Assembly: GCF_014633365.1 (NCBI RefSeq)
Contig: NW_026267104.1
Location: 7,190,587-7,254,586 of the forward strand
Source: Diospyros lotus
Taxonomy: Eukaryota; Streptophyta; Magnoliopsida; Ericales; Ebenaceae
Reading direction: 5' to 3'
DNA: 64,000 nt
Below the pieces are notes generated by a model. It ran no database searches. It worked only from the letters and a program-made list of their open reading frames with translations, and was not told the origin of the DNA. How positions within the stretch are numbered: the first letter of the stretch is position 1; every line of letters starts with the position of its first letter. Positions 1 through 64,000 of this stretch are shown here, piece by piece. A program made the position numbers and the translations under genes.

Positions 1-1495
1 TATCAACATATCATTTACATACAAGCACACAATGACACATTCGTTATTTATATTTTTAACATAAACACATTTATCACACTCATTTATCTTAAACCCATTT
101 AATAACATAGTGTGATCAAATTTCTCATGTCATTGTTTGGGTGCTTGTTTCAACCTATAAAGAGACTTTAGCAGTTTACAAACTTTCTTTTCATGTCCCT
201 TTACTACAAATCCTTCAAGTTGTTCTAGATAGACTTCTTCTTCTAAGTCTCCATTTAAGAATACAGTCTTTACATTCATTTGATGAATTTCTAAATTATG
301 TAAAATTACAATAGCAATCAACATCCTTATAGACGCAATTCTCGTCACTAGGGAATAGGTATCAAAGATATCTAGCCCATCTTTTTGATGATATCATTTA
401 GCTACTAAGCGAGCCTTATATTTATCAATAGTGTCATCAGCCTTTAATTGTCTTTTGAAGATCCATTTGCATCCAATTGGTTTACTTCCCGAAGGTAAGT
501 TCACCAATACCCACGTATTATTTTGCATAATAGATTCAATTTCACCATTGATAGCTTCTTTCCAATATGGAGCATCAGATGAAGACATAGCTTCATCAAA
601 GGTTTGAGGCTCATCTTGTAACATGTAAGTTACGAAATCTGGTCTAAAAAAACTAGTTTTTTTTACTCTTTTGCTTCTTCTAGGTTCAAATTCAATTTCC
701 TGATCATCTTGACCTTTCAAAAAATTTGCCTCATAATTCCTTTTGGTACCACCATCATTGTGTCTTTCTTCCTTAAAAGAAAATATATTCCCAAAGAATT
801 CGATTTCAATAGATTCCATAATTGTGTTGTTATTAATATCAGGAATTTTTAATTTTATAACTAGGAATCTATAGATTGCACTATGCAAAGTATAGCCTAT
901 AAAGACACGATTAATAGTTTTAGGTCCAAGTTTAGTCTTTTTTTGTAAAGACACTTGTACCTTTGTTAAACACCTCCACACTTTCAGGATTTTGTAGGAG
1001 GGTTGCTTCCCATTCCACACTTCATAAGGAGACTTATTAGTTTTTTTTATGTGGGATTCTATTCAATATTAAATTTGCAGTAAGTAAAGCTTCCCCCCAC
1101 AAATTATGGGGTTATCCCGAACTATTTAACATGCAATTAACCATGTCTTTTAATGTTCGATTTTTCCTTTTAGCTACACCATTTTGTTGTGGTGTATAAG
1201 GTGTTGTTATTTGATGGATTATACCATGAACTTTACATAACTCAAAAAGAGACGATGATTCATACTCACCACCTCTATCTGATCTTAGCACCTTTAATTT
1301 CTTTCCAAGTTGATTTTCAACTTCTGCCTTATATGTTATGAAAATGTCTAAGGTCTCATCTTTACGTTGCAGTAAATATACATAGCAATATTTACTACAG
1401 TTATCAATAAATGTGACAAAATATTTTTTACCACCTCTAGTAAGAGTACTTTTCATGTCACAAATATCACTGTGAATTAAATCAAGTAATTCACC
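1..1495 (-). pseudogene. Copia pol remnant: integrase, connection and start of reverse transcriptase
   Basis: The integrase core reads GELLDLIHSD, FVTFIDNCSKY, RSDRGGEY and TPYTPQQNGVAKRKNRTL. The third catalytic residue, Glu in the usual NGVAERKNRTL, is Lys here. Next comes the integrase C-terminal part (about 1020-800), then RT: KPIGCKWIFKRQLKAD, KARLVAK, FLNGDLEEEVYLEQLEGFV, KSLYRLKQAPKQ. At the window edge the RT catalytic YVDD box reads YVND, and the Trp after LKQAPKQ is a stop. There are also breaks near 1025-1110 and 350-390. The known role of the family is copying element RNA and inserting the cDNA; this copy cannot do so. Confidence 0.85.
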
Positions 1496-1503
1496 ATTTC
1501 TTT

Positions 1504-2948
1504 TTTTTTTTTTTATCAAAGGTAAATATGTATATTGATCAAATGGAACAATACAAATACACTGGGCATACTTAGGCAAACACGATCAACAAGCCAAGCT
1601 ATTGATCCATAACTAAATTCAAAAATTGGGATAAAACATCAAAACTCAAAGAAAAAATAACTCTGTATGCATGTATTTTAACCCTTTTAACAATACAATC
1701 TCTAGAAAAACTTTGATTGTAAAAAATTAGAAGGTTTCTTACTGTCCAAATGAAGTAAATAGCACAAGAAAATGCAATCTTTTTGGCTTTAGACTGCCAC
1801 GATAAACCATGAGCCTCCTTCTTAAACCACTTGAGAGCACTAGAAATCGAAGACATTGATCTCCTAATGCCAATCCACCCTTTAATATGACCCCAAATTC
1901 CTGAACTTACTGGACATTGAAAGAATAAGTGCTGCATAGATTCCTTACAGGAACCACACAGACTGCAAGTTCTGTCCATATCCAAGAAGTGCAGTTTATC
2001 TTTTGTCAAAAGCTTTTTTTGAACACTCAACCACAAAACAAAAGCATGTTTTGGAGTTATAGCAGAATTCCAAATTTCTTTGGCTCATATCTTCATCGTG
2101 CCCTTGGGTCGAAAATAATCAGAAGCGCTGGCTAAAATGAAATTCTCACCCTTCTGCTAGCTATTCACCAATCTAATAGCATCATCCACCGATCCCTCCG
2201 AATTGCACATCAAATCCTTAATTTTGAGAATTTTTTTAAATAAAGGAGAATCAACATTTTTCACTAATTTGTTCCAAATAGACCCATTGCCAAGATATAC
2301 ATGATTGACCCAATGGATCCATAAGGAATCCCTTTTCCTATGAATGTTCCAGAGAGTTTTGGCCAACAACGCTAAATTCTAGCTTCTTAAGTCTTTGAAC
2401 CCCAGGCCTCTCTCCATCTTATCATGGCAAACATTTTTCTAAGCAACAAGGGAATGGTGAGAGTTCCAAAGGAAAGCACGACATAGTTTATATATTTTAT
2501 CAATAACCCTAGCTGGAATAGGAAGCATAGAAAACCAAAAACTTTCCACCCCCTATAAAATAGATTTCACCAATTCAACTCTTCCTGCATAAGACAAAGT
2601 AGCACATTTCTAGGAAATAATATAATCAACAATTTGGTCGGTGAAAGGAGCATAGTGTAAAATTTTGAGCTTTTTCAACCTATCGATCCTCTCTCCCTCC
2701 TTGAGCACACTATGAAAGGAGCATAGGGATTTGCATTGACTACCAAAGCTTGATAAATTGCCCCAAAGGGGCCTTCTACTCACAATAAAGTGGAACCTAT
2801 AAATAAAACTGATATGGAAAGAGGAAGAGGAAACTTTACATACAACCTCGCAGTGTATCACTTGAGAGAAAATCTCTAATGGCTCAATAGTAACCTTGGA
2901 AGGATTCTACCTGCCAGATGGGCTTGGAAGTTGTTAACATGCGACATT
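1504..2948 (-). mobile_element. 5'-truncated LINE fragment inserted in copia pol
   Basis: A LINE 3' end on the minus strand, ending in a poly(A) run (T run at 1504-1514). It is flanked by the direct repeat ATTTCTTT at 1496-1503 and 2949-2956, read as the target-site duplication. When this block is left out, the copia reading frame runs on from the pre-integrase region (VERN) to the integrase start (GELLDLIHSD). About 1.45 kb, so strongly 5' truncated, as is usual for LINEs. Confidence 0.8.
1590..2861 (-). pseudogene. LINE ORF2 C-terminal remnant with zinc-binding domain
   Basis: The conceptual protein shows the end of a non-LTR reverse transcriptase (LAKTLWNIHRKRDSLWIHWVNHVYLG) followed by the plant LINE zf-RVT domain: LWLSVQKKLLTKDKL, CSLCGSCKESMQHLFFQCPVSSGIW. 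The Cys/His pattern is C-x2-C, then H and C. Several stops separate the pieces (near 2150, 2380-2600). The endonuclease and the RT catalytic core are absent because of 5' truncation. It has no function of its own. Confidence 0.8.
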
Positions 2949-2956
2949 ATTTCTTT

Positions 2957-3511
2957 CCACTAGTGGAGATAACCTTCTTGCAAACTTTGAGTCAACACAA
3001 ACTTTACATTTATGTCTTTTATTAATGTTAAAGTTAGGCAATAGTCCCAAAGTTATCATTTTTTGTAGAGAACGATAATTGACATGCCCTAATCTTGAAT
3101 GTTAAACATCACACAACTCAATAATATAAACAGAAGAGTTATTCTTATTGTTATTCTTGGGAACTTGGGCTAATACATTGAGTTTAAATATGCCATCATG
3201 CAGATAACCCATTCCCACATACAAACCCCCCTTAGTTAGAGTAAATTTGTTTGGAGTAAATTTGTATGAATCAAATACAAGCCTAAACTCATATTTGTTC
3301 AACATAGTTCCAGAAACTAAATTCTTTCAAATTTTATTCACATGCCAAACATCAGAGAGGGTAAGCATTTTTCCAGAGGTCCATTTCAGTAAGACCTTGT
3401 CTTTTCCTTCCACAATAGAAGCTGAAGTATTCCTCATATACAGCTTCTCAGTGTAGTCTAATTTTTCATAAGTGGTGAATAGAGACTTATCCCCACAAAT
3501 ATGCCTCGTGG
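2957..3511 (-). pseudogene. Copia gag-pol remnant: end of protease and GAG-pre-integrase region
   Basis: Minus-strand pieces read TRHICGDKSLFTTYEKL (right half of the copia protease motif) and later IVEGKDKVLLKWTSGKMLTLSDVWHV, NKYEFRLVFDSYKF, GGLYVGMGYLHDGIFKLNV, and near 2990-2960 a Cys/Lys-rich stretch typical of the pre-integrase zinc region. The protease motif is cut exactly by the solo LTR at 3512. Stops and small indels separate the pieces. Confidence 0.75.
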
Positions 3512-6071
3512 TGTAATAACCCATATTTTTAAAAGGGCTCAAGAGTAAATTATCTTGGGGCGAAAGTGAAATTTGCAGATAAATTAAGGATATAGGGTAA
3601 TTTCTTACTACTATGAATGATCAAATCGACTGCAGGGAGTGCCCTGGAGCCTAGATGCCAAAGGAAAATGTTATGGCATTGATGAGAATATCAAGGCATG
3701 ATTTATGGCATCGAAAGAAATTGGATTAGGAACGATTTTCGGTACAACTAAAATGCAGCTGTGATTTATGCTGCAAAATCGAATTATCGTAGAGAGCTTC
3801 CAAGAAGTCAACAGAACCTTGAGGGGCATCATACTCGATAGGTAAAACAACCCTTCATTGGTTTCAGGAAAAAACGAAAGGGTTTGCGGCCAAAACAAAG
3901 ATTCAGGCCTAAGTACAATTTTTTGAAATTGCCAGAGAGAGGTCGAAATGATGTTTTTTCAGAATCTTTGGTAATAAAATGGATGTTTTAGGACTTGAGG
4001 GTCTTAAATGCAACGTGAAAAGTTGAGGGGCTTTGTGAAAATGGGTCAAAGTGAAAAAGCCATAGTTTGAGGGGCCAAAATACAATTTCAAGAAAACATG
4101 TAAACAAGCATGGCCGACCAGCGCATCCCGTCATCGAATTCGGCCATAGGAAACCCACGAGGGTTGGTCGGGAATGCCTTTGGGTCAAGTCATGGCCGAC
4201 AACGGCCACCAAGGTGGCCGAATTTCAAGAAAAAAAAATCGACCAGGTAGTTGGCTAATTTTGTCGCGCTTACAAGTTGTATTTTTGGTCGACTAGGGTT
4301 GCTTCTAGGCCGATCTAGGGAAGGTAGAGACTCCTAAGGCATGGTATTAAGTGGCCAAAGGGGTTTCAAGCTTCAGATTTGCCTATAAATAGAGCTCGGG
4401 TGGCCGAGGATTTTAAACATTTTTTGCTTCAAATTGCTCCCGATTTCGAACGAATTGGCGTTTCAAACCATAAGGCTTTTTTTGCTCATGGCCTAAGGAA
4501 GCATTCTAGAGCATTTGAGGCATTTTAGTGGAGTTTTGATGGTTGTTCGAGTTTCGTCGGAGTTTGGAGGCGGGTGATCTGGTCGAGGCTTTGGCCGACA
4601 AAATGGAAGCTCCCAAGTGCTCATTTGAGGCTGAAAATTGTCCATAATGATTGACTGTAAGAGAGGGATCGAATGGCATCGGTTTCAAAAAATTTTGGTA
4701 TGTTGTCGCCGAAGAAAATGATCGACGCGTGGGCCACACACGCTGGTCTTCACGTGCGGCTGCTCGCCCTAGAGCGTGCGGGCACGTGGAAGGTTCGAAA
4801 AATATGAAAAAAAAATCATAGAAAATCGAGAAAAATAAGATGAGGAAGCCTGTGCAAAAAGATTTGGTGTTTAGCTTCCCGATGTCTCGATTTTCGCACC
4901 GACCAGCCTCATTTTGCTTACATACGAGGGTTTGAGGTAAGTTCAGTAATTTTTCCTTTGATGTTATTAGACTTTAATGAATTATTGTGGAAAAAGATTG
5001 GAGAAAATAGTCTCGAAGATATTTATTTAAATTTTTAGAAGAAAAAATAGAAGAAAATGCATAAAAAATGAGGAAATTAATGTTTTGAGATATTTAGTGA
5101 TTAAATATGATTTATAGGATTGTTGTACTCGAAATAAAGTTATTGGTGCAACTTTTGAGGGCTGGCACGAAAATCGAGATTTGGCGCATAAATCTAGGTG
5201 ATGCGCATTTTTTGAGGTTTTTCAAACTTCGTACTAGAGGTAAGTGGTTCGACCCAAAATTCGACTTTATATAAATAATTTTATCATGTTGTCATGCATT
5301 GATGTGAGTATGTCATGTAGATTGCATTTACATGTATTGATGATGAAATATGCATATGAGCATGATGAGATTCACGGTTATACATTGCATTAGTTTGGGA
5401 TTAGTCACTAGCGTCATTGCTTTGCCAAAGGTGCACCTATACACTTCGATCTGGCAGTGAGATTGTAAAAATGGCGGGTAATCTTAAGGTGCAGTTGACC
5501 CAAACATGAGATTTATGATGTTATGTGCATATATTGCATTCATACACGTGCATTAAATGTTTTGTTCTCTAACTTAGATAATTCATCATCTAGCTTTGCC
5601 CCTGGAATATTCAAATGTTCTAGATGGAGATTGTAGCAGAAACGATGATGAATAAGGCATGAAATGGCACTTAACAAAGTGCATGATGAGTTGTATGATG
5701 AATTGAATATATGTTATGTAGCCCATGTATTTAAGTTCTGTTACTTTGAATTTTTAACGTTTGAGGAATGATAATGTATAACCTTATTTAGGGTTAATGT
5801 TAGTTGAGAACTTATGTTATGTATTAAGTCATGTTGAGAAATTTATGTTCCCTTGATGTAAGAACTGATTTATAATTAATGTTAAGATGTTAGGTTCGAT
5901 TCTAGCTTCTGCATTTGATGTTTATAATGATTCTCTTTGGAAATAAATAAATGAAAATTTTGGGATGTATAAGAGCAATTATATGGTTTAGTCATAGTTT
6001 TAAATAGAAAAAAAAATTATTGTTCTAGAATTGTTCTAAGTTATAGCGCACTCGAAAAACGAGGCGTTACA
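3512..6071 (+). mobile_element. Solo LTR of a gypsy-type element (2.56 kb)
   Basis: The block starts TGTAATAACCC, ends GAGGCGTTACA, and is flanked by the 5 bp duplication CGTGG at 3507-3511 and 6072-6076. Leaving it out rejoins the copia protease motif, so both ends are exact. A TATA box (TATAAATAG, 4384-4392) gives the plus orientation. No gag or pol is present, so it is a solo LTR left by LTR-LTR recombination. The family is not identified. Confidence 0.88.
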
Positions 6072-6076
6072 CGTGG

Positions 6077-6257
6077 CCCTTGTGTCAATTCACCAGCCCT
6101 TGTTATCAGTAACCATGCAAACATTAGAAACAACTGCATCACATTGGCCTGACTAGGCTTGGTTTTGCATTGATTGTTGCCAGAGCTCTGTCCCTTTTTG
6201 TGACGGCAATCAATAGTTCTATGACTCGTCTTGCCACACACCCAACAACTACCTTGG
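6077..6257 (-). pseudogene. Copia gag zinc knuckle and left half of protease motif
   Basis: The minus strand reads GSCWVCGKTSHRTIDCRHKK, a CX2CX4HX4C knuckle that packages RNA in copia Gag. It then runs to the start of the protease active-site region, where the catalytic motif reads IDTRA instead of the family's D(S/T)GA and an in-frame TGA sits just before it. The piece is only about 180 bp because solo LTRs flank it on both sides. Confidence 0.75.
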
Positions 6258-6262
6258 ATACG

Positions 6263-7682
6263 TGATGTGTGATTTATGCACAATTAATTCAGCCAAGTGT
6301 ATCCTAGTCAAATATGCATATAGTGATGAAAATAGTGTCGATCACACGAGAACTAGATCACAATACCAAAATAATTTTAATTAACCTAAGTTGAACTAAT
6401 TAATTAATCGAATAAATAAAAAGAAAAATAAATAGAAAACTGAATTTTTTATGAGAAAAATTAATTAATGAATTTACTAGGGTTTAGATTTCATTTAATT
6501 TGGATTATACAATTATCTATTCAATCCAATTCAAAACCAAAAATACCCTTACAATATTTTATAATTATTTGCATGTGATGGTGAATTTTCCTTAATTAAT
6601 TAATAAACTCTCTCAAGTCATATTAATCATTTATTAATTCAATTTTACTCTTAAATTTTTGAGCAAATATTAAGAAAATAAATAAGCATTAAGTTCTTTG
6701 GAAACTTTTAATCTTGGAAGTAGATTTGACTCACTAAGCTTTCTCGATTCCCACACATGAGTTAATCATCTTTTGATCTCATGGTAAACATGTGATTTAT
6801 ATTGCCTATGAATCTAATTTATAACAATCCTTTAGTTAGTCATGCATAAATTATTAAATCATTAAAAGATGGTCAATCTTTTAAAATATTAAACGCAACA
6901 ATATAAATTTTTCACGCAAATAATAATCGAGTTTTGAATCAAACTAAACAAATAATCACATTATCCCAAAGTTAAAATCCATCCAAACTCTAGCTAAAAT
7001 AAATTAGCTAGATATTATGAAAATAAAAATAAAAAACAAAAAATTGAATGAAGAGAAGGAGACGATGCTCTCTATATATCTAAAACAGATTTAAATCACA
7101 ATAAATAAAAATATGCTTCAATTGCTGCTCATGGGGTCTCCCTGTGCGCTAGACGTGCGTGAGACGTCCCTTCAATTTTCTCCCTCAGTGCGCCGTCCCC
7201 AGCAGCTTCTTCTCTTCAATTTCGTCCCTTGTTCTGTCCGCTGCACCCAATCCTCCAATCTCCTCCTCTCAATCTAATATATATATATATATAGAGGATG
7301 TGCATGGCCTTAGTCCGATTCCAATTTGAACTTCAATTCCAAGCTTTATAATATAATAATATATACATATATGTTCTATGCGCCCAGCCTCACGTCTCCA
7401 ATTCAACTTCCATTTTAATTTTATAATATAATATAATTTATAATATATAATATAATATAATATAAGATAATATTAATTTTAAAATAATTTTATAAATTAA
7501 TTTATAATATTTCTTTTTTCTTTTTGCACTCAAATCTTTGAATTCAATTCCTTTCTTGAATTCTTACAAAAAATAAAATAAAATAATATAAAATCTATAT
7601 AAATATACATTTTAAGTAGGAATGATAGCACAAGATTAAGATTAAAAATAAATAAAAATATATATACAATTAAGTCCTATCA
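6263..7682 (-). mobile_element. Solo LTR (1.42 kb), minus orientation
   Basis: On the minus strand the block begins TGATAGGACTTAATTG and ends CACACATCA, the TG...CA form of an LTR. The flanks ATACG (6258-6262) and ATGCA (7683-7687) look like a diverged 5 bp target duplication, and taking out the block plus one flank restores the copia gag frame just before the zinc knuckle. A long TA run (about 7270-7290) could be its TATA region. No coding sequence seen. Confidence 0.65.
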
Positions 7683-8524
7683 ATGCATTTGTTAGCAGCA
7701 TTATTTTTAGGATTCAGGTGCCCACTCTTCTTTTTAGCTTGATTTTTTTGAGTTGGAACCTTGGAGCCGAAACCTCAGCAATATTGGCCCTTACTTTAAA
7801 CTTGTGAGATATTTTATCTCCCTTTCTATTGTCATCTTCAATACGGAGTCTAAGGGCTAGATCCTCCATAGACAACTCATTTCACTTGTATTTGAGATAA
7901 TTCTTAAAATCTTTCTACAAATGTGACAATTTCTCAATCACAGCAGCTACTTAAAATGGTTCATTAATGATCATTTTCTCACAGTGCAAATCATTATTGC
8001 AATTCTTCCATCTGGTTGACTACTAGTTTGGTATCAACTGTTTTGAAGTCTAAAAACTTCCCCACAAGAAATTTCTTAGCGCGAGCATCTTCCAACTTAT
8101 ATTTCTTGTCTAAAGTTTCCCATAGTTACCTAAACATCTGATAGGCATTGCAATAGACATTGTATAGTCAATCTGTCAATCCACTCAAAATATAATTTCG
8201 ATACAAGAAGTTAGAATACAGTCAGACTTCTTTGGCAGCTTTAGTTTCGGTAGTCTTGTTTTCTTTAGTAGTAACCGGGAAGTCCTCTTTAAGGATATGA
8301 GCCAGATTTAACGTGGTAAGGTAAAACGCCATTTTCTATTGCCATCTTTTAAAATATTCGCCATTAAATTGTTGTGACTTTTCAACATGAGGAGTCGCCT
8401 TGGCGACAATAAGCCCAACAACAGTGGTAGAGATGGCACCAGGCACGGTGGCCGGAGTTATGTTTGGAGCAGCGACCGGGACAACAAATGAGGCAGCATC
8501 GGGAACATTAGTGTTGGTGGCCAT
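7683..8524 (-). pseudogene. Copia gag remnant (N-terminal and middle part)
   Basis: The ATG at 8524 opens an Ala/Pro/Val-rich leader followed by QQFNGEYFKRWQ, the usual start of plant copia Gag. Further pieces on the same strand read [45 protein letters not shown] and a basic SKVPTQKNQAKKKSGH linker. The first stop comes directly after KRWQ and several more follow, so it is a pseudogene. Confidence 0.75.
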
Positions 8525-8555
8525 GGCAGCTTATAAAAATTATGTCTTCAGATTG

Positions 8556-8785
8556 TTGGGGTAAACAACAATATTAATATAAAACTTATACAAGAAAACT
8601 ATAATTAATGGCCGAAGTAGATAATACTGCAGCGAGTAAAGAAATTTAATACAGATTGAGTCGCGCAAGTACGCTAGCCTAAAGACGGAATCGCCTTGCA
8701 CTGGCAGCTAACAGACTATGTCGATAGTCTTAGTATGGTGAAACGATCTCATCGGCAGAACAACAGCCAAGAACTGTCGAAGTTA
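8556..8785 (-). mobile_element. Copia 5' LTR, part next to gag
   Basis: This stretch lies between the copia gag start and the gypsy insertion, with GTTTACCCCAACA on the minus strand as a plausible LTR end. The remainder of the same LTR reappears at 29491, after the gypsy element. No classical initiator-Met primer site was seen after it, so the inner end is tentative. Confidence 0.45.
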
Positions 8786-8790
8786 GCAGA

Positions 8791-10393
8791 TGTAATATCC
8801 CAAAACTAATCAATGTGTAAATTATGTTAACTTAATTTAAAATAATATATCAATACACATATACATATATATATTCATAAAATTAATAAGTGAAATTAAT
8901 TAAATTAAATTAAACTAATTAAATTGTGTATTTTTTTGTGGCTGTGGTGCGCGAGCTTGGAGGCCAAGCTATCTATAGGGGCCAAAAAAATTTGAATTGT
9001 TCTCTCACATTGAGAGTTGTGGCCGGAAACAGAGAAGGAGGGAGGCTTGATGTAGCTTCAACCATGGAAGCTTGGTCGAGAAGAAGGGAGAGACAGAGAT
9101 TGAGAGAGAGAGAGAGAGGGGGAGAGAGATGGAACGAGGAAGAGAGGGAGGTGGTAGCCATGGAAGCTCCGAGTGAGCTCGGCCATGGCAGCCGAGCGAG
9201 GAAGCAGCAGCGGGGGCGGAGTGACGCGAGCAGCAGCGGCCAGCAGGCGCGCGCGGTGGCGCGCGATGGTGCGCAGAGGCAACAGCGGAGGCCGCAGGGG
9301 CTGGCGCTGGTGCGCACAGGCGTGCGCGCCATGGAGGAGAAGAAGGAGGCAGCAGCCGCGGGAAGAAGAAAGGAAGAAGAAGGAGAAGAAGAAAGGAGAA
9401 AGAGGAAGAAGAAGAAGAAAAAGAAAGAAGGAGAGAAGGGAGAAGAAACAAGGCGCAGGGGAGAAGACGCAGGGAAGAAGAAGAAGAAGAAGAAAATAAA
9501 AGAAAATGAAGAAATTAAGGAAAAATAAGGGATTTTGAGATTTTTCGGCATGGAAAGTGATCAGGTACGTGGGTAAAAATTTGTAGAAGCATGTTACGTT
9601 TAAATTATAAATTTTACGCGATTAAAATTAATTAATTTGGATCCCGGTTGTGTTATTTGCTAGGAAATGATTTAATTTGCCTCGAGAGCTTGAGAGAGGT
9701 CGGAATCAGCTAATTTCAGGCAAGTTCCAACCCCTTTCCTCGTGTTCTTTAATTCCCGTGAGAAACCCTATGATTTCTCGTATTTTATATCCTCCATTCG
9801 TCTTTTTCGATTCTTTTATTAATTATGGAAATTTTGAGTCATTTGATTTAAATTTAATTTATTAAGCTGGCTTCGAGGATTTTATTAGCATGATTTAATT
9901 TAAAATAAATATGAGACTCGTTGAGATTTTAATTGTGGTGCGCTTACGTGGGATTTTAAACAGCTAAATTAATTATATTACACGGTAGATTTATTTAATC
10001 AAAGCCGCGATTTTATTTATTGCCAGCGTGGGTCCGAGTAGGGGAATCAACGTCTAGCGACGGAGTCGGTATGGTGTACAGGCAGTCTCGTCAACCTCTG
10101 TCAACTCTGATGGTTGTGTAGGGTCTATTCTTTTATTTCTGACTGTGCCTGGTCATATCTCGTGTCTCGTGTGTGTCGGCACAGGAGTTTGTATTCTTTT
10201 ATTTATCTGGTGACCGCTATGCTAGCGGGGTTCGCGTAGTGCATGCATGTGTTTTGCTTCGCTTCCGTTGCTCTCATCTTTGAGTATGCATGCCAGGGTA
10301 TTTTTGTCTCGTATTTCATTATTTTTCCCCTTCCGTAGGCGCTCCCGTTTGGATAGTCCGGGCGGTTGGGATATTCGGGTGGGGGTGCTTACA
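8791..10393 (+). repeat. 5' LTR of the gypsy element (1603 bp)
   Basis: Begins TGTAATATCCCAAAAC, ends GGGGGTGCTTACA, and matches 27421-29490 nearly base for base outside the purine tract. It contains a GA-rich block of about 170 bp (9341-9515), much shorter than in its partner. Long ORFs here on either strand arise from this purine/pyrimidine asymmetry and are not genes. Confidence 0.92.
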
Positions 10394-10397
10394 ATGT

Positions 10398-10409
10398 TGG
10401 TATCAGAGC
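10398..10409 (+). other. Primer binding site, initiator Met tRNA
   Basis: TGGTATCAGAGC starts 4 bases after the 5' LTR. It is complementary to the 3' end of plant initiator tRNA-Met, the common primer for minus-strand DNA synthesis in gypsy and copia elements. Confidence 0.9.
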
Positions 10410-12284
10410 GTTATTTGAGTCAGTTTTGAGGGACGAGTTCCTGTACACCAAGGTTGTCGGGTAGAGTTAGAGAGGTCTAGGTGAATTGAATAGGGTTTGG
10501 CTGTGTCCCAATTTATGTTCGTGCAGGGGTGATCAGTGCACGTTAGAATGAGACTGTGAAGTGGTATGAATGGGATTTCTTTAGGACTTGTGCCTGCCCT
10601 AAGTGTTTGGGTAAGAGGTTGGAATATATTTGCCTGATATTGGTGGTTTTTACAGATTTTGAGTATTCCCAATAGGACCCGAAGGCCTAGATCCCAGTGT
10701 ACCCTTACCCAACTCGGATGATCTCTCAGTATTGGATTGTTTATGGTGTTAGTGGGAATAGGAGTTTGCCTTTGGATAAGGAGGCGGGCAAGACGAAAAT
10801 GAGTACTTAGTGAGTTGTATGTATCAGTTTGACGAGGTGTTTCAAGAGACGATTCACGAGATTTTTGGGGATTGTCGGAGAGACAAGTCCTGTTTGCCCG
10901 TGAGCACATGAAGGACATATGGAGGTGGCTGACTGTTGTAATTATGAATGATGTGAGACTTTGTTCCCATTATGATATTTTTGCCGAAGCGGTGAGGTAA
11001 CAAGTTATCATTTGGGAGTTTTCCCAAGGACCGATACAGGACGTGCCTAGGATCGGACCACTATTTGACACCCAGTCAGTCCACGCTACCGTGAGGGAAC
11101 TGTCATAGCCACTAGAGGGACCCGTTGGACCCAGTTCTAGCATAGCTAGCAATGAGGACTTAGCGTACCTAGCAGATGAAGTTACCTCGGTTGCCAGGGG
11201 TGACGAGGGGAGTTTTAGTTAGTATGATTGGTAGGGGGCTGTACTGCAAATGTGTGGTTATAAATTACGAGTTTTGTAAGAATGGGAATGGTGTGAGAAA
11301 TCATGTGCAATGTTTGGAGGTATTATGTAATTAGAGGTATTAGGTAAATTTGTGAGCCTTGGGATCCTTAGGAATCAAGTAGTCATTGCCATTAGCAAAG
11401 AGTATCCTAGTGACTTGATGTGATGAATAGTATGGACCTGGGAAGTCATAGGTTTGACTTGCGATGGACATTGGTTGCGGATCGTTTTCGCTGAGACCGA
11501 GTAGACAAGACACTTGTTTTGTGGTGGACTTGTTAGGTCCCTAATCATTGTCTATTGGTGATGTGGATTAAAGATAACACGTACCTTGTTTAAGGGAGCT
11601 TTTAAAGCTGCATTTAGGGCGTACGTTGCTCACGATAAGAGCGTGTATGGCTAATTTCCTTTCCCAATAGTGAATGAGCAAGGGATACTCTTGGCTTTCT
11701 TGAGGATTTACCAAGGAGGTTGCCTTAGTAAAGGATTGACCCTACAATTGAACCAGACAGCCTTGAGGTATAAAAGTTCTTCATCCCAAGCAGATGATTT
11801 GTTGGGCAAATTCTGAGGTGATTTCTAACGATTGCTTGTCATACTTGTACGACCATTTTGAGTTCGTGGCCATGCTATTTGGGGCTAATCGATGCCTTCG
11901 CAGTATTTATGGATTGATCGAGATTGGCGATAGAGATAGAGGTCTGGAGTTTCCTCGGTCTTGCCAGGCGTTGCTAACGCCCTACAAAAGTCATGTGTCA
12001 ATTCATAAGAGATCAGGATGTGATATAATGTGAGCTGGAGGTCCATGATTGGATTTTTCCAGGAGTAGTACGGAAAGGTCCCACCATGTGGGAATGTGTT
12101 ATAGGAGTTCGATGGTTAATGGTAGATCCGTAGGCACCGAGATGTGTGCCTGGTGTGAATGTATTTACGATAAGCCTAGGGTCGATCTTATCCCAAGAGA
12201 GATCTGTGATGGGAATTCACTAGAGGACTATTATGGAATTGACTTGGCTTTTACAGTGGTTATGCTGTTTGGAGATTTGGCATT
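10410..12284 (+). pseudogene. Decayed internal region (gag-pol remnant) of the gypsy element
   Basis: No long plus-strand ORF survives. The clearest trace is near 11850-11900, DHFEFVAMLFGAN, matching the gypsy RT region before the catalytic box. Open stretches at 11794-12033 and 12049-12315 are remnants or chance. Minus-strand ORFs at 10403-10918 and 10970-11152 match nothing I recognise. The piece stops at the ACTAC target site of the Athila-like element. Confidence 0.55.
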
Positions 12285-12289
12285 ACTAC

Positions 12290-14293
12290 TGGCTGCACTC
12301 CCACCCTGCAATTAAAACACAATAAAAATTTTATATTTTTTTCTTTATTTAGGTGAGAGGTTTATACTCGTCAGTGTACGAGTGCAGTTGTAGTCCAAAC
12401 TTAAATTTATATTTTCTGAATGAGTCCAGGTCGTCTACTGAGAGATTTATTTATGGCAAAATAAAAAGAATGTCACACAAGCACACACGCATTTGGACAA
12501 ATTGACAACAAGATTTTTTATGATTTTTTAAACAATAGATACTAGGAAATAAATTAAGGCAGTAATTGAAATAAATACTTTAAGTGAGAATATAAAATTG
12601 GATAGTACTTGAGTTAAGACAATTTCAGTGCCAACCCGTTGATTCCCAAATTTTAACAGATAAGGTTAGTAACATTAATTTAATTTCAGATTTGAGGGTT
12701 TGTTATTAAATACAATTAGAGATTATGATAATTCTAGTTTAAGCAATCCCCATATATGATATGTGAGATTCTAATTTAAGCAACTACCATAAATCCAATT
12801 ACAATTAATATACAAGACAACTAAATTAATCATCCGGGTTTGGGTATGATAGCGTTTCCAGTTCTAGTAACTCTCATGCGTGACATGAAAGCTCTAAGTT
12901 AGGCTTACGCTCCAATCCAAACCTAATGATTTCTCAATAATTAAAATACACTCATACTGAAATTTAAATTAATGTTACTTATTTAAAGCGCAGCTTTCTT
13001 TGGGAATCATTGGCGTTGGACACTGTCCTTGCCTTAACCCAAGATTAGATTTAGCTACTCATTTCCATTTAAAAGTTAATTGACATGAATTTAAACGACG
13101 TAATTTAAATAACAGAATTTAAATGATAAGAATTAAAATAGCAGAAACTAACCGACCATTTAGGCGGTGGATAATTAAAAGACAAGAATTAAAATTGCAG
13201 AAATTTAAAGGCATAAACTAACCTGCCATTTAGGCGGTGGATAATTAAATGACAAGAATTAAAATTGCAGAAATTTAAAGGCATAAACCAACCGGCCATT
13301 TAGGCGGTGAATAATAAAATAATAATAAATGACATAAGAATTTAAAAGAAGAAAGGAAGAAATAAGATCACAAGAGAAAAAACTAAAGAAAATGAGAGAG
13401 AATAAAAGCAATTCTCAAAGAGAGAATTCTAAGGAAATAACTAAACTTTGATTCAAGAATAATAATCATACTTACAAATGCAATCAAGTGAGCTATTTAT
13501 AGGCCACAAGATGCAATACAAACCACACAATTTCAATTATTCAATTAGACATAATTATATCTAATGGGCACTCACACACTTAAAGTTAAATGGATTTTAG
13601 TTATAATACACACCTAATATTAAATAGATTTTAGCTAAAATACATACTTAATAAAGCACTCATAAAGTTAAATGGATTTTAGCTATAATATCCACATAAT
13701 AGTTAAATGGATTTTAGCTAAAAAACACACTTAATAAAGCTCTCACATAAAAAATAAAAATAGATTTCTATAAATTGATTTTTTAATCTTCATTAGGATT
13801 AAAAATAATCCTTGGGCTTTCTCCAAATAATATCTTCCATGGGTTGCTCAAATTGGGCTTTAATTCTTCATGGGCTTGAATTCTTCATGGACTTTAATTT
13901 TTCATGGGCTTGATTTCTTCATGGGTTTGATTTCTTCATGGACTTGAATTCTTCATGGACTTTAAGTCTTCATGGGCTTGAATTCTTCATGCCTAAAAAT
14001 AATTTAATGTTATTAATAAATTATATATTATATATATGTATTACACATGGCACATATATATATATATTATATTATATTATATATATATTACATGCATGCA
14101 TATAATGATGTATATGTATTATATATAATTTTATATATTATTATTATTTACTTTAGAACTTCATTTCATTCATCTTTCAATTTAAACTTGCATATAACCA
14201 TAAAATATATATTAATATCTAATTTAAACCATATTTAAGATCGAAAGAAGGGTATAATTATAACAAAATTTTTACAAAATTAACCACTAATCA
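12290..14293 (-). repeat. 3' LTR of the Athila-like element (2004 bp)
   Basis: Matches 24097-26066. It differs mainly by a third copy of a 70 bp tandem unit (from 13151), a missing 15-base piece near 12315, and scattered substitutions. It also has a run of GGGCTT/TTCATGG motifs (13800-13990) and an AT-rich tail. Confidence 0.92.
13151..13330. repeat. 70 bp tandem repeat, three units
   Basis: Units starting at 13151, 13221 and 13291 share CATTTAGGCGGTG, then ATAATTAAA, GACAAGAATTAAAATTGCAG and AAATTTAAAGGCATAAAC. The other LTR has two units (24969 and 25039). The units probably changed in number by slippage or unequal exchange after insertion or during reverse transcription. Confidence 0.85.
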
Positions 14294-14306
14294 TACCCCC
14301 CAACTT
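14294..14306 (-). other. Polypurine tract of the Athila-like element
   Basis: The minus strand reads AAGTTGGGGGGTA directly before the LTR start TGATTAG. This is the expected position of the plus-strand primer. The wider motif (AATATTTAAGTTGGGGGG) recurs at 18099-18133 and, less exactly, at 15755-15779. Confidence 0.8.
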
Positions 14307-15754
14307 AAATATTGCTAGTCCCTTATCAATCAGATTATACACATGCCAAGCTTTAATAACTGTATGAATGTAAAAATTTCAAATTTGAAACCGAAATGCA
14401 TAAAATTAAATAAATAATTTAGCATTCTAAATCAGATTTTTGGTTAAAGGTCATACAATCTTAGGAATAGAAATTAGGATAACCAACACACAGACTTATT
14501 CCCTCGAAGTTTTGACTTCAAATCTTACTATGGATTTTCTCTCCAATAAAAAGGATTCCTCAAGTGTACACACAAGGGGATGCACCGTTATAAGAGTAAA
14601 TGCAGAACAAGTTCAAAACTCGGTGCCATCCCAAATACAAGAAACGTATTTTCATGAAAAAAAAAGGAAATTGACATAGCTTCATGATTGGAATAATGCT
14701 CTAGATGAGTAACTTCTGAATTTAAACATGATTCCCTACTCCAAACTCGAATTCTGAGATCACATGATTTATAGCATCAAAAAGGACCAGACTGGGTTGT
14801 AATGGGGCTATAAGGTTAATACGGGTTGTCAAAGAAAAGGTAGAGTGTGCAAAGGGTGTGTCGGGAATTTTTATTTTTATTTTTTACCATTTATTTTGAA
14901 ACAGTTATACTGAATAGCTAAGAGAATTTGCCCCCTTTTTTTTTCTCTTTTTTTTTTCTTCCTTTTTTTTTCTCTTTTTTTTTTTCTTTTTCTCTTTAAA
15001 TATGAAAATAGATAAACAGACTAATTCCCAAAATCACACCAGGTTGGATAAAATTCATATGGTTATGGGTTAAACGAGGGTAACGAAAGAAATTATACTA
15101 CAAATGGCTCAAATGTGATAGCAAATGAGGTTAATGTAAAGAAAGAAAAAAAAAAGTTAATAGGCCCAAAATGAAAGAAATTGATCCCTCTATCATGCTT
15201 CTACAAAACGATGATACTCAGTCATCTAATTCAGAGTTTGAAACCAGTCAAACTTATCCGTTATCATACTAGACATTCAAAGCAAATTGATGTTTTGAAG
15301 CCATTGAAAAGATAAAATAAACAATAAAGCATATTTAGAGTAAGTGTTATTTCACTCAGAATTAACGGTTATTAGGCTCAAACACTCACTTGGGTAATAG
15401 TCTCCACTTCTGTTGAGAGATCATACAGTGTACTAATTAGCTAATTACTGTTATCTTTGACTTTATGACCGATAACTAATTTTTAAAATTTTGAATCCCC
15501 GATGAATGCAAATTACTTATTCTAATGCATATACGTTTTCAAATAAGAAATCAATGCATTCATGTTTCATATTGCAAACTTAACCGGCCATCAGTGCATA
15601 ACTTCAAAGCTTTAGGAATAGCATTATTTAAAACACATAATTTTTTATTTTTTTTTAAATAAGAGCAGATAAAGATAATCAATTCACACAAGACTACAAA
15701 CTATCAATAGCAAACTCACAGTTAAATATGAACTAGATAATTCATAACTAAACC
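14307..15754. other. Non-coding spacer inside the Athila-like element
   Basis: No gene recognised. It holds a pyrimidine-rich run of about 65 bases (14931-14997; purine-rich on the element's sense strand) and AT-rich sequence. Short ORFs, such as 14440-14679, have no recognisable domain. It corresponds in position to the long 3' untranslated part that Athila elements have after pol. Confidence 0.6.
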
Positions 15755-15779
15755 TTACACCTCCCCAACTTGAATTGCA
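15755..15779 (-). other. Second polypurine-tract-like motif
   Basis: The minus strand reads TGCAATTCAAGTTGGGGAGG, closely like the true tract at 14294 and the motif at 18099. It lies just downstream of the LOG ORF and its repeat units. Confidence 0.55.
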
Positions 15780-15910
15780 GTAATAAATTAGGGTTGTTAG
15801 GAATACCTGTAACTCCACAAGTCCATAGATTTGCTGTGAACTGCTAAAACTTAAATAACAAATGAACATACCATATAGATATATATTTATATTTTTACAC
15901 AAAAAAAAAT

Positions 15911-16008
15911 TTCATGCAAGTCATAAGATAAAAAAATGCGTCTCAAGAGTACAAAAAGTACTCCTTACTCAGTCATCTTATCAAAGACTTTACCCAACAA
16001 CATTCCAC

Positions 16009-16039
<31 letters not shown>

Positions 16040-16133
16040 ACACAACCAAGAAAAATCATGCAAGTTGTACAATAACTAGATGCATCTCAAGAGTACAAAA
16101 AGTACTCCTTACTCAGCCATCTTAATAAAGACC
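15911..16133 (-). repeat. Two decayed direct repeats derived from the four-Cys ORF
   Basis: Units at about 15911-15993 and 16057-16133 share TCATGCAAGT, then TCTCAAGAGTACAAAAAGTA and CTCCTTACTCAG on the plus strand. Both resemble codons about 115-134 of the four-Cys ORF (17110-17169: GATGCGTCTTAAGAGT and ACTCCTTACTCAGTCCATC) with an inner stretch of roughly 17 bases missing. Each contains a small stem-loop, GAGTAC-AAAAA-GTACTC. They lie directly after the LOG stop codon. Confidence 0.7.
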
Positions 16134-16138
16134 ATTTC

Positions 16139-16798
16139 TCACCGTGATAAATCTAAATTAATCGGACCCCTTTGGCGCTTGTTACTAATTGCCTTAGACC
16201 AGTCTATCCGAGGCTCATGAGGATCGTACTGTGGAACATAACCGTGTAATTTCTCTAGCAGCTTATCAATGGTGGATGCAGAAATGAGAATCTTTCTTGC
16301 TGAACGAGAAATGAACTGTTGGTCCACAGCCTGATCAAGAAAAGAGAGTAATCCATCGAAAAAATGGTTAATATTTAAAAGTCCAATGGGTTTGGTATGG
16401 AGATTACTCTTGGCCCAGGAGATTATACAAAAGATTTCTTCAAGTGTTCCAAAACCTCCTGGTAAAGCAATGAAGGCATCTGACTGATAAATCTTACAAG
16501 CCATGCGCTCAGACATAGAAGTCGTTTCTATAAGTTGACCGCGTGTAATCCCAGAAATATGTGGTTCAGCTAAAGGGATTGGCATTACACCTACCATAGA
16601 TGAATTTCCAAGATGTACAGCTTGTGAAACATAACCATTCAATCCACGACTTCCCCCTTCATATACCAAATTAATTTTTTTCTCTCCTAATTTTTTACCA
16701 AGTTCGCTCGCTGCAAGTGCATAACAAATATCGCTCCCAAGTTGAGAGCCACAAAGTACACATATGGTATTGATTCGACGAACTAACTGGCATTCCAT
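16139..16798 (-). CDS. LOG-like: LOG-type cytokinin riboside 5'-monophosphate phosphoribohydrolase, intronless, inside a retrotransposon
   Basis: This 219-residue ORF covers the whole LOG family length. LOG enzymes release active cytokinin base from its riboside monophosphate. Visible marks: CVLCGSQLGS near residue 13, LVYEGGSRGLNG at 44-55, SMSERMACK at 94-102, and the signature PGGFGTLEE at 113-121. The C-terminal part (KPIGLLN, LLSFLDQAVDQQFIS, YVPQ) is plant-like. The signature Glu and the Arg at 98 are kept. The Lys that normally follows this Arg is Met, and the first Gly of the usual YGGG is Glu47, so activity is uncertain. The ATG sits in a good context (AACAAACATGG). Plant LOG genes normally have several introns; this one has none, which suggests capture from spliced RNA. 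It lies 167 bases downstream of the four-Cys ORF on the same strand, and both are open from end to end. Confidence 0.88.
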   Translation of the reverse strand: MECQLVRRINTICVLCGSQLGSDICYALAASELGKKLGEKKINLVYEGGSRGLNGYVSQAVHLGNSSMVGVMPIPLAEPHISGITRGQLIETTSMSERMACKIYQSDAFIALPGGFGTLEEIFCIISWAKSNLHTKPIGLLNINHFFDGLLSFLDQAVDQQFISRSARKILISASTIDKLLEKLHGYVPQYDPHEPRIDWSKAISNKRQRGPINLDLSR

Positions 16799-16965
16799 GT
16801 TTGTTCCTTTTGTATGTCCTGAAAAAAAGTTTGGCGATCAAAAGTAGCTATACAACAATTCAACAAGAAATAAATACAAACAAAAATCATGCATATGTAT
16901 AAGTAGTTGTGATTGTGGCTCACATCTTCCTCTGGTTTTAAGTCCAGAAACGGCTTAAACACTTT

Positions 16966-17511
16966 TTATGAAGCGGGGATAAGCTTCCTATCTAATTTTC
17001 TTATAGATTGGCAAACAGGGTCGTTTTTAGTCAGATTCCCAAGACTATAGCGTTGGTGGTCACTTCTGAACTGGGTCCATAAAGCAAGAAGTTCTCTTTG
17101 CACTATTCCACATGGATGCGTCTTAAGAGTCAATCGGATATCATCCAAAGACTCCTTACTCAGTCCATCCTTTATGAAACTAATTTTATCTTCTCGATTT
17201 ATGGACGTAAACCCCACAGATTTGCATCGTGTGTTACAGGTCCATCGAGCACATTTGTAACAACCATTCACTCTTTTCGCTCTTCTTTTCTTCGCAAAAC
17301 TACTCTTCCCTAAGCCTGGAAAATGCTTAAAACTAGGTGAAATTTCACCAGCTAATCGAACTTTTGCTTCGATTAGCCAACGAATATCTTCAGGGATGTT
17401 ATTACGCATCAACAGCCAAAGTCTTTCACACCTAGCAGCATAAATTTTTTTCAAATCATTCTGCGGGAGAGATGGATAGTACTTGTGAATTTTTGAGAGA
17501 TAAAGATCCAT
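16966..17511 (-). CDS. Basic four-cysteine protein, carlavirus-type nucleic-acid-binding protein-like
   Basis: A 181-residue ORF, first of the two extra ORFs. Residues 74-80 are a basic patch (KKRRAKR), followed by four Cys at 84, 87, 92 and 96 (CYKCARWTCNTRC), a likely zinc site. The order (helical N-terminal part, Gly/Ser then basic patch, four-Cys finger, then an FIKDGL-type stretch) resembles the Carla_C4 family of cysteine-rich nucleic-acid-binding proteins of Betaflexiviridae. Some of those act as silencing suppressors. The Cys spacing is tighter than usual in that family, and a C-terminal extension of about 60 residues is unlike it. I judge this from pattern only. It could instead be a diverged element protein with a chance zinc finger. 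It is not like Athila env-like ORFs as far as I can tell. Confidence 0.6.
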   Translation of the reverse strand: MDLYLSKIHKYYPSLPQNDLKKIYAARCERLWLLMRNNIPEDIRWLIEAKVRLAGEISPSFKHFPGLGKSSFAKKRRAKRVNGCYKCARWTCNTRCKSVGFTSINREDKISFIKDGLSKESLDDIRLTLKTHPCGIVQRELLALWTQFRSDHQRYSLGNLTKNDPVCQSIRKLDRKLIPAS

Positions 17512-17652
17512 TTTTTGTTTTTTTAACTATATTAAGAAGAAAGTAAAGAACTATAAACTTTACAAAAGGGATGAGAGTACCTGATCGGAGATTAATACAG
17601 AGGAGAGAAGACTGAGCTCAAAGAAGGGTGGCTTGTCTCATACAGATATGGA

Positions 17653-17803
17653 GTCTCTTATAGAGCAATGGGCATCACTATTCTACACTCGGCTCGAGGC
17701 ATACCATAATTACACCATCAGGCTTGGCGTCTCTCTCTTTTTTTTTTTCAACGCTTGGTGCCTCATTTTTCAACATTTGGTAGTGTGCCTTATCCTTTAT
17801 AGG
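17653..17803 (-). promoter_or_regulatory. Possible internal promoter for the two extra ORFs
   Basis: On the minus strand there are TATA-like boxes CCTATAAAGG (near 17795-17804) and CTCTATAAGAG (near 17653-17663), about 285 and 145 bases upstream of the four-Cys ORF start. Either could support a transcript that avoids gag-pol. A pyrimidine-rich stretch ending in AG just before the ATG (17525-17550) might alternatively be a splice acceptor. Both readings are unproven. Confidence 0.3.
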
Positions 17804-18098
17804 GCAGTGTGATTGCACTACCCAAGAAAAGATGGCTACCACCAGCGTCAATTCTGTCTCTCTCAATTCAAATTTTTTTTATTATTATTTTTATTTTTTA
17901 TTGTTTATTTTTTAATTTTTTTATTCTTATTCTTATTATTATTAGTTTTTTTTTTGATTTTTTTTTTTTAATAAATGTTTTGTTTTAGGAGCCCAATAAA
18001 ATCATACATACCAGACAAGACAATATTATCGAGTCTAACAAAATTATTTACACAATGGATACAATGGATCAATTTCAAACACCAATAAATCAAGTACA

Positions 18099-18133
18099 CC
18101 TTACCCCCCAACTTAAATTGCGCATTGTCCTCA
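18099..18133 (-). other. Polypurine-tract-like motif downstream of pol
   Basis: The minus strand reads TTGAGGACAATGCGC, then AATTTAAGTTGGGGGGTAAGG, almost the same as the tract before the 3' LTR. It lies about 300 bases after the pol stop, between pol and the extra ORFs. It may be the old 3' end of the element or an internal (central) polypurine tract. Confidence 0.65.
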
Positions 18134-18426
18134 ATCGACAATAAAAGGATAGAAGATAGGCATACCTGGTGGTCTTCAATGCATGAACTCGTATGCAAAA
18201 AATTTTATTTAGACTGCACACAGAGAAACACTATTTGAATCAAAGTTAATTAAGTAATGCAGAAAATGAACAACTTATATATATACTTCTTTATTATTAT
18301 TATTATTTTATTTTATTTTTTTTTCTTTTTTTTTTTTATTTTTTTTTCAGATCTATAAACATCCATTTAACCTAAATGGAAAGGTGGTTTTTTAACGTCA
18401 GATTCTCAGACGATAGGAAACTTTCT

Positions 18427-21400
18427 CTACTCATCAGATGATGATGGATCATCCAAATCCACAACTCCTTCATTCTCCTCAACACTACCCTGGTATGGTT
18501 TCAACCTATGATCATTGACTGTTAGAAGCTGTCCTGAATCCGGATTTTCTATCTCAAATGCCCCATATCCTGAGATGGACTTGATTACAAATGGGCCGAT
18601 TCATCGAGACTTCAATTTTCCTGGGAATAGATGCAATCGAGAATCGTACAAGAGTACTCGTTGCCCTACCTGAAAGCTTTTTCGAATGATGTGCCGATCA
18701 TGTAACTCTTTCATGCGAACCTTGGCCAATCGTGCATTTTCAAATGCTTCATTCTGAATTTCCTCAAGTTCATTCAATTGGAGCTTCCTGGATAAGCCTG
18801 CTTCAGTTAGACTCTTGTTGATCTTATGAATTGCCCAATATGCTTTATGCTCAATTTCCACCGGCAGATGACAAGATTTACCGTATACTAGCCTATAGGG
18901 AGACATTCCCAAAATTATTTTGTAAGCTGTACTGTATGCCCAAAGAGCGTCTACTAGTCTTAAGGACCAATCCTTACGATTAGCAGCAACAGTCTTTTCC
19001 AATATGCGCTTAATCTCCCTATTGGCTAGCTCGGCTTGACCATTGGTTTGGAGATGGTATGGTGTTGCAACCTTATGCAGTACACCATATTTCTTCATTA
19101 ATCTTGCCACAACTTTATTACAAAAATGGGAACCCCCATCACTGATGATTGCTCGTGGCATCCCAAATCGACTGAATATGTTTTCTTTCAAAAATTTCAC
19201 GATAGTCCTATGGTCATTTGTTCTGGCCGGGATTGCTTCTACCCATTTGGACACATAGTCAACAGCAAGTAAGATGTATTCATGACCAAATGAATTGACA
19301 AATGGGCCCATAAAATCCATACCCCAACAGTCAAAAACTTCTAACACTTGGATCGGATGTAATGGCATCATGTTTCTCCTTGACAGACTTCCTAACCTTT
19401 GACATCGATCGCAATTTGAACAGAACTTGTACACATCCTTGAACAATGTCGGCCAATAAAATCCACTCTGAAAAATTTTTGCAACTGTTTTCTTGACAGA
19501 AAAATGGCCTCCACATGCAAGAGTATGACAGAAATTGATGACACTTTGTTGCTCATGATTGGGTATGTATCTACGGATGATTTGGTCAGGACAATACTTG
19601 AAGAGGTAGGGCTCATCCCAAAAGAAGGTTCTAACTTTTCTGAAGAATTTATGCCTATCTTGCTTACTCCAATGGTCTGGGATCAGACTAGTTGCCAGGT
19701 AGTTCGCAATGTCGGCATACCAAGGGACAACAGATGATGCACGAATAACATTCACTTCAAACAGTTGCTCATCAGGGAAATTGTCATGAATTGGTTCATC
19801 AAATTGTGTGAGATCTTGACTTGGAATCCTTGACAAATGGTCATCCACCACATTTTCTACTCTCTTCTTGTCTCTGATTTCAATGTTGAACTCTTGCAGG
19901 AGTAAGATCCATCGGAGCAGACGGGGTTTTGCATCTTGCTTTGTGAACAAATACTTCAGAGCAGCGTGATCAGTAAAAATGATCACTAGTGACCCTACGA
20001 GGTAAGATCGAAACTTGTCCAAGGCAAAGACAACTGCTAGTAACTCTTTCTCTGTAGTGGTGTAATTCTTTTGTGCCTCATTAAGAGTTTTACTAGCATA
20101 ATATATCACATGAGGTTTCTTATCCTTCCTCTGCCCTAACACAGCTCCTACCGCGTAATCACTAGCATCGCACATAAGTTCAAACGGGAGGGACCAATCA
20201 GGGGACTGAATGATAGGTGCTGAAATGAGTGCATCTTTCAATTTATCAAAAGCATTTTGACAGGCATGACTCCATTCAAACGGAACATCTTGAGACAACA
20301 AATGGCACAAGGGTCTTGTTATGGTGCTAAAGGAAGCAATGAATCTCCTATAAAACCCTGCATGTCCCAAAAAACTTCTGATGTCTTTCACATTCCTAGG
20401 GATGGGGAGTTTTTGAATTGTTTCAATTTTTGACCTGTCTACCTCCATCCCCCTAGATGAAACGATGTGCCCCAAGACTATGCCCTGTTTCACCATGAAG
20501 TGACATTTTTCCCAATTGAGTATCAGATTTGTTTCCTCACATCTTGCTAAAACCTTTTTCAGATTCTCCAAACAGGCCTCAAAGTTACATCCATAAACAG
20601 AAAAGTCATCCATAAATACTTCAACAATCTGCTCAACCATTTCACTGAAAATGCTCATCATAAAAGTCATCCATAAATACTTCAACAATCTGCTCAACCA
20701 TTTCACTGAAAATGCTCATCATACACCTTTGAAAGGTGGCTGGAGCATTGCATAACCCAAATGGCATGCGCCTGTATGCAAATGTCCCAAATGGACATGT
20801 GAAAGTTGTCTTCTCTTGATCTTCTAGTGAAATTTCTATCTGATTGTACCCTGAGTACCCATCTAAGAAACAATAGTAGGCTTGGCCTGCTATTCTCTCC
20901 AGAACTTGATCCAAGAAAGGCAAAGGAAAATGATCTTTCCTTGTCACAGAATTGAGCTTTCTATAATCAATGCACATACGCCATCCTGTCTAGATGCGCG
21001 TGGGAATCAGTTCATTGTTCTCATTTTTTACAACAGTGACTCCAGACTTTTTGGGTACTACCTGTGTTGGACTTACCCACTTAGAATCAGAGATTGGGTA
21101 AATTATTCCAGCATCCAATAGCTTAATCACTTCTTTTCTGACAACTTCTTTCATGTTGGGATTTAATCTCCTTTGCATTTGCCTAATTGGTTTTGCTCCT
21201 TCTTCCAAGAATATCTTATGAGTACAGATCAAAGGGCTAATACCTTGCAAATCTGAAATGGTCCATCCTAATGACTTCCTGTGTGCTTTTAGAACTTCTA
21301 TCAGTTGTTGCTCTTGCTGAGGTGTCAAACTTGAAGAGATCACCACTGGAAATGCTTCCCCTTCTCCTAGAAAGACATACTTCAAATCACTGGGCAATGG

Positions 21401-23968
21401 CTTTCTCTCAGGCATGGACTGATGGCTATCAGGAGCCATGAACTTACTATTCAAGTTCCTTAATGGCTCTAAACCAGGCATCCATGTAGGCTTCTCACTT
21501 TCTTTGCTTATAACTTCAACTTCTTTTATTTCTTCAAGATCTTGATTTCCTTCTTTGGGTCTTCTCATGAACTCTTCAAAATAGTCATTGGTCAGTGTTT
21601 GGATCAAGTCTACCTCCTCCACTTCACTCTCAGTGTCCTGATGTTTGGCTACCCTGAAGATATTCATTTCTACAGTCATGTTCCCAAAAGATAGCTTTAA
21701 CACACCATTCCTACAGTTGATGATGGCATTTGATGTGGCAAGGAATGGTCGACCTAAGATGACTGGCACAGGAGGTTGAGGCCCCTGATGCGGCTGGGTG
21801 TCCAAAACGATGAAGTCCACTGGAAAGTAAAACTTATCGATTTGTACCAGAACATCCTCCACAATTCCTCGTGGAACTTTGACTGATCGATCAGCCAGCT
21901 GAAGGGTCACTCTAGTGGGTTTAAGCTCACCTAATCCCAACTGTTGATACACACTGTATGGCAACAAATTGACACTAGCTCCTAAATCCAAGAGTGCCCG
22001 ATCAACCTTTTGACTTCCTATGATGCATGTAATGGTTGGACAGCCTGGATCTTTGTATTTGGGAGGAGTTTTCAATTAGAGAATGGCGCTGACTTGTTCA
22101 GTCAAGAATGCCTTTTCATGCACATTTGTTTTCCTTTTGACAGTGCACAGATCTTTCAAAAACTTTGCATATGAAGGTGTTTGTTTGATTGCATCCAACA
22201 GCGGGATGTTGATTCTCACTTGCTTAAACACTTCATATATATCTGCATTTTGTTGCTCTTTTTTCAAATGATTCAACCTTTGTGGAAAAGGTGGTTTGGG
22301 CCTGTATTGAATTTCTTTCTCATCTTCTTTTTGTTTTTCATTTTTCTCATTTTTTTCATTTTTTTCCACGGTGGATTCATGATCTTTTGGTTCTTTTTCT
22401 TCATCAACATGTTGGTTTATCCTAGGATCAGTTGGTTTCTCAATTATTCTTCCACTTCTTAGGGCAGTCACTGCTTGCACTTGTTCATGAGTGTTGGTTT
22501 CACTATTTGAAGCTTCTACCTGGTTGGTTTGCCTAATTGGGTTAGGATTAGTTTGGGATGGAAACCTTCCGGGTTCTCTCACACTCAATGTTTGTGTTAT
22601 CTTGGTCAACTGGCTCCTAATGTCTTCTATGCCTCTGTTTGTTTGGTCTTGATTTTTGACAAGCTGAGCAACCTGATTGTTAATACCTGTTTGACTTTGG
22701 ATGAACTGGTGCAAGGTATCTTCCAAAGATCTCCTATGAGGAGGTTGGTAAGTATTGGATGAAGAACCTTGATTTTGTTTGAAGGTATGTTGTTGTGTAG
22801 GGAAGGGAGGTTGAGAATGATTTCCAGAATCATTTCTCCAAGAAAAATTGGGGTGATTTCTATTATTGGGATGGTATGAATTGTAATTCTGATTATTCCC
22901 ATAATAGGCTCCACTCTGATTTTGATTTTGTCTCCCCTCAAAGTTGTGTGAATGATTGTTATTAGTCTGCCCATACAATACCTCCTTGAAAGCAGGTAGG
23001 GTAGGACATTCTTCAGTTGAATGATCTGTTGCATCACACACAGCACACTTTACTTCCACTTGATTAACAGATTGCACTTTTTTGGGTTGCATGTTTTCAA
23101 CTTTCTTTGTTAAAGCAGTTAATCTTGCATTTAAATCATCACTCTCACTCAATTGGTATCTCCCTCTAGGTTGTGGATTTTCTCTTGAATCAAGAGCAGA
23201 TGTTGGACCAACTTCCCAGTTCCTTGTATTCTGAGCCAATGTGTCAAAGAAGTGGAAAGCTTCTTCTGGAGTCTTCTCATAGAATTCTCCATTGCACATT
23301 GTAGAAACTAGCATTTTCAATTGGGGAGTGAGTGAATCATGAAAGAAACTGACCACTCTCCATTGCTCAAAAGCATGGTGCGGACAAGTGTGAAGAAGGT
23401 CTTTGAACCTTTCCCACGCTTGAGCAAAATTCTCATTTGGTTTACAGGCAAAGTTCATGATTTGTCTTTGAAGAGTAGCAGTTCTGTTGGCAGGGAAGTA
23501 TTTTTTTAAGAAAGTTGTTTGCATTTCTCTCTAAGTTCCTATAGATCTAGGTGGGAGAGTGCTTAACCATATTTTTGCCTTATCTTTCAGTGAGAATGGA
23601 AAGAGTTTTAATCTTATGACATCCTCATTTGCTGTATGGTCCATGCAAGTGCTACATACTTCCTCAAATTCTTTCATATGAGTATATGGATTTTCAGAAT
23701 CCATGCCATGAAAAGTTGGTAACAATTGGATTGTGCCAGGTTTGAAGTTAAACCTATGATGGTTGATGGGAAGAATAATGCATGAGGGGGTTGTCTGCCT
23801 AGGAGGATGAAGATACTCCCTAAGAGGTCTGATCATCTCCTGATCAATGGGATCAGGGTCACCGTGGTCACTACCACGTGCAGACATGTTCTGTGGAAGT
23901 GGCATGTTCTCATTGTGTTGAGACATGAGTGACTGATTTTCTACAGTTTTACCTGACCTAAGTATCAT
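18427..23968 (-). pseudogene. Athila-like gag-pol polyprotein, disrupted
   Basis: A single long frame of about 1,840 codons. Gag (from 23968) has the Athila-type KKYFPANRTATLQRQI and FAQAWERFKDLLHTCPHH blocks, a zinc knuckle CAVCDATDHSTEEC (near 23030) and LRSGR. Protease: ALLDLGASVNLLPYSVY. RT: CIDYRKLN, FLDGYSGYNQI, MPFGLCNAPATFQRCM, FMDD. RNase [15 protein letters not shown]. Integrase: H-H-C-C zinc part (FCSNCDRCQ) and the D, D, E residues ([26 protein letters not shown]). Breaks: in-frame stops near 23528 (TAG), 22076 (TAA), 20987 (TAG) and 18601 (TGA), and a 61 bp tandem duplication in RT. The frame ends with TAG at 18427-18429. The enzyme residues themselves look intact. Confidence 0.9.
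20601..20722 (-). repeat. 61 bp tandem duplication across the RT catalytic box
   Basis: Units 20601-20661 and 20662-20722 are identical. Each encodes the VEVFMDDF box, so the catalytic motif occurs twice. 61 is not a multiple of 3, so the duplication also shifts the pol frame. Identity of the units means the event is recent. Confidence 0.95.
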
Positions 23969-24073
23969 ACACTATGCACAAATAAAAATAAAGTAAAAAG
24001 AAACAGAGTTACCGAATTTATCAGGAGATGCCTCTTCTTATATATTTTTTTTCTTTTTGTTTTTGCCTCAATC

Positions 24074-24091
24074 TCCCCGGCAACGGCGCCA
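24074..24091 (-). other. Primer binding site, tRNA-Asp
   Basis: The minus strand reads TGGCGCCGTTGCCGGGGA, five bases after the 5' LTR end. It is complementary to the 3' end of plant tRNA-Asp, the primer known for Athila-group elements. Confidence 0.88.
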
Positions 24092-24096
24092 AAATT

Positions 24097-26066
24097 TGGC
24101 TGCACTCCCACCCTGCAATTAAAACACAAAACAAAACACAATAAAAATTTATATTTTTTTCTTTATTTAGGTGAGAGGTTTATACTCGTCAGTGTACGAG
24201 TGCAGTTGTAGTCCAAACTTAAATTTATATTTTCTGAATGAGTCCAGGTCGTCCACTGAGAGATTTATTTATGGCAAAATAAAAAGAATGTCACACAAGC
24301 ACACACGCATTTGGACAAATTGACAACAAGATTTTTTATGGTTTTTTAAACAACAGATACTAGGAAATAAATTAAGGCAGTAATTGAAATAAATACTTTA
24401 AGTGAGAATATAAAATTGGATAGTACTTGAGTTAAGACAATTTCAGTGCCAACCCGTTGATTCCCAAATTTTAACAGATAAGGTTAGTAACATTAATTTA
24501 ATTTCAGATATGAGGGTTTGTTATTAAATGCAATTAGAGATTATGATAGTTCTAGTTTAAGCAATCCCCATACATGATATGTGAGATTCTAATTTAAGCA
24601 ACTACCATAAATCCAATTACAATTAATATACAAGACAACTAAATTAATCATCCGGATTTGGGTATGATAGCGTTTCCAGTTCTAGTAACTCTCATGCGTG
24701 ATATGAAAGCTCTAAGTTAGGCTTACGCTTCAATCCAAACCTAATGATTTCTCAATAATTAAAATACACTCATACTGAAATTTAAATTAATGTTACTTAT
24801 TTAAAGCGCAGCTTTCTTTGGGAATCATTGGCGTTGGACATTGTCCTTGCCTTAACCCAAGATTAGATTTAGCTACTCATTTCCATTTAAAAGTTAATTG
24901 ACATGAATTTAAACGACGTAATTTAAATAACAGAATTTAAATGATAAGAATTAAAATAGCAGAAACTAACCGGCCATTTAGGCGGTGGATAATTAAATGA
25001 CAAGAATTAAAATTGCAGAAATTTAAAGGCATAAACTAACCGGCCATTTAGGCGATGAATAATAAAATAATAATAAATGACATAAGAATTTAAAAGAAGA
25101 AAGGAAGAAATAAGATCACAAGAGAAAAAACTAAAGAAAATAAAAGAGAACAAAAACAATTCTCAAAGAGAGAATTATAAGGAAATAACTAAACTTTGAT
25201 TCAAGAATAATAATCACACTTACAAATGCAATCAAGTGAGCTATTTATAGGCCACAAGATAAAATACAAACCACACAATTTTAATTATTCAATTAGACAT
25301 AATTATATCTAATGGGCACTCACACACTTAAAGTTAAATGGATTTTAGCTATAATACACACCTAATATTAAATGGATTTTAGCTAAAATACATACCTAAT
25401 AAAGCACTCATAAAGTTAAATGGATTTTAGCTATAATATCCACCTAATAGTTAAATGGATTTTAGCTAAAAAACACACTTAATAAAGCTCTCACATAAAA
25501 AATAAAAATAGATTTCTATAAATTGATTTTTTAATCTTCATTAGGATTAAAAATAATCCTTGGGCTTTCTCCAAATAATATCTTCCATGGGTTGCTCAAA
25601 TTGGGCTTTAATTCTTCATGGGCTTGAATTCTTCATGGACTTTAATTTTTCATGGGCTTGATTTCTTCATGGGTTTGATTTCTTCATAGGTTTGATTTCT
25701 TCATGGACTTGAATTCTTCATGGACTTTAAGTCTTCATGGGATTGAATTCTTCATGCCTAAAAATAATTTAATGTTATTAATAAATTATATATTATATAT
25801 ATGTATTACACATGGCATATATATATATTATATTATATTATATTATATTATATATATATATTACATGCATGCATATAATGATGTATATGTATTATATATA
25901 ATTTTATATATTATTATTATTTACTTTAGAACTTCATTTCATTCATCTTTCAATTTAAACTTGTATATAACCATAAAATATATATTAATATCTAATTTAA
26001 ACCATATTTAAGATCGAAAGAAGGGTATAATTATAACAAAATTTTTACAAAATTAACCACTAATCA
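24097..26066 (-). repeat. 5' LTR of the Athila-like element (1970 bp)
   Basis: Partner of 12290-14293. On the minus strand it starts TGATTAGTGG and ends GTGCAGCCA. It has two units of the 70 bp repeat (24969, 25039) against three in the 3' LTR, and is followed directly by the ACTAC target duplication (26067-26071). Confidence 0.92.
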
Positions 26067-26071
26067 ACTAC

Positions 26072-27406
26072 CTGGCTAGGGTGTAGGTGTTCAGTTCTCA
26101 CAGGTGGAGCGGAGTTCAGGTGACGCCGCGATTGGCATGGCAAATGACTAAGGCTGTGAGGTTCTGTAATTAATGTGATTAAGTAAATGTGGTAATAGAC
26201 GTTTTGCACTGCCGTAGAACATTGGTGATAAAGTGAATTAGGAATAAGAAAATTCCCTCTAAGATTATTGTTGTGGGAGATACCCGGGTGTATGGTTAGA
26301 ACCGACGTTAGTTGTATGTCTAAGTCACTGTTGGGTTCTGTTGTAAGGATAATGGTTGCTATGAGTACGCGCGGTACTAATCACAGACCACATGCCCTAG
26401 GGGTGGTTATTGACCGATTGAGGGGATAAGATTCCTCTGGGTGCTATTCAAGTGGTACATCGACGGAAGCATGCGATGGCCTGTTATGCCAGCCAGAAGA
26501 ATGCTTAACCCATATCTTTGAGTTGCTTTTCGTTTTTGAGGAGATCTATGAGATGCCTTAAGAATTAGAACAGTTGCTGATATGAGAAGGTGCTTTCAGC
26601 CGAGTAGGCTGCAGAGCAGATAACACCAGTTCTAAAGCTCGTGTTCTAGCTAGCCTATTGAGTCTTTGAGGAGGTCAAGTTTAGTATTTAGTGATCAAAA
26701 TGAGGTATGGCCAATTAGCTATGGGAAGTTAAGATCAGGTTAAGGATTGGTGGTCGCCGAATAAGTCACGATTGGATGTGCCAATTCCTTTAAGGAGGGG
26801 AGATCTGGTGACATTTTAGATCTCGAGATATGTTGAGTAGAGAGCGTATAATCTTTGATAGTCTTGATTAGATGGCTACCAATATTTATTGATGGGATCT
26901 TGAGCATTCGCAGCAAATTGTGGGAAAAAGTACTGCCGAGAAAATGCTGTGTATCTGGTTAAGAATCAGTTGGAAAGAATTAGACTAAAGGATATTGTTG
27001 TTGAATCCTTGATTGAATATGTCGTATCGTTTCCTTGTTCCTGTGTATTGCAAGTACGTGGCAGGTTCTAGTCACGTTACTGAGCATTAATTTCTCGTCA
27101 TGCAAGAGAATGGCCCTACTCCTATCGTTATCAGTTGAGTTATGAGATGGTAATAGAGGAACCTTGATGATGTCTCTTAGGCTGGTTAAGGTATTAGTGG
27201 TCATATCGTGGTTCACTTGAGGTGATGGATTAGGGAGATGTGCTAGTGTATTAAGTCAAGTAGGATATGTCGTGGACTTAGACTTGTGGGAACTGGAAAA
27301 TGATGATATGGAAGGTCTCGGAAGATATGCTAAGTAATATCATGAGAATTGTGAGTGTATTTTGAAGACATAGATTGAGCACGAATTTCGAGGACAAAAT
27401 TCTATT
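26072..27406 (+). pseudogene. Decayed 3' internal region (pol remnant) of the gypsy element
   Basis: Continues the internal region interrupted at 12289. There is no long ORF. Near 26470-26510, CYASQKNA-like codons recall the gypsy RNase H region. The last bases before the polypurine tract (GAATTTCGAGGACAAAATTC at 27380-27401) are the conserved sequence found before the 3' LTR in many plant chromoviruses. Confidence 0.55.
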
Positions 27407-27420
27407 AAGGAGGGGAGAAA
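27407..27420 (+). other. Polypurine tract of the gypsy element
   Basis: AAGGAGGGGAGAAA directly before the 3' LTR start TGTAATATCCC, the expected plus-strand primer position. Confidence 0.88.
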
Positions 27421-29490
27421 TGTAATATCCCAAAACTAATCAATGTGTAAATTATGTTAACTTAATTTAAAATAATATATAAATACACATATACATATAT
27501 ATATTCATAAAAATAATAAGTGAAATTAATTAAATTAAATTAAACTAATTAAATTGTGTATTTTTTTGTGGCTGTGGTGCGCGAGCTTGGAGGCCAAGCT
27601 ATCTACAGGGGCTAAAATAATCTGAATTGTTCTCTCACATTGAGAGTTGTGGCCGAAAACAGAGAAGGAGTGAGGCTTGATGTAGCTTCAACCATGGAAG
27701 CTCGGCCGAGAGGAAGGGAGAGACAGAGATTGAGAGAGAGAGAGAGAGAGAGAGGGGGGGGAGAGAGATGGAACGAGGAAGAGAGGGAGGTGGTAGCCAT
27801 GGAAGCTTCGAGTGAGCTCGGCCATGGCAGTTGAGCGAGGACGCAGCAGCGGGGGCGGAGCGACGCAAGCAGTAGCGGCCAACAGGCGCGCGCGGAGGCA
27901 ACAGCGGAGGCCGCAGGGGCCGGCGCTGGTGCGCACAGGCGTGCGTGCCATGGAGGAGAAGAAGGAGGCAGCAGCCGCGGGAAGAAGAAATGAAGAGGAA
28001 GAAAGGAAGAAGAAGGAGAAGAAGAAAGGAGAAAGAGGAAGAAGAAGAAAAAGAAAGAATGAGAGAAGGGAGAGGGAGAAGAAGAAGAAGAAGAAGAAGA
28101 AGAGAGGAGGACGAGGACGATGAGGACGAGGAGAAGAAGAAGAAGAAGAAGAGGAGGACGAGGAGGACAAGGAAGAAGAAGAAGAAGAGGACGACGAGGA
28201 CGAGAAGAAGAAGAAGAAGAAGAAGAAGAAGAAGAAGAGGACAATGAGGAGGAAGAGGAGGACGAGGAAGAGGAGGAGGAGGAGGAGGATGACGAGGAAG
28301 AGGAGGATGAGGAGAAGGAGAGGAGCAGGAGCAGGAGTAGGAGCAGGAGCAGGAGGAGAAGAAGGAGAAGGAGAAGAAGAAGGAGAAGGAGAAGAAAGAG
28401 AAGAAGAAGGAGGAGAAGGAGCAGGAGCAGGAGCAGGAGCAGGAGGAGAAGAAGGATGAGGAGAAGAAGAAGAAGAAGAATGAGGAGAAGAAGAAGGAGA
28501 AGGAGAAGAGGAAGAAGAAGAAGGAGGCGAAGGAGGAGGAGGAGAAGGAGAAGCAGAAGCAGAAGGAGAAGAAGAAGGAGAAGAAGAAGAAATTAAAAGA
28601 AAATGAAGAAATTAAGGAAAAATAAGGGATTTTGGGATTTTTTGGCATGGAAAGTAATCAGGTACGTGGGTAAAAATTTGTAGAAGCATGTTACGTTTAA
28701 ATTATAAATTTTACGTGATTAAAATTAATTAATTTGGATCCCGGTTGTGTTATTTGCTAGGAAATGATTTAATTTACCTCGGGAGCTTGAGAGAGGTCGG
28801 AATCAGCTAATTTCAGGCAAGTTCCAACCCCTTTCCTCGTGTTCTTTAATTCTCGTGAGAAACCCTGTGATTTCTCGTATTTTATACTCTCCCTTCGTCT
28901 ATTTCGATTCGTTTATTAATTATGAAAATTTTGAGTCGTTTGATTTAAATTTAATTTATTAAGCTGGCTTCGAGGATTTTATTAGCATGATTTAATTTAA
29001 AATAAATATGAGACTCGTTGAGATTTTAATTGTGGTGCGCTTACGTGGGATTTTAAACGGCTAAATTAATTATATTACACGGTAGATTTATTTAATCAAA
29101 GCCGCGATTTTATTTATTGCCAGCGTGGGTCCGAGCAGGGGATTCAGCGTCTAGCGACCGAGTCGGTATGGTGTACAGGCAGTCTCGTCAACCTCTGTCA
29201 ACTCTGATGGTTGTGTAGGGTCTATTCTTTTATTTCTGATTGTGCCTGGTCATATCTCGTGTCTCGTGTGTGTCGTCACAGGAGTTTGTATTCTTTTATT
29301 TATCTGGTGACCGCTATGCTAGCGGGGTTCCCGTAGTGCATGCATGTGTTTTGCTTCGCTTCCGTTGCTCTCATCTTTGAGTATGCATGCCAGGGTATTT
29401 CTGTCTCGTATTTCATTATTTTTCCCCTTCCGTAGGCGCTCCCGTTCGGATAGTCTGGGCGGCTGGGATATCCGGGCGGGGGTGCTTACA
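27421..29490 (+). repeat. 3' LTR of the gypsy element (2070 bp)
   Basis: Matches 8791-10393 but is 467 bp longer, almost all because of a purine tract (about 27955-28600). It also lacks a roughly 20-base GC-rich piece present near 9257. It is followed by the GCAGA target duplication. Confidence 0.92.
27955..28600. repeat. Expanded GAA/GGA purine tract
   Basis: About 645 bases that are almost purely A and G on the plus strand, in runs of GAAGAA, GAGGAC and GGAGCAGGAGCA. The other LTR has only about 170 bases of such sequence at the same place. Long ORFs here encode only Glu/Arg/Lys or Ser/Phe/Leu runs and are not genes. Confidence 0.93.
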
Positions 29491-29953
29491 GCAGAACTCG
29501 AAATGATATTTGCTCTCTGTTTTGGGTAGAAGAAAGATTAGAGAAAGGAATTGAACTCTCATGCTCTCTAGTGAACAGTTAAATGGAGCGGAAATTCTGC
29601 AAATTTTCGTAGCAGAAGAGAGAGAGAGAGTGGAGCTTGAAAAAACACTTCACGGAACTAAAGGCTCGTATTTATAAATATAAAGCCGAACATCCATGCA
29701 AGAAATCTGAAAAATGAGCATTGGGATCGCGACATGTTGGAGGGAAATTTGTAAAGGGCGCCCGGGACCGCGACATGGATTGCAGAAAATCAAGAAGGAA
29801 ATCTGGAAGTTGTTGTTGTTGGGCCATCCACGCACGCTGCAAATTCGAAATGGTGTCCGAATAATTAAGATTTAAATAATATATTAAATAAATTTTTATT
29901 AAAAAAGTATATTATTTGTCGACCACTCATCTTCGTTGCATGCACAACTAACA
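29491..29953 (-). mobile_element. Copia 5' LTR, outer part
   Basis: Continuation of the copia LTR after the gypsy insertion. A minus-strand TATA-like sequence (ATTTATAAATAC near 29668-29682) suits an LTR promoter. Two copies of GGGA(T/C)CGCGACATG occur near 29724 and 29763. The outer end at 29953 (minus strand TGTTAGTTG) is tentative. Confidence 0.45.
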
Positions 29954-30016
29954 AACAGAAGAATAATTAACTTATTTGTCTATGAATCTCTTTGTTGATG
30001 ATATAAACGGACATAT

Positions 30017-30150
30017 ATAAGGGCATCTCCAAAGGGTTGGAAAGGAATTGAGTCTTCCCCTCCAACCCCAAATTTGGGGTTGGAAATTCTTTTTGGGCTT
30101 GGAGATTCTAATGAGTCAACCCATTACCCCAAATTTGGGGTTGGTGGGGG
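30017..30150. repeat. Palindrome-rich, MITE-like sequence
   Basis: Starts with TAAGGGCATCTCCAA, a form seen at ends of plant Harbinger- or hAT-type MITEs. It contains a perfect 24 bp palindrome (30061-30084, core CCCCAAATTTGGGG) and a second 16 bp one (30126-30141, same core). I found no matching opposite terminus, so it may be one end only. Confidence 0.4.
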
Positions 30151-30632
30151 AATTGGGTCTAACTCAGGTAAGGAAATAGTTTATTTTTTTTATTATTATT
30201 ATAAATATTTATTTTATTTTTAAAATTATTTACTTATTTATTATATATCAACTTAAATTATTACCTATAAATTATATAATTAACACAAAAAAATTAATTA
30301 TTAATAATATTAAAAAATAAAAACATTACATTTACTATCTCAATTAATAAACATTACATTGAATATGATAAAATTAAAAAAAAATTATTATATATAATGT
30401 AAAAACTTTCATCGCACAAATGTAAAGTAGAACATGAAATTCAATAATTGAAAGAAAATGCATATATATATATATATATAAGCGATGACGGCACATGCAT
30501 AAACATGATGAACAAACACGTCTAAACTTCCGCACATAGGAATGATGGCCCAAAAGCCCTACATCCACAAAAACGGGGGGCCACCATTCTACATAACAAA
30601 AGCAAGGATTCAGCAAAATAAAAGCACATTGA
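30151..30632. other. AT-rich stretch, no gene seen
   Basis: AT-rich DNA with poly(A), TATA runs (about 30462-30480) and no recognisable coding sequence. The phrase AATTAATAAACATTAC at about 30342 recurs near 36085, which may mark the sides of an insertion or be chance in AT-rich DNA. Confidence 0.5.
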
Positions 30633-33328
30633 CTAATCATTTAGGCGAGAATGGAGGTGCTCCAGCTCTGGAGAAAGCGGACTCAAAGGGGCGCCATCGG
30701 GTTCATCCAACCCATGTCTGATTGTCTGTAGGGCCTCTATGATCCCCGAGGTATCATCTGGCTCGGGTACATAAGGGCTCCACGGCCCCGACAGGTTAGC
30801 CAGATCGTCTACTAAAGCGGCCCTGATATATTCGTCTGGGTCGCAAGAGCCGGGCTCGTACTTTCGCCAATCAGGGGGATCCAGTGAAGCTGTTTCCGAG
30901 AACACCATTTCAGGAAATGACTCCCTAGGACGCTTGGACTCCAAGAGGCTACGGCCAAGATAAAAGCCAAGTTTGGAGAAACAGCTAGCATAAGCTTCCT
31001 TTCGTTGAAAGCAATCATTAGAAAGTCTGTACTATTTCACCGCCTGTTGCGCAGCCTCATTGATCTCTCGATGCCTGCTTTCACAGAGATTGGATATCTC
31101 TTGACGAGCCTGCGCCACCTGATCCTCGAAGTCGGCGAGAGATCTCCGAAGCTGAACGTTCTCCTCCCGAGCAGCGGAAAACGAAGATGCCATCTGTTCA
31201 TACGCTTGACCCTGTTCCACAGATTTCTCTTTCCATTTTTGAGCATTGGATTCTATTGCTTGACATCTTGTGGTAAGGCCCTAAAGTTGGGTTTGGAGGC
31301 CTTCGACTTGTGAGTGAAGGCTCGAATTATCGGACTCCAGGTGTCGGATATTCATGTTCAATACTTGCTTTTCCTCACCCCATTGCCAAGATTTATTCAT
31401 CCACTGAGCAATCTCTGCCTCAGCACGAGCAATACGTGCCCGGTTCATTGCATTTGCCACCACAGCTCCCTGAGCGCCCTGGTCATAAGAGAATTTAAAC
31501 AAACAACCTTAAAAAAAAAAAAAAGAAGAAGAAGAAGAGAGAGAGATCATTGAAGTTTAAGGTGCTTACAATGGCTAAATGGCGCTCGAAATCATCCATG
31601 TCATCAAGGGGGGTTTCAGAAATAGCGGTCCTCGTCCCGGGGAAGAATGGTGGAATACAATAAGCGTGCCCCAACCCCGCGCATGTTTATAGAATCCGTA
31701 TCCAAAACCCCTGGGCGCACTGTAAATTCCTCGCCTCGCGCCCATCGGCCTTCCTTAAGGTCTAAGGCGCATGTCATTGGCGGAGGGAGCTCGGCAAATT
31801 TGGGCTGTAAGTTCCGGAGACGTAACCTCTCCTCGTTATGTAGGACCCGGCGCTCAGAACATTGTGGGTTAATCACTCCTCTACGAAATTTCCCACGACC
31901 AGCAGCATGGGCTGCATCGATAGCCTCTTGGTCAAGGCGAGAGGTAACCTCGACCTCCTGACCACCAGGGATCACCGGAGCTGCATCATAAAGACCAACG
32001 TACCCTGCGCCATCTGGGGCCCCACTCATTGCAATCGAGTTGTACTCTTCATTGGGTAGTTCACCGGGCTCAAGGGGATAGGCAGCTGGGGGAGAAGCCA
32101 AGGGGGTGCCCTCAAGAGGTTCCATAGGAATGGGGGCAACGATCGGCTGGGAAGTGGATGGACCCGCCTCCCTCTGCTGACGCCGACTCCTTTTATGACG
32201 ACGTCTCACCTCATTGGTTTCCCCTATCCCCTCAGCAACATGGGTCCCTGCGATGGCAGCCACACCTTCAGGAGGGAAGGGCGTGGGTTGAGAAGGCCCA
32301 TCACACGTCGCACCCTTGATCGCCCTCTGGCGAGAAGCTCGCATTGCATGCCTCATACCTACCAAGAAGTAAAAAGATTTATGAGCCAAAGATTGGCAAA
32401 AATAAATGAACATAAAAGGATAAAAACGCGAAAGGAAAAGAAATGCCTAGGCTCCTAGAAAAAGGCAAGGAGAAGGACAGTTGGAAAGATCCAAACCCTC
32501 AGACCGTTCCTGGAGAGAGACGGCCTCTCCTTCTACTGGGACGTCGGTTGCTGGAGGAACTGGGGGCCGCAGGGGAAGCGTTGAAGGGGCCGCACACCTC
32601 GATGATTCTCCCGCATGGAGTACCCAGCCAGCCCTCCTCAACCGGTCCTCAGAGAGAAGGTCCAGGAGGCTCACTAGACCTCCACGCAGGAGTTGACGAC
32701 GTTCATCACTGTATCGCTCCCGAAGTTCATAGACGGATAAGGGAAGAATTGGCTTAGCTACTCGATCATCAGAACGCCAACCCCGGGGGGCATACCATGT
32801 ACCCGGTGGAGGATCGACTACAAACCAACGGGCGTCGAAGTTGTGAGCCTTAGGTGGTATGCCCTCAAACAAACGATCCTCGACACGCTCCCTATACAGT
32901 GTATACAAGTGATAACGGGACTGCCCTAGCCTGAAACGATAGAAAGAAAGAAGAAGGTCGACAGTAGGAGAAACTCCCCTCTCGTAACACAAGACAAAAA
33001 AACCTGCCAATTAGGCCCAGCCATTAGGATGTAGCTGAGCTGGAGCTAGAAAGCTCCGACGAAGAAGCTCTACACCGAAGGGGTGGAGCAGAAGGCGAAA
33101 CCCTAAACGAAAACTTATTTCGTGAACTGCCATACATCCCTCAGAAATAGTAGCAGCACAAGATTCGCTCGGTTCAGGCAATCTAGGACGATAAGAGAAG
33201 GGAACGCAGTAGTTACTCGTTAATTGGGCAAGATCGTCAGCCGTCAAAGACGAACGCTTGCCCATAAGAAATCGACAAGGTTGTCCCTCAGGATCTTGAA
33301 TGCGAAGGTACACACTTCTAGATGCCAT
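30633..33328 (-). pseudogene. Antisense extra ORF of Tat-like element: putative gypsy-type domain plus coiled coil
   Basis: Starts MASRSVYLRIQD at 33328. The first exon has FRLGFRLLLHPFGVELLRRSFLAPAQLHPNGW, a stop near 33009, then LAGFFVLCYERGVSP, together matching the plant putative gypsy-type transposon domain (PF04195). A later exon (about 32357-31572) is Pro/Gly-rich with a basic RRRHKRSRRQQR patch. A third (about 31470-31030) is a coiled coil (ARAEAEIAQWMNKSW, FEDQVAQARQEISNL), with an in-frame TAG near 31030 before an acidic C-terminal part ending at 30633. Likely introns use GTAAGC near 31566 and acceptor CCAG near 31478. With two in-frame stops it is probably dead. The role of these ORFs is unknown. 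Confidence 0.6.
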
Positions 33329-33559
33329 GACTTTTGAAGAAAATAAAAATAATAAATAATAAAAATTTTAGCTAATTAAGCGACGTAAAGAAAAGAAACA
33401 GGAAGTAAAGAAGATGGTGGCAACATGGCTCACTGGAAAGTTTTGAAGGAAACTTATAGTAAAGTTAGCAACCACAAAGAATGGGGACCAAAGCTAACAA
33501 AGAGCTTCCAAAAGACTTATGGTAAAGTATGTAGCAACTTGCGAACTTAAAGAGGGAAA

Positions 33560-33985
33560 GGCTCGCGGCCAAAGTCAAGCAACCTTGCGGCAAGCTGCTG
33601 GAAGCTCGCGGCAAGATGCCCGGAAGCTCGCGGCAAAGAGAGGAAAAGACTGAAAACAACTGGAAGCTCGCGGCAAGGTGTTGCAGCCTAGCGGCAACCT
33701 GCTGGAAACGTCGCGGCCAAGAAATGGAAATGTCAAGGAAACTGGAACATTGAGGCAAAACACTGAAAAAGTAGAAACACGCTGCAAGGTCGCGGCACGA
33801 GGCTGGAAGCTCGCGACCGACAATGACATTTCGCGGTAAATTCTTAAACCTTGCGGCCAAAACAATGAAAAGCTCAGGGCAAAGGCTGGAAGGTCGCGGT
33901 ACGATGCTGGAAGCTTGCGGCAACTTCGAGCTGTTACGGAAGAAGCAGACCTTGCGACGAAATCCAACGAAAAGCTTGCGGCAAA
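33560..33985. repeat. Dispersed GCTCGCGGCAA-type repeats
   Basis: The words GGAAGCTCGCGGCAA, CTTGCGGC and TCGCGGCA recur many times with irregular spacing. The same GCGGCAA word recurs in the LTR (34265-34445 and 34753-34988), so it is a family trait. ORFs through it on both strands (33465-34123) are by-products. Confidence 0.7.
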
Positions 33986-34192
33986 AAGGTTCTTGAGTTG
34001 AGTAAAAAAGCACAGTAAGATTGCGCGGATAGGAGAATTTATAGGAGTGCCGGAAGAACCACTGGGCAGGAAGAAAAAAATTACCCCGCGAGTAAAAACC
34101 AGGCTAGCGGCACTGTGACCCAATTTTATTAAATTAAATTACTCTATCATTTTGTCTTTAAATAAGACAAAAATGAAAGAGTAGGGGGCAAT

Positions 34193-35108
34193 TGTTGTGC
34201 CATTGAAATTGGGTGGAAAAAATTGAAATATTGTTTTAATTAATTAACGACAGTACGCCGAAAGATCACGACAAAGGCATGCTCGCGGCAATGCCGCACA
34301 TCACGGACAGGCCTTGCCGAGAGCTCCGGGAAGGCCTTGCCGCGAGCTTGCGGCAATGGCATAGCGCAAGCTCGCGGCAAGGCCATGCCGCGAGCTCGCG
34401 ACCTGCCACACGCTCACGGCAGTGCCGCAAGTTTGCGGCCGTTAGTCATGCGACGCCTACCGGCCTTCTCAGCAGGTGCGGCGGTGTACTCCTTTCGGAA
34501 AAAACCAAGAGCTCCATCCAGGAGAAGACACGTGTCACCACCAGGTACCCTTGAAAATCGCGCCCTATAAATACCCCACTAGAAGACAATGAACAGGACT
34601 TTTGATTCTGGTAAAAATTTACACTTTGATTGCACATTTACTGCTTCTGGTGAATAGTCATGGGCATTGGGGACTGACTTTGGCATCGGAGGGTCTTCGC
34701 GGGGAAGATTCCCGCGAGCCTTCTAACCTATTCTCTCAGTGCTAACAGGGCCAAAAGCTAGCGGCAAGGGCTTGTGGCGAAGGCTAGTGGCAAGAGCTTG
34801 TGGCAAGAGCTTGTGGCAAAAACTTGTGGCAAGGGCTTGTGGCAAAGGCTTGTGGCAAAGGCTAATGGCAAGAGCTTGTAGCAAAGGCTTGCGGCAAAGG
34901 CTTGTGGCAAAGGCTAGTGGCAAGAGCTTGTGGCAAAGGCTAGTGGCAAAAGCTAGCGATGAAGACTTGAGACGAATCCTTGTGGCGAGCTCCTAACAGT
35001 AAACTCCCTCGTGACAGCATCTCTAACGGCAACCTAACTTCACCCGACATCAAGCTCGAGTGGACCCCACACATCACAAATTTTAATTGTTGTATTTTGG
35101 CAACAACA
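34193..35108 (+). repeat. LTR of the Tat-like element (916 bp)
   Basis: Begins TGTTGTGCC, ends GGCAACAACA (imperfect inverted ends), preceded by a polypurine tract. A TATA box, TATAAATA at 34566-34573, fits plus orientation. The base after it, 35109, starts ATATG; no matching duplication was identified on the left because the element is truncated. Confidence 0.72.
34753..34988. repeat. 12 bp tandem minisatellite in the LTR
   Basis: About 19 units close to GGCAARRGCTTGT or GGCAAAGGCTAGT with a 12-base period. Because 12 is a multiple of 3, open frames result on both strands; they are not genes. Confidence 0.85.
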
Positions 35109-37265
35109 ATATGATATTGTAGTATTCATTTACCTATCGTGTATGTAATTTTTACTTATTAATTTTTAATTTAGTATATTTAATAATTATTATTTAGTAA
35201 TTTCTAGTTTAGTGCATTTATTAATTTTTATTGATTATTATTTATTAATATTATTTAAATATTATTAATACTAATACTAATAATAAGTAAATAAAAAATA
35301 TATAAATGTGAGATATAAAAGGAATTAATTTTTGTTATAGTTAAAATGGGGGATGAGAATAAACATATTTCTTTTTGATTGAAATAAGTTTTGGGTTTTG
35401 AATGTTTGTTTTGATTGAAAACACATTTCTTTTTGTTTGTAGCGTTTTTCAAGTTTTAAAAATTTTGGACATGTTTGTGATGCAAAATAGTCAAAATGAC
35501 CTTTTGTTATTTTAAGTTTTCCTTATAAAATTTTTTTCTTATTTTTAAAAATATATTTTTTAAAATATAAAAATAAATACATTTACAATATTTTGAAAAA
35601 CTGAAAACTCAAAATGACCTGAAAAGAGTAAAAATAATAGGGGCTAAAATATAAGATTATATATATTTTTAAGTTTTTAGCATGTTATGTGCAAACAATT
35701 AATTTTATACTTTAGTTCCAAATATAGAGTATCATCTACTAATTTTTAAAGCATGTGCTCTTTGACCAAACAATTTAAAGATAAAAGGTAATTAGATTTG
35801 CAAATTTACTTTATAAATTACCAAAAGATAGATAAATTTAATAAATCTTCTTATACCTAATTTGTTAGATAAATTTAATAAATTTGTTTATTAAAATGAA
35901 TAAGATAAGATTTTATCAAAATAATTTATTTGTGAAATTCAAAATAAATTATCTAACGAGATAGAAGGGATAAATTTATTTTAAAAGTTTAAGTTTAACT
36001 TCTTTTTAAAAAAATTAACAAACATAATGAAAAATATTTTTATTCAAAATACTTTTTATATTTCACTCTTTTCAATATATATCTTAATTAATAAACATTA
36101 CTTTACTATGATGAACGGTTTTTAGTTGCCTCTCAACTCATCTATATATATATATATATATATATTATAATAATATTAAAAGATATTTTAAGATAATATT
36201 TTAATTTGGTATAATTAAGTGCAGCTTTTTGACTTGGCGATCCGACATTAAAATTCTTTTCGACCAATTGATTGTATTAAATAATTTCTCAAATTCTTAT
36301 TTAACGAGAAAATCTTATGCTAAAATGTATTAAATCCCTTAAAGTGTATAACTGAAGCTATTTAATTCTTTTATAGTTTTATTTTTTATTAAGAACCCTT
36401 TTAACATCATTTTAAAAAAATTATATATACATGTTAAAAAAAATTACGATACCTAATTAATCTTAAACAATTCTACTATCACAAATTAATTAAAAATAAA
36501 AATACCAAAATTTCCCTAAATAGAGAAAAAGGTTATCAATTGATGATTTGAAAGGAAAAAAAAATGAAAAAATATAACTACTAAGCCAAAAAGAGAGAAG
36601 AAAATTTTAACTTTTGAAATTAGAAGCATAAATATATATAGTATTTGAAAATTTAATCAAAAATTTTATTATAGAGTACAAAAATAAGAAAATTCAAAAA
36701 ACTGTGTTTAATTAAAAATCCAATAAAAATTATATTTATTGAAAAAAATATTAAAAAATCAATTGTTTAGAGATCGATTACTCTGCTTTCATGATTTTCC
36801 GATACAAAGATGAATCGGATTTCACTTTGATTATGGATTGATTTGCTATCGCACTTCTTCTGAGATAAATTAAAATTTTGCTTGGGTTTAGAGACTAATT
36901 AATTGGGTTAGTAGTTACATTTTCTCACTTTTTTTATTTTTTATTAAATTAATTATCAATTGGCGTCACTTAATTTTCTCCACTTATTAAAAGTAAATTT
37001 AGCATTTTTATTTTTAATTAATTTGTTATAATAGAATTATTTATAATTATTCAAGATTAATTGAAACATTGTATTTTTTTTTGCCTGACAACGAGATCAA
37101 AGGAGTTGTCAGTTAAAAATAAAATTACGCTTCATTAGCTACTTTAATCAGTACAAAATATATATATATATATATTGATTCATGCACGACATCAATGTTT
37201 AATTAGCTAGCTTTTCACAGTACTCCACGCATGCTAGCTTTTTTTTTTTTTTTAAGTACGATTGT

Positions 37266-37306
<41 letters not shown>

Positions 37307-37908
37307 TAAAATCATATTATAAGACTAAGTAATAACTTTTTACACAGTACTGTCTGCTCATCATATGATATCAACCTGAAAGCTAATATCACTCCATATA
37401 TAGAATTAACGTCAACATCCTATAAACCAAATTCTAAGAAAAATATGGGCAAGAATGACAAAAAACCTTCACCTATCTGAAACTAACTTCAATGGAAGGT
37501 ACAGTACGTAGTAGTGAAGTGGAGTATCCTTATTTACTTATTTTATATAGTAAACATTACTTACTGCTGCACTGCATACGTATCTGAAAATTATGGTAGT
37601 GTCCAGTAAGAGGTGAGTTGACAAGATTGTTGTAGCTAGTGAATAGTGAGCAATAGTGAAGGTGCAATTATTGCTTGCTTTGTTTATTATGTTTTTATAA
37701 TCAGTGTGTTGAGTGTAGAGGTTAGATGAAGTAGCAAGGCATATGGGACATGATGCCAGCCAGCCAGCCCGCCCGCCCATAAAGATGGAACCAGTTAAAA
37801 CATGTTTTCTTTCTTCACTTTGGGCATGCACATGCTCAACATCCAGCTAATTAATTGGCTTCAAATAATGGAAATGGGTCAAGAATGAAGTCTCTAATAA
37901 ATTAAACA

Positions 37909-37940
<32 letters not shown>

Positions 37941-39066
37941 TGTGGCTTTTGGATTAGTTAGTCACTAATTAATACACAACAAATGGGTGGTCAAGCAAGC
38001 ACATGTAATATTGAATCTAATTAAATATGTTAAATATTGTGGTTGTAGGTGAGAAAATTAATGGAGGGTATGAATGTAATCATGCATGATGATGAGTATG
38101 TGGGTAGGAAATGTGGGGCACTCACTCTCACTTACTCATTCATGTAAAGTGCAATATCTTTTCCTTGAAAACCACTCATTTTGAATGTAAGTCACAGTGA
38201 ACTTTGAGATGAAGGAAACTAATTTGATTTCTCTGTTGTTTCCCAGCACGGCACGAAGGATTGGGATAGAGCTTGCATGAATTGGAACATAAGCCACCTA
38301 ATCAAGGGTTGATTCTTCAAAAGAGGTTTAATTTTGCCTTCTTTTCAAGTTTGTTTGGATCTATTTTAAATAGGGTGGGTTTTAATTATTGTATTTTTTC
38401 TAATAAAAAAATATAATTCAATAAGGTTGCCTGTGCTTTCATGGTTTGGGCAAGACCAAGACAAGTTTACCAAAAATGGTGCAAGGATTGGACCATGAGA
38501 TGCCATCAAACTTGTTTGATGACAGCAATTAATTAATTGTACATTATTCACAATAAATAAATTTATTTTTATCCAAAAATAGGATATATTTATTACAATC
38601 TTGTAATCGTCTTAATAATGTTTAAAAACATAAAATTATAGCTACCCTAAATCCAAAATGATTTAAGGAAATCAAACAGCTTTTGGGAAGAAGCTAAAAA
38701 ATCTCCTCCACACTTTTCTTCTCAACAAACTTTTGGATAAAAAATCAATCCATCCCAGAGGCAGAGGCAGGGGCAGAGGAGGGTTAATGAATGCCCACCC
38801 TTCCCAACGGAAAGCTAAAAACAGCCAGCCAGCCAGCCAGCCAGCCATCAAAGTGGAGGTCTGCATTTGAAGGCCTCCCCACCAGTCAAAAAAAAAAAAA
38901 AAGGTAAAAAGTGAATAGAAAATAAATTAATAATCATCATCATCATCGTTGTTACTATTCATTAATTAATGATGATGAGAAAACCCTTTGGTTTTTGGTT
39001 TTGATTACTCTAATTAATAATAAAGGGAATTAGTACGCATCAACCCCTGTCATTAGTTACACACAA
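35109..39066. other. AT-rich intergenic region with microsatellites
   Basis: No gene seen. It contains (TA)n-(AG)n at 37266-37306, (GT)n at 37910-37939 and (CAGC)n at 38822-38846. The last few hundred bases are upstream sequence of the GAE1-like gene. ORFs at 35255-35452, 37538-37831, 38366-38551 and 38672-38866 show no recognisable domain. Confidence 0.6.
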
Positions 39067-39091
39067 TCTCTCTCTCTCTCTCTCTCTCTCT
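39067..39091. promoter_or_regulatory. CT-repeat (Y-patch-like) upstream of the GAE1-like gene
   Basis: An uninterrupted TC run about 360 bases before the ATG, followed by further CT-rich sequence up to 39270. Pyrimidine patches are common in plant core promoters and 5' leaders. No clear TATA box was found, so the start of transcription cannot be placed. Confidence 0.4.
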
Positions 39092-39448
39092 GTGTTTTGA
39101 CTCTTCTTCTCCCCCCTCCCCATCTATCTCCCTCCATTAACCTACCTCCATTTCAATTTTGTTTGCTTATTAATCATCCATCGTCAATCATCAAAGCCTG
39201 GATCTTTTAAAGTCACCCATTCAAACAACTCCTCCTTCTCCTTCTCCTCCTTCCTTCCAAGAAACCGCACAAATGAAAAGCCCCAATATCCAATCCAATA
39301 TTATTTATAATAATAAAAATAAATAAATAAAGTTCAACTCAGAGAAAGCCCCTCCGCCCTCCCTCTTGAATCTTCTTCCCAGAGCCAGACCCAAACCCTA
39401 GATTGCCCTCCCATACTGAAAGAAATCTAGGGCCTTTCGTCGCACCCA

Positions 39449-40768
39449 ATGTCACAGATGATGCAAATGTCCCACCACGATGACATCCCATCGACGCCCG
39501 GCAAGTTCAAGATGGAGAAATCGCCATACATTCACAGATTAAGGTGGCATTCTTCTCTCGCCAAGCTCACCTTCTGGTCCTTCGTCTTCCTGGGCTTGAT
39601 CTTCGTCTTCTTCTTCAGATCACCCTCGAATTCCTCCACTCTTTCTTCTGATCTCTCTCGCAGATCGCTCCGGACCTATTCCTGGGGCGGCCAAGCCTGG
39701 GAAAAGCGGGTCCGGTCGTCGGCCAGGATCCGGTCCCGGAACGGCAACTGCGTGCTCGTCACCGGCGCCGCCGGCTTCGTCGGCACCCACGTTTCCGCCG
39801 CCCTGAAGCGCCGCGGCGACGGCGTCCTCGGGCTTGACAATTTCAACGACTACTACGACCCGTCGCTGAAGCGGGCCCGGCAAGCCCTCTTGGAGCGGTC
39901 GGGAGTGTTCATTGTGGAAGGCGACATCAACGACATTGCCCTGCTGAAGAAGCTTTTCGAGGTTGTGGCATTCACCCATGTGATGCATTTGGCCGCCCAA
40001 GCTGGAGTGAGGTACGCCATGGAAAATCCCAGCTCTTATGTTCATAGCAATATTGCTGGTCTTGTTAATGTTCTTGAAGTCTGTAAATCTGCAAATCCAC
40101 AGCCTGCAATTGTGTGGGCGTCTTCTAGTTCTGTGTATGGACTTAACACAAAGGTACCCTTTTCGGAAAAGGATCGCACCGACCAGCCTGCAAGCCTCTA
40201 TGCTGCAACCAAGAAGGCTGGGGAAGAAATTGCACACACTTATAATCATATATATGGGCTTTCCATTACTGGGTTAAGGTTCTTTACTGTTTATGGCCCT
40301 TGGGGAAGGCCGGATATGGCTTACTTCTTCTTTACAAAGGATATATTGAAAGGGAAGTCAATACCGATCTTTGAGGGGCCTAATCATGGGACTGTGGCCC
40401 GGGATTTTACCTACATTGATGATATTGTGAAGGGTTGTTTGGCGGCGTTGGACACTGCAGAGAAGAGTACTGGCAGTGGGGGGAAGAAGACGGGGCCTGC
40501 TCAATTGCGGGTTTTTAATTTGGGAAATACTTCGCCAGTGCCAGTTTCGGATCTTGTCAGCATTTTGGAGAGGCTTCTGAAGGTGAAGGCCAAAAGGTTG
40601 ATTATGAAGTTGCCTAGGAACGGGGATGTGCAATATACTCATGCAAATATAAGCTCGGCGCAGAGAGAGCTTGGGTATAGGCCCACGACAGATCTGCAGA
40701 CGGGTCTGAAGAAGTTTGTTCGGTGGTATCTCAGTTACTATGAGTCTGGAAAGAAGACAGCACAGTGA
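39449..40768 (+). CDS. GAE1: UDP-glucuronate 4-epimerase, GAE1-like
   Basis: Converts UDP-glucuronate to UDP-galacturonate, the precursor of pectin, in the Golgi. The 439-residue protein is intronless, as known for GAE genes. A cytosolic tail with STPGKFKMEKSPYIHRLR precedes one membrane segment (about 40-56), giving a type II anchor. The SDR epimerase domain follows: NAD-binding GAAGFVG (106-112), WASSSSVYG (223-231), catalytic Tyr251 and Lys255 in YAATKK, and the family stretch RFFTVYGPWGRPDMAYFFFTKDIL. The length is usual. The ATG at 39449 gives MSQMMQM; the Met at 39467 (MSHHDDIPSTPGK) aligns better with how the family normally starts, so the true start may be there. Base composition is GC-rich at the 5' end. 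No damage seen. Confidence 0.96.
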   Translation: MSQMMQMSHHDDIPSTPGKFKMEKSPYIHRLRWHSSLAKLTFWSFVFLGLIFVFFFRSPSNSSTLSSDLSRRSLRTYSWGGQAWEKRVRSSARIRSRNGNCVLVTGAAGFVGTHVSAALKRRGDGVLGLDNFNDYYDPSLKRARQALLERSGVFIVEGDINDIALLKKLFEVVAFTHVMHLAAQAGVRYAMENPSSYVHSNIAGLVNVLEVCKSANPQPAIVWASSSSVYGLNTKVPFSEKDRTDQPASLYAATKKAGEEIAHTYNHIYGLSITGLRFFTVYGPWGRPDMAYFFFTKDILKGKSIPIFEGPNHGTVARDFTYIDDIVKGCLAALDTAEKSTGSGGKKTGPAQLRVFNLGNTSPVPVSDLVSILERLLKVKAKRLIMKLPRNGDVQYTHANISSAQRELGYRPTTDLQTGLKKFVRWYLSYYESGKKTAQ

Positions 40769-41096
40769 TATGCTCATGGAATTGCTAGGATGTTTCCACT
40801 TGTTCGTTTTGATTCATATGATTGTTTTAACCTATCTCTGTTCCTTGCCTGATTATCTTGTTTTCCTATATCTGTAACGATGCCATACAAGAGAGAATTT
40901 GCATTCCACGATGAAGAAGTTCTTGTGATTGTTGGACATATTATTTGCCGGGCATTCTGAGCTGTATCTGACGAAATCCAGGACCATCTTCTTAAAACAC
41001 CTGGGAATGTAATTGTTGTAGTTTTATCATTGTAGAATTCATGACTGACAGGAGTATTTGCCGATTGGTCAACTTGTATCATTTCTGTGGAATCTC

Positions 41097-41102
41097 AATA
41101 AA
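41097..41102 (+). terminator. Polyadenylation signal of the GAE1-like gene
   Basis: AATAAA about 330 bases after the stop codon, in an AT-rich context with T-rich sequence following. It is the first canonical signal downstream. Confidence 0.5.
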
Positions 41103-43946
41103 ATAGCTTACGATAGTTTAGATCTTTTGATCTCCTTAAGAGTTTATTTCTATTTAATTTTTATGCATCGGCAGAACCCGTGGTACCTCCTGACACTGTT
41201 AATGCTTCTTTGTTTTATCATACCTGCTCACCCTGTTGCCACTGTGATACTGTAAGCTGTTTCATCTACAGTTGAGTGAAATACCAATGCAGCATATGAT
41301 ATGCAACCAGATTTCTCACATGGTCAAAAACATTCACTAGAAAATCGGAAGCAAATACCAGAAACCTTGTGGTTGGCAGCTGTTGAATCTGATTTTCTCT
41401 AAAGGTTTTTGATATTGCGAGAAATTTGGTTTCTTATCATATTTTGAGCTTTGATAAACCTGTAACCTTCAACAAGTTGACGATTTGAAGAAACCTTGTA
41501 GTTGGCAGTCGTAGAATGTAGTTTTTTTTAAACATTCTTGATTCATCGTATGTATTACTAACTCCCACGGTCCAATGTAACGTGACTGTGGACCTTACTT
41601 GATTCAGAAGACTTCTAAGTGATTTCGTCGAGCCTTTACAGGCTATGCCCCAAGCATTATCGAAGTAATGACTTGGGCATGTACGGCAATAGATTGGAGT
41701 TCGTTAGGACCATGCTCAATGCTTGGGGGACTCTTTATTTTGAGGTTCTGATATTGGCTGATACAGGAAATTATTTATTTGTGTGGCATAATTAGGAGCT
41801 TCTTATCTTCATTTGCTACTTGGCCTGGGGTGGGTTCCAGTTTTCCCTTTTATTCTCAATCTAGTTAACTTGCAGCAAGATTGCAGTGCTAATAAGAAGG
41901 TTGTTATGTTGGCCAGCGATAGAAGATTGCTATTGCTAGGTATGCCATGCAGGAACATGAGCATTTTTCCTTTTTATGTGCATGTGGACCACCTTAGTAA
42001 ATGCGTCTCTCGTGAAGGTTATTCCTTTCGTCTTCACACAAGCTAAATCTTAGGATGTCTTCTTCGGGGGAAACCCGGCTAACCCTAATTTGTCGTTGGG
42101 ATGCCTTACTTATTGAAACTTTCATATAGGGCAGCCAGCTTTCATCTTCGCTCATGGTTAATCTGATGCTTTCTGCTATGGAGATGTTTATAGTTGGAAC
42201 CAGGGAAGCAGAGAGAGATAATTGCTAACGAGAGGAGATTGGACAGGTGAAAGTGCACCCTTGGCTTATTCCCTTTTAAAAGCGCTGTTATTTGCGCTCT
42301 CCACATCCATGTACTGCTAACTCTCTGCTTGGTACCAGGACAGCAAGAAGTTAGGGAAATGATAGTTTTCTTCCTATTTGACTCCTAGCTCAGATGGCAA
42401 TAGAAGAATATCGAATGGAAAGCATGCAAAACCACACAAGATAGTAGGAGAGGCAGTCGGTCTCATCACTCTGTGAATATGAGATTGTAAACTCAAATCT
42501 TAATCTGGTTGTTTGGGTGATTCCACCCCATTAGAGAGAGAGAGAGTGAGAGTGCTAGGGGGAGAACCTTCTCTTTGGGTGAGATCTGGTGAGGTATTTC
42601 CATGGCCTCTCACCAACTCAACAACTTCGTTCTGTCAAAAATTCTTGAGATGACATTGAAACTAATTTCATTGATTAGATGTTAGGTCAAGTCTATATTG
42701 AAAATTTTCATAGCTAGACCTACTTACTAGCTTAAACATCATTCTCCTACCCCTGAATCTTGAAATCCTTACTTGTTTAGTTGGCAAAAGAAATGGGTTT
42801 ACTTCAGCTTATGATAGTATGTCTTGCTTTCCAAATCATGAAATAAAGGGGCATTGAACCCAAGCTTTACACTGTCTACAGAGAACAAACCTTTACCTAT
42901 GGTATTGCACGTGGATGATCCGTAATCTTCAAGGATATGCAAATTCAGAATCCCAATGCTATCTTCTCTGACTTCAAACTGCTTCCGCTTGAAATTTAAG
43001 AAACAAAACAAAGGAAAGGGAAAAAATTGAGTAAGACGCAGAATGGCAGTTAATGCAATTGCTGTTTTGTATCATTTTGATCTCTCCAGAGTCTTGGCAG
43101 GTCCATTACCAGATAGATGCATATTTTTGGCTTCAAGGCAAACGCATCCTGCAATAAGTTGAGCTATTGTGAAATGACATATATATGCCTTCCAGCAACG
43201 CTCTACTTTTTAATTCTGTTCTTCTTAGTACGTAAACTAAGGTCACGCATATAACCCATCTAAATTAATTTCCTATGCTTTATGAAATTTCAGAAGACGA
43301 TCGCACTCCCCAAGATTCAAGCATAAAAGGCTTTCCACGTTTCCTTGAAAAGAACCAGGATTCCAGAAAAAAAGCTCGTGGCTGGTAAACCTTTTTGGTG
43401 AAGAAACCTCTAGAATGCTTTCAAACTATCATCTAAAGACAAATGGAAAGCTTATTGTCCTGTCTCTTAAATCATTTACATCTAACAATGATTGTTTCTG
43501 AGATATAAGTTGGTGACAAAACGATACCAGAGCAAGACACAAATATGATATTTCTCTACGCAAAGCCAACATGAAAAAGGCATAACATGACTAGTGTGGG
43601 GACAATGCCACGTTCCACATCAATTGGAAATGAGTAACTAAATAGATGTATGTAAGGTTTTGGATCAGACACACCTTGTACCATAACAGCAATCCCCCTT
43701 TTTTTCATGTAAGCCCAAGACATATAAGATCTACATGTGCTGCAGCAGGTATGGATGCACGAGGCATCAGCACCAAAACGACAGGCTGCTGTGCTGTGCG
43801 GACAAGACATTTTATATTTTGTGGCAGATTTACTTTTTCTGGAAAGAGGAAATTCACTGTATTTTTCCTTTAATGGCCCCCCAACAAGTCCAATTATAGA
43901 ATAAAAATTTGGACGAAAGAAACAAATACAAAGATATCATCCACGT
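41103..43946. other. Intergenic region between two convergent genes
   Basis: No gene recognised. Two partial direct repeats (GAAACCTTGTGGTTGGCAG near 41360 and GAAACCTTGTAGTTGGCAG near 41490) and a short GA run (42536-42555) are present. Minus-strand ORFs at 42799-43011 and 43556-43810 show no known domain. The right end will include the 3' untranslated region of the tRNA 2'-phosphotransferase gene. Confidence 0.5.
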
Positions 43947-46900
43947 TTAAAAGAGAATCGGTTGTCTATCTGGCCATGATTCTAGCTTTTCAAAGTATTT
44001 CACTGGCACAACACCGTCAAAGCCTTCAGTCAGTATCACCTTGTTGTCTGAAATATAGAGCTTCATTCCCTCTGAAAATAATCAAAGAAGAGGAACCAAA
44101 TCAGGCTTCCTTTTAAACACGATGCCTTTATTATATCATTAGTAGGGAATATTTCACAATTTCAAACTGAAAAATCAAATTGATCTCCAGTTCCCTCCAC
44201 ATACCTTCTAAAGCTTTTTTAACATTGAGAAAGATCAAAACATCAACATCCCGTCTCATACCTGGACATTGACAAGCCGTGTCAATGGTCAGAAATGAGC
44301 AAAATTACACTAGTTGTGGATGCACATTGCTTTTCATGCAGATCCTGAAGATTACCCCTAACCCCCCACCTCCCCCCTCCCCCCACACGCACAACAAAAA
44401 GATAAAAACACATGCGCACACCAATGAAAAGAAAAGTGGGCCATAAGGATAAAAGAAAAAGAAGATAACAAGACATTAGTTCAAACAATTATTGCTGCAC
44501 AGAAGTTAAGATTCGCATCAATACACCACATAAAGCTTTATACTAGATTTTCCTAGGTTTATAGTTTGGTTTTTCTCAATTTCATTCTTCAATGCAAGAG
44601 TGGTAAAGAAATGGACTACAATCCATTCAAGGAATTACATAGGCATTCTTCAACCCATCTAATTTGTAGTCTACTTTTATCATATAGTATGGTAAAGGGC
44701 AATGATATTAAAGGCCCAAGGTGCACTACGGTGCAAAAGGTGTTGGAGCCTGAGGCGCAAGGCGAGGAGCACGCCTGGTGGATACTAGGCGCATGCTAAC
44801 TAAAAAAAGAAAAAATATATATCCTAGTATCAAGAAAATTAAAAAAAAATCAACATATACTAAAAAAAATATTAAACCAAGTTACAAACCTGTAAATTTC
44901 AACAAAGCACATCCCATCATATTTCAACAAATCCACATATAAGCATCACAAAAGTTAAAAACTTTGTAAGAAATTTTAAAATTTATTGTTGGCATAATAT
45001 ATATAATGAAAAGAACAATAAAAAATGCCATCCCAAGAACAATAAAAAATGCCAAAAGATGCAAGTTAAAGGTCTTTAAATCAACTTAAATTAAATCTTA
45101 AACAATTTATGATTCTTAAATCCTAATTATGCATTTTAAATAATTTAAAAATTATCCTCATCATCAAGATCAAACATTTCCATATTTTCATCATTAGAAG
45201 CATCATCTCCAATGTTCTCTTGTTCCACATCATCTCCCTCTTCATCAAGTTCAATTTGAACATTTGAAATAGTAGCCCTTTTATGCATTGTCAAATTTGG
45301 AGTTGAAGCAATTCTTGTTGTTTTAGATCTAGTCGCATGGTAAGGTTCTTCAACGTCAGAAGCTCTAGAAACATCAGTCCATGTCAAATCACCATCCTCA
45401 TATACAAGTTCATCATCTGGGTCACCAAGTTTGTCAATTGCCTCGAGCAACCACTCATTACTTTCATCTAAGGAAATGGAATCAAGTGATTTATGAAGCA
45501 ACAACTCAAAGCTCTATTGTACTTAACAAATACTAAATCATTGAGATGTTGCTCCAATTGGTTTCTCTTTTTGTTATCAAGTTGTCATAATAATTAAATT
45601 AGAATTAGTAAGTTAAAGATATAAGAAATCATATAGTAAATATTAAGAATAAGATTAAAATGCTTACATGCTCAAAGATACAACAATTTCTTTCACAGCC
45701 TAAAAGAGCTACAAGTCTTCATGGCAAACTTTTGCAAATTAGGGGTTCTAGTACCAAATTGAGACCACCATTCAACTAAGGGAAAAAAAATAAAAATTAG
45801 CAATTAAAAATCTAGATTATTGATTTGAATTATATAATTTAAAAAACCATGTTAGATGGTGTCAATTGATTCCTTCCTCTAATAAAAATTTGTTTTCCAA
45901 ATAACCCTTCAGAATTCTTATAGAAGCTTAACTCCTTGGAAATTTTATCTTGCACTTCTGCAGTACGAACCAACCTCTCTATGCACGCATACAGCCCTTC
46001 AATAATCTCGTTGTCTTCTCCAATACTTGCATTTGAATAAAAAAATCTCGATTCAAATAATACTCCAGCTGCATATAAAGGACAATGCAATTAAACATTC
46101 CACCTCTCATCAATGATTTCAAATATTTTCTTGTATTTGCTTTCATCATCAAAATATTTTTCAATAGCTTCTTTTGCCCTATCCATGCCTCATAAATACA
46201 AGGCATAACAGGTTTATCCTTATTATCCACCACTTTAAGCATCTTGACAAGAGGACCAGCCACCTTGAGAGCATAAAGAACATTTTTCCAAAATGAATCC
46301 TATAGCACTATTTGAGATGCTTGCTTACATCGTGTTTCGTTTGCAAATCTAGATTTAGTCTACTCTTCTGAGGTGAATATCTTCCACAAATTAGCTTTTT
46401 GATTATGAAATCTTTAAAGGGTGAGGACAACCGTGGCAAATCTTATTTTCCTAGGTCTTAGCATCTCTATTTTCTTTGTAAATGTTCTCATCATATTCAA
46501 CACTATGCAAAACTATATAAGTAGCCATTTACTGAACATGCCTTTTGAAATGTGTTCTTGAGTCTAGGAATTTTGAAAATGTCCTTCAACATCAAATTCA
46601 AACAATGGCCAGCACATGGTGTCCAATATAAATTCTTGTTCTTAGCCATTAAGAACTCTCCTAAAAGATATGAATTAAAGGGAAAAGTCAGCCATTAACT
46701 TCACTAAAAGTTGAAAAAAAAATTAATAAAATTTACCAGCTAAAACATTAGCCAAAGCATTATCAGTAATAACTTAAACCACATTTGCTTCTCCTATTTC
46801 CTCCACAAATCAGTCAAAGTAACTGGAAAAGTTTCAACTCATCTTTAGCATTGGAAGAATTATCAATAGATTCAATAAACATGCTCCCCTTTGGACTATT

Positions 46901-49633
46901 TACCAAAAAAGTTGAGCAAAGACCTATGTCTCTTATCCTTCCAACCATCACACAATTGTATGTCCATATCTTGCCCAATCCACTTTATGACTCTTCATCA
47001 TTTCATTTGTGTGCGCCAATTCCTCCTTAAGATAAGGGGGTTTCATGGGGGACCAGCTCGCCCAATAGCCTCCAAGTTTTAAGTCAATGATTGAGGCTAT
47101 GGATAGGGCAAGATATGCATGTACAATTATGTGTGATGGTTGGAAACTTTTTGATAAATAGTCCAAAGAGTAGCATGTTTATTGAATCTAATGATACTTC
47201 TTCTTATGCTAAAGATGAGTTGAAACTGTCCCAATTACTTGACCAATATGTGAAGGAAATAGGAGAAACAAATGCTATTCAAGTTATTACTAATAATGCT
47301 TTGGCTAATGTTTTAGCTAGTAAGTTTTACTAATTTACTTTATTTTTTCTTTTAACTTTTAGTGAAGTTAATGGCTGACTTTTCCCTTTTATTCATGTCT
47401 TTAAGGAGAGTTCTTAATGGTTAAGTGCGAGAATTTGTATTGGACGCCATGTGCTGCCCATTGTTTGGACTTGATGTTGGAGGACATTTTCAAAATTCCT
47501 AGACTCAAGAACACATTTAAGAAGACATGTTCAGTAAATGGCTACTTACATGGCTTTGCACAAGTGTTGAATATGATGCAAACATTTACAAAGAAAAGAG
47601 AGATGCTAGGACTTGAAAAAACAAGATTTGCCAAGGCTGTCCTCACCCTCTAGAGATTTCATAAACAAATAAGCTAATTTGCAAAAGATGTTCACTTCAA
47701 AAGAGTGGACTAAATCTAAAATTGCAAAGGAAACATGATGTAAGCAAGCATCTCAAATAGTGCTACAGGATTCACTTGGGAAGAATGTTCTTTATACTCT
47801 CAAGTTGACTAGGCCTCTTGTCAAGGTGCTTAGAGTGGTGGATAATGAGGATAAACCTGCTATGCCTTATATTTATGAGACTATGGATAGGGCAAAATAA
47901 GCTATTGAAAATTTTTTTGATGAGGAAAGCAAATACAAGAAAATATTTGAAATCACTGATGAGAGGTGGAATGTTCAACTGCATCGTCCTTTACATGCAG
48001 CTGGATATTATTTGAATCCAGATTTTTTTTACTCAAATGCAAGTATTGGAGAAGAAAATGAGGTTATTGAAGGGTTGTATGCATACATAGAGAGGTCAAT
48101 TCCCATTGCAAAAGTGCAAGATAAAATTTCCAAGGAGTTAAGCTTGTATAAGAATTCCGAAGGGTTATTTGGCAAACAAATATGTATCAGAGGAAGGAAT
48201 CAATTAGCACCAGATAACATGATTTTTTAAATTATCTAATTCAAGTCAATAATCTAGATTTTTAATTGCTGATTTATATTTTTTTTTTCTCAGTTGAATC
48301 ATGGTCTCAATTTTGTGCTCCTAATTTGCAAGTGTCCCATGAAGATTTGTAGCCTCACTTGTAGCTCTTCAGGCTATGAAAGAAATTGGAGTATCTTTAA
48401 GCATGTAAACATTTTAATCTTATTCTTAATATTCACTATATGATTTCTTACATCTTTTAACTTGCTAATTTTAATTTAATTATTATGACAGCTTGATAAC
48501 AAAAATAGAAACCAATTGGAGCATCAACATCTCAATGATTTAGTATTTGTTAAGTATAATAGAGCTTTGAGACATCACTTCAATTTACGCAAATCACTCA
48601 ATCCCTTTTCCTTAGATGAAATTGATGAAAGTAATTAGTGGTTTCTTGGGGCAATTGATAAACTTGGTGACTCAGATGATGAACGTGTACATGAGGGTGG
48701 TGATTTGACATGGGTTGATGTTTCTAAAGCTTCTGGCGTTGAAGAACCTTACCATGCAACTAGATCAAAAACAACAACAATTGCTTTCAACTCCAAATTT
48801 GGCAATGAGTAAAAGGGCTACTACTTCAAATGCTCCAATTGACCTTGATGAAGAGGGAGAGGGAGATGATGTGGAAGAAGAGAACATCAGAGATGATGCT
48901 TCTAATGATGAAAATATGGAAATGTTTGATCTTAATGATGAGAATGATTTTTAGATTATTTAAAATGCATAATTAGTTAATCTTAATTAAAATTCAAAAC
49001 CTATAAATTGTTCAAGACTTAATTTAAGTTAACTCAAGACTTTTAAATTGCATCTTTTGACATTTTTTATTGTTCTTTTCATTATATATATATATATATG
49101 CCAACAATATATTTTAAAATTTCTTATAAAGTTTTTAACTTTTGTGATGTTTATATGCGGGATTGTTGAAATATGATAGGACGTGCTTTGGAAATTTACA
49201 AGTATGTAACTCGGTTTATATTTTTTTTTTTTTTGTTAGTATATGTTGAATTTTTTAATTTCTTGATAACATGCTTGTGAATATGTTAATAGAAATTAAG
49301 ACCTATTTTATACCTTATTCTTCAACTAGGACATATATTTTTCTTTTTTTTCTTTAGTCAATATGCACCTAATATCCACTAGGCACGCGCCTCGCCTTGT
49401 GCCTCAAGCTCCAACACCCTTTGTGCCATAGTGTGCCTTGGGCCTTTAGTAACACTGATCGTGATTAAAATGGCTAAAGCAATTTGATCAAAGAGAACCA
49501 AACATCTTACCACTAATCACTTCACCATCCGTTGGCAGGCCAGAAGAGAAGTGAACATGCAGTCTTTTCATCCGTTTGAGGCCTTGCTCTAATATTGATT
49601 CCAAAAACTTCTTATAGGTCCCATGAACAGACA
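43947..49633 (-). CDS. TPT1: tRNA 2'-phosphotransferase (TPT1/KptA family), last three exons
   Basis: The enzyme moves the splice-junction 2'-phosphate of tRNA to NAD+, the last step of tRNA splicing. The exons on the minus strand are 49633-49511, 44261-44205 (57 bp) and 44071-43947 with stop TAA. They join in frame: VHGTYKKFLESILEQGLKRMKRLHVHFSSGLPTDGEVISG, then MRRDVDVLIFLNVKKALE, then EGMKLYISDNKVILTEGFDGVVPVKYFEKLE. The HGTY and HVHF blocks belong to the NAD+/RNA-binding C-terminal half of the family. Donor sites are GTAAG (49510) and GTATG (44204); acceptors end CAG. The intron between the first two exons is 5,249 bases and holds the hAT inverted repeat. The N-terminal exons are not visible and probably fall in or beyond the assembly gap at 49657. 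Confidence 0.88.
44355..44384 (-). other. G-quadruplex-forming motif in the TPT1 intron
   Basis: The sense (minus) strand has four runs of four to six G (complement of 44355-44358, 44362-44367, 44372-44377 and 44379-44384) with loops of 1 to 4 bases. It lies about 94 bases upstream of the acceptor of the 57 bp exon. Confidence 0.7.
44700..46984 (-). pseudogene. hAT transposase remnant, left arm
   Basis: Minus-strand pieces: part of the DUF659 region near 46960-46790, MAGPLVKMLKVVDNKDKPVMPCIYEAW (46263), FFYSNASIGEDNEIIEGLYACIERL, SKELSFYKNSEGLFGKQIFIRGRNQL (to 45839), and an acidic tail ENIGDDASNDENMEMFDLDDEDNF (to 45145). Domain order matches plant BED/DUF659/hAT-dimerisation transposases, without the BED end. 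Many stops and frame breaks. Confidence 0.75.
47100..49457 (+). pseudogene. hAT transposase remnant, right arm
   Basis: Plus-strand mirror of the left arm. It reads FLINSPKSSMFIESNDTSSYAKDE (DUF659, from about 47150), LYWTPCAAHCLDLMLEDIFKIP (47440), KLTRPLVKVLRVVDNEDKPAMPYIYE, NPDFFYSNASIGEENEVIEGLYAYIERS (48012-48100), RGRNQLAPDNMIF, LEHQHLNDLVFVKYNRALRHHF (hAT C-terminal part) and the acidic tail to 48954. By eye it is about 80-85 percent like the left arm. It is not functional. Confidence 0.75.
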
Positions 49634-49656
49634 CTGCAGACCACCAGGAAAAAGAA

Positions 49657-49756
49657 NNNNNNNNNNNNNNNNNNNNNNNNNNNNNNNNNNNNNNNNNNNN
49701 NNNNNNNNNNNNNNNNNNNNNNNNNNNNNNNNNNNNNNNNNNNNNNNNNNNNNNNN
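49657..49756. other. Assembly gap (100 N)
   Basis: Exactly 100 N, the usual placeholder for a gap of unknown size. It begins 23 bases upstream of the first visible TPT1 exon on the minus strand. Confidence 0.99.
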
Positions 49757-51072
49757 CCAATGATATGCAAATAAAATATAGGCTACAATTTTGTAGCTTA
49801 TATTATTTTAATCTTGTAGCTCATATTGTATAATATGTAAGCTACGATATTATTACAGATGTGATTGACTTAATGACAGTAGGTAGTTGAAACAATTACT
49901 ATTTTGTTGTTATGAGCATTATTATTATAAGTATTTGGTGTTATAATTTTTTTTCCTTGTTATATATCAAAATTTGGTTTAGAATTTGAGGTAAACATTG
50001 AATAAATGTATATATTTTAATTTAAACTTGAATTGATATGGGTATCTGATAGTTATCCATTACTAGACGGGGATAGGGATGAAAGACTAAATATATTACT
50101 CTACAGGTATGGGAATTAGGAAGGGGATATGGGTATGGGGGAAGGTACATCAGTCCATACCTAGTCAATTGCCATCCCTTGTTGTCCAACCAATAATGAA
50201 CCCTACTACCATCCCTTGTCATTTTAAAGTATTTTTAAAATAACCCAAGTTGCCTGGCTATTCATTGTACCTTTCTAGAGTTGCTACTCGTGGGAAGCTG
50301 CCATTCATACACAAAAAGAAGGTTTCAAAGCTAAAAATTGATCGATTAGTGGCTGGGCACCTTCTTGTTCTTGTGGTCCAACTATATAAGAAATCTAAAA
50401 AGGAGGCCATTAAAGGCTCTTCAACAGGGATAGGCTCCATGGAAGTGGAGAGGTTCCTTTTAGATGGAAAATAATATAAATGGACAGTCCAACAAAAGTA
50501 GGCCTAACAGTAATGCGATACCTTTTTCAGAATCAACAGCTGATAAAAATAACTAAAGGAATTCTCATGACAATGAGTTCAGCAAACAAAAGCTAAGAGA
50601 AACAAATTGTGTACTGGAGTTTTAACCATGCCACTTGGATGTAGTTGATTCCTAAGGTCCTACTTAAGAAGAATCTTTCAGAATTTTCAGGCCATGAAAC
50701 TTTTCTTGCAGTAGTTATCATCATCATATGGTTGTTATGGTTGAAATTGTTCTTGGAAACCCAGTATGTTAAACCTGCCAAAGGCACCTGTCTCTCCACT
50801 TTCTAGATAATTTTGCACTTTAAATTGAACAGTGCATTTTGTAATTTGATCCAATGATTCTAGAATTCTGGATAAACAACAGTTATTGTGGGCGGAAGAT
50901 ATGTAACTTTTCTCTTTTTAGATTATTTAGTAAGTGAAGTTTTATAAATCATTGGAATTGAAGCGATTATTGTAAATTTCCTAAACTGTGTTTTTCCAGA
51001 TTTTAATACTTTCATATTCTTTTAAGTCTAAATAGACTACTGGATGGGAACACTGAGATGTTTATGTTTTAG
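49757..51072. other. Intergenic or intron sequence, no exon recognised
   Basis: AT-rich. It would hold the 5' exons of TPT1 (minus) or exon 1 of the CDP-DAG synthase gene (plus), but I found neither. ORFs at 50250-50474 and 50593-50799 have no known domain. Confidence 0.5.
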
Positions 51073-51374
51073 AAAGTTGACAAGGGCCGTAGTTTATTAA
51101 TGGAGGAGGATCCACCTACAGAGCCCCAACAAAAAGCAGAACAGTTAAAGAATAGGGTTGTTTTTGGGATTGCAATTGGAATTTCTGGTGGAGGTATCAT
51201 TTTGGCTGGAGGATGGGTTTTCACAGTGGCTGTTGCTGCTGCGGCTTTTGTGGCTGCACGGGAGTACTTTGAGCTGGTAAGGAGTCGTGGAATTGCTGCA
51301 GGAATGACACCTCCACCTCAATATGTATCACAAGTCTGCTCTGTTATCTGCACTTTAATGCCTATACTTACATT
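51073..51374 (+). CDS. CDS4/CDS5-like: Plastidial phosphatidate cytidylyltransferase (CDP-DAG synthase), one exon
   Basis: Makes CDP-diacylglycerol from phosphatidate and CTP for phosphatidylglycerol in plastids. The exon is open from acceptor TTTTAG (51071-51072) to donor GTAAGG (51375). It encodes a KVDKGRSLLMEEDPP start, KNRVVFGIAIGISGGGIILAGGWVFT, AAREYFELVRSRGIAAGMTPPPQYVSQVCSVICTLMPILTL: the first membrane segments and the ARE(Y/F)FELVRSRGI block of the plant plastid isoforms. The transit-peptide exon upstream and all catalytic C-terminal exons are absent from the window. The ATG at 51100 is internal, not the start. Whether the gene is whole cannot be judged, because at least 12.6 kb follow without an exon. 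Confidence 0.85.
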
Positions 51375-51871
51375 GTAAGGTTTGTTCTGTATGTTTGTTA
51401 CTCATAGAAGCTCTATTTTAACGCTTTTGTGTATCCAATTATTTTTATTTTGCACAAGGTGTTACAATTTGTGCAATCTAAATCTAACAGCTAGATGCTA
51501 GAGAAATCAATTATTATTGAGTACCAAATATTGTCTTAAGTGATTCATTCAACTTTACCTGAACATTTTTTCTTCTCATAAATATCTGTTTGCTGCACTT
51601 TTCTGCATACCCATGATAAGTGATCTTTATGCAGTACTTTGCATTGTAGCTTTTGTTGTTTAAACTAGTTGTGAGAATGCTTTAGGTGAAAATTGTGGAA
51701 TTTATCAAGTAGTGCTTTTCAGTTGATTTTAACACAAGTTCAACTTGTTCGTTCCATATATAACTTTTTGACTTCCTTCCCATTCATTTTATACTATGAT
51801 TTTGATGTGAATGTCACAAAAAGATACTAGGTTTACAATATTGACAATACTCTAGCTTTTGGTTCTAGTGT
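51375..51871. other. Probable CDP-DAG synthase intron sequence
   Basis: AT-rich sequence after a good splice donor, with T-rich runs typical of plant introns. No coding sequence seen. Confidence 0.5.
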
Positions 51872-52176
51872 TGTTGCAGTTAGTAAAAATAATAATATAA
51901 AAAGTAAAAGTTAATCCCCTATCTAACAGTTTAAGCTTTTAGATGAAATGGTGGTTAATAATTCATTATGGTATTAGAGCAGGAAAAGATTCTAAATTCA
52001 AACCTCATCACTAACCCAAGATTTAAATTGTTGCATGTGCTTGAACCAATTATGTAATGAAACTTGGTCACATGTGAGGGAGCATGTTGAGAGTAAAAAT
52101 AATAATATAAAAAGAAAAAGCTAACTCCTTATGTAACAACTTAAGCTTTTTAGATGAGATGGTGGTTAAGAATTCA
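51872..52176 (+). mobile_element. TRIM (miniature LTR retrotransposon), about 305 bp
   Basis: Two direct terminal repeats of 94 and 92 bp (51872-51965 and 52085-52176), both TGTTG...AATTCA and differing by substitutions and small indels, flank about 120 bp. A primer site TGGTATTAGAGC (51969-51980, one mismatch from the initiator-Met form) lies three bases after the first repeat. A GAGGGAGCA stretch precedes the second. No coding capacity. Target duplication not clear. Confidence 0.75.
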
Positions 52177-52862
52177 ATAGTAGCAATTCTTTTGGGGAGT
52201 AGAGTTGAAGAATGGATATTCTTATGTTTTTTTTTGCAATTGGCACCTAACCTTTACTGAACCATAGGGGCATTAGGGTTAAGCAAGCCTTTATGCATAC
52301 TATATCATGACAGGAACAAATAATAACCAATAACTAAGCCATAACAATATTCATTACATAATAACAAACTGAATATATGTCTGTACAACCTACCTGTAAT
52401 GAAATTGGAACAAACTGCTAAGATTATCAAAACTAAGAAAATGTCTAATGCCCACAAGAACAAAATTGGGCCCTACAAAATCAAAATGATTAAACTGAAA
52501 TGAATTGCTCAGACTATCTGACGTGTTAGTTCCATATTTGAACCATGATTTGGAAACAAATATTATATATATATATATTTATACATATACAATATGAATG
52601 AGCTGAAACTCAGTGAATAGACAACATGTACTATGATGGAATTGGGAGAAGCAATATACATGAGTTTTTATACAAGGAAGTTTTTCTTTTTGCTTTTTTG
52701 TCTATTAGGAAGTTTTTCTTGAGTTATTCAAGAAAACTTATTTTTAGTTTTAAAATAATAAAAATGTATTTCAAGAAAATTCTTTTATTTTTCCAAATCT
52801 AATTGAAAAAGCAATACTTCTGATCTTGTGGCTGTGTTGAGTATACTAAGCAAAACAGTTCC
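52177..52862. other. Non-coding stretch, nothing recognised
   Basis: AT-rich, with a TATATA run (52564-52579). No ORF with a known domain. Confidence 0.5.
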
Positions 52863-54584
52863 TGTCAGAATATTCCAAGATCTCTCTATTTTAGGCAATG
52901 TACAGCTAGGAAATTTTACAGTTTCTAAATTTCTCTAGATCAGTTGATTGCTGATTCTTAGGAGATTCCTAGTTTAGAGATGTGACTAGATTTCTTTTTG
53001 TGTATATGTTCTGTCTATGTACAGCCATGTTGAAATGTGAAGAAAAATTAACTTTCTCCAAGTGGTATCAGAGCCATCTTCCTTGGGTGTTTTTGTTCCG
53101 GCCTTCGTTGCCTTATGTTCCGGCTCATTTGTCTCTCCGGCCTTCATTGCTGGCTGTTTTGACTTCATTGTTTCTAGGGCTTCTTGGCGTCCTTATTGTA
53201 GGCTTTGATCGCCACTGCCACGTTCCCAAATTCTGCCAATGTTGAAGTTTTGTGGTGCACTTCCCTCAATTGTGGGCTGTTGTCGCTAGTCTCGTCATCT
53301 TTGGCATTGAGTTGCCGTTGTTGTCATAGATACCCCCCTCTTTAAGCTGCCGGTCAACATCCCAACCCAGTCATTGACATCTAGTGTTCGTTGCCATCGT
53401 ACCCTCAATAGTTGAAGCCTATCTTTCACCCTCCCTGTACCGTCATATCTGATCAATCTGCTAGTATCAGTCCACGACTCTTGTTCCAATTGAAAAAGCA
53501 GTTATCGAGGGAATTGCAGAATCTCCATTCCTCTTACAGATTGAATGGAAAAAATTATAAAGTGGTTACAACTAGTTCGAACGTTTCTCAAAGGGAAAGG
53601 AAAACTTAGTCATCTTCATGGCACGTGACCAATACTTGATGACCCTAAGTTTGCAATATGGGATGAACAAGACTTGATGGTCATGGCATGGCTTTGGAAT
53701 GTAGTGGTACCAAAAATCAGTGATACTTGTATGTTCTTGTCCACAACAAAGGAGATTTGGGAGACTATTTGTTACGAACCTGGGGGTATAAGGGACAAAT
53801 AGAGCTATAACTACTATAAGGGGTTGTTGTTGTAAGATGATCAGGGAGTTATAAGGGTAGCTTAATGTTGTTAGGGAGTTGTAGGTTAGTTAGAAGAGAG
53901 CCCATAATAAGAAGGCTGGTGTAATAGGAGAGGGCATTGAGGATAATAACAAGTTCCTACTTCAATTATCTCTCTTGACTTTCTCTCATTTTTGTCTCTC
54001 ATTCCCTCTCGTTCTCTGTTCCTTACTTCCCTCATTCTGTTCCTTACTTCCCTCATTCTGTTCCTTTCTTAATTCCTATCTTCTTTCTTGGAATTTAGTT
54101 CGAATTCCCTCCATTACCTAGCCCTTCATCTAAGGGCTTGACAAGTGGTATCAGAGCCGGTGATCCTCGGTGGCTCTCGGGCGCGATTGAAGGAGGTGGC
54201 TGACTACGGAAAATTTCAACAAGAATTGATCAGAATTGGGTCGCGCAATTGAAGGCGTTAACTGATCGTCGATCGGAAATGGGTCACGCAATTGAAGACA
54301 GTGCAATTGAAGTAGGAAGTGGCAGACAGAAGCTAGTACAGTGCGATTAGGAATCAAGAAAATTTGAGATTGTGAATTCGGACCATTGGTTGGTGATTGG
54401 GTTAGAAGGAGGGGCTGGCGTGGGCGATGTGGAATTGCAAGCGATTAAAGGGGAATCAGATTAGCAAACGTCGACGAGAGCGGGACCCAAGGCGTGACCA
54501 AGACAAGGTAGAATGTACACGAAGCAGGAGCAATTCTGAAGTGACAATTTCAACCCAAGCCATGGTAGAAGGTACGCATTTTAA

Positions 54585-56520
54585 GTAACTTAAGTCTCGC
54601 ATGGAGGCCTTGGAGTCTAGTATTGTGGCAATGAAGGACCAAAGTCGGGAGGATATGGAGGCCCTGAAGGATAGCGTACGTGAGCTGGAGAAGGGCCAAG
54701 AATGGGCAGACTACTACTGGTAGAAGATTGACAGCATGTTCAACATGTTGTTCGCCTTGTTGCAATTTTGATTACCGGAGGACTTCCCTTCAAGATCAGG
54801 GTCGGAAGTCCGGCTTCTTCGAGTGTTGGCCATACCCCCACATCTCGATTGGAAATTCCAATCTTTGAGGGGGTGAAGCCAAGATGGTGGATCTGCCGTT
54901 GTGAGCAGTTCTTTGAATTGTACCGAATTGGAGAAGAACAGAAGTTGACGATGCCTACAACGTATCTCAATGACACTGCCAACGCCTGGTACCAAAGCTA
55001 GAAGCAATCGGAGGGTGGTGTAGTGTCTTGGGTGGCATTCGCCGAAGAGCTGTGTGGCTGATTCGATGAGAAGAGCATGGTAGACACAGTGGAAGAATTT
55101 AATAAATTGAGGCAAGATGGGTTGGTGGAAGATTACTTAAGGAGGTTCGAAGAATTAATGGCTATGATAGGAATGGCTTATATGAGCTTGCCTGAGCCTT
55201 ACTTCGTGTCAAGTTTCATTAACGGGTTGAGAGATGATTTGTGATCGGTGGTCAAGATGCTAGGTCCATCATCAGTTAAACAAGTGGCAGAGAAGGCCCG
55301 ATTGCAAGAATTGACATGGGAGGCTGTATTCAAGAAGAACAAGGCATGGACATAGCCTTGGTCGTAGCTAATAAAGGTCTAAACGCACAGTTTGAGGGTA
55401 ATCTCAGTGTTCTAAAACTCGGCTTGGGCGGCTGCTTAGGCGCTAGGCAGACACTGGCCGTCGCGAATATGGCCTAATCAGCCCCCTTAGGTGCCGACCC
55501 GGCTAATTGGTATCGGGCAGCGCCTAATCGGCCAAGGCGGGCACCTAGTCGTGTGAACCGCCTGGCCAATTAGGGTTTTTGTTTCCCCTTACCTCTTATC
55601 TCTCTCGTTGCTTTCCCCTTCTCTCTCTCACACACCGCCGCTGACTGTCTTTTGCCAAGTCGCCATTGCCGCTTGCCCTTTCTGTCTCAGCCTCTCTCGT
55701 CGCACGCTGCTGCCGTCTCTTGCGGAGTTGTCGTCGCCGCTTTCCATTTTTGTTAGCCTTCTTGTCTCACACCGCCGCCGACCGTCGTGAATGGTGGACT
55801 CGCTGTCGAGCTTCATTCCACTCTACTTTCCAGCTCTTTCTCTTGTCTTCCTCACTCCTCACCCTGCGATAAGTAATAAGCAAGTAGCAAGCGTTGTTGT
55901 TGCTTCTCTTCTTTTTGTTATTTATGTTAATATTTGTAAATGTGTGAATTTGTTGTTTGAATATTTATTAATGTTTTAAATATTTTAATATTTGTAGCAA
56001 ACAAGTTAAATGTTATTTATATTTTAATATTTGTTAATGTTATTTAATATTTATAACAACTTCTTATTGCTGCTTCTTGCTGTTGTTGGCTCTTGGCAAA
56101 CAACAATTTATTTTCTCAAGCTTAATTTCATTATTTCACTTGTTGATTCAACTTTAATTTACTTAAAAATAACATCAAAATGTTAAAAAAAAAAAAAATA
56201 GTTTTTCTAGTCCTTGCCTAGGCGCCTGAGGCACTAGGCCCCAGTCGGGCGCCCGACTAGCGCCTAACGCGTTTTAGAACACTGGGTAATCTCAAGGCTG
56301 TAGCAGGGGTAACAAATCAAGGAGGGGCCAACAATGCTATGGGTCTAGGGGCAAAACAAGAATCAAACTATGGAGCGGAGGAGACAATTGGGCCTATGCT
56401 TCAAGTGTGGTGAGAAGTACAGACAAGGGCATTAATGTAGAAGATTAATGCTGAAAATGGAAGGTACTGATGTAGATGATGAAAACGAAGAAGAACCAGT
56501 TGGAATTGGGTGATGAAGAA
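54585..56520 (+). pseudogene. Element B gag remnant, split by a hAT element
   Basis: Reads MEALESSIVAMKDQ-like coiled coil (54600), RLEIPIFEGVKPRWWICRCEQFFELYRI (54846), TYLNDTANAWYQS, EEFNKLRQDGLVEDYLRRFEELM, LPEPYFVSSFINGLRDDL, KQVAEKARLQEL (to about 55320): a Retrotrans_gag (Ty3) domain. Stops interrupt it (WYQS*, DDL*). After the hAT element, the trace RLCFKCGEKYRQGH (near 56405) is a zinc-knuckle remnant. Confidence 0.7.
55405..56284. mobile_element. Non-autonomous hAT element (880 bp)
   Basis: Terminal inverted repeats CAGTGTTCTAAAAC at the left and GTTTTAGAACACTG at the right, with an exact 8 bp target duplication GGTAATCT (55397-55404 and 56285-56292). Subterminal regions are rich in GGCGCCTAGGCGC-type words. 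The middle has CT-rich sequence that looks like a gene leader (55600-55860), but no transposase. Inserted in the gag of element B. Confidence 0.92.
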
Positions 56521-57602
56521 GGTATAGTTGTTTCAAATTCTTGAGGACAAGAATTTCCTCAAGGGGAGGGGAATTGTTACGAACCTAGGGGTATAAGGGA
56601 CAAATAGAGCTATAACTACTGTAAGGGGTGGTTGTTGTAAGATGATTAGGGAGTTATAAGGTAGCTTAATGTTGTTAGGGAGTTGCAGGTTAGTTAGAAG
56701 AGAGTCTATAATAAGAAGGCTGGTGTAATAAGAGAGGGCATCGAGGATAATAACAAGTTCTTACTTCAATTCTCTCTCTTGACTTTCTCTCATTTTCGTC
56801 TCTCATTCCCTTTCGTTCGCTCTTCCTTCCTTCCCTTATTCTATTTCTTTCTTAATTCCTATTTTCTTTCTTGGAATTCAGTCCGAATTCCCTCCATTAC
56901 CCAATCCTCTATCTGAGGGCTTGACACTATTCAACAGACATACTCCAAGAAGAATCACTCGGCCCAGATTTGTGAGATCAAGGTCAAATTAATGGTTGCC
57001 AAGCAAGGTAATCTTTCTATCATTGAGTATACGAATTTGTTGAAGAATTTATGGTAGGAGGTGGATCACTATCGATCCCTTCCAATGAAAGACCAAGATG
57101 ATGCTGCTACTCCAAGGAAGTTTATCGAAAAATATTGAATATATGATTTCTTGGTTGGACTTCAGCCTGAATTTGATCGAGTCAAGGTTTAAATCTTTGG
57201 TAAAGAAGAATTACCATTGCTAAATGAGACCATTGCTATCATTTGGGCGGAGGAAAGTAGAAGGGATGTGATGCTTAGGGATCAAGTGGTGGAAGGATCA
57301 GCGTTAACAACAAAGGGCTACAAGGATAATCCTCGAGCCAAGCAAGTTGCTTTGCATTTAGAGGGTAAGAAATCTGAATCCAAGCAGAACAACTAGTTTA
57401 ATCTTGTGTGTAACTATTGTAACAAAAAGGGCCATGTTAAAGATGAATGCTATAAGCTCCATGGTAGACCCCAAGAGGTTGATCGTGGATATGGCGAACA
57501 AAGGAAGGGACAAGAAAATTTGTCTCAGTCAAAGGAGTTGGGATCCCAAGAAACCTCTAGCACAATGGACTTGATAAACAAGACATCGAAAAGCTGAAGG
57601 CC

Positions 57603-59324
57603 TATCACGACCCCAAGGAATCCCCAAGGATATAATAATCATATGAATTATATGTTTCGTTTTTTGATTGTATTTTTTGTTATAACTGTTAGTATATCCA
57701 GTTGTAAGCCTATAAATAGGCTAGAGTAGTTAGAGGATGGTATGTTTTTGAATGATAATTGAATTCTCCCATTTCCCTCTCATCAATTCTTTCTCAATTT
57801 TCCTCTGATCTCTCTCTCTCTTTTTCTGTAAATCTCCCCAATTCTTGCTACATCTTTTTCCCTTTTTAGCCTAATTTCCCTCCATTTCTTTCAAATTCCC
57901 ATTCGAACTCTAGTCAAACCCTAGGGTCGTAACATTTGGTATCAGAGCCGATCATCCACGGTTATGATCCGAAAGTTTTTAGCAATTAACCAAGGCGATT
58001 CCGTGCAGCAAATTTCGACAGAGGTAGATTCTTAGAATTTGAAGGCGACTACGAATCTAGTAACAATAGGCAAGTTCAGGTGATCTATGCCGATCTCTCG
58101 ATTCCGACAATAGATTGCGGAATTGGTCGAGTGTAGTAGGTGTTTCCGAAAGCTCGGTATAATTGATCGAACAATAGAGTCGATCAATTACAAAGGGGGG
58201 GGGGAGCTTCAGGTGGAGCGAATTGAATTCATGTGAATTCAGTTATGGTGATTTCGACAATCCTTGGCAGATAGGTTTGGGAGTTGAGCAACGATGTCTG
58301 ACGATCCAGGCTTGACGTGAACGTAGGTTCGACAAATCAGTGGTTGGTGATTGGGTAAGAAGTGTACGCAGGCTTGGGGCGATGACCCATAGTCGAGGGG
58401 ATAGTGCGGCTAACAAAGAAAATATGCAGGAGGATCTAGCTACCTCTCAAGAAGGAGTGCAGAGAGACTTGGAGAGGTATCGGAAGATGATGGAGCAACA
58501 TGGCCAACGGATCCACAATATGTTCAACATGTTGTCTTCCCTACCTCAAGTCCGGTTATCGATGGATTTTCCTCTCGGGCAATAGCTGATCCAATTCTTC
58601 CCAACCATGGCATCCTTCCTAGGACATTTGGATTACAAGAAATAGAGGAACTTTGGGCGTGGGAACCAGAAATTCAGGTAAAAGGTTCATCTTCCCACAC
58701 TCCACATCATACCCTAGTGCCTAGGGAAGGGGAGGCCAGGCAGACTAATTTAGCTGGAAATTTACATGATTGATTTGGGGAGAAGAACGTGATTAATGTG
58801 ACTAAGGAGTTCAACAAATTAAGGTAGGAGGGATCGGTGGCAAATTTTCTGGTTAGATTTGAGGAGCTAAGGTCCCTAATGTGGAGTTCTCAACCAGCTC
58901 TGACAAAGCACTATTTTGTATCAAGTTTTATTAAGGGGCTGAAGGGCAAACTAAGGTCAATGGTCAAGATGATGATGCCTGCAATCGTGAAACAGGTGGT
59001 AGAGAAAGCAAGGTTTTAGGAACTCGCCTTGGAAGCCATTTTTAGAAAGCATAAGCTACAGCCTAATGGATCTATTGAGAGTAGCAACCAACAAATTGAA
59101 GGAGCCTCTAAGGTTGCAAATCATGTCGAGCAAGAATCTGAGGAAAGATTGAAGTTGGACTGGCCAGTTGTAACTAAAACCTTCAGTAATGAAGAGAGAT
59201 CGGACATGGATATTGGTGGGGATCACAGTTTATATTTGTAGGAACCCAATGGAGTAGCATCGGGAGATGAGGATGACGTTGCAGATAGGTTCCTTGCCAT
59301 TGATGAAAGACATGTTAAAGCATC
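57603..59324 (+). mobile_element. Element C: LTR and gag of a gypsy element, cut by element D
   Basis: LTR 57603-57934 (TATCACGACCCC...GGGTCGTAACA, its first TG changed to TA), then primer site TGGTATCAGAGC (57937-57948) and a gag related to that of element B. The flank before it is AGGCC. The 3' part is beyond element D and probably outside the window. Confidence 0.7.
58337..59241 (+). pseudogene. Element C gag remnant
   Basis: Pieces at 58340-58585 (coiled-coil N-terminal part, KENMQEDLATSQEGVQRDLERYRKMM), 58837-59019 (MANFLVRFEELRSLM, HYFVSSFIKGLKGKLRSMVKMM) and 59029-59241. This is the same Retrotrans_gag pattern as in element B (FEELM, YFVSSFINGL), so B and C are relatives. Stops and an unreadable middle make it a pseudogene. 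Confidence 0.7.
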
Positions 59325-59553
59325 TTGTACTGTAGCATCCAATAGTTTTAGTTATAGCTTTGCGCCTTGTTTTAAGTTAAGTTGTTTAGGCGCGCTTTAG
59401 CTGTCTTCTATATAAACAGCAAAGCTAGCTGCTTGTAAGTGTGATGTTCATTCTTAAAGAATTATGAAGTTAGTGCAATTTATTCTCTCTTTGTTCAGTT
59501 GTTGTTTTCTCTTCTGTTTGATCACCTTTCCTAGGGTTTCTTAAGATCTTACA
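59325..59553 (+). repeat. LTR of copia element D
   Basis: About 229 bp, TGTACTGTAGC...GATCTTACA, with a TATA box (CTATATAAAC near 59407-59416) in plus orientation. The start could instead be TGTAGC at 59331. No primer site follows; inverted RT sequence begins three bases later. Confidence 0.6.
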
Positions 59554-59555
59554 TG

Positions 59556-62500
59556 CCAAAAACTGACTTAATCTATTAACCACAAAGGCAATATTCGGCT
59601 GAGTGTAAGTCAAGTATTGAAGAGAGCCAATTAGGGTTCAATACAAGGATGGATTAGAAAACATTTCACCTTCATTTGTAAGAGAAAACCCAGAAGTTGC
59701 AGGTGTTGCACAAGTTGCTGTCATACATGTCAGCTTTCTTCAACAAATCCATAGTGTACTTGGCTTAAGTTAAGTAAATTCCAGCTGTATTTCTAAAAGC
59801 CTCAAACTCTTAAGAAATAATTGACTGAACCTAGGGTTTTTAATGCAAATGTTATGTCCAAATCTTTAATACATAGCTGAAGGGCAGTAGAATCAGACCC
59901 GGTTATAAGAATATCATCAATATAAACCAAAACAAACAAGACATAAGAGGCTGTCCGTTTAATAAAAAGAGAAGCATCTGATGTAGCTCCAGTAAAACCC
60001 CAACTCTGAAATGTAGATTTTAGCTTTACATACTAAGCATGAGGTGCTTGTTTTAAACCATATAGGGACTTCCTTAATTTGCAAACATTAGAGGGATATT
60101 GGGAACTAACAAAAACCTCAGGTTGAGTCATGTAAACAGTTTCTTCCAAGTCACCATTTAGAAAAGCATTGTTGATATCCATTTGTTGAATATCCCAACC
60201 TAAAGTGATAGCTAAGGAAAATAATACTCTGATTGTTGGAGCTTTCACAACAGGGCTAAAAGTTTCAGCATAGTCTACACCAGGTGTTTGTAAGAAACTC
60301 TTAGCTACCAATCTTGCTTTATGCTTAAGAACAGAACCATCTGATTTATATTTGACCTGAAACACCCATTTGCTTTCAATGATATTCATATCTGTTGAAA
60401 AGGGAACAAGATCCCATGTTTTATTCCTCTTCAAGGATGCAAATTCTTCTTGCATAGCCTTCAACCATCGAGAATCTAGCAAAGCCTCATGAACTGAATA
60501 TGGTTCTAGGCTACTCATTAAGGCATGAGGAGAGGCACTAACAAGTCTTTGTGTTTTAGATTGGGTGAGCATAGGATGTATGGTGGTATGAAAGGAAAAT
60601 TTGTGCTTAAGAAAGGGAAAACAAGCACAACCAAGTGGTTGAAGAAGTAAATAGTTGGGAGATTTCCCAAACAGCAACTGAAATGGACCGGTAAATTTTA
60701 TGGGTGATGCTGGCAGCAAATTGATGATATGAACTGCGGTTTGAAATGCTTCTACCCAATACTTAAGAGGCATATGAGAGTGAGCTAATAGAGTTAATCC
60801 CATTTCAGCTATATGACGATATTTTCTCTCAGCCACACCATTTTGTTGATGTGTGTATGGACATGAAAATCGAACTTGAATCCCAAAGCTTCTAAGATAA
60901 GGTAAAAAGGCCTTAAATTCTCCCTCATTGTCAGTTTGTAAAGCTTTTAGTTTGTGTTGGTAATGTAGTTCAACAAATTTGTGAAAGGCTATAAATGTGG
61001 GTAGAGCATCTGATTTGAGTTTCATGGGATATAACCAAGAACATCCCAAACACATCTATGATTGTGGGTAAACATCCATTTGATTTGAGTTTGTGTTGAT
61101 GGATGCCCCAAGCGAGCATGCCATTGTTTACAAACATCCGAACCAGTTTGAACTACATTGACACAATGATTTGGCAACTCATGACAAAATGAGTGCTTAT
61201 TACATGGATTTTTGTACTGTTTATTACATGTAGAAAGAAAGGTAGACTGAACAGAATCAATAGGCTCAATAGAATGAATAGAGTGATTGGATGCAGCTGG
61301 AACAAAAGCTGAATTCAGTCGATAGAGTCCATTCCTAAGATGTCCTTGAAGTAGCATCTATCTAGAATCCTTGTCCTTAACAACACACGAATGTGAATCA
61401 AATTCAGTAACAACATTATTATCTCGAGTTAATTGAGAAACACTAATCAAATTTTACTTCATGTGAGGAACATGAAGAACATGAGGTAAAGAGAAAAGAT
61501 TTAGGATTAGAAACGAAAGAAATTTGTGTAGTACCAATAGCTGTGATAGGTAAAGACTTACCATTACCAATTGTGACTTTGTTATTGCCATGAGAAGGTG
61601 AATGATTGGACAGATTGTTAACATTGGAGGTAATGTGATTTGTGGCTCCAGAATCCACAAACCAGGAAGGATCAGACTGATCATAAGGTAAAAATGAAGG
61701 TTCAGATGATTGAGGTGTGGTGCCATGAGCAGTGCCATGATATGAACCTAAATCAGTCATGTAGCCTTCACTAGAATCCCAAACAGAAGCTAGGTATGCC
61801 TAAGAATCACGAAAATTGTTTTGACCACCTGAACTTCCTCTTCCAAAATTAGGACCAGAACTTCGATAATTTTTTTTTATCAAATCTGTGATAGCATTTA
61901 TCCATAAAATACCTTGGTTTTCCGCAAAGCTGACAATAAATTCTTTTGCCATTTGATCTACCTCTCCCTCTACCTCCTCTAGTGCCAAATTGACCTCCTC
62001 GATTATTATAACCTCCTCTAGTGTTTGGAATAGATCTAGTTCCATTTTGTGCTAAATAAGAAGCAATGTTAATTGACATTGAAGATGACATAGGTGAATC
62101 AAAAGCAGTTGTCAAATGTGGCACATTCTGTGTGACTAACCGCTGTTCATGCATCAAAAGGAGATATTGCACATTTTCTAGATCTATTTCATCCATCTGT
62201 TATGTTATGAGACTAACAATAGTCTCATAATCATGATCTAAGCCATTTAAGATAGCTAATAATAGCTCCTTATTAGGAAGAGGTTCTCATATGGTTGCAA
62301 GAGCATGGCCTATCGTTTTGATCTTTAAAATATAGTCATTAACAGATAGAGATTCCTTCTTTACTGAACGTAATTGTTGCTTTAATTGAAAGGATTTTGC
62401 AATAGTTTGTTTAAAATATAATTTCTCCAAGGTAGACCATACCTTAGCAGATGATTCACAATGAATCACCTGTGCCAGGACATCTCTATCAATAGTTGAG

Positions 62501-62772
62501 AAAAGCTAGCCAAGAAGAAGCTGGTCTGACCGCAACCAATCCATGTAGTCATCATTCAATTTTGTAGCTTCAGCATCGCCACTGTCTGGATCCATAATAA
62601 ACTTTGGAGGAGGTGTCGAATTGTTTAGAAATTGAACTAGATCGAACGCTCGAATAGTAGCTAGAACTTGAGCTTTCCAAAAGATGTAGTTCCCATTGTC
62701 GAGCTTGATCAGTACATAGTTCAAGGCTTTTGCAACTGCACCAAAACCAGAATGCCAAACACAAACATCCAT
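59556..62772 (-). pseudogene. Copia element D, inverted gag to RT part
   Basis: The minus strand from ATG 62772 reads gag (KALNYVLIKLDNGNYIFWKAQVLATIRAFDLVQFL), a knuckle CQLCGKPRYFMDKC whose His is changed, protease WFVDSGATNHIT, the pre-integrase part HARLGHPSTQTQ, integrase (LKALQTDNEGEFK, YTHQQNGVAERKYRHI, with its Glu kept), then RT: KSKWVFQVKYKSDG-type start, DINNAFLNGDLEETVY and LYGLKQAP, and on to 59556. Stops and frameshifts are present (near 61060, 61360, 61800, 60030). Its last 600 bases repeat 62812-63412 in opposite orientation. Confidence 0.8.
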
Positions 62773-62815
62773 TTATAGCATGACAAAATGGATGTTTTTG
62801 TCATGCTATAAATGG
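62769..62815. repeat. Hairpin at the inversion junction of element D
   Basis: Perfect 20 bp inverted arms (62769-62788 and 62796-62815) around a 7-base loop. A second overlapping inverted match (AAACATCCATTT near 62763 and AAATGGATGTTT near 62786) makes the site look like a fold-back or template-switch scar. Confidence 0.85.
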
Positions 62816-64000
62816 TGACTTGGAAGAAACTGTTTACATGACTCAACCTAAGGGTTTTGTTAGTTCCCAATATCCCTCTAATGTTTGCAAATTAAGGAAG
62901 TCCCTATATGGTTTAAAACAAGCACCTTGTGCTTGGTATGTAAAGTTGAAATATGCATTTCAGAGTTGGGGTTTTACTAGAGCTACATTAGATGCTTCTC
63001 TTTTTATTAAATGGACAACCTTTTATGTCTTGTTTGTTTTGGTTTATGTTGATGATATTCTTATAACCGGGTCTGATTCTACTGCTTTTCAGCTGTGTAT
63101 TAAAGATTTGGACAGAACATTTGCATTAAAAACCCTAGGTTCAGTCAATTATTTCTTAGGGTTTGAGGCTTTTAGAAATACAACTGGAATTTACTTAACT
63201 CAAGCCAAGTAAACTATGGATTTATTGAAGAAAGCTGACATGTATGACAGTAAATCTTGTGCTACACCTGCAACTTTTGGGTTTTCTCTTACAAATGAAG
63301 GTGATATGTTTTCTAATCCATCCTTGTATCGAACCCTAATTGGCTCTCTTCAATACTTGACTTACACTTGGCCGGATATTGCCCTTGTGGTTAATAGATT
63401 AAGTCAGTTTTTGATAGCTCATAAAGTGCAGCACTGGGTTGCCTGTAAGTGGCTGCTTAGATATTTGAAAGGCACAGTGGTTTATGGTCTTTTATTCTCT
63501 CCCTCACCTGGAAATTTAGCTATTTCAGTCTACACTGATGCAGATCATGCAGGGTGCAAGGTTACAAGGTGCTCCACCAATGGTTTTTGTGCATTTCTTG
63601 GCTATAATCTGATTGTTTGGGGCTCTAGAAAACAAACGGTGGTTGCTCGGTCAGTAGGGGAAGCTAAATGCCGAGCTATAGCTCGAGGAGTAACAGAATT
63701 ACTATGGCTGAAGCCATTATTTTCAAAACTGGGGTATTTAGATACTCTTTCTTCTAAGCCTATTGTGTGGAGTGACAATTTGGCTGCCAAGAGTATGGCT
63801 GAAAATCTAGTTTTCCATGGGAGAACTAAGCACATAGAGCTTGATATTCACTTCATTCGAGAAAAGGTTGAAAAGGATGAAATAGAAATAAGATATGTGC
63901 CTACAAAACATTAGATTGCTGATGTTTTCACAAAAGGGCTAACTAAGGACCGTTTTTAGTTTTTGTGCATCAAGCTTGGCTTAAAGTTTTCTCCAGTGTA
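62812..64000 (+). pseudogene. Copia element D, forward RT and RNase H part
   Basis: Plus strand: NGDLEETVYMTQPKGFV, LYGLKQAPCAWYVKL, LVYVDDILITGSD (intact RT catalytic YVDD), TLGSVNYFLGFEA, a stop after QAK at 63210, then MDLLKKADMYDSKSCATP, PDIALVVNRLSQFL, LRYLKGTVVYGL and RNase H (VYTDADHAGC, STNGFCAFLG, SVGEAKCRAIARGVTELLWL, KHIELDIHFIREKV, YVPTKH). One more stop before IADVFTKGL (63912). It runs off the window end before any 3' LTR. Confidence 0.85.

What the first reader, a model, noticed from the sequence alone, without database searches (positions are those of the whole stretch)
15755..18133. An Athila-like retrotransposon carries a complete LOG cytokinin-activating enzyme plus a four-Cys protein
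Seen: two full ORFs on the element's sense strand between pol and the 3' LTR, inside matched LTRs and a 5 bp target duplication (ACTAC). The LOG ORF has the PGGxGTxxE signature, full family length and no introns. Known: plant LOG genes are spliced, and Athila elements normally carry, if anything, an env-like ORF here. Inferred: host LOG mRNA was captured, giving an element that could raise active cytokinin, and so meristem or germ-line cell division, where it is expressed. I know of no described element with this cargo. Intactness alone is weak evidence of selection: gag-pol has five lesions in about 1,840 codons, so about one would be expected in these 400.
Basis: partly seen in the sequence, partly recalled or inferred. 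Interest (0 to 1): 0.92.

Follow-up and report, generated by a model that had tools for sequence, protein, structure and literature searches.

The report
Retrotransposon carrying virus-type and cytokinin-enzyme genes
A very abundant jumping element in a plant genome (most likely date-plum) carries two extra genes that selection has preserved, one from a protein family known from plant RNA viruses and likely able to counter host gene silencing, the other a LOG-family gene whose enzyme is predicted to release active cytokinin, so the element likely manipulates its host much as a virus would.

The parts
12285..12289 (.). target-site duplication ACTAC, left
12290..14293 (-). 3' LTR of the Athila-like element
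   Evidence: blastn of the two halves
14294..14306 (-). polypurine-tract-like G run just 5' of the 3' LTR
   Evidence: sequence; function inferred
16139..16798 (-). LOG-family ORF, 219 aa; ATG context A at -3, G at +4; this copy has E47 in the VYGGG loop
16799..16965 (-). 167-base spacer between the two cargo ORFs, present in 78 of 78 loci
16966..17511 (-). virus-type nucleic-acid-binding protein ORF (Viral_NABP / Carla_C4), 181 aa, four-Cys motif; ATG context A at -3, G at +4
18601..20670 (-). pol part: RT end, RNase H, integrase
   Evidence: Pfam
20993..22075 (-). open segment with the aspartyl protease part of gag-pol
22079..23530 (-). gag part, open segment
   Evidence: Retrotrans_gag 5.5e-10
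23534..23971 (-). gag start, open segment
   Evidence: Retrotrans_gag only 0.025, below cut-off
24074..24091 (-). primer-binding site of tRNA-Asp type (tRNA assignment recalled)
   Evidence: sequence
24097..26066 (-). 5' LTR
26067..26071 (.). target-site duplication ACTAC, right

Best explanation
The window holds one copy of an abundant Athila-like LTR retrotransposon family that carries, between pol and the 3' LTR, two genes kept by purifying selection, one of a plant-RNA-virus nucleic-acid-binding protein family and one intronless LOG-family gene, which together likely work as an accessory module: the first is predicted to weaken host RNA silencing or act on host transcription, the second to release active cytokinin in cells where the element would be expressed. 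Shown: both ORFs, their families, their joint presence in all cargo loci fetched, selection on both, and wide occurrence of both families in eudicots. Inferred: that the four-Cys protein acts as its viral relatives do (silencing suppression, nuclear transcription factor inducing cell proliferation); that the enzyme still takes cytokinin nucleotides although its adenine/prenyl pocket differs from host LOGs; that the gain to the element is more dividing cells (meristem or germ line) in which it escapes silencing; and that the LOG came from a host mRNA and the four-Cys gene from a flexivirus-like RNA virus, rather than the other way round.
Against: No expression, small-RNA or biochemical data. 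Lys at 99 (20 of 20 host LOGs) is Leu/Ile/Met in 101 of 113 element-type LOGs and Met in 71 of 71 copies here; at 124 Glu (20 of 20 host) remains in 9 of 113; in CgLOG the matching residues line the adenine and prenyl sites (passages), so the substrate may differ. Even plant LOGs with conserved residues can make mainly iPR instead of iP (PMC11593424 passages). NABP variants shared by under 10% of copies are not clearly constrained (omega 0.84, p 0.37); NABP in LOG-chosen copies reaches only 0.41, p 0.08; in 18 copies chosen by DNA or Pfam profile NABP private variants give 1.20. Private LOG variants are not neutral in each subset (0.56, p 0.02, in those 18). No pol benchmark for omega was obtained (one search failed). 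The NABP model is poor (pLDDT 61.8), and no viral sequence was aligned here, so kinship rests on Pfam profiles; three scans of viral contigs gave nothing. The window copy itself has broken gag-pol and a Glu in the glycine-rich loop.
Confidence: 0.5

Rival explanations
1. The two genes serve the element's own life cycle rather than hormone signalling: the four-Cys protein is a Tat/Rev-like RNA chaperone, nuclear importer or transcription activator for the element, and the LOG-family enzyme has shifted to another nucleotide (nucleotide pools or modified nucleotides).
For: Adenine/prenyl pocket residues differ from host LOGs while the catalytic pair stays; long branch (0.87 changes per column) between element-type and host LOGs; viral relatives also act as transcription factors.
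Against: The pocket changes do not by themselves exclude cytokinin nucleotides; I have no evidence for another substrate.
Confidence: 0.33
2. Neutral hitch-hikers: a host mRNA and a viral gene caught once and spread only because the element spreads.
For: Private variants are near neutral over all 71 copies (omega 0.73-0.82), as for any element after insertion; rare shared NABP variants 0.84.
Against: Shared and common LOG variants, common NABP variants and the subfamily comparison show purifying selection; third codon positions diverge 0.053 against 0.022 and 0.019 in LOG; catalytic residues kept in most relatives.
Confidence: 0.05
3. The four-Cys gene is original to Athila-type elements, and flexiviruses captured it from a retrotransposon.
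For: 454 relatives in the protein search, those named being plant proteins among the 120 listed; no viral contig matched.
Against: Not tested: no joint tree with viral proteins was made; the Pfam families are named for viruses.
Confidence: 0.2
4. Host-serving cargo: the plant has co-opted the element's LOG or four-Cys gene.
For: Some element-type LOGs are annotated as host LOGL10 genes in Diospyros and Populus.
Against: At least 150 near-identical places over the whole genome; no single conserved host locus was seen, though none was sought by synteny.
Confidence: 0.03

Closest known systems
Gypsy-type elements with a LOG/YgdH extra domain in Citrus and Populus (PMC9289625, passages and section 12 read; Steinbauerova et al. 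2011, Athila-like, recalled abstract only)
   Same: Gypsy-type element with a LOG-family domain as extra coding sequence
   Different: In the section read the LOG domain is listed without a viral-type partner or function; here a NABP gene stands beside it, with copies, selection and pocket analysed in another order (Ericales)
Carlavirus/allexivirus/mandarivirus cysteine-rich proteins (Viral_NABP, Carla_C4; PMC12172455 passages)
   Same: Basic stretch followed by a four-Cys motif; Pfam families matched above cut-off
   Different: Here encoded by an LTR retrotransposon; Pfam matches cover only residues 35-119 of 181
Insect LINEs with an RNA-virus helicase domain that weakly suppresses silencing (PMC5563155 passages)
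   Same: A retrotransposon that took a gene of RNA-virus type with proposed silencing suppression
   Different: Different element class, host kingdom and viral gene; no hormone enzyme mentioned in the passages seen
Orchid Gypsy elements with an m6A demethylase domain (PMC9289625)
   Same: Plant Gypsy element with an acquired enzyme
   Different: Other enzyme
Plant LOG1/LOG3 and LOG8 (2a33, 1ydh)
   Same: Fold, PGGxGTxxE motif, catalytic Arg and Glu
   Different: Element-type LOGs form one side of a branch (support 100) with Phe at 123 and a changed pocket

Membership tests
Athila lineage of Ty3/gypsy | gag-protease-RT-RNase H-integrase order with LTRs and 5-bp duplication | tested here: met
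Athila lineage of Ty3/gypsy | tRNA-Asp primer-binding site | tested here: inconclusive
   sequence seen; its assignment to tRNA-Asp and to Athila is recalled
Athila lineage of Ty3/gypsy | RT/RH/INT phylogenetic position | not tested
   no reference set was at hand; hence 'Athila-like'
Athila lineage of Ty3/gypsy | Athila ORF-1 domain (found in 16% of Athila elements, PMC6317226 passages) | tested here: inconclusive
   not among Pfam hits of the parts scanned; not required
LOG (type-I phosphoribohydrolase) | fold and Pfam/TIGR00730 family | tested here: met
   (TIGR00730 140.5 bits, cut-off 96.35)
LOG (type-I phosphoribohydrolase) | PGGxGTxxE motif and catalytic Arg/Glu | tested here: met
LOG acting on cytokinin nucleotides (specificity) | host-like adenine/prenyl pocket residues (Lys99, Glu124) | tested here: not met
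   so not filed as a proven cytokinin enzyme
LOG acting on cytokinin nucleotides (specificity) | iPRMP to iP activity | not testable with these tools
   needs an enzyme assay; NCBIfam NF058542 is far below its cut-off for the element LOG and for host LOG1 alike
Viral_NABP / Carla_C4 | profile match above curated cut-off | tested here: met
   36.4 vs 23 and 24.6 vs 20.9 bits
Viral_NABP / Carla_C4 | basic stretch plus four-Cys motif conserved | tested here: met
   the four Cys are kept in 71, 70, 69 and 70 of 71 copies; in the 23-row alignment three rows lack one Cys each (P0045, P0084 the first; P0076 the second)
Viral_NABP / Carla_C4 | RNA-silencing suppression or nuclear transcription-factor activity | not testable with these tools
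   inferred from viral relatives

The most novel reading that the evidence does not exclude
An old and successful lineage of plant retrotransposons, spread through rosids and asterids, carries a two-gene host-manipulation cassette like that of a pathogen: a viral-type silencing suppressor/transcription factor and a cytokinin-releasing enzyme, which together turn host cells into dividing, silencing-weakened cells in which the element multiplies.
Probability: 0.33. Interest if true: 0.93.

Novelty: new variant of a known kind. Interest (0 to 1): 0.8.

Why it matters
How plant LTR retrotransposons pass silencing and reach the germ line is a long-standing question, and extra ORFs have mostly had no assignable function. 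Here one family pairs a gene of a virus class with known silencing-suppressor members with a LOG-family gene, both under selection and in very many copies, which makes the question testable with two standard assays. It also warns that some 'LOGL10' gene models in databases are likely retrotransposon genes.

Tried and rejected
Rejected: single capture into one element; neutral passenger. 'The diverged subfamily lacks pol' was considered because 5.9 kb upstream of L079 hold none, and dropped: the flank L079:1-352 is another repeat (40 places scored of 313 candidates; the place itself, 38 that end at base 352 and one at 350), so that copy is interrupted. I got no pol benchmark for omega: the script stopped with an error because no integrase was there. 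Viral contigs for NABP or LOG: nothing by tblastn. Host LOG exons in this genome could not be listed: the 150 scored places are long ORFs at 46-49% identity, that is element-type copies, and one search likewise lists long ORFs; that D. lotus LOG1 (P0343) does not appear there as an unbroken ORF is only indirect evidence that it is spliced. NABP structure too poor for a fold search, which I did not run. PDB by sequence for NABP: two matches at E 0.56 and 0.66, taken as chance. Host LOG sampling in the tree is 20 LOG1/LOG3-type rows picked by hand of 120 listed, plus LOG8; other host LOG types were not included, so the donor subfamily is open. Of the 120 element-type LOG rows 113 passed the length filter; 52 of them and the window entered the tree. 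Literature: ten searches, (searches listed 10 of 16 and 12 of 31 papers); no listing showed a viral NABP in a retrotransposon; supplements were not readable, so it could be in a supplementary figure of PMC9289625.

Full report
What is there. The element lies on the minus strand, 12290-26066, with LTRs of about 2 kb (37 mismatches in 1,934 ungapped columns, 1.9%) and the duplication ACTAC on both sides. At recalled rates of 1.3e-8 and 4e-9 per site and year that is roughly 0.7 to 2.4 million years. A primer-binding site of tRNA-Asp type (assignment recalled) follows the 5' LTR. Pfam finds gag, aspartyl protease, RT, RNase H and integrase in order. Gag-pol of this copy is spread over four open segments. 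In the family, 69 of 135 scored integrase places (of 12,657 candidates) lie in reported open frames of 1,780 codons or more, two of these with a stop inside the match, so the family has likely been active lately; I did not check each of these places for the cargo.

Host. The genome is 630 Mb. Protein P0343, named Diospyros lotus LOG1, lies on a contig of 54,509,687 bases, exactly the length of G000:C1; so the host is most likely D. lotus. Against: the contig of another D. lotus protein, P0121 (38,824,857), equals none of the 16 contig lengths I saw of 43.

Copies. For LOG, 1,129 first-look candidates, 150 scored, all at least 95% identical, 137 without internal stop; for NABP, 993 candidates, 150 scored, 143 without. 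Scored places are the best ones, so intactness is biased upward. All 78 loci fetched by four kinds of query (cargo DNA, LOG, NABP, Pfam profile of LOG) hold both ORFs; 71 remain after removing repeats, with LOG intact in 58 and NABP in 61. At 13.8 kb each, a thousand full copies would be about 2% of the genome (rough inference).

Selection. Variants found in one copy mostly arose after insertion; variants shared by copies passed through transposition. Against the change spectrum with CpG and CHG context, over 71 copies, private LOG variants give omega 0.82 (71 N, 31 S, 8 stops, p 0.21), shared ones (under 10% of copies) 0.39 (31 N, 29 S, 0 stops, p 2.6e-4), common ones 0.38 (24 N, 28 S, 0 stops, p 5e-4). 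NABP: private 0.73 (60 N, 35 S, 5 stops, p 0.09), shared 0.84 (23 N, 12 S, 3 stops; p 0.37), common 0.34 (15 N, 20 S, 1 stop, p 1.4e-3). Cross-checks: LOG in 24 NABP-chosen copies 0.68 private (p 0.06), 0.29 shared and 0.32 common; NABP in 29 LOG-chosen copies 0.73 private, 0.41 common, p 0.08; in 18 copies chosen by DNA or the LOG profile, LOG 0.56 private (p 0.02) and 0.54 common (p 0.015), NABP 1.20 private (not significant) and 0.57 common (p 0.05). Mean pairwise divergence by codon position is 0.022, 0.019, 0.053 in LOG and 0.027, 0.021, 0.038 in NABP; the spacer read in threes gives 0.029, 0.016, 0.022. A second group of places with a 219-aa open LOG frame is spread over the genome; the one copy fetched (L079) has both ORFs intact in the same order, and against it omega is 0.32 for LOG and 0.20 for NABP (medians over 69 of 71 copies each, dS 0.21 and 0.30). 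The evidence is strong for LOG and for NABP between subfamilies, weaker for NABP within the young copies. I read both genes as maintained, not carried along.

Elsewhere. The protein search gave 454 NABP relatives (best 120 listed), among those named Populus, Acer, Xanthoceras, Rhamnella and Orobanche, and element-type LOGs in Diospyros, Populus, Xanthoceras, Diplodiscus, Reevesia, Pterospermum, Rehmannia and Primulina; that these genera span rosids and asterids is recalled, apart from Diospyros. Three Orobanche gracilis gene models join NABP to LOG in this order (P0034, P0054, P0086). Three pairs of unnamed proteins, one NABP and one LOG each, share a contig length (8723, 4511, 2128), which suggests but does not show one contig. 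In a tree of 74 rows the 53 element-type LOGs (window included) lie on one side of a branch of length 0.87 with support 100 from 20 host LOG1/3 rows and LOG8. Phe at 123 is in 113 of 113 element-type and Leu in 20 of 20 host rows. One capture of LOG, old enough to reach rosids and asterids (or spread sideways), is the simplest reading; other host LOG types were not in the tree.

How it likely works. Catalytic Arg98 and Glu121 are kept in 69 and 71 of 71 copies and 109 and 111 of 113 relatives. Lys99 and Glu124, which match residues of the adenine and prenyl sites of the Corynebacterium LOG (PMC4979012 passages), are replaced in most element-type LOGs. So hydrolysis of a nucleoside monophosphate is likely and cytokinin nucleotides are the best guess, not a certainty. 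Carlavirus proteins of this kind suppress silencing, and one acts as a transcription factor causing hyperplasia (PMC12172455 passages). A silencing-weakening or proliferation-inducing protein next to a cytokinin-releasing enzyme would favour transposition in dividing cells. There is a precedent for the first half: insect LINEs took an RNA-virus helicase with weak silencing suppression (PMC5563155 passages).

Novelty. LOG domains in Citrus and Populus Gypsy-type elements are in print (PMC9289625). The viral NABP and the pair were in none of the listings of my ten searches (in Tried and rejected); supplements were not readable.

Noticed in passing
window 8790-10393 and 27420-29490: Further matched direct repeats (96-97% in the stretches aligned) lie on both sides of the Athila-like element, as if it were nested in another LTR element.
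   Followed up: no
window 16139-16798, residue 47: This copy has Glu in the VYGGG loop of LOG, as do 2 of 71 copies including this one; the enzyme of this copy may be impaired.
   Followed up: partly
L079, L080, L081 (G000:C4:725300-733300): A diverged subfamily copy of the NABP-LOG module, cut off from its pol by another repeat that ends near L079:352.
   Followed up: partly
P0121, P0151, P0153, P0199: Database genes named LOGL10 in Diospyros lotus and Populus fall among element-type LOGs in the tree; likely retrotransposon ORFs annotated as host genes.
   Followed up: partly
P0034, P0054, P0086: Orobanche gracilis gene models that fuse NABP and pieces of LOG, likely made by gene prediction across one element.
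   Followed up: partly
L080 minus strand, 109-codon open stretch: Looks like a Ty1/copia RNase H end (recalled motif, no call), so the interrupting repeat may be a copia element.
   Followed up: no
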